Part shown: positions 1-64,000 of the stretch, one piece after another
How the letters are laid out: every line of letters starts with the position of its first letter
How positions within the stretch are numbered: the first letter of the stretch is position 1
Assembly (NCBI RefSeq): GCF_014698145.1
Contig: NZ_JACJSM010000020.1
Location: 1 to 64,000 of the forward strand
Direction: 5' to 3'
DNA length: 64,000 nucleotides
DNA from: Oscillatoria sp. FACHB-1406
GTDB taxonomy: Bacteria > Cyanobacteriota > Cyanobacteriia > Cyanobacteriales > Spirulinaceae
Translations under genes and position numbers: made by a program
Notes under the pieces: model-generated
Databases searched by the model: none
What the model saw: the letters and a program-made list of their open reading frames with translations, nothing else
Told to the model about the DNA's origin: nothing

Positions 1-90
1 GAAGCACTAGCTCAAGCTTATGCTCAAGTGACTGAGCAGGATTTTCGTAACTGGTTTACACATTGCTGTTACTGTACCTCACTCACGTGA
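1..90 (+). pseudogene. C-terminal end of an IS630-type transposase (cut by window edge)
   Basis: The first 90 bases are open from position 1 and end at a TGA at 88-90. The 29 residues contain an NWFTHCCYC stretch right before the stop. This resembles the conserved C-terminus of IS630/Tc1-mariner family transposases (D..xWF.H.GYC pattern). Only the tail is visible, so I cannot say whether the element is intact to the left. The neighbouring gene at 140 is on the opposite strand. The call rests on this short motif. An IS630-type enzyme would also be a candidate source of activity for the TA-flanked MITE-like repeats elsewhere in the window. Confidence 0.5.
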
Positions 91-139
91 AAAACGCTAT
101 ATCTCTGTGCCGCTTCGTGGGGTGCGCTTTTCGTTCCTG

Positions 140-1450
140 CTAACAATCCAACGTTTGGGCGAGTTCCCAAGGGGAAATATGGGAGCAGTATTCCTGCCAG
201 CATTGATGCTGAATTTTGAGATAGGCGCTCTTAAACGATGTACCTAGCATTTCAGTAAGAATGGTATCGCCTTCAAACGCCCGTAAAGCGTCGAGCAAAT
301 TCCCCGGCAAACGACGGACTTTTTCCGGCGGCAGGGGGTCGGTATAGTTGTTATTATCGCAACGGCTGCCCGGTTCGCGTTGCTGGGCGATGCCATCGAG
401 TCCCGCTGCAATCAGGGCGGCGGGGAGGAGGTAAGGGTTCGCTGCGCCGTCGGCGAGGCGAAATTCAAAGCGTCCCGAGTCGGGGATGCGGATGGTATGG
501 GTGCGATTGTTCCCTGCGTAGCTGATACTGTTGGGCGACCACGTAGCCCCGGAAAGGGTAACAGCGGCGTTAATGCGCTTGTAAGAATTCACCGTCGGGT
601 TAGTCAGCGCGCACATTGCCTCGGCGGAATGCAGTACGCCTGCGATGAATTGATAAGCGAGAGTGGATAGTCCTAATTCGCCTTCGGAGTCGTAAAAAAG
701 GTTAACTTTACCTTCTTTATCCCAGACTGAGAGGTGAGTATGGCAGCCGTTACCCGTGAGGTGGGCGAAGGGTTTGGGCATGAAGGTGGCGCGCAACCCG
801 TGCTTTTCGGCGATGGTTTTCACCATATATTTAAAGAAGGCGTGGCGGTCGGCGGTGACTAAGATATCGTCGTATATCCAGTTCATCTCGAACTGTCCGT
901 TCGCGTCTTCGTGGTCGTTTTGGTAGGCTCCCCAACCGAGCGCGAGCATCCCATCGCAGATTTCCCGAATCACTTCGTAACGTCGCATCAGGGATTGTTG
1001 GTCGTAGCAGGGTTTGGGGGAGGAGTCACGCGGGTCAGAAATGTCGTTTCCCGCCGCATCGAGCAAGAAATATTCGCACTCTACGCCGGTTTTAATCCGA
1101 TATCCTAACGCTTCGGCACGCGCGATCGCGCGCTTCAGTACCACGCGCGGTGCTTGTTCGAGGGGCCGTCCTTCAATCGTCTGCAAGTCGGCGGGAAGCC
1201 AAGCAACTTCGGGCTGCCAGGGGAGTTGAAATAAGCTGTTTGCGTCGGGTATGGCTAGTATATCGGGATAGGCTGGCGTTAAGTCCAACCAAGCCGCAAA
1301 TCCGGCGAATCCCGCACCGTTAGCCGCCATAGTATCGATACTCGCTGCTGGGACGAGCTTGGCGCGCTGCACGCCTAATAAGTCGGTAAAAGAAATGAGA
1401 AAGTAACGAATTTGGCGATCGCGGGCAATTTCAGAAAGAGATTGAGTCAT
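140..1450 (-). CDS. Type III glutamine synthetase-like ligase (GlnT family)
   Basis: The 436-residue protein belongs to the glutamine synthetase superfamily. Visible motifs are the metal/glutamate-site acids GVECEYF (E124, E126), NDHEDANGQFEMN (E181, E188), the ATP-site NGCHTH segment (234-239), NSYKR, and the arginine-rich NNRTHTIRIP and RFEFRLADGAANPY segments. The length and N-terminus (RYFLISFTDLLGVQRAK) fit the short GlnT or type III class rather than the ~470-residue GlnA of cyanobacteria. It would catalyse ATP-dependent amide formation on glutamate with ammonia or an amine; members of this class can be gamma-glutamylamide ligases, so the amine is not certain. It is the last gene of a minus-strand cluster, 38 bp after the alpha/beta hydrolase. 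The ATG at 1450 gives the expected N-terminus. Confidence 0.85.
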   Translation of the reverse strand: MTQSLSEIARDRQIRYFLISFTDLLGVQRAKLVPAASIDTMAANGAGFAGFAAWLDLTPAYPDILAIPDANSLFQLPWQPEVAWLPADLQTIEGRPLEQAPRVVLKRAIARAEALGYRIKTGVECEYFLLDAAGNDISDPRDSSPKPCYDQQSLMRRYEVIREICDGMLALGWGAYQNDHEDANGQFEMNWIYDDILVTADRHAFFKYMVKTIAEKHGLRATFMPKPFAHLTGNGCHTHLSVWDKEGKVNLFYDSEGELGLSTLAYQFIAGVLHSAEAMCALTNPTVNSYKRINAAVTLSGATWSPNSISYAGNNRTHTIRIPDSGRFEFRLADGAANPYLLPAALIAAGLDGIAQQREPGSRCDNNNYTDPLPPEKVRRLPGNLLDALRAFEGDTILTEMLGTSFKSAYLKIQHQCWQEYCSHISPWELAQTLDC

Positions 1451-1488
1451 TTTATAATGAATAATGAATAGGGAATAATGCTGGCGAT

Positions 1489-2523
1489 TTAAATTTCCGA
1501 TCGCTCGCTATTGACAGATAACAACTCCCGCACTGCATCGCGAATAAACCGCTCGTCTTCCAGGTTTTGATACGGATTGCCCGCTCGATGCCCCCAAATC
1601 GATTCAATGGGGCGATAAATAGCATCGGGAATTGAAGCGGCTTCGGCTTGGCAATCTTCGGGGGTAAAATACAGGTCGGTGCGAGAGGGCATCACTAAGG
1701 TTTTGGCTCGAATCGAAGCTAATGCTTTCTGGAAATCGCCTCGATAGAGGGGATTATCGCTGATATCGCAGCGCAACCAAGTATCGAGCATGGCAATGAG
1801 GTTGTGGGGATCTCGTTTTCGATAGTTGGCTTCCCACGCTTGCGATAGATATTCGTCGAGGGTACGCTCGCCTTGTTGGTGGAGGTTGTGACGGTAGAAG
1901 GCTTGGGAAGCCGCCCAACTCGCATAAATGAGGGCAAAGGTGTGAAAACCGCGCTCTGGCGTGGCGGTGAAACGCTCGCCATTCCAGGCGGGGTCTGCGG
2001 TTAGTGCCGCTCGCAGGCTTTTCAGGAAAATTTGGTTGTGGACGGTGACGCGCGCCGTGCCGCAAATGGCTGCAATGCGATCGACGCGATCGCGATACAA
2101 TGCCCCCCAATGATAAGCTTGTTGTGCGCCCATCGACCAGCCATAGACTAAAGCGAGGCGTTCGATACCGAAGCTTTCCCGAAGCAGTTTTTCCTGAGCG
2201 CGGACATTATCGAGGTGGGTGAAATAAAAGCCTTGCTGGGCTAAACCGCAGCCCTTACAGTTGCTCGGCGAACTCGATAGACCGTTGCCGAACAGATTGG
2301 GGATAATAATAAACCAACGGCTGGGGTCGAGGATGCGTTCTTTCCCGATAAGCCATTGCGTCTCGAAGTGTTGCGCGCCGTAGGAAGTGGGATAAAGGAT
2401 GACGTTGCTGCGGTTGCGGTTTAATTCGCCGTAGGTTTGATAAACCAGTTTCGCTTCCTGTAGAACTACCCCGCATTGCAATTCAAAGTCTTTCCACACA
2501 AAGCATTTTGGCGTTTCGCTCAT
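1489..2523 (-). CDS. MetX-like alpha/beta hydrolase
   Basis: This 344-residue alpha/beta-fold protein resembles homoserine O-acetyltransferase (MetX) in layout: an N-terminal YQTYGELN segment, an FGNGLSSSP oxyanion-region segment, the nucleophile elbow GWSMGAQ (S130), and a likely triad completed by D283 (RTDLYF) and H312 (WGHRAGNP). It may be an acyltransferase or an esterase; the sequence does not decide. Its ATG overlaps the stop of the upstream desaturase by 4 bases (ATGA), so translation is probably coupled. It is followed closely by the GlnT-like gene. The linkage suggests work on an acyl substrate rather than methionine synthesis, which is an inference from context. Confidence 0.75.
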   Translation of the reverse strand: MSETPKCFVWKDFELQCGVVLQEAKLVYQTYGELNRNRSNVILYPTSYGAQHFETQWLIGKERILDPSRWFIIIPNLFGNGLSSSPSNCKGCGLAQQGFYFTHLDNVRAQEKLLRESFGIERLALVYGWSMGAQQAYHWGALYRDRVDRIAAICGTARVTVHNQIFLKSLRAALTADPAWNGERFTATPERGFHTFALIYASWAASQAFYRHNLHQQGERTLDEYLSQAWEANYRKRDPHNLIAMLDTWLRCDISDNPLYRGDFQKALASIRAKTLVMPSRTDLYFTPEDCQAEAASIPDAIYRPIESIWGHRAGNPYQNLEDERFIRDAVRELLSVNSERSEI

Positions 2524-3458
2524 GCGGTTTCGCGCCCCAACTGCGTGACGATTTCGCCATTCGCTCGCAGATACCCTTTAGCTAGGTGAACCCAACGGTC
2601 TTTTAAACGTTCGTGGGCGGTGGGTAAAGCGTGGAAGGGAATTGAGGGATAAAGGTGATGCTCGGCGTGGAAGGGCATATTCCACATCAGAAAACGGAGG
2701 GGAAACGCGGTTAAAGTGGTGCGGGTATTGGTGAAAGGATTGTTGTCGGTAGAGCAGTTCGCGTGTTCGGCGAGCAAAATCGCGCGTAAAATCGGCTGTC
2801 CGACGGCGAGGGGCAGTAACCAGTAGAGGACAAAGGCCCAAGGATGACCTAATAGTAGCGAGAACGCGATCGCAGTTCCATAGACCAATAACTGAATCCG
2901 CGTCGAACGAATCGTCTCCCCTCGAGCGGAATCCGGAATGAAAGAGAATTCTTCCATCTGTCCGGTGGCGACGCGCCAATGTCCGCGAATTTTACCCAAC
3001 CACCAAGGAATGCCGCTGATTTGCCAGATATATTCTCCTAGATTGGTCGGTTTGGGGTCGCTCAATTCCGGATCTTTCCCCGCAATTTGGGTGTAGCGAT
3101 GATGCCACTTATGATAGCGGCGGAAGAAGGTACTGTTATAAAACGAGAGCAAGCCAGCCAACCAAGCGACAGCATCGTTGAGGCGGGGATTGGCAAAAGC
3201 AGTCCGGTGACAATTTTCATGCAGCGGGGCGAACATTGCAGCGAAACTGAAGCCATAGACAACAAGGGCGGGCAACGCCAACCCAAGATTTGTCTGTCGA
3301 AAAATCGACCACAGTAAACCGCTTGTCAACATGACCCCTAAGTGACCGCTGAGGTGCAAGAAGCCACGTAAATTCGACTTTAGGTTTAAACTTGCTAAAT
3401 CCCCAACGCTCAGGCTTTCGCGCGGCTTTTCTGCTACTCGTTCCAACTGCTCCTCCAT
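2520..3458 (-). CDS. Membrane fatty acid desaturase
   Basis: The protein carries the three histidine boxes of membrane diiron desaturases: HENCH (80-84), HKWHH (116-120) and HAEHH near the C-terminus followed by LYPSIPFHALP. Hydrophobic stretches at about 35-75 and 190-225 fit paired membrane helices around the boxes. It would introduce a double bond or hydroxyl into an acyl or related lipid chain using an electron donor. I use the ATG at 3458 (312 residues); an in-frame TTG at 3503 would add 15 residues. It is the first gene of a three-gene cluster and overlaps the next gene by 4 bp. It is shorter than the Des acyl-lipid desaturases and its substrate is not deducible. Confidence 0.85.
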   Translation of the reverse strand: MEEQLERVAEKPRESLSVGDLASLNLKSNLRGFLHLSGHLGVMLTSGLLWSIFRQTNLGLALPALVVYGFSFAAMFAPLHENCHRTAFANPRLNDAVAWLAGLLSFYNSTFFRRYHKWHHRYTQIAGKDPELSDPKPTNLGEYIWQISGIPWWLGKIRGHWRVATGQMEEFSFIPDSARGETIRSTRIQLLVYGTAIAFSLLLGHPWAFVLYWLLPLAVGQPILRAILLAEHANCSTDNNPFTNTRTTLTAFPLRFLMWNMPFHAEHHLYPSIPFHALPTAHERLKDRWVHLAKGYLRANGEIVTQLGRETA

Positions 3459-3702
3459 CTTCAAACTTGTTGCAATGAGTCGTACCAATTTTTCTAGTCT
3501 CAATGCACTTAATCTTAGCGATTGCGGGCAATACCCGCCCTACCGTCAGTCAGAAATAGAGTAGAAACTCAATGGAAATTGGTATTATATCGATTGTATT
3601 CAGTTGGCTCGGAGCCTATTGTAGCTAGCGTTACCGAACTCTGTAAGCTCCTTGAAGTTTTCAATCGAGCGATGAGATCGACTGTCGAGGACGAATTGAC
3701 AA

Positions 3703-6321
3703 TTATTCCACAGATGGAGCAGGATTAAATTTTAAAGGAATTTCAATTCTAAACTCCGTTCCGACTCCAGGAGTCGAAATACAGTGTAATTTTCCTTTAT
3801 GTTTTTCGACAACAATTTGATGGCTGATTGCCAACCCTAAACCCGTTCCTTTGCCGATAGGTTTAGTCGTGAAAAAGGGATCGAAAATTCTCGCCGCCAC
3901 CTCTTCAGGCATTCCTAAAGCATTATCGATAATTGAGATAATCACCTCACTCTCTCCAATACTTTCCGTGCGAATGGTAATCGTGCTGGGATTGGCAGCA
4001 ACTTCTTCCATCGGCAGGGCGAGATCTCGCTCTTCAAGGGCATCAACGCCATTCGCAATCAAATTCATAAACACTTGATTTAACTGACTGGCATGACATT
4101 CCACTAAAGGCAAATTTCCATACTCTTTAACAATTTGAATGTTGGGGCGATCGGGCTTTGCCTTAAATCGATTATTTAAAATGACCAAAGTATTGTCGAT
4201 GCCCTCGTGAATGTCCACGGGCTTCATATCCGACTCGTCAAGCCGCGAGAAATTGCGAAGCGAAGAAACTAACTTACTAATGCGTTCTGCTCCCAATTTC
4301 ATGGAAGACATTAACTTGGGGAAGTCCTCGCGCAAAAAATCGAACTCAACTGCCTCTATTTTAGATTCTATCTCTATCGGAGGTGAGGGATAATATTGAC
4401 TGTATAACTCAACTAAAGAAAGCAAATTGTTCGCATACTCCTGTGCGTACCGGAGATTTCCCCCAATAAAATTAATCGGATTATTGAGTTCGTGGGCGAC
4501 TCCGGCTACGAGTTGTCCCAAACTTGACATTTTTTCGTTGTGAATCAGTTGAGTTTGAGTTTGTTTGAGTTCGCACAACGTTGATTTTAGCTCTTTCGCT
4601 TTTTCGCGTTGTCTGGCTTCCGATTGTCGAAGCGCCATATTTAATTCAGCAAGTTCGTCAGCTTGACGCAAAACAACGTTAATAATTGCTTTGCGCAACT
4701 CTAGGGCAGCATCAATTTCATACTGCTGCCAAGAGAGAGAAGTCAAGCGCACCGTTTCTTTCCACATTTCAAAAGATTTGCGCGGGCAAAGTCCCACTAT
4801 TCCATCCGAGCCAACTTGAGTTTGAGGAGATGGATCTCCCGCCCAGCGAACGGTTTGAACGATCTCTGGGCGAAACCAAAGGAGATATTTTTTGGGCTGG
4901 GGCGAGATTGCAACGGCTAACATTCCGCTGGCTACATCTTTATAGGCTGCGATTGCGGGTTCCCAACGAGCCAGACAATCGGTGTAGAAAATATTTTGCT
5001 GAAATGATTTATCGCCTAAACGTTTGAGTAATTTCTGAACGATTTCTCGGGGAGGTGTTTGTCCGAGGAGGACAATTTCTCTACCCGAGTAAATAGCGGC
5101 TCCTCCTGCTGAGACGAGCTTGAGAAAGTCTTGCTTGTGTTCGATAAGAGCATCTTGAAATTTTTCCGCGTTCGACATGGCTTCCAGCAAGTTGGATTGA
5201 ATGGAAGAAATTTCGAGGCGGTATTGATAGTCGCGATTTTCTTCTTTTGTTAAAAGTTCGCTAGAGACAATTTGACAGAGCAGTTCGCAAGCGGCTCGCA
5301 CTTGGTAAGAAATATATTTAGAGGATATATAATGGCAAACTACTAATCCCCACAACTTCTTGTTTTTAAGAATTGAAATGCCGATGGAAGCGCGGACTCC
5401 CATGTTGCGGAGGTATTCGATATGGCAGGGGGAAACCCCTCTTAAGACGGAAAGACTGAGATCGAGAGGTTGATTGTGAGGAATAATATAAGCCGGTGAA
5501 GCTTCGATATCGCAGATGGAACGGAACAGGTTTTTTAACAATAGATTTCTCGAGGCTTCGGGAATATCTAAGGCGGGGTAGTTCAGTCCGAGAAATGGCT
5601 CTAAATCTTCTCTTTTATCTTCAGCAATGACTCGACCGTTACCGTCGGGGTCAAATTGATAAACCATTGCGCGATCGCACTCTGTAATCTGCCTTAATTC
5701 TTGCGCGGTAAAATCGCAAAGCTCCTGCACGCTTTCTGCTTTCCTGAATTTCGCCAGCGAACCGCGAACTAGGGGGTAAAAATCTAAATCTTTCGCTGTC
5801 TTGAAGTTTTGTTTGGGTTCGAGTTCTAAGATAATACAATCTTCCTGACACTGAACGAGTCCGTCAAACTCCAGTTTTTGCGTCTGATTCTGAATGCAGA
5901 TCGGGACGTGATTTGCACCTCGAGCGATTCGTTCTGTATCCGTACAAGCTTCTAGAGCTTCGATGTCATTTGCTTCGAGTAATACCCTCAAGTTCTTCCC
6001 TAACAAAAAATAAGGATCGATGCCTAATAATTTCAAGGTATTGTCGCTAACCCGACAAATATTAAGGCTATCTTTTTCTAAAACGAATAGAATTCCGTGC
6101 GACTGAATATAATCGCGAATACAAGAAGAATCCTCATTTTCGCCAATCATTATTTTTGGAAAGGAGCGCTGTAGGGGCAGGGTAAAGCGAGGTTCTCGGA
6201 GCGGCGGGGTATTCATAGCAGAGATGACATTTTGCAGATTTTTTATCGGGAAAAATTGAGGACGGACGAGACGTTTTTTCCCTTGACCAAAGGGAGTCAC
6301 TTTAGCGCTTACGAGCGTCAT
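3703..6321 (-). CDS. Phytochrome-type sensor histidine kinase
   Basis: The 872 residues form a complete phytochrome: PAS about 68-170, GAF about 185-350, PHY about 375-555, coiled coil, HisKA with H610 (GVAHELNNP), and HATPase_c about 735-865 with GKGTGLGLA. The GAF domain has the DIP motif (252-254) and SPCHIEYL, with C299-H300 at the position of the bilin-binding cysteine of Cph1-class phytochromes. This predicts phycocyanobilin attachment and red/far-red sensing. The PHY tongue has WFRPE and PRKSFE. No bacteriophytochrome-type N-terminal cysteine is evident. About 60 residues precede the PAS domain. No response regulator gene lies beside it, so its phosphotransfer partner is elsewhere. Confidence 0.93.
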
Positions 6322-6742
6322 ATGTTCGTACAGTTACTAATAAACGTTCGCGTTTCCCCTCTGAAGGAAGACCCACACACCAAATCGCAAAATCTACAAT
6401 TGTCAGATTGAGAATCCGGTCTTGGTGCTGAAACAGCAGACCGAGCATTTAGAAACTGAGAATCTAGAAACTGGGTTAGTCTGCTGAGTACACCCATTAC
6501 TTCTAATATACTGAGTCGGAGCGCATATCGCCATCACTACCTCTAATATTCGTAATATTTTTTTAATATTGTGGAGGCAGTAGCTCCGCGCCTCGGTTGC
6601 TTGCCTAAGAATTATTTCTGCGGATAAGGCTCGATCGCGTATCGAGGATGAAGCTAGAATTTCCCCGTCAAGGTACGATAAAGTTCTCTGGTAGCATTTA
6701 ATTATCCAAGGTGCTTATCCAGCCTGGAGTGAGGAGAAGACT
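6322..6742. other. Intergenic region between divergent phytochrome and ureC
   Basis: I see no gene in these 421 bases. They should hold the divergent promoters of the phytochrome kinase and ureC. An 8-bp inverted repeat (CAGCAGAC at 6434, GTCTGCTG at 6479) encloses two near-direct copies of AGAAACTG. A purine-rich ribosome binding site (GGAGTGAGGAGA) lies just before the ureC ATG. I could not identify a convincing NtcA site. Confidence 0.5.
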
Positions 6743-8452
6743 ATGAGCTATAGAATGGATCGTCGCGCTTATACGGAGACTTTTGGTCCAACGGTTGGCG
6801 ATCGCGTCCGCTTAGCCGATACTGAATTAATTATCGAAGTCGAGCGAGATTTCACCACTTACGGCGATGAAGTGAAATTTGGCGGCGGTAAAACGATTCG
6901 CGATGGGATGGGACAATCCCCCATTACCCGCGCCGATGGTGCTGTCGATCTCGTCATCACCAATGCTTTAATCCTCGACTGGTGGGGCATCGTCAAAGCC
7001 GATATCGGCATTAAAGACGGCAAGATTCAAAAAATCGGTAAAGCGGGCAATCCCTACATCCAAGATAACGTCGATATTATTATCGGCCCTGCTACCGAAG
7101 CGATCGCAGGGGAAGGTAAAATCCTGACAGCGGGCGGTATCGATTCTCACATCCACTTCATCTGCCCGCAACAAATCGAAGTTGCGATCGCATCCGGTAT
7201 AACCACGATGATAGGCGGCGGCACGGGCCCCGCTACGGGAACCAACGCCACAACCTGCACGCCGGGAGCTTGGAATCTGTATCGAATGCTACAATCTGCG
7301 GATGCTTTTCCGATGAATCTCGGCTTTCTCGGTAAAGGCAACAGCAGCAAACCGGAAGGATTGCGCGAACAGGTCGAAGCCGGAGCGATGGGGCTAAAAT
7401 TACATGAAGATTGGGGAACGACACCCGCCGCGATCGATACCTGCCTCAGCGTAGCCGACGAGTACGACGTGCAAGTCGCTATCCACACCGACACCCTCAA
7501 CGAAGCCGGATTTGTCGAAGCAACGATCGCAGCCTTTAAAAATCGTACCATCCACACCTACCATACCGAAGGCGCAGGCGGCGGTCATGCCCCCGATATT
7601 ATCAAAGTCTGCGGTCAAGCCAACGTTTTACCCTCCTCCACTAATCCCACTCGCCCTTACACCGCCAACACTCTCGAAGAACACCTCGATATGTTGATGG
7701 TGTGCCATCACCTCGATCGCGGCATTCCCGAAGACGTAGCCTTTGCCGAATCCCGCATTCGTCGCGAAACCATCGCCGCCGAAGATATTTTGCACGATTT
7801 AGGGGCATTTAGCATGATTTCTTCCGACTCCCAAGCAATGGGACGAGTCGGAGAAGTGGTGATTCGCACCTGGCAAACCGCCCATAAAATGAAAGTGCAA
7901 TTCGGCCCTTTAGAAGGGGATAGCAGCCGCAACGACAACGCCCGCGCCAAACGCTACGTCGCCAAGTATACGATTAATCCCGCGATCGCCCACGGCATTG
8001 CCGATGTCGTCGGTTCCGTCGAAGAAGGCAAGCTTGCCGATTTATGCCTGTGGGAACCTGCTTTTTTCGGCGTGAAACCCGAGATTATCCTCAAAGGCGG
8101 TTTAATTGCTTGGGCGCAAATGGGCGATGCTAATGCAAGTATCCCAACCCCGCAACCCGTCCATATGCGCCCCATGTTCGGCAGTTTTGGCGGTGCGATG
8201 TCCGCAACTTCCCTCACCTTTATCTCCCAAGCTGCGTTAGATGCAGGGATTCCCGAACAACTTCACCTGCAAAAAACAGCCGTCGCCGTTAAAGGAACGC
8301 GCAACCTCACCAAACAAGATTTAAAACTAAATGATGCCCTACCGGAAATCGAAGTCGATCCCGAAACTTACGAAGTGCGCGCCGACGGGAAATTATTAAC
8401 CTGCGAACCCGCTACGGTGTTGCCAATGGCGCAGCGTTACTTCTTATTTTGA
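6743..8452 (+). CDS. ureC: Urease alpha subunit
   Basis: The 569-residue protein is the catalytic subunit of urease, hydrolysing urea to ammonia and carbamate in the cytoplasm. All active-site residues are visible: nickel ligands H136 and H138 (SHIHF), H248, H274 and D362, the carbamylated lysine K219 (GLKLHED), and the flap CHH at 321-323. The length is standard. A strong GGAG-type ribosome binding site precedes the ATG. No other ure gene is beside it; ureC standing apart from ureABDEFG is common in cyanobacteria. Its stop codon abuts the end of a MITE-like repeat. Confidence 0.98.
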
Positions 8453-8564
8453 GTAGGTTTACGAAAATTACTTTAACTTGAAGAGGGCGGGTTTTGACGG
8501 CTGAATTTCCCTCATAACAAGGGTTTTAGCTAAACCCGCCCCTACAAATCCGATCGCACTTTTG
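8450..8564 (-). repeat. MITE-like repeat family A, copy 1 (left-truncated)
   Basis: This stretch is a reverse-orientation copy of the repeat at 10967-11097 and 27541-27672. The shared core includes GCGATCGGAT, GGCGGGTTTAGCTAAAAC, CAAAACCCGCCCTCTTCAAG and the end AGTAGG. The AGTAGG end touches the ureC stop codon TGA. The opposite terminal inverted repeat (about 16 bp) is missing and replaced by ATCAATT-type heptamer repeats. Confidence 0.75.
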
Positions 8565-8569
8565 TCCAT

Positions 8570-8676
8570 TATCAATTAATAAAATTTCCGTTATCCATTA
8601 TCAATTATCAATTATCAATTATCAATTATTCAACATCCCGTTATCCATTGTCCATTGTCCATTATCAATTATTCAA
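8570..8676. repeat. ATCAATT heptamer array
   Basis: Short tandem copies of the heptamer ATCAATT and variants (TTATCCA, TTGTCCA) fill the gap between ureC and hppD. They match the short tandemly repeated heptanucleotides known from cyanobacterial genomes. No gene is seen. Confidence 0.7.
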
Positions 8677-9744
8677 CGTACCTCGTCTGACTTGTTCTTT
8701 TTCTATTGCTTCAAACAAGGCGCGAAAATTGCCTTCGCCGAAGCCTCGGGCGCGATCGCGGCGTTCGATAAACTCAAAGAAAAATGTCGGTTCTGGGAAA
8801 ATCGGTTGGGTAAAAATTTGCAGCAATAAGGGGGCTTTCTCGCGCTCGGCAACTTGAGGATCGATGAGAATTTGCGATCGCGCTAATGCCTCCCATTCCC
8901 GAACCGATAAATTTAGTTGCGGATGCTGTTGTTGCACGCGATCGTAATAACTCGGCGGCACTTCTAAAAACGATAAACCCGCCCTTTTCAGTTGACAAAT
9001 TGATTCAATTATGCTTTTGGTTCGCAAAGCAATATGCTGCACCCCCGCACCGCCATTAAAATCGAGAAACTCCTGAATTTGAGAGCTTGCCGAAGTCGGT
9101 TCGTTGGCTGGAATTTGCACGCCGCTGGTTGGATGGACGAGAACTTGCGAAAGCAGCCCGGACTTCTGGGTTTGAATGGCAAACGTTTGCTGGCGCTCGA
9201 ATCCTAAAGCACGTTCGTACCAACGCGCCGTCCGCTCTAATTCCCCAACCGCGACATTCAAGACGAGATGATCGATGCGATCGATCGCGGGGATGCGATC
9301 GCAGCAAGGACTCAACGCGATCGCCCAATCCTCCGGCAAAATTGGCGTAATTCCCCGCCGTTCCACCAATGTATGCCTTAGCGGAACCCGCCCGACAATC
9401 GTACTCCAGCGCATCGTCCCAGCCGTGAATTGCCGCGCTTGAATTGGCTCGAGGGTTCTCGTTTCCGGTACTGCAACAGCCCGCTCGAGCGCCGCATCCA
9501 AATCGGGAACGAGAAACGCCACCTCAGCCACTCCCGGCGGGTGCGATCGCAAATACGCCGCCACCGGACTCTCATCGCGCAGAGGAGAACAAAGTACAAA
9601 CACAATCTCGCCACTCATCACGATTTCCGCGCGCGTCTGCCCGTCGCTGCCACCCCCCACTGCCTGAAACTGCATCGCCCGCGCGAACCAGTCGCGCCAT
9701 TTTTCGGCATCATCCACATAAAAGCAAACGCGATCGATTTTCAT
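8665..9744 (-). CDS. hppD: 4-hydroxyphenylpyruvate dioxygenase
   Basis: The 359-residue enzyme has the two-VOC-domain architecture of HPPD. Iron ligands are H159 (IDHLVLNV), H237 (GVQHIAL) and E324 (FFFEFIER). It converts 4-hydroxyphenylpyruvate to homogentisate, which in cyanobacteria feeds tocopherol synthesis. The C-terminal gating helix (GNFRALFEAIE) is present, so the protein is complete. The ATG at 9744 begins directly with the first VOC strand. It is divergent from trpD with about 170 bp between, which probably holds both promoters. Confidence 0.93.
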   Translation of the reverse strand: MKIDRVCFYVDDAEKWRDWFARAMQFQAVGGGSDGQTRAEIVMSGEIVFVLCSPLRDESPVAAYLRSHPPGVAEVAFLVPDLDAALERAVAVPETRTLEPIQARQFTAGTMRWSTIVGRVPLRHTLVERRGITPILPEDWAIALSPCCDRIPAIDRIDHLVLNVAVGELERTARWYERALGFERQQTFAIQTQKSGLLSQVLVHPTSGVQIPANEPTSASSQIQEFLDFNGGAGVQHIALRTKSIIESICQLKRAGLSFLEVPPSYYDRVQQQHPQLNLSVREWEALARSQILIDPQVAEREKAPLLLQIFTQPIFPEPTFFFEFIERRDRARGFGEGNFRALFEAIEKEQVRRGTLNN

Positions 9745-9916
9745 ACTTTACTAATTTCGACTGCTTCACACATCTTTACACGCCCTTGCAAAGTCGTGCT
9801 TGCCTCTTCCGACCGATCCTGCTTAGACTAATAAAGCTCCGTCCCAGTCGTTGCGAGCGACCAAACGCCGCAAAATCCCGACCCAAATCCCGGAAATTCG
9901 TGCAATTGACTCAATT

Positions 9917-10969
9917 ATGGCGCAAGATATTCACCCACAAACCGCTTGGTCGAACTTATTGCAACAACTCCTCGATAGACAATCTCTCACGCAAGAACAA
10001 GCATCGCAACTGATGCAAGGATGGCTCGACGAACAAATTGCCCCCGTCCTTTCGGGTGCGATTCTCGCGGCACTCCAAGCCAAAGGCGTATCGGCAGAAG
10101 AACTGGCGGGGATGGCAAGCACCTTACAGGCGCAATCGCTCCAACAACTTCCCCTTCAACGCGATAAACCCGTTATCGATACCTGCGGCACGGGCGGCGA
10201 TGGAGCTTCCACCTTTAACATTTCCACCGCCGTTGCCTTCGTCTGCGCGGCCGCAGGCGTTGCCGTCGCCAAACACGGCAACCGTTCCGCCTCCAGCAAA
10301 GTCGGTTCTGCCGATGTCTTAGAAGCCCTCGGCGTTCGTTTACAAGCCCACCCCGACAAAGTTCGCGCCGCCCTCGAGGAAGTCGGCATTACCTTTTTAT
10401 TCGCTCCCGGCTGGCATCCTGCCTTAAAAGCTGTTGCCGAGCTTCGTAAAACCCTGAAAGTCCGTACTGTCTTCAATTTAATCGGCCCTTTAGTCAATCC
10501 TTTACGTCCCACCGGCCAAGTGATTGGCACTTTTGATAGCAAACTCGTCCCGATTCTCGCCGAAGCGCTAGAACTGCTGGGCATTCAAAAAGCAATTGTC
10601 CTGCACGGACGAGAAAAACTGGACGAAGCGGGGTTGGCTGACTTAACGGATATGGCGATCGTTTCCGACGGGAAAATGCGCTTAACCGTACTAAATCCTA
10701 CTTCGCTCGGTTTGTCCTATGCCCCGACTAGCGCCTTAAAGGGCGGCGATGTAGAAGAAAATGCCGCAATTTTACGCAACGTACTGCAAGGAAAAGGGAC
10801 GCAGCCGCAAGAAGATGCAGTGGTGTTGAATGCAGCTTTAGCACTGCAAGTTGGCGAAGTCGTACCTTTTGAAGATCGCGATCGGGGAATTGAGTTGGCG
10901 CGAGCGGTTATCAAGAGCGGTGCTGCTTGGTTGAAGTTGGAGGCGTTAATTAAGTTTTTGGAGAGTTAA
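9917..10969 (+). CDS. trpD: Anthranilate phosphoribosyltransferase
   Basis: The enzyme transfers phosphoribose from PRPP to anthranilate in tryptophan synthesis. The signature [11 protein letters not shown] and the [21 protein letters not shown] segment are intact, as are the [10 protein letters not shown] and [10 protein letters not shown] motifs. Starting at the ATG at 9917 gives 350 residues, the usual length. An upstream in-frame start at 9851 would add 22 basic residues without homology value. The gene stands alone, as trp genes usually do in cyanobacteria. Its stop codon TAA overlaps the left end of a MITE-like repeat. Confidence 0.96.
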
Positions 10970-11097
10970 GTAGGATGAGGTAAAAAAAGTGCGATCGGAT
11001 TCATCGGGGCGGGTTTAGCTAAAACTCTTGCTATGAGCTACATTCAGCAGTCAAAACCCGCCCTCTTCAAGTTAAGGTTATTTCGTCAACCTACTTA
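10967..11097 (+). repeat. MITE-like repeat family A, copy 2 (complete)
   Basis: The 131-bp element runs from TAAGTAGGATGA to TCAACCTACTTA, giving terminal inverted repeats of about 12 bp with one mismatch, bounded by TA on both sides. The interior contains two GC-rich arms that pair (GGCGGGTTTAGC and AACCCGCC). There is no coding capacity. Its left TA forms part of the trpD stop codon. Confidence 0.8.
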
Positions 11098-11137
11098 GAG
11101 CAAACCGTAAATAAATAGATTAAAGAGTCTCTAGAGC

Positions 11138-12103
11138 CTAGGCACACAAATAAGCAGGTAAGGGTTCAAAAGCTTGACGCGCTTCTAGTTCGTTAAGAAT
11201 GGTATGAGCGGTTTCTTTGCCGATGAGAGAACGCAACAGATTTAAGCGCGTGCCGGTGTGAATTTCAGTTTGGAGTTCTTCGATCAGTTGAATTTTTTGG
11301 CAGCGAGACAGCGGTCCTAAAACGCGGTTCACGGCAGCAACAACGCTCTGCGGTTCGGTTTGTACTCGGCGCAAGAAGTAAACGAGGGCTTCGACAATGA
11401 CTTGTCGCGTTTCGGGAGTGAGAGGGTTTTGTTTGAAAAGGGTAATGCCGGTGGTGTGATGGCGCGATTCGTCTTGCAGGAAACCCGTCAAGATGTTGGC
11501 GAGTTCGGGATTTTGGCAATCGCTGGCAAGGGTGCGGTAGTGGCTGAGTACCCAGCCTTTGAGGACGACTTGGAGAATAAACAGGAGAACGGTTTTATCT
11601 TGATGCTCGATTAAGTCGGTTAGGAACCGCAGGAAGGGGTCATCGGTGACGGTAGTTTGATGAAGGGGTAAGAAGCGGAGGAGTTGGGTGAGGTGATAAG
11701 TTTCGTCAGCACTGAAGAGAGCGTAAAGCATTCGTTCGTCGGTGCTTTCGGAAAGTGCGACCATTTTTGCCATGTAGCTGATGCCTGCTTTTTCAATGAA
11801 GTAGGCTTCTTGGAGGAGGCTGAGGCTGGCGATTTGGAGGATGGCGTTTTGTTCTTGGGGAGTGGCTTGTTGGAAAAGTTGAGCGCGTTGGAGGTTAAAG
11901 TGTTTGGCGTTCCAATAGCAGGCGCTTTCTTCGGTGGGATGGGGGAGGGATAGGGGGCTGTGGGGATAGCGGGAGAGAGAAGCCGCAGCGATCGCACTAT
12001 CTCGACTGCGGTTTTGAATAGTAGAGGATAGGACTCGTTGGAGTTTGTTGGATTCTGAGGCGTGGGGGATGTCAAAACTGGCCGTTTTATAAAGCTGACG
12101 CAT
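11138..12103 (-). CDS. Ferritin-like diiron protein, function unknown
   Basis: The 321-residue protein is almost all helical and has iron-ligand patterns of a ferritin-like or AurF-type diiron oxygenase: E104 (YFIEKAG), E134 and H137 (DETYHL), H188, and E212 with H215/H216 (QDESRHH). The first ~60 residues are low in predicted structure. The family could be an N-oxygenase or another oxygen-activating enzyme; the substrate is unknown. A good GAGGAG ribosome binding site precedes the ATG at 12103. It is not in an operon: trpD converges from the left across a MITE-like element, and 0.9 kb without genes lies upstream. Confidence 0.65.
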   Translation of the reverse strand: MRQLYKTASFDIPHASESNKLQRVLSSTIQNRSRDSAIAAASLSRYPHSPLSLPHPTEESACYWNAKHFNLQRAQLFQQATPQEQNAILQIASLSLLQEAYFIEKAGISYMAKMVALSESTDERMLYALFSADETYHLTQLLRFLPLHQTTVTDDPFLRFLTDLIEHQDKTVLLFILQVVLKGWVLSHYRTLASDCQNPELANILTGFLQDESRHHTTGITLFKQNPLTPETRQVIVEALVYFLRRVQTEPQSVVAAVNRVLGPLSRCQKIQLIEELQTEIHTGTRLNLLRSLIGKETAHTILNELEARQAFEPLPAYLCA

Positions 12104-12981
12104 GGATACTCCTCACAAACATTCTTTAACAAGGGAATTTAGGATCGAGGTGGCGATGTTCTAGGGATCTGCTTCGCGGCGCGTCGGGTAGAATGCGTTG
12201 AGACCCGTAATTTAAATTTGTGCATCTCGACCGCTGCGCGATCGCAACGGGAGCCTTACGATCCTCGCGAAATCGTCAACTCGACGGGCTAGCTCGGATT
12301 CTTTAGCTAGGAGCTAGATTTGAGTTTATGGTAGTTTTCTGTTACCCAACAATTAGTCGTCAGTGTGCCACTTCCGGAAGTCCACTACCCGCCCCGACAT
12401 CGCACGCCATCCATCAAGCAAATAGGGCGGATTTGCGGTTCGCCCGCACGTAAAGAAAGGTTAAGTACGAGTTGCTTCTTCATTCAACTCTCGAAGCCGC
12501 TACTTAGATTTCTCGAACTTAATCTTGGGAACTATAAGAGCGCATTTCCAAGTCTGCGACTCCTACTGTGCGACGAAGAACTCAATATTCTTCAAGTCTT
12601 AAGGTGCTATAGATCCAGCAAGAGCTTTTTGAGAGTCTAGCTCGATATTTTTGAGGGTCAGTCCGCACGATCGCGGGGAACGCGAGCAAATTTTCCGGCT
12701 CGATTATTGGTTTTCCGGAGAAACGCCGTAAAATTGTAAGCAATAGTAACCGCTGGGCGATCGCTTTCACTTAACGATCTAGCTAGAACGATAGATTTTT
12801 GAGGTCTTGAAAACTATTATTCTTTAGAAAGACCGAAAGCTACGCTCCCCTCATATCGGACAAAAATGAACGCTAACTTATGCCAAAGGCGTTGCGTGCC
12901 AGGAAAAACTGTTTGTGCCGTAGCAATTTGACGGTCAAATTTTTGCTAGATCGCCAGAAAGATGATTGTCAGAGGGAATCA
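12104..12981. other. Long intergenic stretch without a convincing gene
   Basis: These about 880 bases lie between two divergent genes. Small open frames occur but none has a ribosome binding site, a recognisable domain or a length that stands out. The GC content is mixed, with several HIP1 octamers. A start at 12880 in frame with the downstream gene exists but is not preferred. The region may contain regulatory RNA or degraded DNA; I see no evidence for either. Confidence 0.4.
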
Positions 12982-15006
12982 ATGGTGGAGCTAACTAACC
13001 GGGACAGTATTTTAATTGTTGACGACAATCCCACAAACCGGAAAATTTTATTTAAGCTTTTAGATAAGTCTGACTTTCATATTGTCGAAGCTTGCGATGG
13101 CATGATGGCACTGGAGCTAGCCTTACAATATACGCCAGATATTATTTTGTTGGACGTAATGATGCCCGGTATGGATGGTTTTGAAACCTGCAACCGGCTC
13201 AAAGCTGCTAAAGCAACCCAAGATATTCCTATTATTTTCACAACTTCTCTATCCGATACCGATAGTAAAGTTAAAGGTTTGAGCTTGGGTGCGGTCGATT
13301 ATATCACAAAACCTTTTCAAAAAGATGAGGTGATTAGCCGCATTCGCTTGCATTTAAAGTTGCGCTCTCTCAATAAAGATTTGCAGCAACAAAATGAATT
13401 ATTGGTGCGAGAAATTACCGCACGTTTGGAAGCTGAATCGGAACTCCATCAACTCAATCAAGATCTCGAGGAACGAGTTAAACAACGCACGTTGGAACTG
13501 ACGCGGGCGTTGCAAGAACTGCAAACGGCGCAGGAAGAGTTATTAACGCGCGAGCAGCAACTCGAGTACGATGCGCTGCACGATGCTCTAACCAACCTCC
13601 CAAACCGCACGGGGTTTATGAAGCACTTAGAACGAGCGATCGGGCTGTACGAGACGCAAGCCGCGCGGAATGGCTCGACTCCCTGCCTCAACGCTAGCAG
13701 GCTGGAATTGGCTGCTACCAACTCAACGCTGTTTGCATTGCTGTTCATCGATTTAGACCGCTTTAAAGTGGTCAATGATAGCCTGGGACATTTGGTGGGC
13801 GATGACTTACTCAAAGGAGTTGCAAGTCGCTTGCAAGCTTGTTTGCACGGAAACGGAACGATCGCGCGTTTCGGCGGCGATGAATTCATGATCTTGCTCG
13901 AAGACTTGCACTCGGAACGAGAAGCAATCGCGATGGCTCAACGCATCCAAGAGCAACTGCGACATCCCTTTATTGCCAACGGCTACGAACTCTTCACCGA
14001 AGCCAGCATTGGCATTACCTTAAGTACGATGGGATATCGCTCGGCGATTGACGCGCTGCGCGATGCTGACATGGCAATGTATCAGGCCAAACAGTCCGGG
14101 CGCGGCTGCTATCGTATCCTAACGCGGGATAGGAAAGAACAAGCGGTCGATCGGATGCACATTGAAAACGAGTTGCGATCGGCGTTGCAATTGCTCTACA
14201 ACAACAAAATTGAAACGCGCCCACCTCATTCGGAGTTTTTCCTCGAATACCAGCCGATTATTTGCTTGCCGACCGGTCAACTCCGAGGCTTTGAAGCCTT
14301 AGTACGTTGGAATCATCCCAAACGCGGCCGCATCTCGCCAAGTCGATTTATACCCGTCGCCGAAGAAACCGGACTCATTAACCCGCTGGGATGGTGGCTG
14401 CTCGAGGAAGCCTGCCGTCAAATCGGAGTATGGCGACAGCAATTTCCCAAGCTTTCTCCCTTCGTCATGAATGTTAATGTCTCAGCGGTACAGCTAAAGC
14501 AAATCGATTTTATCGAGAAGGTGGATTCAATTCTCAAACATACTCATTGTCCGGGAACGTGGCTGAAATTAGAAATTACTGAAAGTTGTCTGCTGGAAAC
14601 TTCCGATCGCGATGTCGAAATCCTCAAGCAGTTACAAAAAAAAGGGATTCGGCTGTGCATTGATGACTTTGGCACGGGGTATTCTTCCCTCAGCCGCCTG
14701 CACGAGTTTCCGATCGATACGCTCAAAATCGATCGCTCTTTTGTCAAACGTTTGGATCGCGAACGTTCGGAAGTCGTTTATACGATTATTAAGCTCGCCC
14801 ACAGTTTGGGGATGGATGTCGTTGCTGAAGGTGTAGAAACCTTGGAACAATTAGAAAAGTTACGCTTATTTGGTTGCGAATTGGGGCAGGGCTTTTTGCT
14901 CTCAGAACCCTTAGTCGGTTCCGCCCTGATTCCTCTACTGGTTATCCAGGATGCCCGCTTTAAGGCTCGCTACCACAGCGAACCTTCGGGACAAAGCACT
15001 GGCTAA
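12982..15006 (+). CDS. Response regulator with GGDEF and EAL domains
   Basis: From the ATG at 12982, which follows an AGAGGGA ribosome binding site, the 674-residue protein has a receiver (D58 in ILLDVMMPGMDG, TKPF), a coiled coil (about 130-190), a GGDEF domain with intact GGDEF (ARFGGDEFMI), and an EAL domain with FEALVRW, DDFGTGYSSL and EGVET. Both cyclic-di-GMP synthesis and hydrolysis residues look intact, so it may be bifunctional or one domain may regulate the other. It would be cytoplasmic and controlled by phosphorylation of the receiver. No cognate kinase is adjacent. An upstream in-frame start at 12880 would add 34 basic residues that do not resemble a receiver. Confidence 0.93.
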   Translation: MVELTNRDSILIVDDNPTNRKILFKLLDKSDFHIVEACDGMMALELALQYTPDIILLDVMMPGMDGFETCNRLKAAKATQDIPIIFTTSLSDTDSKVKGLSLGAVDYITKPFQKDEVISRIRLHLKLRSLNKDLQQQNELLVREITARLEAESELHQLNQDLEERVKQRTLELTRALQELQTAQEELLTREQQLEYDALHDALTNLPNRTGFMKHLERAIGLYETQAARNGSTPCLNASRLELAATNSTLFALLFIDLDRFKVVNDSLGHLVGDDLLKGVASRLQACLHGNGTIARFGGDEFMILLEDLHSEREAIAMAQRIQEQLRHPFIANGYELFTEASIGITLSTMGYRSAIDALRDADMAMYQAKQSGRGCYRILTRDRKEQAVDRMHIENELRSALQLLYNNKIETRPPHSEFFLEYQPIICLPTGQLRGFEALVRWNHPKRGRISPSRFIPVAEETGLINPLGWWLLEEACRQIGVWRQQFPKLSPFVMNVNVSAVQLKQIDFIEKVDSILKHTHCPGTWLKLEITESCLLETSDRDVEILKQLQKKGIRLCIDDFGTGYSSLSRLHEFPIDTLKIDRSFVKRLDRERSEVVYTIIKLAHSLGMDVVAEGVETLEQLEKLRLFGCELGQGFLLSEPLVGSALIPLLVIQDARFKARYHSEPSGQSTG

Positions 15007-15010
15007 AGTT

Positions 15011-15961
15011 TTAGCGGCGATAAGCGCAGGCAAACCGCTCGATCCCGGCTAGGTCGGAGAAAATCTGCACGTTGTCATAGCTGCCGCGAGCTTCGAGCAG
15101 TGCGGTAACTTGTTGGGCTTGACCGGCCATCATTTCCACCAGCCACAGTCCGCCGGAACGCAGATAGTCGGGAGCCGCATCCACGAGAATTCGCAGGCAA
15201 TCTAAGCCATCTGCGCCGCCATCCAGGGCGAGATGCGGTTCGTGGCGCGCGACTTCGGGTTGCAGGGAGGCGAGCGCCGTTGTAGGAATATAGGGGGGGT
15301 TGGAGACCATCCCACAAATTTGTCCTTTCAGGTGTTTGAGCGGCTCGAACCAGGCTCCCTGGTAAAATTTGATGTTTTTTTCAAAACCGCAATTTCGGGC
15401 ATTCTCGCGAGCGATTTCAAGGGCTTGGGGACTGAGATCGACGGCGTGGATGGTGGCGGCAGGAAAACCCGAGGCTAAACCGATCGCGATCGCGCCGCTG
15501 CCCGTTCCCAAATCGACCCAATGTTGGGGCGGATCGAGACTGGTACTCCGAGAGGCGATCGCTAAATCGATCGCCAGTTCCGTTTCCGGACGCGGAATCA
15601 AAACATCAGGCGTAACCTTTAACTGTAAGTGTCTCCAAGTCGTCTTTCCGGCAAGATACTGCACCGGGACGCAATCTTGAAGGCGTTGTTGCCAGAGGCG
15701 AACGAGTTCGGGGAAGGGAATTTGTAGTTCGATGCGCGCTGCGGGACTAATCCCCAAGCGCAAGGCGAGGCGATCGAGAGTGCTAAAAGCGCCAATCAAC
15801 CAATCGACTTCGTAGGGCGAAATTCCCGCCGCGATCGCTGCGACCTTTGCTTCTTCATACCACGCTCTCAGTTCCTCTCCCGATACTAGCAGCAAACTTG
15901 ACACCCCATTAATTGAGACTTTCCTTCGAGTTTTCTCTCGCGCGAGCGATGGGCGCTGCAT
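15011..15961 (-). CDS. prmC: Release factor glutamine methyltransferase
   Basis: The 316-residue SAM-dependent methyltransferase N5-methylates the GGQ glutamine of peptide chain release factors. The SAM motif GTGSGAI (152-158), the catalytic NPPY (221-224) and the RPETELA segment (124-130) are present. The N-terminal helical domain is typical of PrmC/HemK. The first ~25 residues are poorly conserved in type, so the real start may be slightly downstream. It converges with the GGDEF/EAL gene, with 4 bp between the stop codons. Confidence 0.92.
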   Translation of the reverse strand: MQRPSLAREKTRRKVSINGVSSLLLVSGEELRAWYEEAKVAAIAAGISPYEVDWLIGAFSTLDRLALRLGISPAARIELQIPFPELVRLWQQRLQDCVPVQYLAGKTTWRHLQLKVTPDVLIPRPETELAIDLAIASRSTSLDPPQHWVDLGTGSGAIAIGLASGFPAATIHAVDLSPQALEIARENARNCGFEKNIKFYQGAWFEPLKHLKGQICGMVSNPPYIPTTALASLQPEVARHEPHLALDGGADGLDCLRILVDAAPDYLRSGGLWLVEMMAGQAQQVTALLEARGSYDNVQIFSDLAGIERFACAYRR

Positions 15962-15990
15962 TACCTACTGTCCATCGCTCGCCCGGTAGT

Positions 15991-16749
15991 CTAACGTCGA
16001 TTCTGGGGATTTTGTTGGTTCTGTTGATTTTGCTGTTGAGCTTGCTGTTGAATCGACCGAATAAACGCAATCGAATCCTGAGAAGGAACGAGAGTGATGC
16101 GACTGAGATTATTATCGTTACTCGTCTTCAGGGTTTCGATCAAGGCTTCTAACGCCACCACTTTAAACTGAATCTCAGAAGCGCGGTTAGGCTGTGCTTG
16201 TTTGAAGCGATCGACCATCTGTTGGAGTGCTTCCCGCTCGAAGAAAAAGGGAACAACAGTTTTACCGTTTTCTTCGAGCGTAATCGAGTCTTGACCTACG
16301 GTTGCATAAAATAACGGCACGCCAACAAACTCTTGCGTCATCGAGCGTGCATTTTGAAACTGCTGCTGGATGGGGACGTACTCGAATTGAATTTCGCGTT
16401 GGGAGCTAACGTCGCCATCGATATTATAAGCCTGCGCGAGCGGCAATACGGCAATTCTGGCACCGTTGGCAACTTGAGGATTGCTCTGTTGGAGCTTTTG
16501 CAAAAATTGTTGCGCGTCCTGCTGGCTGAGGAAGCGAGGCGCGATCTTTTGGTTTTGCTCCTTTTGATCGATAAAGAGAATCTTATTATCGTTGGAAACA
16601 ATAAAGAAGACTGGGGTTGGGCCGAGGGCAGAACTCACCTGCTCGGCAGGAAGCGCTAAAACTGGGGCGATCGAACTGAAAACCGTTGCTAAAGCGATCC
16701 CTCCGATGGTGCCGATCGCGGCACTCCAAGACTTTAAGGCTTTAATCAT
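15991..16749 (-). CDS. Tic22-like protein, copy 2
   Basis: From the ATG at 16749 the protein is 252 residues, with an N-terminal hydrophobic signal segment ending near LALPAEQV. The body (PTPVFFIVSNDN, FLSQQDAQQFL, GVPLFYAT, VVPFFFEREAL) matches the Tic22 family. Cyanobacterial Tic22 homologues act in the periplasm or thylakoid lumen and are linked to outer membrane biogenesis. The C-terminus is a Q/N-rich tail of about 20 residues ending NRR. It lies 61 bp downstream of a paralog on the same strand, and the two are probably co-transcribed. A TTG at 16770 is an alternative start. Confidence 0.85.
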   Translation of the reverse strand: MIKALKSWSAAIGTIGGIALATVFSSIAPVLALPAEQVSSALGPTPVFFIVSNDNKILFIDQKEQNQKIAPRFLSQQDAQQFLQKLQQSNPQVANGARIAVLPLAQAYNIDGDVSSQREIQFEYVPIQQQFQNARSMTQEFVGVPLFYATVGQDSITLEENGKTVVPFFFEREALQQMVDRFKQAQPNRASEIQFKVVALEALIETLKTSNDNNLSRITLVPSQDSIAFIRSIQQQAQQQNQQNQQNPQNRR

Positions 16750-16775
16750 TGCTTGTAAACTCAATAACAATACAA

Positions 16776-16797
16776 GAGGTTAAATCACTTTAACCTC
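16776..16797 (-). promoter_or_regulatory. Intercistronic hairpin between the Tic22-like genes
   Basis: A perfect 9-bp stem (GAGGTTAAA/TTTAACCTC) with a 4-base loop sits between the two Tic22-like genes, just upstream of the second gene's start. No T-run follows, so it is more likely an RNA-processing or translation-control element than a terminator. Confidence 0.45.
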
Positions 16798-16810
16798 CTA
16801 GGAAGCAAAA

Positions 16811-17587
16811 CTAACGTCGCGGCGCATTTTGAGCGCCATTTTGAGCGCCATTTTGAGCGCCATTCTGAGGGCTATTTCCTCTCAGGCTTTCTAAAAATGC
16901 GGCTGATTCCCGCGAAGGGACGAGCAGAATATTTTTAAGGAATTCGTCATTGCCATTGTTCAGCGCTTGAATGATCCCTTCTAAAGGGACAACTTCAATT
17001 TTGACGTTCATATTTTGAACGCGCTCTTGCAGTTGCTCTTTATCAAAGAAGAAAGGAATCATCGGTTTGCCTTCAATCTCAACAGTGAGGAAGCCTTGTT
17101 GCTCGCCCGCTCCTCGCGCTACAAAGAGGGGAACGCCTCGAAATTCGCTGGCTTGGGGATTCTCCTGCTTGATAACTGCTAAAGCCTGGTCAACTTGTGC
17201 TTGGGCTGGCACGTAAGCGAAGCGAACATTATCATTCCCCGCTTGACCGGCTTTATGGTTGATTTGATAAATTTCGCCAAGAGAGACGGGGACAACTTGC
17301 ACTTTGCTGCCAATTTCAGGGCTATCGCGTTTGAGTTCATCGATAAAAGCTAAAGCGTCTTTCTGGCTGATAAAAGCCCCTGCAAAAGAAGGCTTACCCG
17401 CTTCCGCTGCAACTAAAGGCGCGCCTTCGCTATCGGTGACGGTAAAGACGGGGATCGGCTGGAGTTGCGCGAAGACTTCCTGTTCGGTTAGCGCGAGCGC
17501 TGGGAGGCTGCCTCCGCAGAGACCACCGATTAAGGTACTACCGACTAGACCGAGCGTTGCGCTCCAACGTGCAATTGATTTTTTCAT
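16811..17587 (-). CDS. Tic22-like protein, copy 1
   Basis: The 258-residue protein starts with a clear signal peptide (charged MKKS, hydrophobic core, LPALA cleavage region). The Tic22 body is TPIPVFTV-like (QPIPVFTVTD), FISQKDALAFI, FRGVPLFVA, MIPFFFDKEQL. It is probably a periplasmic or luminal chaperone-like protein in outer membrane protein transport, as shown for family members. The C-terminus has three exact NGAQ repeats encoded by a tandem 12-bp DNA repeat (about 16823-16865), then APRR. It precedes its paralog and the pair likely arose by tandem duplication. Confidence 0.87.
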   Translation of the reverse strand: MKKSIARWSATLGLVGSTLIGGLCGGSLPALALTEQEVFAQLQPIPVFTVTDSEGAPLVAAEAGKPSFAGAFISQKDALAFIDELKRDSPEIGSKVQVVPVSLGEIYQINHKAGQAGNDNVRFAYVPAQAQVDQALAVIKQENPQASEFRGVPLFVARGAGEQQGFLTVEIEGKPMIPFFFDKEQLQERVQNMNVKIEVVPLEGIIQALNNGNDEFLKNILLVPSRESAAFLESLRGNSPQNGAQNGAQNGAQNAPRR

Positions 17588-18090
17588 GCGTTGCTTACCT
17601 CGAACGAATTAGAAAGTAATCTTCCTGACAGATTAAGTTTTGTTAGGCTATCTTGCCAAAATCCTAACCGATGTTACTAGCTTTGGATAATTTTGTGTGA
17701 CTGCGATCGCAGTGGCATAGTTCCACTCGTCGTTTAAGTTCTAATTTACGTTACTTCAGCCTTATTGTTCGCCGAGCCAGCGTTTTCTTTTAGCGTCTTA
17801 CCTTAAAGGGCGCAGTTTCTGAGGTTAAGGATACCCAGCCAACCCCCAATACTTCTCCCCAAAATAGAAGTCCCCCTCGAGAAACTCGACGGGGTTTTGC
17901 AATCGTCCTGCGATATTTTTGTACTGACAAGCAGAGTCCAAAAGTTTAATATTTTTTCCTCAGACCTGCCTAAACTTTTCAGTAGTCCGGTTGTACACTT
18001 AGGGAATGAGTCACGCTTTGGTCGCAATGGGGGTTAAGGACAGCGTGAATCAAACAGTGGAAAACGGCTAAAAGCCTTGACCTGTGTCAA
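17588..18090. other. Intergenic region with a possible orphan terminator
   Basis: There is no convincing gene in these 500 bases. The left part should hold the promoter of the Tic22-like pair. A hairpin followed by TTTT at 17872-17898 faces the plus strand without an associated gene (listed separately). A 74-codon minus-strand frame at 17803-18027 has no ribosome binding site or recognisable features. Confidence 0.4.
17872..17898 (+). terminator. Hairpin plus T-run, no gene in front of it
   Basis: CCCC-TCGAG pairs with CTCGA-CGGGG around an AAA loop, followed by TTTT. A small hairpin (CTTCT/AGAAG) lies directly upstream. No plus-strand gene precedes it, so it could end a small RNA; this is inference. 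Confidence 0.4.
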
Positions 18091-18164
18091 TCGGAGCGGC
18101 GGGATTTGAACCCACGACCCCTACTACCCCAAAGTAGTGCGCTACCAAGCTGCGCTACGCCCCG
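18091..18164 (-). tRNA. tRNA-Pro (anticodon UGG)
   Basis: The 74-nt minus-strand sequence folds as a cloverleaf: acceptor CGGGGCG/CGCTCCG, D-arm with AGCTTGGTAG, anticodon stem CTAC/GTAG with loop TTTGGGG (anticodon TGG), and T-arm GTGGGTTCAAATCCC-type. CCA is not encoded. A short hairpin GGCTTTTAGCC followed by GTTTT lies just downstream and may terminate it. Confidence 0.95.
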
Positions 18165-18211
18165 ACACGATTAACTAGAATAGCACGACTCCTCGAAATT
18201 TTTCAACCCTT

Positions 18212-18583
18212 TTAAAAAACAGTTAAGGTGCGGGCGGCTTCGAGTAAGGGCAAAATTGCGTGAGAATGCCAATTTCCTTCGCACTGACGGCTGCAACTGA
18301 GTAGCAAACGCACTTCATAAGCATGAGGATAGCCTTCGGCTTCTAACCAGAGCGAATTACTTTCTAATTGGCAAGCAATACGCTCCTCTTCCATGAGTTC
18401 GTTCGCTATCGAATCGATGGTTACTGCTAATCGTTCCAATAAGCGGCAAAAATCGCTCAGTTCGGCTTCGGTTAGCTCGAAAGCCCAGCCATCTCCTCCG
18501 ACTAAGCCTTTATATACAGGAGCTTCTGGGTTCCATCCTAACCGCCACCCGGCTCCCTCTTTCATAACGCGCTGGTCAAGCAT
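18212..18583 (-). CDS. DUF1818 family protein
   Basis: The 123-residue protein matches the cyanobacterial DUF1818 family: KEGAGWRLGWNPEAPVYKGLVGGDGWAFELTE-type opening and DFCRLLERL, ending with a WHSHAI stretch. The family has structures but no assigned function. The protein is small, soluble and acidic, with no signal peptide. The ATG at 18583 is used; M7 is a possible alternative. It follows a strong terminator upstream and lies next to tRNA-Pro. Confidence 0.8.
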   Translation of the reverse strand: MLDQRVMKEGAGWRLGWNPEAPVYKGLVGGDGWAFELTEAELSDFCRLLERLAVTIDSIANELMEEERIACQLESNSLWLEAEGYPHAYEVRLLLSCSRQCEGNWHSHAILPLLEAARTLTVF

Positions 18584-18629
18584 CAGCTGTTGAATCCGCG
18601 AGCGATATCCCAGGACACAATATTAACAG

Positions 18630-18675
18630 AAAAAAACATTTCTAGAACTCTCGGAGCGAGAGCCTAGAAATGTTT
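18630..18675 (-). terminator. Rho-independent terminator of the DUF4327 gene
   Basis: On the minus strand a long stem (AAACATTTCTAG pairing with CTAGAAATGTTT, with an inner CTCTCG/CGAGAG) is followed directly by TTTTTTT. It lies about 110 bp past the DUF4327 stop codon. Confidence 0.85.
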
Positions 18676-18787
18676 CTCACAGAATTCAAATGCAATTTTC
18701 AACTTTTAAATTTCAAATTGTGTGGGTGAGAACGGCTTAGCCTTGGTTAAAAGGTAATTGGGGTCTCGTGTTGGCGAACTAGCGAGT

Positions 18788-19030
18788 CTAATCATTGTCC
18801 CATTGCTCGGAGCCGATTAAGTCGCCGATGCGATCGCGCAATAAGAAATCGCACTGCTCGAGTTCGACTTCAACGCAAACCCACTCTCTAGCGGGAATAT
18901 ACTGACAAAGAACGTAGATGGGCTGCTGGCGATCGATGCTTCCGCGCTCGACCAAATGACGGGCTTCCTCGCGGATGAAATCGATCGTGTAGGATGCAGA
19001 AATGGTTGGTGATGCTGTGATAGAAGTCAT
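18788..19030 (-). CDS. DUF4327 family protein
   Basis: The 80-residue protein matches the cyanobacterial DUF4327 family. The diagnostic segment is ERGSIDRQQPIYVLCQYIP, then AREWVCVEVEL and FLLRDRIGDLIG. No function is known. No signal peptide or membrane segment is visible. It appears monocistronic with its own terminator. Confidence 0.85.
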   Translation of the reverse strand: MTSITASPTISASYTIDFIREEARHLVERGSIDRQQPIYVLCQYIPAREWVCVEVELEQCDFLLRDRIGDLIGSEQWDND

Positions 19031-19270
19031 AATGTTTCCCGTAAATCTAGAAATTTAGGCGTACACTACTGGTTAAGTTAAGCCATCGCTAGCTCGTTGC
19101 GTTCTCCCCTTCAGTATAAAGCGTTACAGATTTAACGGCTCGCTAAATAAGAATTATAAAAGTTTTAACTCCGAAAGACAATTCGTTCTGAGGTAATGAG
19201 GTGCGAGCGAGTCTATACTATCTTCCTTCACATTTTGGGTACAGAAGCGAGTACAGCGTCAGGAACTAGG

Positions 19271-20872
19271 TTAGACAAATGCGTCTCCAACGAACTTCTT
19301 AGCACGATCGCGCTCGCCCTCAAAAAGAATTTGACTGACGAGAGCTTGCGAATTCGGGGTTTGTCCGTAAGAGAAAATCCAAGGGAGATCGTGCGGAAGA
19401 CAATTGCTAAACCACTCCCACACATAAGGACTACCGTATATCGCCAAGCCTCCAATTCTACCAGTTCTTAATAAATTTTTAAAGCAATCTCGGGCGTTCG
19501 GTAACAATCCAATGCTGCCGCGAAACGGATTTCCGCGACTAAACACTTGGATTATAGAACCGGAAGGCAATTCATTGAGGTTGAGCCATTGCTGCTCGAT
19601 GAGTTGCAATTTGTAACCCAATCGGGTAGGAACGGCGATCGCGGCGGTATGGGAACCTAGAAAAGGGCAATTCAGGAGGTTATCGACGACGACGAGATTA
19701 ACGGGAGTTTCGCCGCGAGCGAGCGGGGGGAGGGGAAAAACACCGCTGGATTTCAGGGATTCGCGCGCGATCGCCTCGGCAGTTTCCAACGCTTCGGGCG
19801 AACTCACTGCCACGGTTAATCCTTCCTCAGAGGGTGCGCTGCACGCCTTTTCCTTTGCTTTCCCAATGCGTTCTAGGGCGCTGTGAATTCGCTCGATTGG
19901 GATGCGCCCGCTTTCGACTGCCGCACAAACCGCTTCTACGGCTGCTTCTGGATCCTGCGGCATTAATAGTATATCTGCTCCTGCTTCTACTGCTAACACG
20001 CAAGTTTCTCGAAAGTCGGCAAAATTCGCTACACCGCCCATCACAAGCGCATCGGTGACGATTAACCCCTCAAAGCCCAACTCCTTGCGTAATTTTTCGG
20101 TTAAAATTGCGGGCGATAGTGTTGCTGGATACTTTTCATCCCAAGCCGATACGCGCAAATGAGCGCTCATGACGCTATCGACTCCGGCTGCGATCGCGGC
20201 TTGAAAGGGAGGAATTTCGACTTCTGCAAGGCGCTTGTTACCGTGGGCAATGGTGGGCAGTTCCAAGTGAGAATCGGTCGCCGTATCGCCGTGGCCGGGA
20301 AAATGCTTCGCTGTCGTTAAAACTGAGTACGGTTTTGCGCCTTCGATAAAAGCTGCTGCAAGGTGGCTAACAGCGATCGCCGTTTCCCCAAAAGCGCGGA
20401 CGTTGATAACGGGATTGTCGGGATTATTATTAACATCGACGACGGGAGCAAGAACCCAATTCATTCCGATCGCTTGAGCTTCTTTTGCGGTAATTGCGCC
20501 CATCTTCCGCGCGAGTTCTAAGGCGCGATCGTGCGGTTGAATCGCGCTCAACGCCATCGGCGGCGGGAATTCTGTCGCTCCGGCAAAACGCTGTCCTACG
20601 CCTTCTTCAATATCGGCAGCAATCAGAAGTGGGATTTTTGCTAAAGATTGAAGTTGTTGAATGCGCAAGCTTAATTCCGCCGCACTGCCCCCTAATAGAA
20701 TAACGCCGCCCACTTGCAATTCTGTTATCCAATTGTGCAATTTTTCATTGGGAGGTTCCCATTGCGGGTAGCGAATTTGCGAGTCGAACACCGTTCCGGA
20801 TGCTCGCACCACAACCATTTGAGCGACTTGTTGTTTGAGGGAGAGAGTTTGAGCGTCAAGTTGTTTTAACAT
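19271..20872 (-). CDS. Glycoside hydrolase family 3 beta-N-acetylhexosaminidase
   Basis: The 533-residue protein has the NagZ-type GH3 barrel: ADIEEGVGQRF (86-96), KHFPGHGDTATDSH (189-202) carrying the catalytic Asp/His dyad, and the nucleophile D274 in IVTDALVMGG. It likely removes N-acetylglucosamine from peptidoglycan fragments during cell-wall recycling. After the barrel (about 350) there is a ~180-residue C-terminal domain, so it is longer than single-domain NagZ (~340 residues). No signal peptide is evident, which suggests a cytoplasmic enzyme. Neighbours give no further clue. Confidence 0.9.
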   Translation of the reverse strand: MLKQLDAQTLSLKQQVAQMVVVRASGTVFDSQIRYPQWEPPNEKLHNWITELQVGGVILLGGSAAELSLRIQQLQSLAKIPLLIAADIEEGVGQRFAGATEFPPPMALSAIQPHDRALELARKMGAITAKEAQAIGMNWVLAPVVDVNNNPDNPVINVRAFGETAIAVSHLAAAFIEGAKPYSVLTTAKHFPGHGDTATDSHLELPTIAHGNKRLAEVEIPPFQAAIAAGVDSVMSAHLRVSAWDEKYPATLSPAILTEKLRKELGFEGLIVTDALVMGGVANFADFRETCVLAVEAGADILLMPQDPEAAVEAVCAAVESGRIPIERIHSALERIGKAKEKACSAPSEEGLTVAVSSPEALETAEAIARESLKSSGVFPLPPLARGETPVNLVVVDNLLNCPFLGSHTAAIAVPTRLGYKLQLIEQQWLNLNELPSGSIIQVFSRGNPFRGSIGLLPNARDCFKNLLRTGRIGGLAIYGSPYVWEWFSNCLPHDLPWIFSYGQTPNSQALVSQILFEGERDRAKKFVGDAFV

Positions 20873-20934
20873 TTTTGGATGAATTATAAATTATGAATTA
20901 TGAGTTATGAATTAAGAAAATAACCTTGTTGGGT

Positions 20935-21005
20935 TAAATGGTGCGTTACGCTTCGCTAACGCACCCTACTTCTACTTCTATGCAGCTTCACATCAATCTG
21001 GTATT
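20935..21005. repeat. Dispersed GGTGCGTTACG repeat
   Basis: A hairpin-forming GGTGCGTTACG-CTT-CGCTAACGCACC unit is followed by TATGCAGCTTCACATCAATCTGGTAT. Almost the same sequence recurs at about 44513-44579, and related units lie at 24100-24490. Confidence 0.7.
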
Positions 21006-21018
21006 AACTACCCACTCT

Positions 21019-21609
21019 TCACAGAAACGAAGAATCGGGCTGTGTCAGAAATTCGATTTCTTCTGGGGTACTTTCTCGCCCTAAAATTGAATTGCGGTGG
21101 GGAAAACGCCCGAAGCGATCGATAACGGCTTTGTGCCGATGAGCAAAGTCAATCGGGATTTTACTTTCGGGATCGCCTTCGAGTTGAGTAAAGAGTTGGA
21201 TACAGCGTTCTTGGTCGGCTAAGTTTTCGCTATGCTCGAAGGGAAGGTAAATAAACCAGCGTTGGGCGGGGATTAAGTCGCGATCGAAACCGCGTTCTAC
21301 GGCAGATTTAGCGACGGATAAAGCTTTAGCATCGGTAGCGAAAGCTTGGGGTTGGCTGCGAAATAAGTTGCGCGGGAATTGGTCGAGCAGGATAATAAGA
21401 GCTAAACAACTAAGGGGTTGGTTTTGCCAGTCGTCGAGTTCCCCGGCTGCGGCTTGTTGATAGGCGGGTGAAAGATGCTGTACTGCTGCGTCAAATTCAT
21501 CGTTTTTTGAGAACCAAACTTGACGCATTTTTCCGTAGTCGCTGGCTTCGGGGCTACCGAACCAAAAGTCTAGAATTTCAGTTGGGTTAGATTTATTCAC
21601 GTTTTTCAA
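21019..21609 (-). CDS. DUF924 family protein
   Basis: The 196-residue protein matches DUF924: EILDFWFG at the N-terminus, VWFSKNDEFD, LALIILLDQFPRNLFR, and FIYLPFEHSENLADQE. The family is helical and its function is not established. No ATG is available before the conserved start; TTG (21609) or GTG (21600) must be used. It is on the same strand as nagZ and ispD but separated by repeat sequence from both. Confidence 0.85.
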   Translation of the reverse strand: MKNVNKSNPTEILDFWFGSPEASDYGKMRQVWFSKNDEFDAAVQHLSPAYQQAAAGELDDWQNQPLSCLALIILLDQFPRNLFRSQPQAFATDAKALSVAKSAVERGFDRDLIPAQRWFIYLPFEHSENLADQERCIQLFTQLEGDPESKIPIDFAHRHKAVIDRFGRFPHRNSILGRESTPEEIEFLTQPDSSFL

Positions 21610-21719
21610 TCAATTTTGATTAGCGCTCTTTCGAGCAACAATTTTTACGGCTTATATTGATTTTTAAGCTGTAATAGAAAAAGAATAATTACAGTCCGAG
21701 AAGCTGAATTACCCCAAAT

Positions 21720-21765
21720 CACGAATCACGAATTACGAATTACGAATTACGAATTACGAATTACA
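21720..21765. repeat. ACGAATT heptamer array
   Basis: About six tandem copies of the 7-mer ACGAATT lie just beyond the ispD stop codon. The same heptamer occurs in inverted orientation at 51130-51185. Confidence 0.8.
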
Positions 21766-22441
21766 AACGCTGTCGCAAGATGAATTCCGCGATCGCGAGA
21801 TCCACCGGCGTAGTGACTTTCAAATTTGTCTCCTCCCCTTCAACAATTTTCACCGGCAATTGGCACTTTTCAAATAAGGCTGCATCGTCAGTAACTTCCC
21901 ATCCTAACTGCTTGCCCTTTTCGTGACAATCTTTGAGCAGAGGAACCTCGAATCCTTGGGGCGTTTGGGCTGCCCAGAGGTTGGCGCGATCGGGCGTATC
22001 TAAAATAAAGCCAGACTCATCGACGACTTTAATCGTATCTTTGACGGGGATGGCGGCAATTAAACCCTGACAGCTTAGCAAGGCTTCCGTGCAGCGATCG
22101 AATAAATCGGGGGTAGCCAAACAGCGCGCCCCATCGTGAATTAAAACGCGCTCTGCGCCCTCTGGAAGCCCCTGCAAGCCGTTGTAAACCGACTGTTGGC
22201 GCGTTTCGCCCCCCCGAATCAATTCCACCGGCTTCGTGAGGTTTAAATCGTTGAGGATAGCTTTAAAGTCGGGAAAATCTTCCGGTTGTCCCATAATACC
22301 AACCCAAGTCAAGCTTGTTGCTGCTTCTGCTGCTTGCAACGTCCAAGCTAAAAGCGGTTTGCCCAATAGGGTTAAGAGGAGTTTATTGCGATCGCTGCCC
22401 ATGCGCCGCCCCATACCAGCAGCCGGAATTAATAAGTGCAT
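21761..22441 (-). CDS. ispD: 2-C-methyl-D-erythritol 4-phosphate cytidylyltransferase
   Basis: The 226-residue enzyme transfers CMP from CTP to methylerythritol phosphate in the MEP isoprenoid pathway. The nucleotide-binding AAGMGRRMGSDRNK start, the GGETRQQSVYNGL segment, the IHDGARCL motif and the C-terminal EGEETNLKVTTP are all present. The length is normal. ispH of the same pathway lies at 40.2 kb but is not linked. The start codon is an ATG directly at the Rossmann-like strand. Confidence 0.95.
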   Translation of the reverse strand: MHLLIPAAGMGRRMGSDRNKLLLTLLGKPLLAWTLQAAEAATSLTWVGIMGQPEDFPDFKAILNDLNLTKPVELIRGGETRQQSVYNGLQGLPEGAERVLIHDGARCLATPDLFDRCTEALLSCQGLIAAIPVKDTIKVVDESGFILDTPDRANLWAAQTPQGFEVPLLKDCHEKGKQLGWEVTDDAALFEKCQLPVKIVEGEETNLKVTTPVDLAIAEFILRQRL

Positions 22442-22491
22442 TACAATCTCGAAGATGTTAACGAAAGATTCAGGTTAGTGCGGGAGAAGTT

Positions 22492-22509
22492 CCCCTACAA
22501 TTGTAGGGG
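22492..22509. repeat. Perfect 18-bp palindrome
   Basis: CCCCTACAATTGTAGGGG lies between the divergent ispD and glycosyltransferase genes. It could be an operator or the tip of a dispersed repeat; no repressor gene is adjacent. Confidence 0.4.
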
Positions 22510-22657
22510 CAGTACGAGCCGAACCGGAGCGTATATCGGTTTTGTCAGTCCGAAGTCCGAGACAGGGCAGAGCGAAGAACGCCTGTCGTGTATGATGAGG
22601 GACGGATAAAATGACCCGATAAACCGGCCTTAACCGATTGAAATCCTATAAGTTGAG

Positions 22658-23608
22658 ATGCGTATATTAGCTCTTGTTCCTGGTGGAATTGGCGATCAAA
22701 TCCTGTTTTTCCCGACGCTGGAAACGCTGCAACAGAATTACCCAGACGCGACGATTGATGTTTTAGTCGAACCGCGATCGCGTTCTGCCTATCGGGTGTG
22801 TCCTACTGTTAGTGAGGTTCTGGTTTTTGATTATAAAGATCGTAATGGTTTAGCCGATTATCTCAATTTATTCGGAGTCTTGCGCGATCGCGAGTACGAT
22901 TTAGCAGTAGCAGCGAGCGATCGCTGGACGATCGGTTCATTACTGTGGCTCAATGGCATCAGTACGCGCGTCGGCTACGGCGATGGCAATGCCAATACTT
23001 TCTTTACCCGTACCGTTCCCTGGAAAACCGAGCAGTACGTCGCGCAAATGTACCACGATTTAGCGGGCGGTTTGGGCATTAAAACGTCTTGTCCCCCGAT
23101 TAAGATTGCGGTTCCCAAACCCGATATTGAATGGGCGGAAGCGACGCAACAGCGTTTGGGGTTAAAAGAGGGCGGTTATATTGTCCTGCACGATACCGAC
23201 AATAAAAAGAGCGATCGCAACTACCCCGTTAAAAGTTGGCTGAAAATCGTTAAGGATATTCAAAACAAACAACCTAACGTCGCGATCGTTTTATTGCAAG
23301 ATGTGGAAAATGCCGCGTTTGTCGCCGAAATGACGCACGCCAACCCCACTTTAAAAGTCGCTTCGCCTTCCGATGTCGGTAAAATGGCTGCGTTAATCGC
23401 CGGGGCAAACTTGTTGCTGTGTACCAGCGGCGGAACGTTGGATTTGGCCTTAGCGGTGGGAACTTATACGATTGCGCTTCTAAGTCCAGAGCAGGTGAAA
23501 AAACGCTTGCCCGCCGGTAACGATAATTGTATCGCCGTCCAAGCTCCCAGCGACGCGATCGCGGCTATTCCAGCCAATACTGTTCTCGAAAAGATTTGGC
23601 AGGGATAG
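22658..23608 (+). CDS. Glycosyltransferase family 9 (heptosyltransferase-like)
   Basis: The 316-residue protein has the GT9 ADP-heptose:LPS heptosyltransferase layout: MRILALVPGGIGDQILFFP at the N-terminus, ending in the TSGGTLDLALAVGT sugar-nucleotide segment. It may transfer a sugar to lipopolysaccharide or another surface glycan. The donor and acceptor cannot be deduced. It appears monocistronic: ispD is divergent, and a long inverted repeat lies between it and the next gene. Confidence 0.85.
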   Translation: MRILALVPGGIGDQILFFPTLETLQQNYPDATIDVLVEPRSRSAYRVCPTVSEVLVFDYKDRNGLADYLNLFGVLRDREYDLAVAASDRWTIGSLLWLNGISTRVGYGDGNANTFFTRTVPWKTEQYVAQMYHDLAGGLGIKTSCPPIKIAVPKPDIEWAEATQQRLGLKEGGYIVLHDTDNKKSDRNYPVKSWLKIVKDIQNKQPNVAIVLLQDVENAAFVAEMTHANPTLKVASPSDVGKMAALIAGANLLLCTSGGTLDLALAVGTYTIALLSPEQVKKRLPAGNDNCIAVQAPSDAIAAIPANTVLEKIWQG

Positions 23609-23645
23609 ATTTCGAGCGAATTTTCGCGCGCGATCGCTAATAATT

Positions 23646-23697
23646 TGATAAAAGGGATAAGGAAGTTCGTTAAAATGCTTCTTTATCCCTTTTATCA
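23646..23697. repeat. 15-bp stem inverted repeat, possible transcription barrier
   Basis: TGATAAAAGGGATAA and its exact complement TTATCCCTTTTATCA flank a GAAG/CTTC extension and a short loop. It sits between the glycosyltransferase stop and the DUF2358 start. No long T-run follows, so intrinsic termination is uncertain. Confidence 0.45.
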
Positions 23698-23712
23698 TTA
23701 AAATAACTAAAC

Positions 23713-24102
23713 ATGGATATTCTCCAAATTCTTAAAGAAGACTATCAACGTTTTCCCTACGACCAAACTTACAGTCTCTATACTCCTGATGTGTACTTTA
23801 AAGACCCTCTCAATGAATTTAAAGGAGTCGAAAAATTCAAAAAAACCATCGGCTTTATGAGTACCTGGTTTAAAAATATTCAAATGGATTTACACGAAAT
23901 CGAGCGCCAAGGAAATGTTATTTCTACTGAATGGACATTGCATTGGACAACCCCTTTACCCTGGCAACCTCGCATTGCAATTCCCGGACGTAGCGAACTG
24001 ACTCTCAACGAAAACGAACAAATCATTTCTCATATTGACTATTGGCACTGTTCTCGTCTTGATGTCCTCAAACAGCATTTTTTCAAGACAGCAAAAAAGT
24101 AG
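23713..24102 (+). CDS. DUF2358 (SnoaL-like) family protein
   Basis: The 129-residue protein fits the DUF2358 family of cyanobacteria and plants, with an NTF2/SnoaL-like fold: VYFKDPLNEFKGVEKF, then EWTLHWTTPLPW and YWHCSRLDVLKQHFF. The function is unknown. The conserved DP and W residues are intact and the protein appears full length. The last ~17 codons and the following 200 bp are duplicated in tandem immediately downstream (see the repeat entry). Confidence 0.8.
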   Translation: MDILQILKEDYQRFPYDQTYSLYTPDVYFKDPLNEFKGVEKFKKTIGFMSTWFKNIQMDLHEIERQGNVISTEWTLHWTTPLPWQPRIAIPGRSELTLNENEQIISHIDYWHCSRLDVLKQHFFKTAKK

Positions 24103-24487
24103 GGTGAGTTAGTGAAACGTAACGCACCACGATCTTGACTGAATTAAATCGAAAGTCGCATACAAAGCGCGTAGCTTAATGTCCTAAAGCGGTGCGTTAC
24201 GGCACAGCACAAAATTGGTTGATTTTTGTTGAAGTCTAGCTTGTGCCTAACGCACCCTACTCAATGCCTGAAACGATTCTCGTCTTGATGTCTTCAAACA
24301 GCATTGTTTTGAGAGTGCAAAAAAGTAGGGTGAGTTAGTGAAACGTAACGCACCACGATCTTGACTGAATTAAATCGAAAGTCGCGTACAAAGCGCGTAG
24401 CTTAATGTCCTAAAGCGGTGCGTTACGGCACGCCAAAAAATTGGTTGATTTTTGTTGAAATCTAGCTCGTGTCTAACGCACCCTACC
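24051..24487 (+). repeat. Tandem duplication, 226-bp period, including a gene 3' end
   Basis: The sequence starting TTCTCGTCTTGATGTC at 24051, inside the DUF2358 gene, recurs at 24277 with few differences. Each copy holds the last ~17 codons plus a GTAGGGTGAG...CGCACCCTAC repeat unit. In the second copy the codons have no gene in front. Both copies contain the GGTGCGTTACG family repeat. This explains most of 24103-24490; I see no further gene there. Confidence 0.85.
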
Positions 24488-24584
24488 CAGTATCTTAGTA
24501 TTAAGTTCAGATTTACGCCTAATGTGCATTAGAAGCCGAAAATCCCATTTTACTGTTCTTTCTCCCCTCTCCCAGGGTTGGGAG

Positions 24585-24772
24585 CTACTGTGTACACACA
24601 AGTAGAAAATTGAGACCCCCAATCTGTATAAGCCTTGCTAGGCAAGGCTTTCACAATTCAGATTTGATTCTTAACAACTCAAGCTTATTGAGAAAGAGAA
24701 ACGAGCCATCGGCTCTTGAGACATCGGAATGTTCCGAAACGGTTCCGCGATCGAGATGTGTGTACACAGTAG
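24585..24772. repeat. MITE-like repeat family C
   Basis: Perfect 16-bp terminal inverted repeats (CTACTGTGTACACACA) bound a 188-bp element without coding capacity. TA occurs at both ends in the position of a target duplication. The flanks are two GGTTGGGAG-type stretches. This TA-flanked layout is typical of MITEs mobilised by IS630-type transposases. Confidence 0.75.
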
Positions 24773-24841
24773 GGGTTGGGAGAGGGGCCGGGGGTGAGGG
24801 CAGTTAATGCTTTTGGATAATTCACATCAGACGTGATTTTT

Positions 24842-25252
24842 TTAATTCGAGGGCGGAGTTCCATCGCCGACGGGAAACCTTACCCGAACGCTTTGCGAGG
24901 CATCTGTATCGGCTGTTTGGCGAAATTGATTGACATATTCCGGTTGTTGAATCGGACTGTTGAAAATAATCTCGTAGCGCTCGTCAATACGGAACAAACT
25001 AGGGGGTGCGCTATTCTGTTGGAGATTATTTTCATCGGCTGAAACGGGTGCAGTACCGTTGAAAAAAGAAGTAGAATCGTCTTCTGCCGTGCGGTTTTCG
25101 ATATTAACGAGCGATTCCCCGGAAAGGGTAACGCCATTACTCCGAGACGAGTTCGGATAGGTTGGGTAATATTGGGCAAGAACGGGTGAAGTCAGTCCAG
25201 CGACTAGACTGCTGAAGGCGAGGGCTAGAGGGATGCGACGTTGGATTAACAT
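24842..25252 (-). CDS. Secreted protein of unknown function
   Basis: I do not recognise this 136-residue protein. It starts with a clear signal peptide (RR charge, hydrophobic LALAFSSLVAGL core, PVLAQ cleavage site). The mature part is rich in N, S, T and P, with no cysteine, and ends with a QSVRVRFPVGDGTPPSN tail. The ATG at 25252 places the signal peptide at the N-terminus; an upstream ATG at 25288 would add 12 residues. It is likely periplasmic or outer membrane associated. A repeat-rich stretch follows it. Confidence 0.6.
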   Translation of the reverse strand: MLIQRRIPLALAFSSLVAGLTSPVLAQYYPTYPNSSRSNGVTLSGESLVNIENRTAEDDSTSFFNGTAPVSADENNLQQNSAPPSLFRIDERYEIIFNSPIQQPEYVNQFRQTADTDASQSVRVRFPVGDGTPPSN

Positions 25253-25451
25253 AGGTCTTAATGTTGCGGTGGTAACGCGAACGAGCATCTTTTGTTAATA
25301 AAATTGTGCCACGAGATATTGATGCGATCGCTCTATCCCCCGAGAAGTTTAACAAACTGTTATCGCTCGGCGGCTCTTTATTTAGATAGAGAGGAAAAAT
25401 CCTGGGGCAAATCTTCTCAAACGATCGCTCGCCGTTAAACGATCCTTACTA
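25253..25451. other. Gene-free stretch upstream of the secreted hypothetical
   Basis: With the adjoining family B repeat (25452-25563), this region up to the ABC transporter stop has no gene. It probably carries the promoter of the minus-strand secreted protein; no specific site is identifiable. Confidence 0.35.
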
Positions 25452-25563
25452 GAATGACACTGACTTAAGACTGGTGGGCGCTGCCCACCCTACGAAATAT
25501 CAATAACGACGTTGTATACAACGTCTCTACGGCGATTTTTCAACTCTTATTTCAGTGGCATTC
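25452..25563 (+). repeat. MITE-like repeat family B, copy 1
   Basis: The ~112-bp element is bounded by imperfect inverted repeats GAATGACACTGACTTAAGA and GAATGCCACTGAAATAAGA. Inside are two palindromes, GGTGGGCGCTGCCCACC and an AGACGTTGTATACAACGTCT unit. An inverted copy lies at 45500-45611. Confidence 0.75.
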
Positions 25564-25567
25564 ATCC

Positions 25568-27364
25568 TTACTGTCCTAACATCTGCAAGCGGTACAATCC
25601 GGCATACAATCCCCCTTGGTCTAACAATTGTTCGTGGGTTCCGGATTCGACGAGTTCGCCGCGCTTGAGAACGAGGATGCGATCGACATTGCGAATGGTT
25701 GAGAGGCGATGGGCGATAATAATCGCGGTGCGGTTTTCAAGCAAGCGGTCTAAGGCATCTTGGACTAATGCTTCGGTGGCGACATCCAAACTGGCGGTGG
25801 CTTCGTCGAGGACGAGGATGTGCGGGTCGCGGATGGCAACGCGGGCGAAGGCGAGTAACTGTCGCTGACCGCCGGAAAGGTTGGTTCCGCGTTCGCGCAG
25901 TTCGGTATTGTACCCGTCGGGGAGACTGTCGATAAAGGCGACGGTATTGGTTCCTTTTGCCGCGCGTTCGACTTCCTCAAAGTCGTAGTTTTCGCCGAGG
26001 GTAATGTTGCGTTTGACATCGCCGACGAAGAGAAAGTTTTCTTGTAAAATTACGCCGATGTAGCGCCGCAGGTCGGCTTGGGGGATGTGGCGAATATCGA
26101 CCCCATCGACGAGAATTCGACCTTGGGTGGGGTCGTAGAGGCGACAGAGAAGGCGGATAATCGAGCTTTTGCCCGCGCCGGTGGGCCCGACGAGGGCGAC
26201 TTTTTCGCCGGGACGGAGGGTAAAGTTAAGGTCTTTGATAACGTATTCGTCATTTTTGTAGGCGAACCAAACGTTTTCAAAGCGAATTTCGCCGAGGGGA
26301 GATTGGGAGGTGGGGCGATTTTGGCGTTCGGGGTCGCGAATTTCGATGGGTTCGCGCATGAGTTCGTTGATGCGTTCGATCGCGGTAAATCCGGACTGAA
26401 GCATGGTAAACTTTTCAGCAAATTGGCGCAGGGGGTCGAAGAGACGTTGCGCGAAGAGGACAAAGGTGGAGAGTTCCCCCAAGGTGAGGGTATTCCCGAG
26501 AACGAATTGACCTCCCAGCCAGAGTACGCCCGCGATCGCAACTAAGGCAATCCATTCTAAAGTAGCGGAGACTGCCGAATCGTGGAAAATCGTTTTATCG
26601 ACTTCTTGAATGTAGCGTTGATTGACCGCCCGAAACATTTCGGCGTTAAAACGTTCGCGCCGAAAGAGTTGCACGATGTTGATTCCGGCGACGTTTTCGG
26701 CTAGCTGCGAGTTGAGTTTGGAGAGTTCTTCGCGGGATTTATAGTTGGCTTTGCGATATTCGTGTTGGAAGTAAATAATCAGTCCCGTCACGGGAATGAG
26801 CATTAAAAGCAGCATCAACGCCAACTTCCATTGCAGCATGAAAATGGTGACGAGGATGACGAGGATGTAAACAATATCGCTGACAATGCCAATCGCGCCG
26901 GTGGAAAAGACATCGCCGAGGGCTTCAACATCGCTGGTAAGGCGCGTTACTAAGCGTCCGACGGGGGTGCGATCGAAAAATCGCACGGCGAGGGAGGTAA
27001 CATGGGTGAAGAGATCTTGGCGCAAACCGGCGGTGATTTCTTGCCCGACTTGTTGGACGAGATAGCCTTGGACGGCGGTGCAAATTAGCCGCACGATGAT
27101 AGTCGCAAGCAGAATCCCGATCAGAATGTTAACGCTTTCTGTCGTAGCGCGACCTTGTAAAAATTCCCAGGTGGGTTCTTGCCGAAATACGGAGATTGCC
27201 TGTCCGATAATAACAGGTTGGATGGCTCCGGAGAAGGCAAGAGGAAAGAGTAACGCGATCGACCAAAAGAGAATCGTACTATTGCGACGAGCGTAAGGCA
27301 GTAAGGAGAGAAAAAGTCGCCAGTCGCTTTCGGAAGATTGAGGAGTTTGAGGAGAAGCAGTCAC
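25568..27364 (-). CDS. ABC exporter, fused permease and ATPase
   Basis: The 598-residue half-transporter has about six membrane helices (35-320) and an ATPase domain (360-590) with Walker A GPTGAGKSS, signature LSGGQRQLLAFAR, Walker B ILVLDEATASLD and the H-loop IIIAHRLS. It would work as a homodimer or heterodimer in the cytoplasmic membrane, in the MsbA/multidrug exporter class; the substrate is unknown. The start codon is GTG at 27364. No partner transporter or accessory protein is adjacent. Heptamer and MITE repeats lie directly upstream. Confidence 0.92.
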   Translation of the reverse strand: MTASPQTPQSSESDWRLFLSLLPYARRNSTILFWSIALLFPLAFSGAIQPVIIGQAISVFRQEPTWEFLQGRATTESVNILIGILLATIIVRLICTAVQGYLVQQVGQEITAGLRQDLFTHVTSLAVRFFDRTPVGRLVTRLTSDVEALGDVFSTGAIGIVSDIVYILVILVTIFMLQWKLALMLLLMLIPVTGLIIYFQHEYRKANYKSREELSKLNSQLAENVAGINIVQLFRRERFNAEMFRAVNQRYIQEVDKTIFHDSAVSATLEWIALVAIAGVLWLGGQFVLGNTLTLGELSTFVLFAQRLFDPLRQFAEKFTMLQSGFTAIERINELMREPIEIRDPERQNRPTSQSPLGEIRFENVWFAYKNDEYVIKDLNFTLRPGEKVALVGPTGAGKSSIIRLLCRLYDPTQGRILVDGVDIRHIPQADLRRYIGVILQENFLFVGDVKRNITLGENYDFEEVERAAKGTNTVAFIDSLPDGYNTELRERGTNLSGGQRQLLAFARVAIRDPHILVLDEATASLDVATEALVQDALDRLLENRTAIIIAHRLSTIRNVDRILVLKRGELVESGTHEQLLDQGGLYAGLYRLQMLGQ

Positions 27365-27785
27365 TTTGTTAATTGATAATGGATAATTGACAATGGATAA
27401 TGGCTGGAAGATGAGTCGTAAATTTCCTATTTTTAGAGGGAAACTCTTTGTTAATTGATAATGGCTTGAAGATGGGCGATCGATCTCCTTTCAAGTTCGT
27501 ATATACTATCCAGATTGATTCATCCATTTTAAAACTGCTATAAGTAGGAGGAGGCAACAAAAGTGCGATCGGATTCGTAGAGGCGGGTTTAGCTAAAACT
27601 CTTGCTATGAGGTAAATTCAGCAGTCAAAACCCGCCCTCTTCAAGTTAAGGTTATTTTCATCAACCTACTTAGCATTTTTCGTTGTCGTGAGGTATACCG
27701 TGCGGGCGAATGCCATTCGCCCCTACCCATCTAATTGCGATTTTTGTACCCGATCCATTTGAACAACGCTATATCTAATTCATTA
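27365..27785. other. Repeat-filled intergenic region
   Basis: The 421 bases between gshB and the ABC transporter hold ATCAATT-type heptamers (27365-27400 and 27780-27805), a duplicated TTTGTTAATTGATAATGG segment (27366 and 27449), and the family A MITE-like element (listed separately). No gene is visible. Confidence 0.6.
27541..27672 (+). repeat. MITE-like repeat family A, copy 3 (complete)
   Basis: This 132-bp copy is close to that at 10967-11097 over its whole length, with TAAGTAGG and CCTACTTA ends. It lies in an intergenic region, unlike the other two copies, which abut stop codons. Confidence 0.8.
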
Positions 27786-28760
27786 TCAATTATCCATTAT
27801 CAATTGCTTTTCTATCCACTGAATCACTTGCTTGCCCAAGCGGGTATCGTCGAGACGATCGATTTCTCGAATTCCGGTGGGACTGGTGACGTTAACTTCG
27901 GTTAAGTAACCGCCGATAACGTCTAATCCGACAAAATATAAACCGTCTTCTTTTAATTTTGGTGCAACGGCAGCGCAAATTTCTCGTTCGCGATCGCTAA
28001 TTTCTGTCTTCGCAACCCGTCCGCCAACGGCCATATTACCTCTAAATTCTTTCCCGGTGGGAATGCGATTGACCGCGCCGATGGGTTCTCCCTCCACAAC
28101 AATAATTCGTTTGTCGCCATCGGCAGCGGCGGGTAAATATTGCTGCACCATCACGGGTTCTCTGCCCCATTTGGTGCTAATTTCAATCAAGGAATTAAAG
28201 TTGCGATCGCCCTCTTGCAAAAACAAAATGCCTTCCCCCGCTTTGCCGCCCAAAGGCTTGAGAACGGCTGCCCCTTTCTCTTCAAGAAATTGTTGAATAA
28301 TTACTTTCTCCGAACTGACAATCGTTTCGGGAATGACAGTGGGAAAATTGAGGGCGTAGAGCTTTTCGTTTGCTGCTTGTAATCCGCGCGGCGAATTCAA
28401 GACTAACGTTTTCTTGGGGTCAATTAAATCGAGGGTTTGCGTGATATACAGGTAGGGAATAGTAACGGGCGGATCGAGACGCATCAAGATTGCATCCATT
28501 GCTTCTAAGGACTGCCAATTTCCCGGCGATACCCGATACCAAGGATCTGCCGCAATCCAACGTCCCTCAACTAATTCAACGGGCGTGAGTTGCACGGGTT
28601 GCAAAAATGCCTGCGCTTTCCCCTTGACAATACTCAACTGATGTGCGTATACCGCATAAATTTCATGCCCCAGAATTTGGGCAGCTTCCATCATAGCAAC
28701 GGTACTATCGTGACCGGGATCGAGTTTATCGATGGGGTCAATAATAAATGCAATTTTCAC
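27786..28760 (-). CDS. gshB: Glutathione synthetase
   Basis: The ATP-grasp enzyme joins gamma-glutamylcysteine and glycine to form glutathione. The N-terminus KIAFIIDPIDKLDPGHDSTVAMMEAAQ, the RLDPP motif, LKPLGGKAGEGI and the C-terminal TEVNVTSPTGIREI are diagnostic. Starting at the GTG at 28760 gives 324 residues, which fits the family; a TTG at 28784 would add 8 non-conserved residues. It is cytoplasmic and apparently monocistronic. Confidence 0.95.
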   Translation of the reverse strand: MKIAFIIDPIDKLDPGHDSTVAMMEAAQILGHEIYAVYAHQLSIVKGKAQAFLQPVQLTPVELVEGRWIAADPWYRVSPGNWQSLEAMDAILMRLDPPVTIPYLYITQTLDLIDPKKTLVLNSPRGLQAANEKLYALNFPTVIPETIVSSEKVIIQQFLEEKGAAVLKPLGGKAGEGILFLQEGDRNFNSLIEISTKWGREPVMVQQYLPAAADGDKRIIVVEGEPIGAVNRIPTGKEFRGNMAVGGRVAKTEISDREREICAAVAPKLKEDGLYFVGLDVIGGYLTEVNVTSPTGIREIDRLDDTRLGKQVIQWIEKQLIMDN

Positions 28761-28883
28761 GCGACTCTCTGAAATTAACCTCAAATTGGATTGTAACGCG
28801 CGCCGAGCGATCGCGTCGAGTTGGAGTGGGACGAAATATTAGAAAAACTTTCAGCAAGCCCTATTTATAACATCTTCATAATT

Positions 28884-30896
28884 TCAACTTCCACGATCGG
28901 GTTCCTCGCTTAGCTTATCAATATAAGTGATTACAGCTTTGGCCATTAAACTTTTTTCAAAGGCAGCTTTAGCAACTTCAACAACAGTCGCTTTTGTGGC
29001 TTGAAAATGACGTTCTTTATTCAAAAGTTGACGTTTAATAATGCTCATCTGTTCGCGAAGAATTTCCCATCTAGTTTGATCGCTATCTCTTACGGCTACA
29101 ACTTCAGCATTAAAAATTTCCTCTGCTTCAACTTCATTTTGTACATTAGGATATTTAGCTTCTACTTCAGCAACGAACTTATTAAGCTCTTCTATTTCAT
29201 CTTTACCTAAATAATTGTTGATAGTTCCAATATTATCACCATGATGAGGAGCAAAATAGGTGCTTCCATTAAAATTTCCACCAGAAATATTGATATCGGG
29301 TATTTGTTCTGACATAAATGTTACCTTTGGGGTGTGTATATGTACGGGAACTCGGGCTGGTAATGCAAAAGAACCAAAGTTTTCCGTTTCTAAATCGGAT
29401 GTTTTCTCTTCTAAGGAACCAAAATCATTTCTAAGATAAAAAGATAAGTCATTTTCGTCTTCTGTCTTAATTATATCTTCATAAAACTTTTTTACATTAT
29501 TTGGATATAAAGCTACACATTCCTGGTTTCTTACTAAGTAACAAGCCAAAAAGTATTCTTGAAATATCTTGAAAGTGAAAGTTATTTTTTGTTTGGTCGC
29601 TCGATATTTATCTCTTGTCAACGTAACATTGGAAGTTAGGGCAGAATTGAGAAGTAAGTCAATCGCCTTTACTTGACCAGTACCGAACGTTTTTGCCACA
29701 GCCTCTTGTATTTCTCGATAGTCAGTAAAGTCATTGATTTTGAAAGTTCCGTTTTCACAAGCCATAGTCATACTTTTTGACACAAGCTCCATTAGATAAA
29801 GTAGCTTGTCGACTAGGATAAGAATTTCATTGTTAGGAACTTTCTTGTTAACAGGAAATGACCTATTTTCTTTTTTGATATCCCTAAATATCTTTCGTCG
29901 AATCCATTGATATATTAAAATTGGTCTATTAACTTTATGGATGTCTCGTTCCACCACGTCCGACAGTATAAACTGTAGAAAAAGTGGATTTAGAGGCAAA
30001 TCCCCATAGAATTCTTTATATGAATTGTCTAAGAAAAGATTTCTGAACTTATGCAGTCGTTTAAGACCTTGCTTGCTTAACAAACATTTATTTCCAGAAT
30101 CTACAAAAATTTTGTCAAGTAGTTGTAAAATATGAGTTTCTGACCAGACTGGCAATTTTATGGCTCTTGCCTTTCTCCTCACTTTACTCCCCCCTCTGCT
30201 ATTATTGACTTCTACTAATGAGCCTAATTCACTATACAAACTCTCTTCAAAGTGTGCTGTTCTTGTAACTAAGATAATGGGGCAGTGAATATCAACAAGT
30301 GTTTCACTTAAACGCTTTAATCCTTCGCTACTTGGATCCGAATAAAATCTATTTTCATCTAACCCATCGAATATAAGAATGTGTTCATTTGAATGCTCAA
30401 ATGTTTTAGCCAAGGTTGCTCCCGATAGCGAATAAAGTAATTCTCGATCTTTTTCATCCTCAAACAATTCTAAAAGATTTAATGCTCTCATAATATGTTC
30501 TAAGAAAAGATTTGTTCCCTTTCGACGCAGTGAGTAAAAATCTAGAATATCGCAATTAACAAAAAATACAACCTTGTTTTTCTCAATTGAAGTATGTAAA
30601 GACGTAGTTGTTTTTCCTGCACCAGCTTCACCATGTATCAAAGTCCATCTAATGTCTTTTCGTTCGGAGACGATTAGTTCTGCGATATTATCTTTTAGAC
30701 TAGATGTTAATAGACTAATGTTTGGCAGCGGTTCATACTCCTTAAAAGATATCTCGAATTCTTCAACAGGTACATTGGGTACATAGTATTTACCAAATTC
30801 AAGCTTTTCTTCAATATCTACTCTGTATCGCTCAGAATAATCTTTAAGTAGTTTTTTTAATATCCTCCTAAACTCTCCTTCTGCTTTTTGAAGTAA
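28884..30896 (-). pseudogene. NACHT/STAND-type NTPase, main part of an interrupted gene
   Basis: Read from just after an in-frame TAA (30897-30899), this frame encodes about 670 residues. A helical segment is followed by a P-loop (GEAGAGKTT), a NACHT-like Walker B (LIFDGLDE), an ILVTRT sensor segment and a helical or winged-helix region. The C-terminus is a separate module (GGNFNG, GDNIGTINNYLG, then helices). There is no ATG before the P-loop: the first usable codon, a TTG at 30641, would cut into the strand carrying the P-loop. The frame continues without shift from the upstream ORF, so both look like one gene broken by one stop. The family fits antiviral or signal-transducing STAND ATPases. 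The DNA is clearly more AT-rich than its neighbours. Confidence 0.7.
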
Positions 30897-31325
30897 TTAT
30901 TGACGCTGAATCAAATGAAATTCTATTGTATCATGCTCAGTTTTTAAACACTCTTTGTAGTTCTCTATCTCTTTTAAAAATTGTAAAAACTTTCCATATC
31001 CCTTTTTGCCATGTTGATGATTGTGAATCACCCAATATTTGTTACATTTAATTCCTTGGCTAAGAAATGCTTGTGTAGAACTAATAATTTCCGAGGCGTG
31101 ATTTCGCTCCAAGATAACACTGACATCAAAAACGTGGCACTGCACAGCCCAGTCAATGCTAGATTTATCAGACCACACGACGAAATCAATGCCTGAAATG
31201 TCCAGACATTCTTGAAACGAGCGATCGAGTATTCGTAACAGTGAGAGCGCTTTTTCTTTGAAATTGCTTTCACCTCCGTTCGACATTTCATCTGAGAGCT
31301 TGTCCCATGCGGTTGTACCTGCCAT
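30897..31325 (-). pseudogene. N-terminal domain of the interrupted STAND gene, possible nuclease-like effector
   Basis: This 142-residue frame ends at a TAA, after which the same frame runs on into the NACHT ATPase. The segment GIDFVVW followed by a WAVQCHVF strand resembles the D...(E/Q)xK core of PD-(D/E)XK nuclease-like domains that head many STAND proteins, but the expected lysine is histidine. The similarity is my pattern reading and weak. The ATG at 31325 is preferred; a TTG at 31358 is upstream. It may also be a separate small gene co-transcribed with the ATPase. Confidence 0.5.
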
Positions 31326-31612
31326 AAAGTCTGAGTCGCTTTGTATAGCGCTACACAAATTTGAGTGACAGCACTGAAATGTCTGTCCTCGCGAGTTATG
31401 AGTGCGAAAAATATTCTAATGTCAAGAGATAGTCCTGTAATCCTTTCCTATCACTTTCCAATATTCTAACGGAATTCCTTCATCACAGCCAAAAGTCTCT
31501 AACGATATAATCAGGGTTCTATGTCTATTTTTCGCAGTCTGAGGAAAGACAAGTATAGTAAATGCGTTAGCTTAAATTGCGATCGTCAATTAAAATTCCC
31601 AATTCATCCTTA

Positions 31613-34600
31613 CTATATTTCCTGATACAGAGGAAGCGCGATCGCGAATTCCGTTCCTTGTCCCAATTGCGAGGTACAATCTAACGTTCCCCCGTGTTTT
31701 TCTACAACAATTTGACGAGAAATCGATAACCCCAATCCCGTTCCCTTACCGACCGGTTTAGTCGTAAATAAATGATCGAAAATGCGCTTTTGAACGTCTG
31801 CTGGCATTCCGCCGCCGTTATCGCGGATGGAAACCCGGACTTGCTCGGTATCGGTTAAAAAAGTGGTTCGCAGCGAGATTGAAGGAACCCAAGCGGGTAG
31901 GGTTTCGCCCTCGATCGCATGATGCTTGCAAGCTTCTTCCAGTGCGTCGATCGCGTTCGCTAAAATATTCATAAACACCTGATTGAGTTGCCCCGGATAC
32001 CCTTCAACTTCCGGCAAATCTCCATATTGTTTGACGACTTCGATCGCGGGACGCGCGCCATTCGCCTTAAGCCGATGCTTGAGAATCAATAAGGTACTAT
32101 CAATCCCGGCGTGTAAATCGAAGCAAACGGGCTTATCGGTATCCGCTCGCGAAAAAATTCGCAAACTTTCGCTGATATTGCGAATTCGTTCGGTTCCATC
32201 CCGCATCGATCCCAATAATTTGGGGAAATCTTCTTGCAAGTAATCTAACTCGATCGCCTCAATTTCTTCGGCAATTTCTTCAACCGGTTCGGGGTAATGT
32301 TCCTGATATAAATTCAGCAGCCCCGATAGGTCGTTCACATAATCGAGGGCAAGATGGAGATTGCCTTCAATAAACCCCAGCGGATTGTTAATTTCGTGAG
32401 CGACCCCCGATACCAAATTCCCCAGCGCTGACATTTTTTCGCCCTGCACGAGTTGCAATTGCGCCGTTTGTAATTCTTCGAGAGAAGATTGCAAATTCTG
32501 GTAAAGGCGGGCATTTTCTAGGGAAATTGCGGCTTGAGCGCACAGCAGGTTCAAAACTTCAACGCGATCGCTCGTAAACGCCCCTGCCATCACTTTATTT
32601 TCTAAATACAGCAGCCCTAATAGTTTGCCGCGATCGAGCAGTGGCGCGCAAAGCAAGCTTTTCGGCTGTTGCTCGTTAATGTAAGGATCCCCTGCCCAAG
32701 TCGGATCCGCGCTCGCATCATCAATGGCGAGAGTCTTTAAGGTGCGCTTAACGTAGCGGACTAAAGAAACGGGCAGTTCTGTCGCGGTTTCCAAAGGAAT
32801 CGAGGCGCGGACGGTTTCCGTTTCTCGCACTGAGGCGATCGCGGCGATCGACCATAACCCCCCTTCGGGTAAAATCAAGGCGGCGCGCTCGGCTCCGGCA
32901 CTTTCCAGAACGACGCGCATAAGGGTTGAAAGCAAGCGATCGAGTTGAATTTCGCTCGAGAGGGCTTGATAAACTTTGGTAATTGCCCCCAAATCGAGGG
33001 CTTGGGAGATATTCGCCCCCGTTCCCGCTTGCAAGGTACTGTGAATGGAAACGGCGAGATTTAACCCTTCTAAAGGGACGTTGCGGGAATCGTTGAATTC
33101 AGAGGCAATCAGGTTGGGATAGCGCGCTACGAGGTCGTCAACTTTGGCTTTTGCTCCCCAGCGCGCGTAACTGTAGTAAGCTTCGAGCAGGTAGGGATGG
33201 GCGAAGTGGGGTTTGCCCCACTCGAGGTAGAATTGGGCGGCGAGTTCGTTGGCGATCGCGCTTTCTTGGGGATAGTCGTATTCTTTAGCAGCTTTGATGG
33301 CGCGATCGTAGGCTTCTAGGGCGGCTAAACGATCGCCCAGGACGCGATCGCGCTCGGCGCAAAGGAGATAAAATTTGGTGGCAAAGTTGGCGGGTGCGTG
33401 CTGCATCCAGCGCTCCATTTTTGCGATCGCCTCTGCAACTTCTGCCATTGTCTCTTCCTGCACGCCGCCCGCTCGCATTTGCGCTAACCCGATTAAGCCT
33501 TGGTAGAACAAAAAGATCGGATAGGAAATCGAAGAAGTCACGCCAGCAATATAAGCCTCTGCTGCTTTGGCTTCCTCAGCGGCGCGATCGCAATCCCCAA
33601 ACAAATACTCGAGAATTGCTCGATTCAAGTAGCAATAAAACAGTCCCGTCAAGTCGTTTTCGCGCCGGAACGCTGCTAGCAAAGCTTCCTCGTCGCTCGT
33701 TGGGAACGTTTCGCCCGTTAGCCGCGCCACTGCCGAGCGGAAGGGCGCAATATGAGTCAATGCTGTCGCTAGATGCAGGTGTTCTAATGCTTCGCACAAC
33801 AAGGTCAAATCCCGCGCCAGTTCGTCCAGGCTCTTACCGGCGTAATAAGAATGGTAGCAGTAGCTTGCGGCGCAATAGCCCGCCGTTTCTGTGTTGCCGG
33901 TTTCCAGTGCGTCGGCGTAAGCAGCGCGCAAGGAAGGCAGCGTCGATCGCAGCGCCTCTTTCCACGGCAGAATATAAACATTCACAACTAACAGCGTCCG
34001 TGCTTGAAATTCGTGCAGGCTGTACTTTTCGAGCAGATTGAGGGCAAGTTTGCCGAAGCCGTACCCCGTCTCGAAGTCGCCGCACTGCCCGCACAGGCTA
34101 AGCCCGTAGGAACTGTAGGCATAGGCGGAGGTGGGCGTATTGCCGTACTCTAGGGACAGGGCAATCTGCTGGCTGACAATCAGCGGGTAGAGTTGGGGCG
34201 CGGCCATGTAAGCGGCGGGAGTAATCCGCGAGAGAATTTTCATAGCAGCGCGGGCGGTTGCATCTTGCATGGGCGGCAATTCCAGCAAGGTTTCGATGGA
34301 GCGTCCGGAGAGTCGCGCCGCGATCGCTTCGAGTTCTTTGCGAACGCGGGTGGGGGTGGGATTGTGGGGGAGCGGAAATCCTAGCAGTTCGAGGGCTTTA
34401 AGTCCGGTTTCGAGGGCTTCGAGGAGTTGATTTTGGGCGGCGTAGGCTTGAATTTTAATGTCGTAAATTCTGACTGTATCGTTGCGATCTTTGGCGCGTT
34501 GGAGCGCAATTCGAGAGAGGGCTTCCATTCCTTCAAAATCGCCGCTGGAATAGGCAGCTTCTGCGGCTTCTTTGTGGAGGGCAAAGGCAAGATCGTACTG

Positions 34601-37288
34601 GTTATCCCAGCAGTCGGGTTCGAGCAATTCTAGCCCGATTTGGAGGTATTCGGCAGCGGCGGCGTAAGCGGTGGCATTCTTGGCTTTGCGTCCGGCGATG
34701 AGGTTGAGTTGGGCGAGTTGTTCGCGTTCGGCGCGCTCGCGCAGGGAACGCTTGCTGCGGGAACCGATCGCGGCGCGTCCGAGGTTGAGGGGTTTGACGA
34801 TCGCGAAAATTTTCTCTTCGCGCTGACTTTCGGGAATGGCGTGCAGCAGCCTTTGTCCGATTTGGCGGTGGGTTGCGGCTTTGGAGGCTTCGGGGATGAG
34901 GCGGTAGGCGGCTTGTTGGACGCGATCGTGTAGGAAGCGGTAGGCGACTGAGGGCAGGGCGTTTGTTTCTGAGGGCAGGTCTTGAAAGAAGGTGTAACAG
35001 GAGCGAGCGGGGACGATGGGGCCTTGGCGAATGGCGATTTCTAGCTGTGAAGCGGTGGTGGCGAGAGATTGTTCGCTAAACAGGGCGAGATCGGCTAGCT
35101 CGAAGCGGTTGCCGGAGCAGGCGGCGAGTTTGAGGAGTTCTTGGGTTTCTGTGGGGAATTTTCGCAGTTCCTGCGTCATGAATTCGACGATATCGTCGGT
35201 GACGGCGAGGGAGCGCAAGGCGGCGATATCGCACTGCCAGCCGCCGCGATCGCGCTCGAAGCTGATAATGCCTTCGTCGTGGAGGGTTTTGAGGAACTGA
35301 CGCGCGAAAAAGGGGTTGCCCTGGGTTTTGTTGAGGACGGCATCGGCTACGGGAGCGGCGCGATCTAAACTGCAACTGAGGGTATCGGCAACGAGGTTTT
35401 CTAGGGAGGCGCGTTCGAGGGGAGCGAGTTCGATGCGGCGGATGTTGGCGCGGGTGCGACCGATTTCATCGAGCGTGAGCATGAGGGGATGGGCGGCGCT
35501 GACTTCGTTATTGCGGTACGCGCCAATCAGGAGGAGATGGCGATCGCTGCTTTCCTCCATTAGCAGTTGAATGAGTTTTAAGGAGCCAGTATCGGCCCAT
35601 TGCAAGTCGTCTAGGAAGAGGACGAGGGGATGTTCGATGCGGGCAAATACGCCGATGAATTTTTCAAAAAGCAGGTTGAAACGGGCTTTGGCAGCGGCGG
35701 GCGAGAGTTCGGCAATGGAGGGCTGCATCCCGATCGTGCGTTCGAGTTCGGGGATGACTTCCACGAGCGCTTGTGCGTCCCGTCCGAGGGCGTTTAAGAG
35801 TTCTGTTTTCCAGCGTTGCAGGCGCTCGCTGCTTTCGCCGAGGAGTTGTTCGAGCAAGTCGCGAAAGGCTTGCACGAAGGCACTGAACGGGATGTTGCGG
35901 CTGAGGGGATCGAATTTTCCTTTGATGAAGTAGCCTTGTTGCCGCGCGATCGGTTTGCGGACTTCTTCGATCGCGGCGGTTTTGCCAATCCCAGAAGCGC
36001 CCGTGACTAAGAGCAGTTCGCTTTGAGTTTGGGGGGGTTGCGAGCGCGTCTCTAGGCGGCTTTCCAACGGCAAAGCAAAGCGATGGGACGTATCGGCGCG
36101 ATCGCGGACTGGTTCGAGCGCGAGGGACTTGACAGAAATTGAGTTTTGTGCATTAAGCCTTAATTCGCCAAAATTGCTGCCGAGAAGGGTTTGTTGGGCA
36201 GGCATCAAGTTGAAGCCTTTGCTATGGGTGGGGGGCGCGTAGAGCAAGTCGAACTCGCCGTTCAGGTGCGGCAGGACGGCGCTGAAATCTGGTTCTACTG
36301 TCGTGCTGACTCCGGCGACGCGATCGAAAGCGCTCAGCAACTGAGAGAGTGCTAACTCGCGTCCGTAGAGTTTGTCCGGGATGAGGAAGCGATCGGAAAT
36401 ATCGTAGCGTCCTAACTCGAAGCGATCGATTTGCTCGGAACCTTCCCACTGTTCCCGGCACAGTTCTAAATCTCGCTGGAGTCCGAGGGCGCTTTGGTAG
36501 CGATCTTCAGCATTTTTTGCCATCAGTTTCATGGCAATATCGGACAGGGCGACGGGTATCCCCGCATCGAGGACGCAGGGGGCTACGGGTTGTTTGGCCA
36601 TGTGAGCGTGTACCAATTCCATCGGCTCGGTACTCTCAAACGGTAGCGCGCCGACGAGCAGTTCGTAGCAGGTTACGCCAAAGGAGTAGAAATCCGTGCG
36701 GTAGTCGATTCCTCGATTCATTCGCCCCGTCTGTTCTGGGGATAGGTACGGGAGCGTTCCCTCCATGAGATTGGGCGTGAGGAGAACGGGTTGCTCTTTG
36801 GGCAGGATCGAAGCCAAGCTGAAATCGATCAGTTTAACCTTCAGGGTTGTTGGCTCGATGAGGATATTGGCGGGTTGAATATCTTTATGGACGATGTGGC
36901 TGCGGTGGATGGCTTCCAAAGCGCTCGTCATTTGCAGGACAATTTTGAAGAAGCGCTCTATGCGTTGTTGCGTCGAGTTTGAGGCGGCTTCATCGAGACT
37001 GGCAAGCCACTGTTTGAGGGAAATGCCGCCGCAGTCTTCCATGACCAAGGCATAACGGTTGCGGTAAGCTTCCAAGCCATAAATCTCGATGGTGTTGGGA
37101 TGCTCGAGCTTGCGCGCGATCGCGTATTCGTTTTTGAACTGCGCCAATTGGTTGAAACTCGGATATTCGTCTCGCAGAATCTTAATCGCTACGGGAAGAC
37201 GATCCGATTCTCGGTAGCCTCGATAAACGAGCGTTCTAGTTCCAGCGTAGATCTGTTCGGCGATGCAGTAGCCTGGAAGATTAATCAT
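31613..37288 (-). CDS. Ser/Thr kinase-ATPase-histidine kinase fusion
   Basis: The 1891-residue protein has a Ser/Thr kinase (1-280; HKD at 134-136, DFS instead of DFG at 155-157), an AAA-type ATPase (Walker A GASGIGKT 430-437, LFLDDLQWAD), a long helical TPR-like middle, a GAF domain (about 1430-1590), HisKA (H1631 in GVAHEINNP) and HATPase_c with GKGTGLGLS. It matches the cyanobacterial HstK class of two-kinase proteins. It would link Ser/Thr and His phosphorylation in the cytoplasm; the signal is unknown. Its HisKA/HATPase part closely resembles that of the phytochrome at 3.7 kb. No response regulator is adjacent. The gene is intact. Confidence 0.93.
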   Translation of the reverse strand: MINLPGYCIAEQIYAGTRTLVYRGYRESDRLPVAIKILRDEYPSFNQLAQFKNEYAIARKLEHPNTIEIYGLEAYRNRYALVMEDCGGISLKQWLASLDEAASNSTQQRIERFFKIVLQMTSALEAIHRSHIVHKDIQPANILIEPTTLKVKLIDFSLASILPKEQPVLLTPNLMEGTLPYLSPEQTGRMNRGIDYRTDFYSFGVTCYELLVGALPFESTEPMELVHAHMAKQPVAPCVLDAGIPVALSDIAMKLMAKNAEDRYQSALGLQRDLELCREQWEGSEQIDRFELGRYDISDRFLIPDKLYGRELALSQLLSAFDRVAGVSTTVEPDFSAVLPHLNGEFDLLYAPPTHSKGFNLMPAQQTLLGSNFGELRLNAQNSISVKSLALEPVRDRADTSHRFALPLESRLETRSQPPQTQSELLLVTGASGIGKTAAIEEVRKPIARQQGYFIKGKFDPLSRNIPFSAFVQAFRDLLEQLLGESSERLQRWKTELLNALGRDAQALVEVIPELERTIGMQPSIAELSPAAAKARFNLLFEKFIGVFARIEHPLVLFLDDLQWADTGSLKLIQLLMEESSDRHLLLIGAYRNNEVSAAHPLMLTLDEIGRTRANIRRIELAPLERASLENLVADTLSCSLDRAAPVADAVLNKTQGNPFFARQFLKTLHDEGIISFERDRGGWQCDIAALRSLAVTDDIVEFMTQELRKFPTETQELLKLAACSGNRFELADLALFSEQSLATTASQLEIAIRQGPIVPARSCYTFFQDLPSETNALPSVAYRFLHDRVQQAAYRLIPEASKAATHRQIGQRLLHAIPESQREEKIFAIVKPLNLGRAAIGSRSKRSLRERAEREQLAQLNLIAGRKAKNATAYAAAAEYLQIGLELLEPDCWDNQYDLAFALHKEAAEAAYSSGDFEGMEALSRIALQRAKDRNDTVRIYDIKIQAYAAQNQLLEALETGLKALELLGFPLPHNPTPTRVRKELEAIAARLSGRSIETLLELPPMQDATARAAMKILSRITPAAYMAAPQLYPLIVSQQIALSLEYGNTPTSAYAYSSYGLSLCGQCGDFETGYGFGKLALNLLEKYSLHEFQARTLLVVNVYILPWKEALRSTLPSLRAAYADALETGNTETAGYCAASYCYHSYYAGKSLDELARDLTLLCEALEHLHLATALTHIAPFRSAVARLTGETFPTSDEEALLAAFRRENDLTGLFYCYLNRAILEYLFGDCDRAAEEAKAAEAYIAGVTSSISYPIFLFYQGLIGLAQMRAGGVQEETMAEVAEAIAKMERWMQHAPANFATKFYLLCAERDRVLGDRLAALEAYDRAIKAAKEYDYPQESAIANELAAQFYLEWGKPHFAHPYLLEAYYSYARWGAKAKVDDLVARYPNLIASEFNDSRNVPLEGLNLAVSIHSTLQAGTGANISQALDLGAITKVYQALSSEIQLDRLLSTLMRVVLESAGAERAALILPEGGLWSIAAIASVRETETVRASIPLETATELPVSLVRYVKRTLKTLAIDDASADPTWAGDPYINEQQPKSLLCAPLLDRGKLLGLLYLENKVMAGAFTSDRVEVLNLLCAQAAISLENARLYQNLQSSLEELQTAQLQLVQGEKMSALGNLVSGVAHEINNPLGFIEGNLHLALDYVNDLSGLLNLYQEHYPEPVEEIAEEIEAIELDYLQEDFPKLLGSMRDGTERIRNISESLRIFSRADTDKPVCFDLHAGIDSTLLILKHRLKANGARPAIEVVKQYGDLPEVEGYPGQLNQVFMNILANAIDALEEACKHHAIEGETLPAWVPSISLRTTFLTDTEQVRVSIRDNGGGMPADVQKRIFDHLFTTKPVGKGTGLGLSISRQIVVEKHGGTLDCTSQLGQGTEFAIALPLYQEI

Positions 37289-37545
37289 GGAAGCAGAGGG
37301 CAGATGCAGGGGCGTTATGTTTATATTTATACCGCTAAAATTACCGAAATGAATCGATTAAAATTCTGTTTTATGCTATGCGTTCGCCCCGAACTTCCTC
37401 AGACCAAAATTTTTAGGTCTTTCTACCTCCAGCGTACTTTCTTCCTTAGCGATCGCACCTCATCAATGAGGGGTTAGACCCCCCTGCATTCCTGCCTCGC
37501 CTACCGAAAAGTTGAACCGCGCGATCGCGACGTTAAATTAAGATG

Positions 37546-38058
37546 TTAAATGATTCGATAAACGACTGCACCATCGCTCGCTCGATTGTAGCCTCGGATT
37601 AAACTTTCGCGCTCTAAATCGTTCACCAGTTCCAGAACTTCTTTCGAGTCAAGTCCCGTTTCTAGCACGAGATCGGCAAGAGAAACATCTTCTTTTCCTT
37701 TCATGAATCTAAGAATTTCTACCTTTAAATTGCGCGAGTTCTGGTGAGAATTTGCCTCAGAGCCTCGCTTCTTAGCTTGGTGTACCGCGCGCGCATTCTC
37801 AACCGTGCTAGCGACGACATAGATTAAATATAAGCCACCCAGCGCATCATCTTCATCTTTTGAAGAAGACTTACCCGCATCCACAAGTCCGCACAAACCA
37901 AATATGATTGCCAAACCAATTAATAATGGTTTATATCTAGCGGTATAGAAATATCCAATCGGAGGAATCAAAAAGAAAGAAGTTAAAAAAGCGGTTAGCC
38001 AAGTTGACTTTTTTGCAAGCTCTCGATCGCGCTCTGCTAATTGAAGGTCATTCGTCAT
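37546..38058 (-). CDS. Membrane plus winged-helix protein, kinase-less paralog of the 38.4-kb kinase C-terminus
   Basis: From the ATG at 38058 the protein is 170 residues. It has LAERDRELAKKS, two or three hydrophobic segments with a GYFYTARYK turn (TM2-like), an ENARAVHQAKKR amphipathic stretch, then a ~60-residue winged-helix-like domain (VSLADLVLETGLDSKEV) ending VVYRII. The same order and many of the same residues form the C-terminal ~165 residues of the Ser/Thr kinase at 38454. It probably arose by duplication and loss of the kinase. The function is unknown; it could compete with or dimerise with the kinase. Confidence 0.7.
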   Translation of the reverse strand: MTNDLQLAERDRELAKKSTWLTAFLTSFFLIPPIGYFYTARYKPLLIGLAIIFGLCGLVDAGKSSSKDEDDALGGLYLIYVVASTVENARAVHQAKKRGSEANSHQNSRNLKVEILRFMKGKEDVSLADLVLETGLDSKEVLELVNDLERESLIRGYNRASDGAVVYRII

Positions 38059-38453
38059 AATCCTTACGCTCGCTTCCGAAAACAATCGTTTGTTTTAGCT
38101 TAGCTCAAGCGCTCCGAGAGTGACAACGGTTAACTTTGATACTTTTAGCATTAGCTTCTAAAAAATGTGAAATTTCTGCAAGAATTTACGGAGGAGCGAG
38201 TAGCAATTATTTGGAACTTACGCATTCAACAGCGCGATCGCACAATCCGAAGAAACCTTGCCGTCCTTCGCACTCAAAAATCAAGCTAAAATCTTCTCCG
38301 TAATACCAATTCTCAGTTACGATGCACTAAATTTTTCGTCGTAGGGGCAGCCACATTGTTATGCCCTCTTCGGGAATTGTGCAAAATCAATGAGAATTGG
38401 TATAAGAGGATTTCAGTTTGCCCCAAAATAAAGCATCAACCGCTTCAGCTTAT
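38059..38453. other. Intergenic region with a small inverted-repeat element
   Basis: No gene is seen in these 395 bases. They contain the ATACCAATTCTCA inverted-repeat element (38304-38402, listed separately) and the promoter region of the kinase-less paralog. Confidence 0.45.
38304..38402. repeat. Short element with 12-bp inverted ends TACCAATTCTCA
   Basis: TACCAATTCTCA at 38304 and its exact complement TGAGAATTGGTA at 38391 bound 99 bp. The ATACCAAT end type also occurs at 44457 and 3580, and TCTGGTAT variants at 20990 and 44570, pointing to a dispersed family. Confidence 0.6.
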
Positions 38454-40037
38454 TCAAATAACTCGGTAAGCCAAAGCACCATCAGTAAAGCGATAATATT
38501 GACGGACTAAATTATCTCGCTTTAATTCATCGAGTATCCTTTGAATTTCTTGAACCTCAAGACCCGTTTCAATTACGAGATCGGAGAGTAAAACTCCTCT
38601 TTTGGACTTGATATATTTGAGCAACTCAACTTTTAAACTGGTACTCGGTTGTGAAAACTTGCTCTGCATCCGCTTAAAGTTTCTTTTTTTTGCCTTAGAA
38701 ATAGCCCGCGTATTTTCAATTGCTGTAGCAATTAAATAATACTGAACGATATCTTTTAAACTTAAATCATTTACACTCAAAAAGATGACTGCGCAAGCAA
38801 GCATTAAATAGCTTAAGAGTAACGCTTTATACCGACCCGTGTAGATATAACCCATAAAGTTACCGCCAACCGTCAAAATACCGGCAATCCAAAGCGATTT
38901 TTGAGCCAGCTTGCGATCGCGCTCTGCTAACTTAATCTCTTTCATCTCCTGCGGATTAGAAACTACAGGAGGTGAAGAAGACGCTTTTACGGGTGGCGGT
39001 TGAGATTGCAAATGTAAAGTTTTCAGCGAACTCACTGAAGCATTCAAGGCAGAATTTTCGACTGAATTAATAGTCCCAACTTGCGCGAATGAAAGGCGAT
39101 GGAGCGCCTCTAAAACTTCAGCCGCCGATTGATAGCGTTCGGCAGGACTCCAACGCAACATTTTATCAAAAATGTAAGCCAAATCGTCGCTAACCGAGCG
39201 GTTCTGTGCGGCTAATACTTGCTGCCACAACCACCGATTTTCCTTATTCAAAAAGATTTGATTTTCCTCACTTTCCCAAGGAAAACTCACGGTTAATAAT
39301 CGCACGCAAGTTGCCCCCAAACTGTAAATATCGCTGGTTTGTTGATGTTGTCCGGTTGTATGTTCGGGGGACGCATAACCGGGACTATAAAAAGCGGTTC
39401 CTGCTAGCCCAAAACTGCTTTGTGCTTTTTCTTTCGCACCGCCAAAATCAATTAAAACAAATTGAGACAAGCCAGAAATATGTCTCCGACGCATAATATT
39501 TTCTGGCTTGATGTCTCGATGCAGAACGCGATAAGAATGGAGATATTCGAGTACGGGTAGCAAGCTTTCTAAGAGTTCTTTAACCTGTGCTTCACTAAAC
39601 GAACCATTCTTTTGACACTCGATGAGTAAGTTGTCGCCGTCGATAAACTCTTGAACTAAATAAGGAGAACCATTAATCTCAAAATGTTCGTAAAAATGAG
39701 GAATTTGAGGATGGTTTAAACTCGCTAGCTGTTGGATTTCTCGTTTGAAACATTCGATCGCTTTTTTCAGCATTTCTTGACGGACTTGGGGCTGAAGCTG
39801 CGCGCATTGTTCGAGGGTTTCCGGGGCGATGAGCTTTTTGATAACGTAAAAACGCTTTTCAAATTCGAGATCTTGCGCTTTGTAGGTGCGCCCGAAGCCG
39901 CCTTGTCCTAAAATGTCGAGTACGCGGTAGCGATCGCGAAAAATATAAGGTTTTTGGAGTTCTGCACCGCAATTCTGACAAAAACGGGCGCGTGCGGAAC
40001 TTTTTGGAGAAGGACAAGTGGGGTTAATGCAGTACAT
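38454..40037 (-). CDS. Zinc-ribbon Ser/Thr protein kinase with membrane and winged-helix C-terminus
   Basis: From the ATG at 40037 the protein is 527 residues. A four-cysteine zinc ribbon (C3, C8, C20, C23) precedes a protein kinase domain with GQGGFG (44-49), HRD (173-175) and DFG (197-199), all intact. After a proline/serine linker (about 340-370) comes AERDRKLAQKS, hydrophobic segments with a GYIYTGRYK turn, and a winged-helix-like end. It would be a membrane-attached kinase. The C-terminal third is shared with the small gene immediately downstream on the same strand. Confidence 0.9.
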   Translation of the reverse strand: MYCINPTCPSPKSSARARFCQNCGAELQKPYIFRDRYRVLDILGQGGFGRTYKAQDLEFEKRFYVIKKLIAPETLEQCAQLQPQVRQEMLKKAIECFKREIQQLASLNHPQIPHFYEHFEINGSPYLVQEFIDGDNLLIECQKNGSFSEAQVKELLESLLPVLEYLHSYRVLHRDIKPENIMRRRHISGLSQFVLIDFGGAKEKAQSSFGLAGTAFYSPGYASPEHTTGQHQQTSDIYSLGATCVRLLTVSFPWESEENQIFLNKENRWLWQQVLAAQNRSVSDDLAYIFDKMLRWSPAERYQSAAEVLEALHRLSFAQVGTINSVENSALNASVSSLKTLHLQSQPPPVKASSSPPVVSNPQEMKEIKLAERDRKLAQKSLWIAGILTVGGNFMGYIYTGRYKALLLSYLMLACAVIFLSVNDLSLKDIVQYYLIATAIENTRAISKAKKRNFKRMQSKFSQPSTSLKVELLKYIKSKRGVLLSDLVIETGLEVQEIQRILDELKRDNLVRQYYRFTDGALAYRVI

Positions 40038-40235
40038 TGCAATTCGAGAAGGGAACAGCACCGGTCGATCGGATGATATTTTTTTAATTCAACATCCGAA
40101 AGCCAATTTCCCGAAAAACGCACCCACCCATAAATGGAGGGATGCGTTACGCTACGAAAACAAGTGGACTCTTTTTCCCAAAAAATCAAGCTTGTTCCCT
40201 ACAGCATTTATTCGTTATCAATTATCAATTATCAA

Positions 40236-41444
40236 TTATCCATTAACTACCGTTTTCGTTTCAAAAATTCGCGCGATCGCGTCTTCCACCACCTTATCGG
40301 GAGTCGAAGCGCCCGAAGTTACACCCACAACAATTTCTCCTTCCGGCAGCCAATTTTCTTTCACTTCTAAATCGCAACCCAACGGTTTATGTTCGACGCG
40401 GTTATTGGCAACATCAATACGCGCCGCACTATCAATATGATAAGAAGGAATATTGCGTTCGATCGCGATTTCTTGGAGATGCGTTGTATTCGATGAATTA
40501 TAGCCACCAATCACCACCATCAGCGTCAAATCTTCATCCACAAGCTCGAACATCGCATCCTGCCGTTCTTGCGTTGCATCGCAGATCGTATTAAAACTCA
40601 TAAAATGGTCGTTCAACGCAGCAGGGCCGTACTTTTGCATCATTGTCCGCTCGAACAGCTTGCCGATTTGTTCGGTTTCGCTTTTCAGCATCGTCGTTTG
40701 ATTGGCAATTCCGATACAGTCCAGATCGCGATCGGGATCGAACCCTTCCGAATGAGCATTTTTAAACTTAGTCAAAAACTCTTCTTTATCGCCACCCTTT
40801 AAAATATAATTGGCGACAAAATTTGCCTGATCTAAATTAAGAACGACCAAATACTTATCGGCAAAAGAAGTCGTTGCTACTGTTTCTTCGTGATTGTATT
40901 TCCCGTGGACGATGGAAGTATAATCGCGTTTTTTGTGCTTTTCCACCGAATTCCAGACTTTCGAGACCCAAGGACAAGTCGTATCGACAATCGTACAACC
41001 ATTGTCGTTCAACAATTGCATTTCGCTGACGCTCGCCCCAAATGCAGGCAAAATGACTACATCTCCCGCGCCAACCCCAGAAAAGTCTTTTTCGGTATTA
41101 ATAACGGGAATAAATTGAACGTCCATTTCCCGCAAGCGCTGATTGACGGAAGGATTGTGAATGATTTCATTCGTAATCCAGATGCGTTCGCTGGGGAAGT
41201 GTTGGCGCGTTTCGTAAGCCATTGCAACAGCGCGTTCGACTCCCCAACAGAAGCCAAAAGATTGCGCCAAACGGATGGTTACGTTACCGCGTCGAAGGTG
41301 ATAATTATTATTGCGAATTTCTTGAATGAGATCGCTTTGATATTCTGTGTTTAGGGCGATCGCGGCTTCTTCTTGATGCCCGAAGCCTTTACGATGGTAG
41401 CGTTCCGAACTGTTAAGCGCGCGTTTAAAAGCTTTAGTATCCAT
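40236..41444 (-). CDS. ispH: 4-hydroxy-3-methylbut-2-enyl diphosphate reductase
   Basis: The last enzyme of the MEP pathway reduces HMBPP to IPP and DMAPP with a 4Fe-4S cluster. Three cluster cysteines are visible: C66 in [10 protein letters not shown], the DTTCPWV cysteine and the TICDAT cysteine. The NSSNTTHL substrate loop is present. At 402 residues it is the longer cyanobacterial/plant form with an N-terminal extension. The ATG at 41444 begins with [10 protein letters not shown], the usual start. ATCAATT heptamers lie at the stop codon. Confidence 0.97.
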
Positions 41445-41577
41445 TATTTTTATTCAAAGAACGGCGAGTCGCTTACTCCTAACCCGATTGTCAAGCGAGA
41501 CAGTGCAGTTAATACTGCAAATCCAACTCTAGCAGCAAATTATACCGCTTTCGTCCTCGCCGCTCTCTTCCCCGAAA

Positions 41578-42957
41578 CTAGCGGTTATAGCGACGATAGC
41601 ATGAGAATCCCGCTCCCATTGCTGCTAAACCGAGTAACAGACTCGGTTCGGGAACCTGGGTTGGTGGGGTAACTGGGGGACTCGGCGGAATTGGTGGAGT
41701 TGGGGGAGTTGGCGGAGTAACTGGCGGAGTTGGCGGAGTAACTGGGGGAGTTGGTGGAGCAACTGGGGGAGTTGGTGGAGTAACTGGGGGACTCGGCGGA
41801 GTAACTGGCGGACTCGGCGGAGTAACTGGGGGACTCGGCGGAGTAACTGGCGGAGTTGGTGGAGTTGGGGGCGTGGATTGCTCGATCGGTGTGAGTAAGA
41901 AAGCATAAGTGTGAGGCCATCCAACAGGAGAAGAGTTGGGCGCGTAAGCCTTACCGACAATTTGACCTTTATCGTTAATTGCAGTTGCTTCGTAGAACGT
42001 CCAACCCAAGCTCGGATCGACGAGGGTATTAAGATCGATCGCGTTGCCATCTTTCCACAATAGCGCGCGCTGTTGAGTAATATTATCGGCCTTCGTGGAG
42101 CCAACCACCCAACCTAAATTATTAATTCCTCTAGCAAGCGTATTTGCTCCAAACTGGGTTATTGTGCCATTGTCCCAAATCGAGGCGCAAGTGCTGTTAC
42201 CGCACTTAGAAGTCCCGACGATTTGACCGCGATCGTTGAGATCGATAGCCTCCATAAGGTTGCCAAAATTGGTAATTTGACCGTTTTTCCACAGAAAACC
42301 CTTACCTGGGTTACTTCCGGGATTGAACAAGTCCCCAAATCCGACATTATTGTAAGTATTACCAATGACCCAGCCTGACTCATTAATCGCGATCGCTGCC
42401 GCTTGACCCGTAACTCCAAGGTCTAAAATTTGATTATTGTCCCATAACACCGCGCGACTGCTGTTATTCAGGATGGCGCTGCCAACGATTTGACCTCGAC
42501 TGTTGATGTCCATTGCATTGGCTACATTACCGCCAGAGGGGAAATTCGGCAGAAGTTGCGGCTGGACTCCACTCCACCACGAAAGGCCGTAGCCTTGAAG
42601 AGTGAACCCCATTGACCCGATTGAGGAACCGACAGCGATCCCCGCATCGTTAATCGCGTTTCCCACTACTATTTGCCCGCCGCTTGGCGCATTTAATAGT
42701 TGCGTTCCTGTCGTGGGACTCCAGCGGAAAGCACCACTCGATACAATGCTACCGTAAGTTCCTACCACTTCACCCGCTTCGTTAATATCGTTGGCAAGAC
42801 TGCTAAAAGAAGAAAGAGAGGGGTTGCTGGAGGGGTCGAAAACTAGGGTAGGGGTATATAAGGAGGCGGCGCGACTGGATGGGCTGAAAGCTAAAGTCGC
42901 GATCGCAGTTCCTACTACAGCAGTTGATAGTTTTGTCAAACTGGTAGGTGCAAACAT
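41578..42957 (-). CDS. HAF-repeat exported protein with PEP-CTERM tail
   Basis: From the ATG at 42957 the protein is 459 residues. A signal peptide (AVVGTAIATLAF, SSRAAS) is followed by about eight ~45-residue repeats of the (A/D)INxxGxVVG type (HAF family, for example DINSRGQIVGSA, AINDKGQIVGKA). Then comes an 18-bp-period proline array (VTPPSP units, about 41665-41870). A PEP-CTERM sorting signal (VPEPSLLLGLAA, then YRRYNR) closes it. It should be exported and anchored or processed by an exosortase system. An upstream frame extension to 43167 is not expected to be translated. A truncated paralog lies just upstream. Confidence 0.85.
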   Translation of the reverse strand: MFAPTSLTKLSTAVVGTAIATLAFSPSSRAASLYTPTLVFDPSSNPSLSSFSSLANDINEAGEVVGTYGSIVSSGAFRWSPTTGTQLLNAPSGGQIVVGNAINDAGIAVGSSIGSMGFTLQGYGLSWWSGVQPQLLPNFPSGGNVANAMDINSRGQIVGSAILNNSSRAVLWDNNQILDLGVTGQAAAIAINESGWVIGNTYNNVGFGDLFNPGSNPGKGFLWKNGQITNFGNLMEAIDLNDRGQIVGTSKCGNSTCASIWDNGTITQFGANTLARGINNLGWVVGSTKADNITQQRALLWKDGNAIDLNTLVDPSLGWTFYEATAINDKGQIVGKAYAPNSSPVGWPHTYAFLLTPIEQSTPPTPPTPPVTPPSPPVTPPSPPVTPPSPPVTPPTPPVAPPTPPVTPPTPPVTPPTPPTPPIPPSPPVTPPTQVPEPSLLLGLAAMGAGFSCYRRYNR

Positions 42958-43039
42958 TGGGTTAATTTCTATTTTTGAAAAAAATAATTCCTTAATTCTA
43001 CGGTTGTGCCTGGGATGCGTCTTTAACTTCATCGACTCT

Positions 43040-43237
43040 TTATATATTGAGGTCAAACGCTTTACCATTTTCATCAATATCGGTAGCAAGGTTAGCAATG
43101 AAGGGTGACTCCGGCGGTCTGATACGAGTGATGTTATAAAGCGATGCGGCACGAACTGCGCTCCCAAAACTTAACGCGATCGCGGCGGTTCCCACAGCAA
43201 CGGTTGAAAGTTTTTTTAAGGCAGTAGATACAAACAT
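43040..43237 (-). pseudogene. Truncated paralog of the HAF/PEP-CTERM protein (signal peptide end only)
   Basis: The 65-residue frame repeats the beginning of the downstream gene: MFVSTALKKLSTVAVGTA, RAASLYNIT, and NLATDIDENG against NDINEAG. It then ends after a few residues. It looks like a duplicated gene reduced to its first ~60 codons, or the left stub of a deletion between tandem copies. It may still be translated into a short exported peptide. Confidence 0.65.
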
Positions 43238-43646
43238 GGGAATATTCTTACTGTAGATGAACGCTAGTATTCCATGATTTTACGGTTGTACCTAAGATTA
43301 ATTTTCAGCTTTATTGACTCTTTATATGATTAAGAAATATCAAAGTCCGATCGGCTCGAAAGGCGATCGCATCAGCCACGCTAGCGATGGAGTGCTAATC
43401 GTTCTAATTCATTCTTGCTGTTGCTTAACTCAGTGACGGTGCGATCGCATATCTCGCTTTTTAAGCAAAACTGCGAGCTTATCGCGTCTTATCGAGTTCT
43501 TGACTTTCTTGTTTTAAATTTTACTGATTCGGCTCAATCGAGAGGATTTTAGCTCGGTGCTAAATCTTGGTTAGAAGTTTATTGTCTAGCCTCTCAACTG
43601 GAGCGCGATCGCACAATCTTACCTTGAAAATACAGAAGTAACAGCG
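43238..43646. other. Intergenic region between divergent genes
   Basis: No gene is seen in these 409 bases. Several HIP1-type GCGATCGC sites occur. Promoters of the HAF-type gene and of the DUF347-like gene are expected here but not identifiable. Confidence 0.35.
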
Positions 43647-44420
43647 ATGAGGAAGCTCGCCAACAAGGTTGCACGGGTTACGATTTTTTTCTGGATTCTA
43701 AAGATCCTCGCCACCACGCTGGGCGAAACAGCCGGGGATTTCATTTCGATGACGCTTGGATTGGGCTATTACATTGCTTTCGCCGTCACCTTTACAGCCC
43801 TAGCAATTATCTTATTGTTTCAAGTCCAGTCCAGAAAATACCGCCCTTTCCTGTACTGGACTGCGATTATTGCAACCACGACTGCCGGAACAGAAGTTTC
43901 GGACTTAATGGATCGATCTTTGGGACTGGGTTATGCGGCTGGCTCGCTTTTGCTGGTGACGGGGCTGATCGCAACCTTAACATTCTGGTACTACCGCGAT
44001 CGCAATCTTAGCGTCTATCCGATTGTTAAAAAAGATGCCGAAACCACCTATTGGATAGCGATTATTTTTTCTAATAGTTTAGGAACCGCTTTTGGCGATT
44101 TTTTGACCAGTAATCTCGGTTTGAGCTATATCCAAGGCGCGCTAATAACTGCTGGCATCATTGCCATTGTTCTGCTTTTGCACTATGCTACTACGGCAAG
44201 CGAAACGCTATTGTTTTGGGTTGCATTTATCTTCACTCGCCCTTTTGGTGCAACCTTTGGCGACTTTATTACCAAGCCAATTAAAGATGGGGGATTGAAT
44301 CTACCGAGAGAATATGCCTCGATTGTCGCGCTCGTGCTAATGGTTATTGTCTTGCAGGTGGCGAATAAGTTTGTCGGTAAAGAACGTTACAGAGCGGAAT
44401 CCAGTCAAGAAGAAGGTTGA
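43647..44420 (+). CDS. DUF347-type membrane protein with four internal repeats
   Basis: The 257-residue protein has about eight membrane segments arranged as four repeats. Each begins with an FWxAxI(F/I)xxxxGxxxGDFxxxxLGLGY-like unit: TLGETAGDF, TAGTEVSDL, SLGTAFGDF and PFGATFGDF. This matches the COG4705/DUF347 family of uncharacterised membrane proteins. The conserved acidic residue in each repeat within the membrane suggests ion transport, which is inference. It is followed at 260 bp by a PAP2 phosphatase on the same strand, with a repeat between. Confidence 0.75.
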   Translation: MRKLANKVARVTIFFWILKILATTLGETAGDFISMTLGLGYYIAFAVTFTALAIILLFQVQSRKYRPFLYWTAIIATTTAGTEVSDLMDRSLGLGYAAGSLLLVTGLIATLTFWYYRDRNLSVYPIVKKDAETTYWIAIIFSNSLGTAFGDFLTSNLGLSYIQGALITAGIIAIVLLLHYATTASETLLFWVAFIFTRPFGATFGDFITKPIKDGGLNLPREYASIVALVLMVIVLQVANKFVGKERYRAESSQEEG

Positions 44421-44456
44421 CGGAGAAACAATATTTTAAACCGAATCGATCGTTCT

Positions 44457-44579
44457 AATACCAATTTAAGATTGCGCTGCCTAGAATCAACCCTCCTAAA
44501 TTCTCAGGATAACGGTGCGTTACGCTTCGCTAACACACCCTACTTTTCATTCTATGCAGCTTCATATCAATCTGGTATA
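44457..44579 (+). repeat. Dispersed repeat with ATACCA ends and a GGTGCGTTACG hairpin
   Basis: The element starts ATACCAATTT and ends ATCTGGTAT. Inside is GGTGCGTTACGCTTCGCTAACACACCCTAC, nearly the same as the copy at 20940-21005. Confidence 0.6.
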
Positions 44580-44679
44580 ACTCAATTAGAAATAATAGAA
44601 AACTAGATTCAACTTTTTCAAAAACTTTACGCGCTCGATAGCCTCTAAAACGCCCTTTTTCTAAGTTGAAATTACCGCT

Positions 44680-45384
44680 ATGCTCCGGAACCTGATTAAA
44701 TTCTGGGTTAAAAATATTAATCCTCGCCTTGCCGATTTAATTAGCACGCTTGGGATTCTTGGATTACTCGGCTGTTCGCTATCGATTGCACTTGTGGCTT
44801 GGCTGTGCGAAGATGTTTTAAAACAAGAATCCTTTGCGTTCGATCGTTCGATTCTGCTGGCAATCCATCAGTTTGATAGTCCAACTTTAGATGCAATTAT
44901 GTTAGCGATTACCAACCTCGGAAATCCCGCTATTGTTATTGCAATCGCACTGAGTTTTGGGATAAGTTTGTGGGTGCAGCAGCGCCGACAGGAATTTAAG
45001 TTTTTCGCGATCGCTTGTTTGGGAGCGGCGGTTCTGAATACGGGCTTGAAGCTCTTATTTATGAAGCAAAGACCGGAACTGTGGCATCGTTTAATTACCG
45101 AAACGTCGTTTAGTTTTCCGAGCGGCCACGCTCTCGGTTCTCTTGTCCTGTACGGCTTTATTGCGAGCCTTCTGGCGGAGCGGCTTCCTCGATTTTCTCG
45201 GTTAATTCATGTTGCCGCAATCGTTTTAATTGCTTTGATTGGCTTTAGCCGTCTGTATTTGGGCGTTCACTGGCCAACCGATTTGCTTGCAGGTTATAGC
45301 ATGGGTTTTGTCTGGTTGCAAGTCTGTTTGACCATGCTAAAACTGCAAAGATTGCGCGAGCAGCGGTTGTCATTAAAAGTGTAA
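44680..45384 (+). CDS. PAP2-family membrane phosphatase
   Basis: The 234-residue protein has five or six membrane helices and the three phosphatase motifs: KxxxxxRP (KQRPELW), FPSGH (SFSFPSGHALG) and SRxYLGVHWPTD. It would remove phosphate from a lipid such as undecaprenyl pyrophosphate or phosphatidic acid at the outer face of the membrane. The substrate is not fixed by the sequence. The gene is complete and has a normal length. Confidence 0.9.
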   Translation: MLRNLIKFWVKNINPRLADLISTLGILGLLGCSLSIALVAWLCEDVLKQESFAFDRSILLAIHQFDSPTLDAIMLAITNLGNPAIVIAIALSFGISLWVQQRRQEFKFFAIACLGAAVLNTGLKLLFMKQRPELWHRLITETSFSFPSGHALGSLVLYGFIASLLAERLPRFSRLIHVAAIVLIALIGFSRLYLGVHWPTDLLAGYSMGFVWLQVCLTMLKLQRLREQRLSLKV

Positions 45385-45461
45385 ACTTTTCTCTAGAACT
45401 CAGTTGACTGGAAATCGCGATCGCGTTAAATTTTTCAGCAAGCTACAAAAAAATATTTAAA

Positions 45462-45487
45462 AACAACACCCCCGCAGGAGTGCTGTT
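45462..45487 (-). terminator. Rho-independent terminator, minus strand
   Basis: On the minus strand AACAGCACTCCTGC pairs imperfectly with GGGGGTGTTGTT and is followed by TTTTTAAATATTTTTTTG. It probably ends the small-protein gene at 45646-45882, with the family B repeat inserted between. Confidence 0.55.
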
Positions 45488-45499
45488 AATTACTACAGA

Positions 45500-45611
45500 A
45501 TTGAACTGCACTAAAATAAGAGTTGAAAAATCACCTGTAGAGACGTTGTATACAGCGTCTCTCAAGATACAAGGGTGGGCAGCGCCCACCCGCCTTAAGT
45601 CAGTGCCATTG
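45500..45611 (-). repeat. MITE-like repeat family B, copy 2
   Basis: This is an inverted copy of 25452-25563. It shares CACTGACTTAAG, the GGTGGGCGCTGCCCACC palindrome, the GTTGTATACA centre and the TTTTTCAACTCTTATTT end. The copies differ in the spacer between the two palindromes. Confidence 0.75.
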
Positions 45612-45645
45612 ACCACATAATTGATTGCCAGCTAACTAACCCAAC

Positions 45646-45882
45646 TTAAAAATTTTCTTCGTCAGCGGGGTCGCCATAGGGGTCTTCGCTTGCCGGACGC
45701 ACGTTGCCGAATTGTCCGGAATCCGCACCGTAAGCGTCAGCGGGGTCGCCGTAGGGGTCTTCACTCGCCGGACGCACGTTGCCGAATTGTCCGGAATTTT
45801 CGTAATTGCTGTCAGAATCGACTTGCTCGCTGTCAGAGCCGCCAATCGCTTCTTTTATCTTCTGAAAAAATCCATCTACCAT
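45646..45882 (-). CDS. Small acidic protein with two 25-residue repeats
   Basis: From the ATG at 45882 the protein is 78 residues. It has an amphipathic N-terminus (VDGFFQKIKEAIGG), then two copies of SGQFGNVRPASEDPYGDPAD separated by AYGAD, encoded by a 75-bp tandem DNA repeat. It is acidic, with no signal peptide or cysteine. I do not recognise the family. An upstream start at 45957 would add 25 basic residues and is less likely. Confidence 0.6.
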   Translation of the reverse strand: MVDGFFQKIKEAIGGSDSEQVDSDSNYENSGQFGNVRPASEDPYGDPADAYGADSGQFGNVRPASEDPYGDPADEENF

Positions 45883-46014
45883 GATAAAATTCCTCTGTTT
45901 TTTATGCGAATTATGTCTTGAAAAACTGCTGTAGCAAATTGAGAGTTTCCGACTCAATTAACAGTTACAAAACTGGCTATTTTAAAATTCTCACTCAAAG
46001 CTCAAATCGCAAGG

Positions 46015-46515
46015 TTACTGTGCCGGAACAGGACTTGTAGCTTCCGGTAAACCGATAAGGTCTTTGCCGGTCGTTTGGTTATTGTAGCCCTGAAAATCGC
46101 GGTAACGCGCTGCCTCTGTCTCGGGAACTTTAATTCCTTCAGGCGGGGGCGTTACCCAGTGAGCGCGATGTTGAGCATCGCGATAGTAAACGCGACCATT
46201 TTTAGAGAGGTAATATTGACCTTGCGGCCTCTGTTCCTGTTTATTTCGATGCTGGTTGTAGAGGTAGTAAAGCGCTGCTGCTCCTGCTAAAATTACGACT
46301 TTTTGAGTATTGCTCAATCCTTTTTTCGCTTGCGGTGAAGGACTGGGAGCGCGATTGGGTTCCACCCCTCCAGCGCGACTATCATCTACTGGAGGGGGTG
46401 GGGCAGAAGTTTGCTTGCTCGAACCGCAAGCACTCAACACCGGAAAGGTTAACAGCGTTGTCAGCAGTAATGCCATGAAGCGCGGTCTTCCGGGTTTGGA
46501 TTTAATGATGTTCAT
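46015..46515 (-). CDS. Putative lipoprotein with a second membrane segment
   Basis: The 166-residue protein begins with a lipoprotein signal: basic start, hydrophobic ALLLTTLLTF, and lipobox LSAC. A proline-rich linker is followed by a hydrophobic stretch (VVILAGAAALYYLY) and a YYLSKNGRVYYRD, HWVTPPPEGI segment. I do not recognise the family as a whole. The YYLSKNGRVYYRD segment reads like a short beta-rich binding unit. It is probably periplasmic and membrane-anchored. Confidence 0.6.
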   Translation of the reverse strand: MNIIKSKPGRPRFMALLLTTLLTFPVLSACGSSKQTSAPPPPVDDSRAGGVEPNRAPSPSPQAKKGLSNTQKVVILAGAAALYYLYNQHRNKQEQRPQGQYYLSKNGRVYYRDAQHRAHWVTPPPEGIKVPETEAARYRDFQGYNNQTTGKDLIGLPEATSPVPAQ

Positions 46516-46849
46516 TGCCGTTCCAAATTTGTGGGACTACAAAAAAAGTGCGCTCCGACGAGGTTGAGTAACCCAAACTGCTGCCTACTGTTTTCAGAGT
46601 ACATTGAGATTAGCGAACGCAATTATAACAGCAGGCTTTGCTCGGAACTTACTACACCGCAGGTACGGATTCGATGTTTTTCAATTAAGAGAATTATCTC
46701 AAATCTAATCATGTCAAATTTTGATAATACTTGCTCATTCCTAGGGCATAAATTAAGCCTGCTTTGATTTCAGTCTTCAGATATAGATGCCCTCACCACC
46801 GCCGACTTATAGCAGGCAGTGCAAAGGTTGCAGGAGCGCCAGTCGTCTT
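46516..46849. other. Intergenic region, no feature recognised
   Basis: These 334 AT-rich bases contain no convincing gene or repeat. They probably hold the promoter of the lipoprotein gene and the end of the two-component operon. Confidence 0.35.
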
Positions 46850-48091
46850 TTAAACTTGTAAACCTTGAGGCAGGCGAACGGTGAAACAACTACCAGAACC
46901 CAGTTGACTGGAAACTGAAATATTGCCCTGATGATTTTGGGCGATTGCTAGAGCGAGGGATAGTCCCAATCCCGAACCGCCTTGCCAATAAGAACGCGAT
47001 GAATCGGCTCGCCACAGTCGCTCGAAAATTTTATCGAGATGTTCGGCTGCGATACCAACGCCGGTATCGATAATCTCGATTACAATCTCAAGATTTTCAA
47101 CGGAACTCTTGATTTCAATTATACCGCCAGCAGAAGTATAATGAATGGCATTTTCGATTAAGTTTGCGAATAAACGCTGAAGTTGAGAGGCATCGCCGTG
47201 AAGAGAAGGAATTTTACCTAAGTTTGTTTTTAAAGTAATATTTTTACTTTCTGCTTGAGGTTGATAGAGCGAGATTAAGGATGTTAAAAGAGTTGAGAGC
47301 TTGACGGGTTTCCAGTTACCGTTGGGAGTGCGATCGTTGCGGGCGAGGAAGAGCAAATCTTCGCTTAAACGGGTCATTTGTTCGGTTGCTGAAGCGATCG
47401 CGGTAAACTTTTCAGCATCGGCTTCTCGCATTCCTTGAGGATATTTAAGGGCAACCGCAGCGTTAGTTTTAATTGCCATTAAAGGACTGCGAAGTTCGTG
47501 GGAAGCATCAGCGGTAAATTGTTGGAGGCGTTGAAAACTTTCCTCAATGGGCTGCATTGCTTGTCGCGTCAACCAAAATCCGCCTAAACTGCCTAGAATT
47601 AAAGCGCTGAAAATGCCGCCACTCAAACCTAAATCTAATTTGCGAAGGGTTTCATCGAGTTCTTCGAGGGATTGGGCGACTCTAATGTAACCGATTTCCT
47701 TTTCTTCGTCGCGCTCGACCATTATTAGCGTGACAGCGAGGAGGCGATTTTCTCCATCTTGAATTTGGACGGTTTTATTGAGGGAAAAAGGCAAGGAAAT
47801 CGAGAGTTTTCCTTGTTGGGCGAGGAAAGTTCCCTGTCGGTCGAACCATTGTAAGGCGCGATCGCGCACGATGAATTCGGCAAGGGGAAAATCGCTTTCT
47901 AACGTCACTTTGTCCCCTTCGACTTCGGTGTTCGCTGCGATACTTTCGCCGACAACCCTGAGTTGTTCGCTCAACTGTTGGGTTAAGCTGCGAACGAAAA
48001 CGATGCGAACCGCGATCGCAAAAATGCTCAGTAAGGAAAAGAGAACGAGGCTGTAAGAGAGCAACAGGCGGTTGCGAATTGTTTGAAACAT
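46850..48091 (-). CDS. Membrane sensor histidine kinase
   Basis: The 413-residue kinase has two membrane helices (9-31 and 155-173) flanking a ~120-residue periplasmic sensor domain, HisKA with H198 (DASHELRSP), and HATPase_c with the G-box GGSGLGLSLA. It is the partner of the response regulator that starts the operon, 3 bp upstream. The pair resembles the cyanobacterial RppA/RppB and NrsR/NrsS systems in order and domain layout, but the signal is not identifiable. Confidence 0.9.
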   Translation of the reverse strand: MFQTIRNRLLLSYSLVLFSLLSIFAIAVRIVFVRSLTQQLSEQLRVVGESIAANTEVEGDKVTLESDFPLAEFIVRDRALQWFDRQGTFLAQQGKLSISLPFSLNKTVQIQDGENRLLAVTLIMVERDEEKEIGYIRVAQSLEELDETLRKLDLGLSGGIFSALILGSLGGFWLTRQAMQPIEESFQRLQQFTADASHELRSPLMAIKTNAAVALKYPQGMREADAEKFTAIASATEQMTRLSEDLLFLARNDRTPNGNWKPVKLSTLLTSLISLYQPQAESKNITLKTNLGKIPSLHGDASQLQRLFANLIENAIHYTSAGGIIEIKSSVENLEIVIEIIDTGVGIAAEHLDKIFERLWRADSSRSYWQGGSGLGLSLALAIAQNHQGNISVSSQLGSGSCFTVRLPQGLQV

Positions 48092-48094
48092 CCT

Positions 48095-48775
48095 TCAATC
48101 GCTCTCTATCTTCAAGCGGTAGCCCATTCCGTAAACCGTTTCGATTAACTCCTTTGGGCTTCCCGCTGCGGTCAATTTTTTGCGTAAATTCGCGATATGA
48201 GTTTTTACCGTTCCTTCCCCAGAAGTGCGATCGAATTCCCAAAGTTTATCCAAAATTGCCGATCGCGTTAAAACTCGTTGGGGATTTCTTAAAAAGTATT
48301 CGACAATCGCATACTCTGTCGGCGTTAAATCTAAGTTCATACCTCGATAGCGGACTGCCAACGTTTGCGGATCGAGTTGCAGTCCGCCGTAACTCAAGAT
48401 TTCCGGGCGAATCTCAGCGCTTCGACGCAATAAGGCTCGAATTCTCGCCGCTAGTTCGTCTAATTCAAAAGGTTTGACTAAATAATCGTCCGCTCCTGCA
48501 TCCAATCCTAAAACTTTATCAGCCGTCGTATCCTTAGCGGTCAGCATGATAATTAAAGCCGGAGATTGGGCGGCTCGCAAGCGCTGACACAGCGCAATCC
48601 CATCCAGTTTGGGCAACATTAAATCGAGAAGAATTAGATCGTACTCTGCGCCGAGGGCATAATCCCACCCTTGCAGTCCATCGCTCGCTAAATCGACCGC
48701 ATGATTTTGATGTTTGAGGTCTTCGGCTAAGGGCTTAGCAATACGATTGTCGTCTTCTACAATTAAAATCCTCAT
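48095..48775 (-). CDS. OmpR-family response regulator
   Basis: The 226-residue protein has a receiver (phosphoryl site D51 in LILLDLMLPKLDG, VKPFELDEL) and a winged-helix DNA-binding domain (LTPTEYAIVEYFL, GEGTVKTHIANLRKKL). It is transcribed just ahead of its histidine kinase and would act as a transcription factor in the cytoplasm. Operon order and sequence are of the RppA type. Confidence 0.93.
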   Translation of the reverse strand: MRILIVEDDNRIAKPLAEDLKHQNHAVDLASDGLQGWDYALGAEYDLILLDLMLPKLDGIALCQRLRAAQSPALIIMLTAKDTTADKVLGLDAGADDYLVKPFELDELAARIRALLRRSAEIRPEILSYGGLQLDPQTLAVRYRGMNLDLTPTEYAIVEYFLRNPQRVLTRSAILDKLWEFDRTSGEGTVKTHIANLRKKLTAAGSPKELIETVYGMGYRLKIESD

Positions 48776-49047
48776 GAATCGAGCTTTCTACAGATAAGAC
48801 GCTAGCTCTAATGATTTTATCGTGCTAAAACCCCTCTAAAGTTGCATTGCGCCAATAGACTCATCCCCCATCAGTCTTGCTTGACGATTTAAATTTACTG
48901 GTAGAAAATCCACCGAGCTAAGCATATTTTTTTACCCGGTGAATTCTCGTTGACAGCGATTCGAGCTTTGTCCTGAATGGGTGCATTGAAGGCAGTAAAG
49001 GGAAGATAACCCGATATTTTCTCAGTCCCCGCTCTTGCTGTGTCGCG

Positions 49048-51129
49048 ATGAATCCAGCCGCTCTTCCACCCGATGTTAACCTCCAAGCGTACCAACGCTT
49101 GCAACTGGCGCTGATGTTAGGATTGCGCCGACAAATTTCGATCGCGGTTTGCGATAACGTCCAATTGCGCGATCGCCTTGCAGAACGCTTGCAGAAAGAT
49201 GTAGAAATTCCGCGCTTGCGCCCGCCGTTAGTCAGCTTGGAACTGAGCTTAGAAAATCCGGCGTTTTTGACGCAAATCGGACAGTGGCTCAAAGCTCATC
49301 CCGAATATCAAACCGCAAAAGTCCCGCCGACATTTCAAATGCTCGGCATTGAAGGACTCACGCGACAACCAGCGAGCAACCAGCAGCGCTTTCTGCGCCA
49401 CCTGCAAGCAATTGCGCGCTATCTGCCGCAATTAAATGTCAATTTGTTGTTGTGGCTGTCGCGTCCTTGGTTGAATACGGTGCGGCAGTCTGTGCCGGAG
49501 TTTTGGCGATGGCGCACGGGGGTGTTTGAGTTCTCGGGAGAGGTGAATGTCCCGCCAACGGTAAGAGGGGCGCTCTCGGTTCTCAAGCAAAGCATTCAGA
49601 TGCCAGAACGTTCGGAGCAGGAGCATTTTGAGATTGCGCTCCCACTCTCTCGGGAAGGCGACTTTCCGCTGATTCGTTTAGTCCGAAGCGCGCCGCCCGG
49701 AGTGCGGGAAGAAAAGGCGCGAGCGAAGGAACGCGAAGCGGTAGCGCTGCTCGTGAAAGAGTCAGAACGCCCCATTGAAGCGGCAAGCGTGGCAACGGCG
49801 GTACGAGTTGCGGCGACGGATGGGGGTAGTAACGGCAACAGCAACGGCAATGGCAATGGTAATGTTAATGTTAATAGTGCGCTCTTACCCTTGAGTTTGC
49901 GCGATATCGAACAATTGGAACGCGAGCAATCGGAATCGCCGGAAATTCTGGCGGCGGCGTATTTCGATTTGGGCGATCGCTATCGGGATGCGATCGCGCA
50001 GGGAGCGACGACGCTGGAAACGCTCAGTACCGCCATTCAAGCCTACGAACGCGGTTTGCAATGGTCGGATGATGAGTTTGCTTCCTTACCGGATATTCTC
50101 AACGATTTGGGCAATTTTTATTGGATGCGATCGCGCCATTGGCAGGATTTACAGCCCGCCTTTGCCGATTTAGAACAATCGGTTCAATATTATCGCGATG
50201 CCCTCGAACGAGTCGGAGAACCCGAAACCGCGCCGCAACAGTATGCCAAAGTTCAAAATAATCTGGGCGCGGCTTATAGCGATTTGGCGCGCTACGGCGA
50301 CAATACGGAGAATTTACAACGCGCGATCGCCGCTTACGAAGAGGCGGTGCTATACCGTCCGCGCGATCGCGATCCCCAAAAATACGCTTCTACGCAGAAT
50401 AATTTGGGAGCCGCTTACTGGCATTTAGCGCAACATAAGAATAGTGCTGCGAATTTGCGCGCCGCGATCGCTGCCTACAATGAAGCATTAGCACAATACG
50501 ATCCCGCTACTGCATCCATGCAATGGGCGATGATTCAAAATAATCTCGGTACGGCTTATTGGAATCTCGCGCAGCACGTCGAACCGGACGTTTTCTTGAA
50601 AAAGGCGATCGACTGCTATCAAGCTAGCTTGCAGTTTCGGACTTCGCAAGCCGCCCCTGCTGCCTGTGCCGCCACGCAAAATAATTTGGGGACGGCTTAC
50701 TGGCATTTTAGTTTGACAGATGGCATTGATTCAGACCAACAAAAAGACTATTTACATCGGGCAATTTCTGCTTACTCGATTGCGATTTCTATTGCAGAAG
50801 AATTAAGCCAGAAACAACCGCCGACTTTCGTTAATTTTGATTTAGTTTCAACTTATAATAACCTCGGTGCTGTCCGCCTTCAATTAGCGACAAATGAAGA
50901 ATTTCACTTACCTGCTCCCTTACAGCAAGAGCAGCTAGAAGCCGCCTTGAAGGTCTATCTCAAAGCATTATCGATCGCAACTTTGCCCGGAGATGCCTAC
51001 GAGATGTGTTTCAATGGCATTGTTAGAGCGGTGCGGATTTTCTATCAAACCGGAGGATTAGCCGCTCAAAACCGCGCTCTTGCTCTCATTCCTTCCCAGT
51101 TATTACCCTCACTTTTACCCCAGTTATAA
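49048..51129 (+). CDS. TPR-repeat protein
   Basis: The 693-residue protein has an N-terminal ~230-residue domain (LGLRRQISIAVCDN, LNLLLWLSRPW), a low-complexity SNGNGNGNGNVNVNS linker (about 270-285) encoded by hexamer repeats, then about seven TPR motifs with QNNLGAAY(W/S)xLA units. Such cyanobacterial proteins serve as scaffolds; no catalytic residues are evident. The N-terminal domain resembles a degenerate P-loop ATPase region by its hydrophobic pattern only. It is divergent from the two-component operon. Confidence 0.75.
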   Translation: MNPAALPPDVNLQAYQRLQLALMLGLRRQISIAVCDNVQLRDRLAERLQKDVEIPRLRPPLVSLELSLENPAFLTQIGQWLKAHPEYQTAKVPPTFQMLGIEGLTRQPASNQQRFLRHLQAIARYLPQLNVNLLLWLSRPWLNTVRQSVPEFWRWRTGVFEFSGEVNVPPTVRGALSVLKQSIQMPERSEQEHFEIALPLSREGDFPLIRLVRSAPPGVREEKARAKEREAVALLVKESERPIEAASVATAVRVAATDGGSNGNSNGNGNGNVNVNSALLPLSLRDIEQLEREQSESPEILAAAYFDLGDRYRDAIAQGATTLETLSTAIQAYERGLQWSDDEFASLPDILNDLGNFYWMRSRHWQDLQPAFADLEQSVQYYRDALERVGEPETAPQQYAKVQNNLGAAYSDLARYGDNTENLQRAIAAYEEAVLYRPRDRDPQKYASTQNNLGAAYWHLAQHKNSAANLRAAIAAYNEALAQYDPATASMQWAMIQNNLGTAYWNLAQHVEPDVFLKKAIDCYQASLQFRTSQAAPAACAATQNNLGTAYWHFSLTDGIDSDQQKDYLHRAISAYSIAISIAEELSQKQPPTFVNFDLVSTYNNLGAVRLQLATNEEFHLPAPLQQEQLEAALKVYLKALSIATLPGDAYEMCFNGIVRAVRIFYQTGGLAAQNRALALIPSQLLPSLLPQL

Positions 51130-51320
51130 GCTTGTAATTCGTAGTTTTTAATTCGTAATTCGTAATTCGTAATTCGTAATTCAGAGTTCAGAGTTCGGAG
51201 TTCGGAGTTCGTAACTCACGCTTCATCACTCGTAATTCCCAATTCCCAATTCACCCTTCATCACTCATAATTCATAATTCATAATTCACGCTTCATCACT
51301 CATAATTCATAATTCATAAT
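51130..51320. repeat. Heptamer arrays (AATTCGT, ATAATTC types)
   Basis: About 190 bp of tandem AATTCGT, GAGTTCG/CAGAGTT, AATTCCC and ATAATTC heptamers, interrupted by three CGCTTCATCACTC-type units. They separate the TPR gene from pstS. The AATTCGT unit is the complement of the array at 21720. Confidence 0.8.
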
Positions 51321-51325
51321 TTACT

Positions 51326-51344
51326 TTTAACCTTCCGTTAAACT
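51326..51344 (+). promoter_or_regulatory. Possible Pho box upstream of pstS
   Basis: TTTAACCT and GTTAAACT are 8-mers separated by 3 bases. The first fits the cyanobacterial PhoB-type half-site (PyTTAAPyPy(T/A)); the second matches six of eight. A third half-site in phase is poor. The position, about 90 bp before the pstS start, fits control by phosphate limitation. Confidence 0.4.
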
Positions 51345-51434
51345 AAACGTGCTAACTTACCTGTGTTCGTGTCCTGCTGCCCCATTCATCATCTGTTGTT
51401 CCAAACTCTCAAAACGCGACAAGTAATATCGTTT

Positions 51435-52550
51435 ATGCTTTTTTTAACACGCTCAAAACAAAAATTGTTTTTGGCTCCTGTCTTGACTGCAACATTGGCG
51501 CTCGCAGCCTGCGGTGGTGGGACGACAACGACAACCCAAAGTCCTGACGCAGGTGGCAGTTCGGCAGAAAGTCCGGGTGCAACTCCTGTAGCGAAGGGCG
51601 GCGATGCTTCGGCTTCCTTAACGGGAGCGGGTGCAAGTTTCCCCGCGCCGCTTTATCAACGCTGGTTTGCCGACTACACGAAAGTAAACCCGAATGTCAA
51701 AGTTGCTTATCAATCTGTCGGCAGCGGTGCGGGCGTAGAACAATTTACGAAGGGAACGGTAGACTTCGGCGCTAGCGATGTAGCGATGAAAGACGACGAA
51801 ATCGCTAAAGTCCAAAAAGGAACCGTGTTATTGCCGATGACGGCGGGCAGTATCGTCCTCGGTTATAACTTAAAAGATATCCCCGACCTCAAGTTATCTC
51901 GCCAAGTTTACGCCGATATCTTACTCGGAAAAATCAAGAAATGGAACGATCCGGCGATCGCGAAAATTAACGAAGGTGCTAAACTTCCCGATAAAGATAT
52001 CACCGTTGTTTACCGTTCCGATGGTAGCGGGACGACGGGCGTATTTACCAAGCACATGAGCGCGATTAGCGAAGAGTTTAAAACAAAAGTCGGCGATGGC
52101 AAAACCGTGCAATGGCCCGTCGGCATCGGTGCGAAAGGGAACGAAGGCGTAACCGCTCAAATTTTGCAAACAGACGGCGCGATCGGTTATGTTGAGTATG
52201 GCTACGCTAAGCAGCAAAACATTTCGGTTGCGAGTTTAGAAAATAAAGCCGGTAAATATATTAAACCGTCTGATGAGGCGGCGAAAGCGACCTTATCAGC
52301 TGTAGAACTTCCGGAAAACTTGCGTGCTTTCATTACCGATCCTGAAGGCGATTCTTCCTATCCAATTGTGACCTACACTTGGGTTATGGCTTATAAGAAA
52401 TACGACGATCCGGCAAAGGCAAAAGCGATTAAGGAAGTTTTGAATTGGGCTTTAACTGACGGTCAAAAAGTCGCGCCGGAGTTGGGCTATATTGCTCTCC
52501 CCGATAACGTGGTGACGAAAACAAAAGCTGCTTTAGAGAGCATTCAATAA
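51435..52550 (+). CDS. pstS: Phosphate ABC transporter substrate-binding protein
   Basis: From the ATG at 51435 the protein is 371 residues, with a lipoprotein-type signal (LALAAC). A low-complexity T/S/G linker leads to the PstS fold: LTGAGASFPAPLY, SVGSGAGVEQF, DFGASD and YRSDGSGTTG. It binds phosphate in the periplasm for the Pst permease. An upstream in-frame ATG at 51363 would put 24 residues before the signal and is not preferred. No pstCAB genes follow, so it is a stand-alone binding protein. Confidence 0.93.
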   Translation: MLFLTRSKQKLFLAPVLTATLALAACGGGTTTTTQSPDAGGSSAESPGATPVAKGGDASASLTGAGASFPAPLYQRWFADYTKVNPNVKVAYQSVGSGAGVEQFTKGTVDFGASDVAMKDDEIAKVQKGTVLLPMTAGSIVLGYNLKDIPDLKLSRQVYADILLGKIKKWNDPAIAKINEGAKLPDKDITVVYRSDGSGTTGVFTKHMSAISEEFKTKVGDGKTVQWPVGIGAKGNEGVTAQILQTDGAIGYVEYGYAKQQNISVASLENKAGKYIKPSDEAAKATLSAVELPENLRAFITDPEGDSSYPIVTYTWVMAYKKYDDPAKAKAIKEVLNWALTDGQKVAPELGYIALPDNVVTKTKAALESIQ

Positions 52551-52966
52551 ATTCCTATTCAAAGCTCCTCTGACTCGGTAGAGATCGAAAGGAGCAGGTT
52601 ACTTTCAACTTTAGTTGAATTGCTCGTTGACTGCGGACAAAATTTTCATTTTGTCCGTATTTTTTTGGGTGAATTTAGAGGCTTCCTCAGTCAAGTTTCC
52701 CCAGGAGGTAAAACTCCGTGAAATCATTCCGTTATCAATTGTCCATTGTCCATTATCAATTATTCAATACGTTATCCATTGTCAATTATTGAGCAAACCC
52801 TAACGCTTTGTTACGCCTCGCCTCTCAGCCTGCAAGCTTTCACTCTAAGGTAATGTAAAGAAATGTTGCGATCGCGCGCGATCGCAAGAACTGCGAAATG
52901 ACCGAATACCGCGCTAATGATAAGCTAACAAATGCACGAAAAAAGTTTATAAAAGGTGGAGTTAAT
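52551..52966. other. Intergenic region with terminator and heptamers
   Basis: Besides the pstS terminator (listed), TTATCAATT/TTGTCCA-type heptamers fill 52730-52795. A ribosome binding site AGGTGGAG precedes the hemE ATG. No additional gene is visible. Confidence 0.45.
52634..52666 (+). terminator. Rho-independent terminator of pstS
   Basis: A perfect 10-bp stem CGGACAAAAT/ATTTTGTCCG with a TTTC loop is followed by TATTTTTTT. It lies about 85 bp past the pstS stop. Confidence 0.9.
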
Positions 52967-54031
52967 ATGGCGGGGTTGACCCAGGAACCTCTATTGTTGC
53001 GAGTTGCGCGCGGCGAAACGGCCGATCGCCCTCCAGTCTGGATGATGCGTCAGGCGGGGCGGTATATGAAGGTGTATCGAGATTTACGCGATAAATATCC
53101 CAGTTTCCGGGAGCGCTCGGAAAACGCGGACTTAGCGATCGAGATTTCCTTGCAACCCTGGCGCGCCTTCCAACCGGACGGCGTAATCATGTTTTCCGAT
53201 ATCTTAACGCCCTTACCGGGACTGGGCATCCCGTTTGATATTGTGGAGAGTAAGGGGCCGATTATCGAGTCTCCGATTCGCACTCAAGAACAAATCGATC
53301 GCCTCCACGACTTCGATCCCGAAACCGACCTCCCTTTTATTAAAACGATTTTACAAAGCCTACGCGCAGAAGTCGGAAACCAAGCCACGGTCTTGGGTTT
53401 CGTCGGTGCGCCTTGGACGCTAGCCGCCTACGTTGTCGAAGGAAAGAGTTCTAAGACGTACTCGGTTATCAAGCAGATGGCGTTCTCCCAACCGGAGCTA
53501 CTGCATCAATTATTAAGCAAGTTTGCCGACGCGATCGCGAATTACGTGCGCTATCAAATCGATTGCGGCGCGCAAGTCGTACAGTTATTCGACTCCTGGG
53601 CGGGACAACTCTGCCCGCAAGACTACGAAACCTTCGCCCTGCCCTACCAGCAACAAATCGTGCGGCAAGTGCGAGAAACTCACCCCGATACGCCGTTAAT
53701 TCTGCTGATTTCCGGCAGTGCGGGCTTATTGGAACGAATGGGCAAATCCGGAGTCGATATCATTAGCGTAGACTGGACGGTGGATATGGCAGAAGCGCGC
53801 CAGCGCTTGGGACGCAACATGAAAGTACAGGGGAATATGGATCCCGGCGTACTGTTCGGCTCCCAAGATTTTATCCGCGATCGCGTTCTCGATACCGTTC
53901 GCAAAGCCGGACGCAGCGGTCACATCATGAACCTCGGACATGGCGTTCTTCCGGGAACTCCCGAAGAAAACGTCGGTTTCTTCTTTGAAACCGCTAAACA
54001 GGTTGACAAATTGCTCGCCGTTCCCGTTTAA
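52967..54031 (+). CDS. hemE: Uroporphyrinogen decarboxylase
   Basis: The 354-residue enzyme decarboxylates uroporphyrinogen III to coproporphyrinogen III for haem and chlorophyll. The signature [12 protein letters not shown], the catalytic Asp region ([12 protein letters not shown]) and [13 protein letters not shown] are present. The ATG at 52967, with AGGTGGAG before it, gives the normal start ([17 protein letters not shown]); the in-frame ATG at 52898 would add 23 residues without conservation. It is followed at 100 bp by the SDR gene on the same strand. Confidence 0.97.
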
Positions 54032-54131
54032 ATTAGGAAGTTAAAGATTGGAGAGCGGCGATCGACCCGAGAAAAAATTATGACTCGGTTCATCTCCCTC
54101 TCCAATCTCCAATCTCAAACCAGAAATCCCT

Positions 54132-55541
54132 ATGACTGCTAAGCGGATTTTTATCACGGGGGCAAGTGGCTGCATCGGTCACTATATTGCCGAAACCCTG
54201 ATTCAAAATACCGACCACGAACTCTTTTTGTTGGTCAGAGATCCGAGTAAGCTCAAATTTGACCCAGAAGCCCGCCCGGGCGTAACCGTTCTCAAGGCAG
54301 ATTTGCGCGATATCGAACAATTTCGCGACATTCTGCAAACCATTGAAGTTGCTATTTTAGCGGCGACAGCTTGGGGCGGTTCTGGAGCCGTTTTCGATGT
54401 GAATACGATCAAAACCATTCGCCTCATGAACCTGTTAAATCCGGCAGTCTGCGAACAGGTTCTTTATTTTTCGACCGCCAGCATTCTCAATCGCAATAAC
54501 GAACTCTTACCCCAAGCCGGACAAATGGGAACGGAATATATTCGTTCTAAGTACGATTGTTTCCGTCAATTGCCCCGCCTCGCGATCGCACCAAAAATCA
54601 CAATTCTCTATCCTACCCTCGTTCTCGGCGGCGATGCCAACCATCCCTACTCCCATCTCTCTTCGGGTTTAGCCGGAGTCGTGAAATGGATAAACTTAAT
54701 TCGCTTCTTTAAAGTCGATGCCGGTTTTCACTTCATCCACGCCAAAGATATCGCCGAAGTCGTTCGCCACCTTACTGAGAATCCCCCCATCGCCGAAATT
54801 CCCGGCAGCCTCAGCGAAAAATCGCTCCGCAAAAAAGTGCTGGGCGTTCCCGCCATTACCGTCAACCAAGCCGTCGAAGAAATCTGCGCCTATCTCAACA
54901 AGCGCATTTACTTTCGGCTTCCCTTAACAATGGGGTTAGCGAATTTTTTCATTGCACTATTTCGCGTTCAAATGGCTCCTTGGGATCGCTTTTGTCTCAG
55001 CTATCGCCACTTCACCCACCAAGATCCCGTCACCCCCAGTACCTACGGACTCCCGACTTATTGCGCTACCTTTGACGACGTTTTGAGAATTCACGGGATT
55101 ACTCCCGGCGGCGACAAGCAGAGTGGGAGAGTGGGAGATGGAGAGAGTGGGAGAGTGGGAGAGTGGGAGAGTGGGAGAGTGGGAGATGGGGAAGTGGAAA
55201 AATCCTTGTCAGTTGAGCCTTCTTTGCCTACTCCGAATTTGGAGTTAGAAGAGCCAAAGTCCCTAGCTGTAACCGATACTTCGCTCCCTACTCCCGATTT
55301 GAAGCAAGAAGCGGAAAAATCTTTACCTGTAAGCGCTCCTTCGACGAGCGCACCGATATCGGAATCGAATTCCGCGATCGCATCGTCAGAACCTCTTAGA
55401 AATAACAGCCCAGAAACAACGCCAGATATCCCATTAGACGAGTTGCCCTTTCTCGATCCCACCCTTCGCGACGATACCTCCAGCGATGAGGAAAAACTAC
55501 ACCTTTCCGATGAGATAAAAAGCGTGCGGGTAGAGGATTGA
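54132..55541 (+). CDS. NAD-dependent epimerase/dehydratase with repeat-expanded C-terminus
   Basis: The 469-residue protein has an extended SDR domain in the first ~325 residues: ITGASGCIGHYIAE (Rossmann GxxGxxG), the active-site YIRSKYD with a Ser (STASILN) and Lys, and a C-terminal substrate region. From about 335 a GGAGAGTGG microsatellite encodes SGRVGDGE/WESGRVGD repeats, followed by ~120 acidic, proline-rich, apparently disordered residues. The SDR reaction is not determined; the tail has no counterpart in the family. It follows hemE and could share its transcript. Confidence 0.75.
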   Translation: MTAKRIFITGASGCIGHYIAETLIQNTDHELFLLVRDPSKLKFDPEARPGVTVLKADLRDIEQFRDILQTIEVAILAATAWGGSGAVFDVNTIKTIRLMNLLNPAVCEQVLYFSTASILNRNNELLPQAGQMGTEYIRSKYDCFRQLPRLAIAPKITILYPTLVLGGDANHPYSHLSSGLAGVVKWINLIRFFKVDAGFHFIHAKDIAEVVRHLTENPPIAEIPGSLSEKSLRKKVLGVPAITVNQAVEEICAYLNKRIYFRLPLTMGLANFFIALFRVQMAPWDRFCLSYRHFTHQDPVTPSTYGLPTYCATFDDVLRIHGITPGGDKQSGRVGDGESGRVGEWESGRVGDGEVEKSLSVEPSLPTPNLELEEPKSLAVTDTSLPTPDLKQEAEKSLPVSAPSTSAPISESNSAIASSEPLRNNSPETTPDIPLDELPFLDPTLRDDTSSDEEKLHLSDEIKSVRVED

Positions 55542-55710
55542 AGCAAGACACAAGAACCAAAGCAACAACCGGCTAGAGACTATTCGCTCGAGCTAAACCC
55601 TAACACCTTTATCCTAATTTCATGAATAGCTGGGGATTCAGCTTAGTCTGCCAAAAATCTGGGCTTATGGCAACATAACGCGATCGACGCTCTTTATTCA
55701 AAAATTCCCG

Positions 55711-56343
55711 TTATTGACTCAGTTTCAAGGCTTCTAAATCAGCACCGACAATTCTTTCTAAATTTCGCGATATTTTTTCGATTTCCCAGTCCCACCAAGC
55801 AATCTCTAATAACTGGACGATAATTTCCTCCGGATATCGCTGGCGGATTAAAGTTGCAGGATTTCCCCCAACAATGCCGTAGGGCGGCACGTCTTTAACA
55901 ACAACGGATTTCGCAGCAATAATCGCACCATCCCCCACTTTAACCCCCGGCATAATCAGCGATTCGTAGCCAATCCAGACATCATTTCCGATTATCGTAT
56001 CGCCCTTAAACGGTGAAGCTTCGAGTTGCGGCGTTACCCGTTCCCAACCGCTCCCAAAAATCGAAAAAGGGTAAGTCGAAAATCCGGTCATGAGATGATT
56101 TGCCCCATTCATTATAAACTTTACGCCCTTCGCGATCGCGCAAAATTTACCGATAATGAGTTTATCGCCTACGAAGGGAAAATGATAAAGGACATTGCGC
56201 TCAAAATTTTCCGAATCCTCCGGATCGTCGTAATAAGTATAATCGCCAATGATGATGTTCGGATTAGAGACCGTATTTTGAATGAAACAGACTTGAGGAA
56301 AGTTCGCTAAAGGGTGAGGATTTTTGGGGTCTGGATAGAGCAT
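55711..56343 (-). CDS. Vat-like hexapeptide-repeat acyltransferase
   Basis: The 210-residue protein is a left-handed beta-helix acetyltransferase of the CatB/Vat type: GDYTYYDDP, YHFPFVGDKLIIGKFCAIA, MNGANHLMTGFSTYPF (with the catalytic histidine of NH), GNDVWIGYESLIMPGV and VGGNPATLIRQRY. It uses acetyl-CoA and may modify a small molecule. Family members include streptogramin A resistance enzymes, but the natural substrate here is unknown and resistance should not be assumed. Its start codon lies exactly at the junction with a GST gene remnant. Confidence 0.8.
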   Translation of the reverse strand: MLYPDPKNPHPLANFPQVCFIQNTVSNPNIIIGDYTYYDDPEDSENFERNVLYHFPFVGDKLIIGKFCAIAKGVKFIMNGANHLMTGFSTYPFSIFGSGWERVTPQLEASPFKGDTIIGNDVWIGYESLIMPGVKVGDGAIIAAKSVVVKDVPPYGIVGGNPATLIRQRYPEEIIVQLLEIAWWDWEIEKISRNLERIVGADLEALKLSQ

Positions 56344-56344
56344 A

Positions 56345-56470
56345 AATGCGGTATTCGGGCTGCATTGTCATGGGCATTGTAACCCGGATCGACTCATAAG
56401 GAAGCCCCATTTCTTCGAGCAGCCAACGAGGGCGCACGGCTCTAGTTGTGGCAATGTAGTAGAGTTTCAT
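56345..56470 (-). pseudogene. Glutathione S-transferase remnant (N-terminal ~41 codons)
   Basis: The frame from the ATG at 56470 encodes MKLYYIATTRAVRPRWLLEE and on to MQPEYR, the thioredoxin-fold start of a cyanobacterial glutathione S-transferase. After about residue 41 similarity stops and the frame runs into DNA belonging to the acyltransferase gene, ending at 56264. The gene is therefore truncated, probably by a deletion or insertion that brought the acyltransferase here. A short fusion peptide of 68 residues could still be made. Confidence 0.7.
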
Positions 56471-56747
56471 GTTTGGAAAGCTTGAAGAATCACAACTTGT
56501 TTTTATCCATAAGGATACAGGAGAGCAAGTTATCCCGACTTTTCTGACTCGGTTGAAGTTGCTTGGTGAGTTGGGGACTGCTGGATATAATGAAAAGGAT
56601 TTTTCATGGGGTCAATAGTCAATAGCTAAGCACTAATGACGATTGACAACGAATCGCTCTATCTAACATAATGGCTACCTTATTTTTGGACGATTTCTTA
56701 GGCTCCAATACAGCGACCAATATCCTGTTGTAGTTACGACCAATCCG

Positions 56748-57482
56748 ATGAGTGAGCCATTAACTTCAGACAGTCTCAGCATCGATCGCCCAATCTTGAA
56801 CGATTGCTGGAATCAGATTGGGGTAATGGGCGATCGCTCCTGTGGCGAACTGGCAACCGTAATCCATTGCCACGACTGCTCAGTCTTTGCGGCGGCTGGC
56901 GATCGCTTACTGGAGAGAGAACCTCCCGTCAATTATCTAAACGAGTGGATCGATATTCTCGCTGAAACCCCCGTCGATCTAGAGGGGACAGAAAGCGACG
57001 AGGCGATCGTCCGCACAGCCGAAGCCATCTCCGTCATGCTGTTTGGCCTGGGAAATGAACGATTAGCCCTTCCCGTTAAGGTCTTGCAAGAAGTCACCTC
57101 ACCTTGCATCATTCAACCTCTGCCCCATCGCAGCAACGAATTATTTTTAGGACTGGTTAATATTCGCGGCGAAACACTGCTTTGCGCTTCCCTGTGCCAT
57201 CTTTTAAATTTGGAATCTTCTGAGGAGACTTCCCTCACGCTCAACGCTATCAATACAAAACGCATGATGGTAGCAGGACAAGGAGACGATAAATGGGTGT
57301 TTCCGGTGGATGAAGTGTATGGCGTGTACCGCTTTCACCTTTCGGAATTAAGAGATGCACCTGTCGTCATTAGCAAAGCCGCTGAAGCTTACACCCAAGG
57401 AATTATTTATTGGCAGGGCAAAAAAGTGAATTATCTCGACTCCGAATTGTTGTTTTACACGCTTAATCACAAGATTTTGTAG
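56748..57482 (+). CDS. CheW-like coupling protein, WspD type
   Basis: The 244-residue protein begins with a short cysteine-rich region (DCWNQIGVMGDRSCGEL, HCHDCSVF, LLEREPP), which is characteristic of WspD-type CheW proteins. It continues with a CheW domain (about 90-240; ALPVKVLQEV, GLVNIRGETLLCASL, FPVDEVYGV). It would couple the receptor to the CheA kinase. It opens the chemosensory operon, ending 5 bp before cheA. The cysteine pattern may bind a metal; this is inference. Confidence 0.88.
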   Translation: MSEPLTSDSLSIDRPILNDCWNQIGVMGDRSCGELATVIHCHDCSVFAAAGDRLLEREPPVNYLNEWIDILAETPVDLEGTESDEAIVRTAEAISVMLFGLGNERLALPVKVLQEVTSPCIIQPLPHRSNELFLGLVNIRGETLLCASLCHLLNLESSEETSLTLNAINTKRMMVAGQGDDKWVFPVDEVYGVYRFHLSELRDAPVVISKAAEAYTQGIIYWQGKKVNYLDSELLFYTLNHKIL

Positions 57483-57487
57483 CCAAT

Positions 57488-60400
57488 ATGAGTGAGTATT
57501 CCAAGCTAGAACTATTTCGCCAGGAAATTGAAGCTCGGGTTGTCATCTTAAAAAAATCGCTCCCGGTTCTGAAAACGCAACCCTTAGCCATGACTGAACT
57601 AGAGCAAGCTGCTCGAGCGGCTCACTCGGCTTGGGGGACGGCTCGAATTGTTAAGATGGAGGTCGCTTCTAACCTGGCACAGTTGATGAAAGAATGCTTG
57701 ATTGCCGCTCGGGATAAAGCTGTTACCTTGCAGGAGGAGCAAATTGATGTTTTACTTCACGCTAGCGATTTGCTCTTGAGTATAAGCCAAGTTGCTAATG
57801 GAGAGTTTGAACGTTGGATGAGCGAGCGTTCCTGGGATTTAGCGACGACTCAGAAAGCGATTTCGCTCGTCCTCAACTCGGGCTCGGCAGTTGCATCTGT
57901 TAGCCTTCAGGAGCAAGAAACTGGCGACAGAGTAACGCTTGTGGAGGAGCAAGCCATCCCAGAAACGCACCAGCCCTTAAGCGAAGAAACTCTGGCACAG
58001 CAACAGGAGAGTGCAGAACTCAGCGAAGAGTTGCCTCGCGTCATCTCTGCATCCTCTCATGCTGCGATCGCTCCCAGCACGGACACCGCCAATCGAGCCA
58101 TCACCCCAACTCCCCCAGCTACCCTCAGTATTGATGATGCCTCGATGATGGATCTGTTTCGCTTGGAAGCTGAGGCGCAAGTTACCCTCCTCAACGACGG
58201 ACTCCTAGACTTAGAGAACAATCCTCAATCGGCCCAGGCCTTAGAAACCTTAATGCGAGCCGCTCACTCGATTAAGGGGGCTGCCCGGATTGTAGGACTC
58301 GATGCGATCGTCAATTTAGCTCACGGAATGGAAGACTGTTTTGTTGCCGCTCAAAATCAAACGATCGCGCTCGATCCCGACAACGTAGATGTACTATTGC
58401 AGGGGGTGGATTTGCTACAAGCGATCGGTCAAACGAGCGACGCTAAACTCCCCGGTTGGCTTGCCCAACAGAGTGCCAATTTTGAAGCGCTACGAGTGGC
58501 GATCGCTGCTATTCTCAACCCGGGCGCGAAACCCGTACTCGATCGCGAAACAGAGAAACCAGCCCCTCCATCTTCCCTATCTGTTGTTCCTGTTCCCTCC
58601 CGATCGCAGCCAACAGAAATCCCAAGCGAAGCCAATATCGAGCCAATTCCAACTGTCACCGTTGCCATCAAGCCTCAATCGGCTCCATCGATCGCAAGCG
58701 TAGCAATTCAGGAACGTCCAAAAGAGGCGGCATCCTCCAGTGCTTTATCCGAACAAACCGCTACCCAAAATCGAGTCGTGCGAATCAGTGCGGAAAATTT
58801 GAACCGGATTATGGGTTTAGCCGGAGAGTCCTTAATTGAAGCGAACTGGTTGCAACCCCACGCAGATTCAATGATGTCATTGAAATGGCGTTTGGCTGAG
58901 CTTGCCAGAACGCTCGAACAGTTGGAAGATAGTCTCGAGCGCGGAACCTATCGGCAAGAAGGCAAAGAATACCTCGCCCAAGCCCGCAACCAGGAACAGG
59001 AGTGTCTCGATCTGTTGAGCGATCGCTTGGGTGAATTAGAATTGTATGCTCAACGCACGGCCAACTTATCCGATCGCCTCTATCGGGAAGTGATTACCTC
59101 CCATATGCGTCCCTTTGCCGATGGCGTGCAAGGCTTTCCGCGCATGATTCGGGATTTAGCACGCCAATTGAACAAGCAAGTCAAGTTAGATATTGTGGGG
59201 AAGGCAACGCCTGTCGATCGCGACATTCTCAAGAAGTTAGAAGCCCCACTCACTCACATTTTACGCAATGCCACCGACCACGGCATTGAATTACCCGAAG
59301 AACGGATGGCAGTAGGAAAACCCGCTGAAGGCACAATTCGTTTAGAAGCCTTTCACCGGGGGGCGATGCTAGCGATTACCGTTACTGACGATGGGAAAGG
59401 CATCTCTCCAGAACAGTTGCGCTCCAAAGCGATCGACAAAAACCTGGTAACGTCAGAAATGGCTGCTCGAATGAGCGATACCGAACTGCTAGAGTTTCTG
59501 TTTTTACCCGGATTTTCCACCGCCCAACAAATCACAGAAATCTCGGGCCGAGGGGTGGGACTCGACATTGCTAAAAGTATGGCGCAGGAAGTTGGGGGGA
59601 CAGTGCGCGCTACGTCCCAACCGGGTAAGGGGACGAGTTTCCACTTTCAACTGCCTCTAACGCTGTCGGTGGTTCGCACGCTTCTGGTGGAAATTTCTGG
59701 GAAACCCTATGCCGTTCCTCTAGCCCGAATCGACCAAATTGTCACGGTGGAGCGATCGGAGATTTCTGAGGTGGAGAATCGCCAATATTTTACGATGAAT
59801 CAGCAAAATATCGGTCTGATTGCTGCTCGCCAAGTTTTAGAATTACCGGAACCGCCTCCTCATTCGGGTGCGCTGTCGGTGGCGATCATCAGTGATGGAA
59901 GCAATCCTTATGGTTTAGTCGTCGATCGGTTTCTGGGCGAGCGCGATTTGGTGGTTAGACCGCTCGATCCTCGCTTGGGCAAAGTACCGGATATTAGCGC
60001 TACATCCTTGATGGGAGACGGTTCGCCCATTCTAATTATTGATGTATCGGACATCGTGCGCTCAATGGATGCCCTCCTCCATGCTGGAGGACTCACAAAA
60101 GTTGAGGTTGAAGCCCAGGAAGTCATCCGAGACAAGCGTAAGAGAGTTTTAGTGGTGGATGATTCCATCACCGTGCGGGAAATGGAACGCAAACTTCTAG
60201 AAAATCGAGGTTACAAGGTGGATATTGCCGTTAATGGAATGGAGGGGTGGAATGCGGTTCGGACGAACGCCTATGATTTGGTAATCAGTGATATTGATAT
60301 GCCGCGTATGAATGGAATTGAATTCGTCAAGCAAATGAGGAGTCATCCTCGTTTGCATTCGATGCCAGTAATTATTGTCTCCTATCGCGATCGCGAGGAA

Positions 60401-60505
60401 GATCGGATTGCGGGGCTGGAGGCGGGTGCTGATTACTACTTAACCAAGAGTAGTTTTCATGATGAAACGTTGATTAATGCTGTTATGGACTTGGTTGGGC
60501 GTTAA
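57488..60505 (+). CDS. CheA hybrid histidine kinase with C-terminal receiver, WspE type
   Basis: The 1005-residue kinase has two Hpt domains (H46 in [13 protein letters not shown] and H260 in [13 protein letters not shown]), a linker, dimerisation and HATPase (LRNATDHG 592-599, [14 protein letters not shown]), a CheW domain (about 728-860) and a receiver (D935 in [10 protein letters not shown]). The first Hpt lacks the usual lysine after HS, so its phosphorylation is uncertain. The layout, CheA fused to a receiver, fits WspE. It would phosphorylate the operon's CheB and cyclase response regulator. It lies 2 bp before cheB. Confidence 0.93.
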
Positions 60506-60507
60506 CG

Positions 60508-61542
60508 ATGAGAATTGCAATTGTTAACGATCTGGCGATCGCTGTCGGGGCAATCCAACGGGTGCTACAAACCGTTCCCGACTATCAGGTGATTTGGACG
60601 GCCAGAGATGGGGCCCAAGCGGTTGCTAAATGCGCTCGAGACACGCCAGACCTCATCTTAATGGATTTGCAGATGCCCGTGATGGATGGGGTAGAAGCCA
60701 CTCGTCGCATCATGAAAGCTTCTCCCTGTGCGATTTTAATCGTCACCGCCAATGCTAAGCAAAGTGTCGCTAAAGTCTATGAAGCGATGGAACATGGCGC
60801 GCGAGATGTCGTGGATACGCCCGTCCTGAGTCAAACTGACAGTGGCAAAATGGCAGACGAACTACTTGCCAAAATAGCCCGAATTGGCAAGTTGCTGAAA
60901 CACTCCCCATCAAACTTGAAGGAAAAAACCCTCGCCCCATTCTCTCAATCGGAGCGATATCGGGGTTCATCTTACACCGTACCCTTAGTTGCGATCGGGT
61001 CATCCACCGGGGGGCCGAAAGCCTTAGCCGCGATTTTGTCCCAATTACCGCCGAATTTCGGCGCTGCGATCGCGATTGTCCAGCACGTCGATGTCCAATT
61101 CTCGGCTGGATTCGTGGATTGGTTGAACCAGCAAACCCGATTACCCGTCCGAATTGCGGTGGCGGGCGATCGTTTAGAGAAAGGAACGGTTGTGGTTGCT
61201 GGTACTAACGATCACCTGTACTTGAAACCTGACTTAACCCTCGACTACACCGCAGATCCGATTGATTATTGCTACCGTCCTTCTGTCGATGTATTTTTCA
61301 AAAGTCTGGCCCAGCACTGGACTCGTCGGGGAACGGCTGTTTTGCTAACAGGAATGGGGCGAGATGGGGCAGAGGGATTAGGTGCATTGCGACATCGAGG
61401 CTGGCACACGATCGCTCAAAATAAGGAGAGTTGCGTCGTGTATGGGATGCCTAGAGCGGCGGTTGAATTGAATGCTGCTGTCGAGATCTTATCGCTCGAC
61501 GCGATCGCGACAACCCTCCTCCAAAAAAATCATTCATTCTGA
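60508..61542 (+). CDS. CheB protein-glutamate methylesterase, WspF type
   Basis: The 344-residue protein has a receiver (D53 in [13 protein letters not shown]) and a methylesterase domain with the triad S166 (GSSTGGP), H193 (VQHVD) and D286 (GMGRDGAEG). It would remove methyl groups from the receptor to adapt the pathway. The receiver has a single acidic residue at the usual VDD site (IVND), a small deviation. It overlaps the operon with a 2-bp gap from cheA and 14 bp to the next gene. No cheR is in the window. Confidence 0.92.
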
Positions 61543-61556
61543 TTTAGACAACTCCG

Positions 61557-63068
61557 ATGGACGAGCAAATAACCGTTTTACTAATAGACGATCAATCCAT
61601 CATCGCTGAAACCATCCGTCGAATGCTCGCGCCCGAACCCGACATCGAATTTCACTATTGCAGCGATCCGACTCAAGCCTTGGATATTGCGGAGGAATGT
61701 CAGCCAACGGTCATTTTACAAGACTTAGTAATGCCCCAAATGGAAGGGTTATTATTAGTCCGGTTTCTGCGCTCCAAAGACGCTTGCACCTGCAATACAC
61801 CGCTAATCGTACTCTCGAGTAAAGAGGAACCCACAATCAAAGTTAAAGCATTTGAGTTGGGTGCTAATGATTACTTAGTCAAACTCCCCGATCGCCTAGA
61901 GTTGATTGCTCGTATTCGCTACCATTCCAAAGCTTACCTAAACTTTTTAAAGCGTCAGGAAGCCGAGGCTTTGTTTAAAGCCGAAATTATGCGCCAAGCG
62001 GCTTACATCGAGCAAGTCGGTAAAGTAACAACCGCCGCCTCCGATGTGGAACGCGATGCCTTTCAAGCCGACGCTTTGGCAGAAGTTGCTAAACGAAGTG
62101 ACGAACTGGGGCAACTGGCACGGGTGTTTACCAATATGGTTAAAACCGTCAAAACGCGGGAAAAAGAATTAACCGATGCCAACCTTCAGTTAGAGTCCTT
62201 ATTGAAAGCTTACGGGCGATTTGTCCCTCACGAATACCTACGCTTCCTTCGCAAAGAAAGCATTACGGATGTTCAGCTTGGCGATCATGTCAGCAAAATT
62301 ATGGCAGTCATGTTCAGCGATATTCGCTCGTTTACCACGCTTGCTGAAGGCATGACACCGCAAGAAAACTTTAACTTTGTTAATGCTTATCTCAAGCGAG
62401 TCAGTCCAGAAATTCGCAATCATTACGGCCTCATCGTCAAATTTTTAGGGGATGGGATGATGGCCGTTTTTCCTGACGGTGCAGATGATGCGGTAGCGGC
62501 TGGAGTTGCTAAACTTAAGCGGGTTCAGGACTACAACGAACAACGTATCGCCAGAGGCTACTCTCCCCTCAATATTGGGATTGGTATCCATGTAGGACAC
62601 ATGATGTTAGGCATGATTGGTGAAGAAAGCCGGATGGAAGGAGATGCTTTATCAGATACTGTCAATTTAACGGCTCGTTTGGAAGGGCTGACCAAGTTTT
62701 ATGGCGTATCTCTACTAATTTCCGAGCAAGCGCTGCAACATCTTAGCCATCCCGAAAAATATCAAATCCGGTTTTTGGATCGGGCAACTGTTAAGGGGCG
62801 AAATGAACCCATTGGAGTTTATGAAGTGCTGAATGCAGAAATTGAAGCCAAGCGGCTATTAAAATTACAAACCCAGCCAGATTTTGAGCAGGGATTGGAG
62901 TTTTATCGGAGTTGCGATCTAACGGCGGCGAAAAGGTGTTTTGAAAAAGTGCTTGCTGTGAATTCTTCGGATAAAACGGTTCAACTTTATCTGGAGCGAG
63001 TGGAAACACTGATGAACAAGGGAGTTCCTGAAAACTGGAATGGGGTCTGGGCTTTTAGTGAAAAGTAG
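61557..63068 (+). CDS. Response regulator with class III adenylyl cyclase output
   Basis: The 503-residue protein has a receiver (1-125; D56 in ILQDLVMP, SSKEEPTIK, ANDYLVKLPD) very like WspR, a HAMP-like/coiled segment (SDELGQLARVFTNM, REKEL, about 175-215) and a class III cyclase domain (about 245-425). Catalytic residues are all present: metal ligands D255 and D299, K295 and D363 at the positions that select adenine, and transition-state N370 and R374. A TPR-like pair of helices closes the protein. It should make cAMP when phosphorylated by the operon's CheA. No GGDEF domain is present. Confidence 0.92.
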   Translation: MDEQITVLLIDDQSIIAETIRRMLAPEPDIEFHYCSDPTQALDIAEECQPTVILQDLVMPQMEGLLLVRFLRSKDACTCNTPLIVLSSKEEPTIKVKAFELGANDYLVKLPDRLELIARIRYHSKAYLNFLKRQEAEALFKAEIMRQAAYIEQVGKVTTAASDVERDAFQADALAEVAKRSDELGQLARVFTNMVKTVKTREKELTDANLQLESLLKAYGRFVPHEYLRFLRKESITDVQLGDHVSKIMAVMFSDIRSFTTLAEGMTPQENFNFVNAYLKRVSPEIRNHYGLIVKFLGDGMMAVFPDGADDAVAAGVAKLKRVQDYNEQRIARGYSPLNIGIGIHVGHMMLGMIGEESRMEGDALSDTVNLTARLEGLTKFYGVSLLISEQALQHLSHPEKYQIRFLDRATVKGRNEPIGVYEVLNAEIEAKRLLKLQTQPDFEQGLEFYRSCDLTAAKRCFEKVLAVNSSDKTVQLYLERVETLMNKGVPENWNGVWAFSEK

Positions 63069-63409
63069 TTCTAGCGAGCCTGCCGGTGTAAAATCATTCT
63101 CATCGGTCAAACAGGCTATATCGTAGGGTGAGCATTGCCGTTTCTGGGATTGAACCTAAAAAAAGCATCAAGTCGGCCATGCCCACCCGCGTGATTTTGT
63201 CAAGCCTGAGTAGATAAGATCCGCAAAATCGCCCATTATAGCACTACGCAGATCGGTTAGGACATTAAGTAGGGTGGGCAGCGCCCACCAGCCAATGCTT
63301 TAAGCTTTAGAGAGCGTTCATTCTTTGGTGAGTAGCGCTATATTAAGAACATCACCCCGTCAGCCTTAACTTAGCTGGAGTTTAGACTAAGCAGACAGCT
63401 TGATTGACT
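63069..63409. other. Intergenic region between converging genes
   Basis: No gene is seen in these 341 bases between the converging cyclase and receptor genes. They contain GTAGGGTGAGC and GTAGGGTGGGCAGCGCCCACC palindromic repeat units (63273-63294), related to the family B repeats. Confidence 0.5.
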
Positions 63410-64000
63410 TTACGATTTGGAGCGAGAGACTTCTTTGCGCAATCCCTGGGCTGCATCATAGAGTCGATCTAAAGCGCTATTGGTTTCCCGTAGAGCGTCA
63501 ACGGTTTGATGAGAGGCTTGAGCGAGTTGCTCCATTGCTTCGCTAATTTGCTGCGCTCCCTCTGATTGTTCTTCCACACTTCGACTAACCTGCTCGAATC
63601 GCGGGGGTAAACCTTGGACTTGATTGATGACTTTCGCAATCTGGCTGCCGATCTTGCTGACTCGATCGACACTAACACTTACAGAATGATTGAACTTATC
63701 CATTTCCATGACCCCAACCGTAACCGCCGATTGCATATCTTTCACGATTTGCTCGATTTCTAAGGTGGCAACCGCCGTCTGATTGGCAAGCCGTCGAATT
63801 TCTCGCGCAACCACTGCAAAGCCCGCACCATACTCTCCCGCTTTTTCAGCTTCAATCGCCGCGTTCAGTGACAAAAGACTCGTCCGATCTGCCACTTTAG
63901 TAATGGTGGTAACAACGTTGTTGATGTTTCCAGCTTTGGTATTCATTACTCCCAATTTTGAGGAGATAGAGGTGGTAGCTTCGCTCAGTTGGCGCATCGC
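63410..64000 (-). CDS. Methyl-accepting chemotaxis protein, C-terminal part (cut by window edge)
   Basis: The visible ~197 residues are the signalling hairpin and trailing helices of a chemoreceptor: [33 protein letters not shown], and a long coiled coil after it. The [11 protein letters not shown] form of the tip is typical of WspA-like receptors. The ligand-binding and membrane parts lie beyond the right edge. It converges on the chemosensory operon and would feed it. Confidence 0.88.

Follow-up and report, generated by a model that had tools for sequence, protein, structure and literature searches.

A full Wsp chemosensory array in Oscillatoria sp. FACHB-1406 quite probably drives a class III adenylyl cyclase that is fused to a WspR-type receiver, with cAMP as its product. 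In other bacteria, Wsp genes connect surface sensing to cyclic-di-GMP. This reading is based on sequence features, namely which genes are present, how closely the receiver is related to WspR, that the catalytic and phospho-acceptor residues are intact, and that the pairing with Wsp genes is conserved in cyanobacteria; these features support the route from chemoreceptor array to cAMP proposed in a preliminary description of this DNA.

In the proposed mechanism, the receptor WspA, the coupling proteins WspB and WspD, the adaptation proteins WspC and WspF and the kinase WspE would form an array that phosphorylates Asp56 of the WspR-type receiver, which a helical linker would join to a class III adenylyl cyclase and not to a GGDEF domain. 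The two cyclase domains would then be drawn together, or shifted relative to each other, by phosphorylation and dimerisation of the receiver, and cAMP would increase. Phosphotransfer, activation on phosphorylation, cAMP as the product and the stimulus are what we infer.

The Wsp gene set and its output regulator

The window, that is the whole stretch of 64,000 nucleotides analysed (positions 1 to 64,000 of contig NZ_JACJSM010000020.1), carries on its forward strand, at 56748-63068, a block of four genes assigned from ORFs and Pfam matches (Table 1). Genes were delimited by simple ORF calling in the scripts, and the comparison set consisted of the annotated wsp operons of Azoarcus and Mesorhizobium. 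The order given in the preliminary description (a WspD-like CheW, a WspE-like CheA with receiver, a WspF-like CheB and a response regulator) was recovered, with the identities listed. The remainder of the WspA receptor gene, a CheR-TPR gene (wspC) and a second CheW gene (wspB) are located past the window end on the same contig; once these are counted, the WspA-F set is complete, comprising the receptor, two CheW, CheR-TPR, CheA-receiver and CheB, together with a WspR-type receiver on the output protein.

Table 1. Features of the Wsp-cyclase locus (window positions unless marked as contig positions).
Feature	Position	Strand	Evidence
WspD-like CheW coupling protein, 244 aa	56748..57482	+	Pfam CheW 4e-19; 35-36% identity to Mesorhizobium/Azoarcus WspD
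WspE-like CheA-receiver hybrid kinase, 1005 aa	57488..60505	+	Pfam Hpt (2 stretches), HATPase_c, CheW, Response_reg; 47% to proteobacterial WspE over 219-1004
WspF-like CheB methylesterase with receiver, 344 aa	60508..61542	+	Pfam CheB 4e-60; NCBIfam CheB above cut-off; 50-54% to proteobacterial WspF
Response regulator, 503 aa: WspR-type receiver, helical linker, class III nucleotidyl cyclase, C-terminal extension	61557..63068	+	ORF, Pfam, PDB matches
WspR-like receiver, residues 5-136, phospho-acceptor Asp56	61569..61964	+	61-62% to Azoarcus/Mesorhizobium WspR
Linker, weak HAMP-like match (residues 156-197, under Pfam cut-off)	61965..62300	+	Pfam
Class III cyclase domain; D255, D299, K295, D363, N370, R374	62301..62810	+	PF00211, 67 bits
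WspA-like receptor, C-terminal part; 529 aa whole, 4HB_MCP sensor and MCP signalling domain	63410..64000, on to contig 64999	-	Pfam; best Azoarcus WspA match in genome
WspC (CheR-TPR)	contig 65336-66655, outside window
WspB (CheW)	contig 66636-67118, outside window

Motif positions place candidate phosphorylated histidines at His46 and His260 in the two Hpt stretches of WspE. The WspF-like protein is the sole full-profile match among the three CheB-domain matches in the genome. The signalling half of the converging receptor is 52% identical to WspA of the Azoarcus and Mesorhizobium operons, and a search of the whole genome with Azoarcus WspA returned this receptor first (52%) and the second match at 29%, in agreement with the WspA-type receptor described previously.

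The WspR-like receiver and the class III cyclase in place of GGDEF, also proposed in the preliminary description, were both borne out. Alignment showed the receiver to be 59-66% identical to five proteobacterial WspR, and its best PDB match was WspR itself (3bre, 3e-46), followed by PleD (1e-16). Homology to WspR extends to about residue 136-139 and gives way there to an unrelated cyclase module; Pfam detected no GGDEF in the output protein and found Guanylate_cyc instead.

WspR-type receivers in related genomes

In a sample of 388 related genomes, 62 WspR-type receivers were found in 58 genomes. Their outputs were a cyclase (28 + 1), a histidine kinase (22 + 1), SpoIIE (6) or GGDEF (3), and one had no recognised output. 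Although regarded as a cyclic-di-GMP device, the Wsp core is thus connected mostly to other outputs in cyanobacteria. The receiver-cyclase gene is beside a same-strand wspF in 25 of the 28 loci, one of them with an intervening MCP gene, and the pairing is kept in 15/16 loci of a second, L-numbered set, which overlaps with the 388-genome sample and is not independent of it. The conservation of the operon order, raised in the preliminary description, holds for other cyanobacteria with exceptions: the gene stands alone in L014 and with wspF only in L025 and G064, and no wspF was found within the 1.5 kb read around the regulator in G099 and G118.

These observations bear on whether the array in truth acts through a different response regulator, with the cyclase as a bystander that merely inherited its receiver. 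WspE contains a receiver of its own as well as a second Hpt, so that a phosphorelay to other proteins is possible, and the genome encodes many receivers. However, the receiver of the cyclase is the only WspR-like one found in the genome, where a search with Azoarcus WspR gave other receiver matches of at most 36%; the receiver-cyclase gene starts 14 bases past the end of wspF, and the two genes mostly stay paired in other genomes, as described, so we regard a bystander cyclase as unlikely. An orphan GGDEF WspR elsewhere was considered as the true output and rejected, as the best GGDEF matches are without a WspR-like receiver; a separate WspR-GGDEF partner is weakened as an explanation because no second WspR-like receiver was found.

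Cyclase specificity and candidate effectors

The cyclase domain contains the residue set of class III adenylyl cyclases: D255 and D299, which we take to be the metal-binding aspartates, K295 and D363, the presumed purine pair, and N370 and R374, the presumed transition-state pair. The Lys/Asp pair selects adenine in class III cyclases; the preliminary description had placed K295 and D363 at these positions, where they were found along with the other four. All six residues, as well as D11, D12, D56 and K109 of the receiver, show no variation in an alignment of 26 orthologues, drawn from the 28 loci. These residues are best read as those of an adenylyl cyclase output. The HAMP-like linker match was also seen in cyclases that align to the 503-aa protein only from residue 112-152 (L029-L036).

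Control of cGMP by the array, through a cyclase making cGMP or of mixed specificity, appears improbable. In the PDB, the cyclase domain matches 2w01 best, another class III enzyme from the same broad group, which carries the label adenylate cyclase there and is presumably the guanylyl cyclase Cya2; but in the alignment 2w01 has Glu at the Lys295 position, where 6fht has Lys, and the Lys295/Asp363 pair does not vary among the orthologues. It is very unlikely that the locus is a degenerate remnant, or that the cyclase is kept inactive and works chiefly through protein contacts: the D-E-F-cyclase block runs opposite to B-C-A, unlike in the collinear relatives, which may have altered regulation, but the ORFs and the catalytic and signalling motifs are intact, and the catalytic residues are invariant among orthologues. 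With 31 class III cyclase matches in the genome, the cyclase of this locus may contribute only locally or little to cAMP.

A gene for a cyclic-nucleotide-binding channel or transporter was found no more than 5 kb upstream in 9/21 cyclase operons versus 0/20 other Wsp loci (p = 0.0013, kinship ignored), the nine positive operons coming from four genera in two families and so not being independent. Loci were counted when about 3.7 kb or more was available on the upstream side. The cyclase side consisted of G000, G336, G205, G190, G211 (twice), G073, G170 (twice), G265:C157, G142, G294, G095, G251, G115, G197, G138, G053, G178, G212:C1 and G064; G288, G291, G265:C95, G270, G326, G118 and G099 were left out for a short flank or contig edge. 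G265:C95 does carry the channel gene. The other side consisted of G087, G225, G203, G217, G051, G339, G098, G329, G212:C2, G230, G040, G054, G025, G023, G342:C92, G342:C98, G348, G295, G165 and G232, with no WspR-type regulator identified near G023 and G342:C92; left out were G018, G123, G151, G137, G347, G319 and G114 (short flank), G007 (wspF alone) and kinase-output receivers without adjoining Wsp genes, and no cyclic-nucleotide-binding match was found in the scanned members of these. In G165, G230 and G232, wspC (and wspB where seen) is oppositely oriented, and the flank beyond wspC was scanned. G064, G165 and G232 were included because they satisfied the same flank rule; without them the comparison is 9/20 versus 0/18 (p = 0.0013). 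Outside this count, one of the three L-numbered cyclase loci with enough flank (L014, L024, L025) was positive, namely L024, on the opposite strand.

Pfam identified ORFs of about 740 aa with weak scores as genuine SulP-STAS-cNMP_binding proteins. Single-sequence phmmer matches to the cyclic-nucleotide-binding domain in L215, L216:14354 and L214:18962 were discarded, since these are large kinases to which Pfam assigned PAS, GAF, ethylene-receptor-like and kinase domains. In other operons, ORFs of comparable length that precede wspB proved unrelated (amidohydrolase in L204, O-antigen ligase in L199, DUF2330 in L028).

The distribution of 9/21 versus 0/20 suggests that the upstream genes encode cAMP effectors, so that in some relatives the effector is probably the operon-adjacent channel or transporter; these genes are testable candidates for cAMP action. 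The window operon is without such a gene, and no cyclic-nucleotide-binding match was found on its contig. A cyclic-nucleotide-gated channel elsewhere in this genome was considered and rejected, as its two MscS matches cover the channel part only and have no cNMP-binding match. The effector in this genome is most likely a CRP-type regulator encoded elsewhere. We tentatively raise the possibility that the WspR receiver serves as an exchangeable plug by which cyanobacteria have repeatedly swapped the output of a conserved Wsp core (two cyclase types, histidine kinase, SpoIIE phosphatase and GGDEF), and that the cAMP branch ends at the membrane, where cAMP set by the array would gate an MscS-type cyclic-nucleotide-binding channel, first in the operon, and/or a divergent SulP-STAS transporter that has a cyclic-nucleotide-binding domain at its C terminus. 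Were the membrane ending true, a chemoreceptor array would control ion flux through cAMP.

Relation to known chemosensory systems

The Pseudomonas Wsp system (WspA-F and WspR) has the same six upstream components, and the output receiver described here is closest to WspR; the output is GGDEF there and a class III cyclase here. The wsp operons of Azoarcus and Mesorhizobium have the order A-B-C-D-E-F-R, whereas B-C-A-D-E-F-cyclase is usual in cyanobacteria. The Chp/Pil system of Pseudomonas is a chemosensory array of the type IV pili class that raises cAMP via CyaB, a separate membrane cyclase; an array raising cAMP is the predicted likeness, but here the cyclase itself is the response regulator.

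The locus has the composition that defines ACF pathways (PMC3447774), a chemosensory core with a multidomain response regulator as output, and its CheR-TPR gene is clustered with that regulator, as in the ACF pathways with CheR-TPR of the same survey. A mononucleotidyl cyclase is among the outputs listed there, and in the available part of that survey no link is made between cyclase outputs and either WspR-type receivers or the Wsp operons of cyanobacteria.

A Wsp array with a cyclase in the place of WspR is not new: in 2016, the Wsp cassette of a related cyanobacterium, Phormidesmis priestleyi BC1401, was reported to have a class 3 adenylate cyclase in place of WspR (PMC4971617), and the available part of that paper describes the same replacement and the same gene set as here. 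That cassette is on one strand with a gene for a cyclic nucleotide binding protein ahead of it, whereas here the block is inverted and has no such adjacent gene. WspR homologues were sought elsewhere, and the regulators and effectors were called unclear (PMC4971617). What is added here is the output diversity on WspR-type receivers and the candidate cAMP effectors in relatives. Since the cyclase itself bears the WspR receiver, it is the counterpart of WspR and not a substitute beside it, a point left open in the available part of PMC4971617.

Gene complement and kinship of the locus

The FACHB-1406 locus contains every Wsp component, with WspA, WspB and WspC lying partly or wholly beyond the window on contig C20 (101347 bases), which was read on past the window edge. 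The four plus-strand genes of the preliminary description were all found as ORFs, in the order it gave and with the anatomy it assigned. WspE carries an additional N-terminal Hpt (His46) besides the canonical one (His260). Proteobacterial WspE aligns to this protein from residue 219 on only.

Features of the locus and of its surroundings (window positions unless stated otherwise)
Feature	Position	Strand	Description	Basis or remark
WspD-like	56748-57482	+	CheW	Pfam
WspE-like	57488-60505	+	Hpt(2)-HATPase-CheW-receiver	Pfam
WspF-like	60508-61542	+	receiver-CheB	Pfam
Window regulator	61557-63068	+	receiver-Guanylate_cyc	Pfam
WspA receptor	63410-64000	-	529 aa whole; 4HB_MCP sensor and MCP signalling domain	truncated by window end, completed on contig C20
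WspC		-	CheR with TPR repeats, 439 aa	beyond window, contig C20
WspB		-	CheW, 160 aa	beyond window, contig C20
Tandem repeat	55120-55190		8-base repeat AGAGTGGG x9	in 3' part of 469-aa ORF 54132-55541
CRISPR-like array	contig C20 ~78268-78743 (L009:17269-17744)		39-nt repeat x7, 77-100% alike, spacing 71-77 bases	outside window; ORF calling renders it as a protein with a repeated peptide

The annotated wsp operons of Azoarcus KH32C and Mesorhizobium japonicum, both ending in a GGDEF-type regulator, were used for comparison. Identities to the two operons were 52% for WspA (signalling half only), 34-42% for WspB, 35-37% for WspC, 35-36% for WspD, 47% for WspE and 50-54% for WspF. The window receiver was 61-62% identical to their WspR over residues 5 or 7 to 136, and 59, 64 and 66% identical to three more proteobacterial WspR receivers. 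Two WspR structures were its top matches among PDB chains (3e-46 and 7e-45), followed by PleD (1e-16), so that its initial characterization as WspR-like is borne out by both comparisons. The receptor had been described as having a WspA-type tip, and an Azoarcus WspA query retrieved it as the top match in the genome (52%, next 29%).

With Azoarcus WspR as the query, the window receiver was the sole WspR-like receiver in its own genome (59%); no second one was found. The remaining receiver matches did not exceed 36%, and the stronger GGDEF matches spanned the GGDEF part alone. The strongest GGDEF match to WspR (contig C8:12755-13324, minus strand) has an internal TAA stop. Three CheB-domain matches were detected in this genome, with the full profile covered by the window WspF only.

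The cyclase output domain

WspR homology of the window regulator ends at residue 136-139. Cyanobacterial proteins of loci L029-L036 match it from residue 112-152 on (54-63% identity), and because this resemblance begins there, without the receiver, the protein seems to have arisen by fusion of a WspR receiver to a cyclase module that already existed and brought along its own linker and C-terminal extension.

None of the catalytic residues is missing (D255, D299, K295, D363, N370 and R374), and D11, D12, D56 and K109 are present in the receiver. All ten residues, including the K295 and D363 first pointed out as adenine-selecting, are invariant in 26 of 26 aligned orthologues (the window and 25 others; of 28 loci, G265:C95 and G326 were omitted as incomplete). 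In PDB alignments, the Lys295 position is Glu in the closest enzyme, 2w01, which we take to be a guanylyl cyclase, and Lys in 6fht, presumably a chimera converted to cAMP synthesis. From this comparison and from the complete catalytic set, adenylyl cyclase activity is expected, and the earlier reading of the output as cAMP is very probably right.

Distribution and outputs in cyanobacteria

In the named-locus set (the best 80 of 150 confirmed loci), at least 16 loci (L013-L028), all titled cyanobacteria, match the window regulator over its full length at 72-88%. All of these 16 except L014 have wspF upstream of the cyclase gene, either adjacent to it or separated by a single MCP gene (15 loci), and the full collinear order B-C-A-D-E-F-cyclase was found in 8; in the remainder, contig ends intervene or a gene is missing. 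L025 has wspF and the cyclase only, with ~9 kb of other genes upstream.

A sample of 388 genomes of the window's class showed a WspF-type CheB (at least 49% identity) in 50 genomes, among them G118, with internal stops; the E-value limit was passed by 69 genomes, the other 19 at 35-41%. The full receiver-cyclase regulator was present at 28 loci in 25 genomes, and two more genomes match it outside the receiver only. The proposed survey of operon order showed that it is kept in other cyanobacteria, with all seven genes on one strand in 18 of 22 loci read (L140, L151, L198-L217). L207 is without wspB and wspC, L209 and L215 stop at contig edges, and L151 has just wspF and the cyclase. One inversion of D-E-F-cyclase relative to B-C-A would give the FACHB-1406 arrangement from that of its relatives.

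A receiver-alone search gave 62 matches in 58 of the 388 genomes, with this cyclase (28), histidine kinase (22), SpoIIE phosphatase (6), GGDEF (3), a PAS-kinase hybrid (1), a different class III cyclase (1, G123) or nothing recognised (1) as outputs; of the 34 regulators lacking this cyclase, 13 were examined with Pfam, and the others were classed by similarity to those 13. Pfam recognised an output domain in 12, G007 having the receiver only. The G123 cyclase is of another, higher-scoring class III type with the same Lys/Asp pair as the window's. Several kinase-type receivers have no adjoining Wsp genes.

In a tree built from 66 receiver rows, among them 27 of the 28 cyclase rows and 5 proteobacterial WspR, a single starred group of 28 comprises the cyclase receivers plus one SpoIIE receiver; support across the tree is limited (29 of 62 branches starred). 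The seven output labels required a minimum of 9 changes on this tree, versus a shuffled mean of 32.6. To judge from the scattered SpoIIE cases and from the presence of two class III cyclase types, outputs were exchanged more than once. In L148, L149 and L159, a WspR-type receiver-SpoIIE phosphatase fusion is located directly before wspF, with small genes after, an arrangement resembling Wsp-type output directed to a partner-switching phosphatase.

Candidate cAMP effectors and previous work

In six loci (L201, L208, L210-L213), wspB is immediately preceded, on its own strand, by a gene for an MscS-type channel (bCNG) that has a cyclic-nucleotide-binding domain at its C-terminus; three were confirmed by Pfam and the others are 83-88% identical to a confirmed one. 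A seventh channel-headed operon (G265:C95) was deduced from coordinates, and G211 has two such operons, whose channels are 50% identical. These channels are candidate direct cAMP effectors. The channel family is common, with matches at E 1e-40 or better in 254 of 388 genomes, though not every match includes the nucleotide-binding domain; G197 and G294 have close relatives of the operon-borne channel outside the operon as well.

A divergent upstream SulP-STAS transporter of ~740 aa, with a C-terminal cyclic-nucleotide-binding domain (Pfam), was found in L208, L210, L211, L212, L214, L216 and L217. Among loci with at least ~3.7 kb of upstream flank, an upstream cyclic-nucleotide-binding gene was present in 9 of 21 cyclase loci versus 0 of 20 other Wsp loci (Fisher p = 0.0013), although independent cases are few, since the nine come from eight genomes, four genera and two families.

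Other neighbours include a protein of 339 aa in G178 (L203:4101-5120, minus strand), immediately downstream of the cyclase, in which two cyclic-nucleotide-binding stretches were all that was recognised, and a cyclic-nucleotide-binding protein of 287 aa in the Gloeocapsa locus (L024:7284-8147, minus strand), encoded on the opposite strand immediately before a wspE fragment. Directly downstream of wspF in G023 (L141:6470-7537, minus strand) is a weak match to a neurotransmitter-gated ion-channel ligand-binding domain (2.4e-5, narrowly missing the Pfam cut-off).

The FACHB-1406 genome (5.5 Mb) has 31 class III cyclase matches versus 14 cyclic-nucleotide-binding matches (13 over the cut-off), the latter all outside the window's contig, where none was detected. 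No MscS-type cyclic-nucleotide-binding channel was found in this genome.

For Phormidesmis priestleyi BC1401, PMC4971617 (2016) had already described a Wsp gene set with a class 3 adenylate cyclase in the place of WspR, preceded by a gene for a cyclic nucleotide binding protein. In its relevant passages, WspR homologues were sought elsewhere and regulators and effectors are called unclear; its main text uses none of the words mechanosensitive, channel, MscS and cAMP. An excerpt of PMC3447774 places a mononucleotidyl cyclase among the outputs in CheR-TPR clusters. Among the open-licence PMC papers listed by literature searches, titles and abstract starts revealed neither a test of this cyclase nor a link between a Wsp operon and a cyclic-nucleotide-gated channel. 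Wsp with a cyclase output is thus of a kind already noticed before this locus, to which are added here the WspR kinship of the receiver, a census of outputs and effector candidates in relatives.
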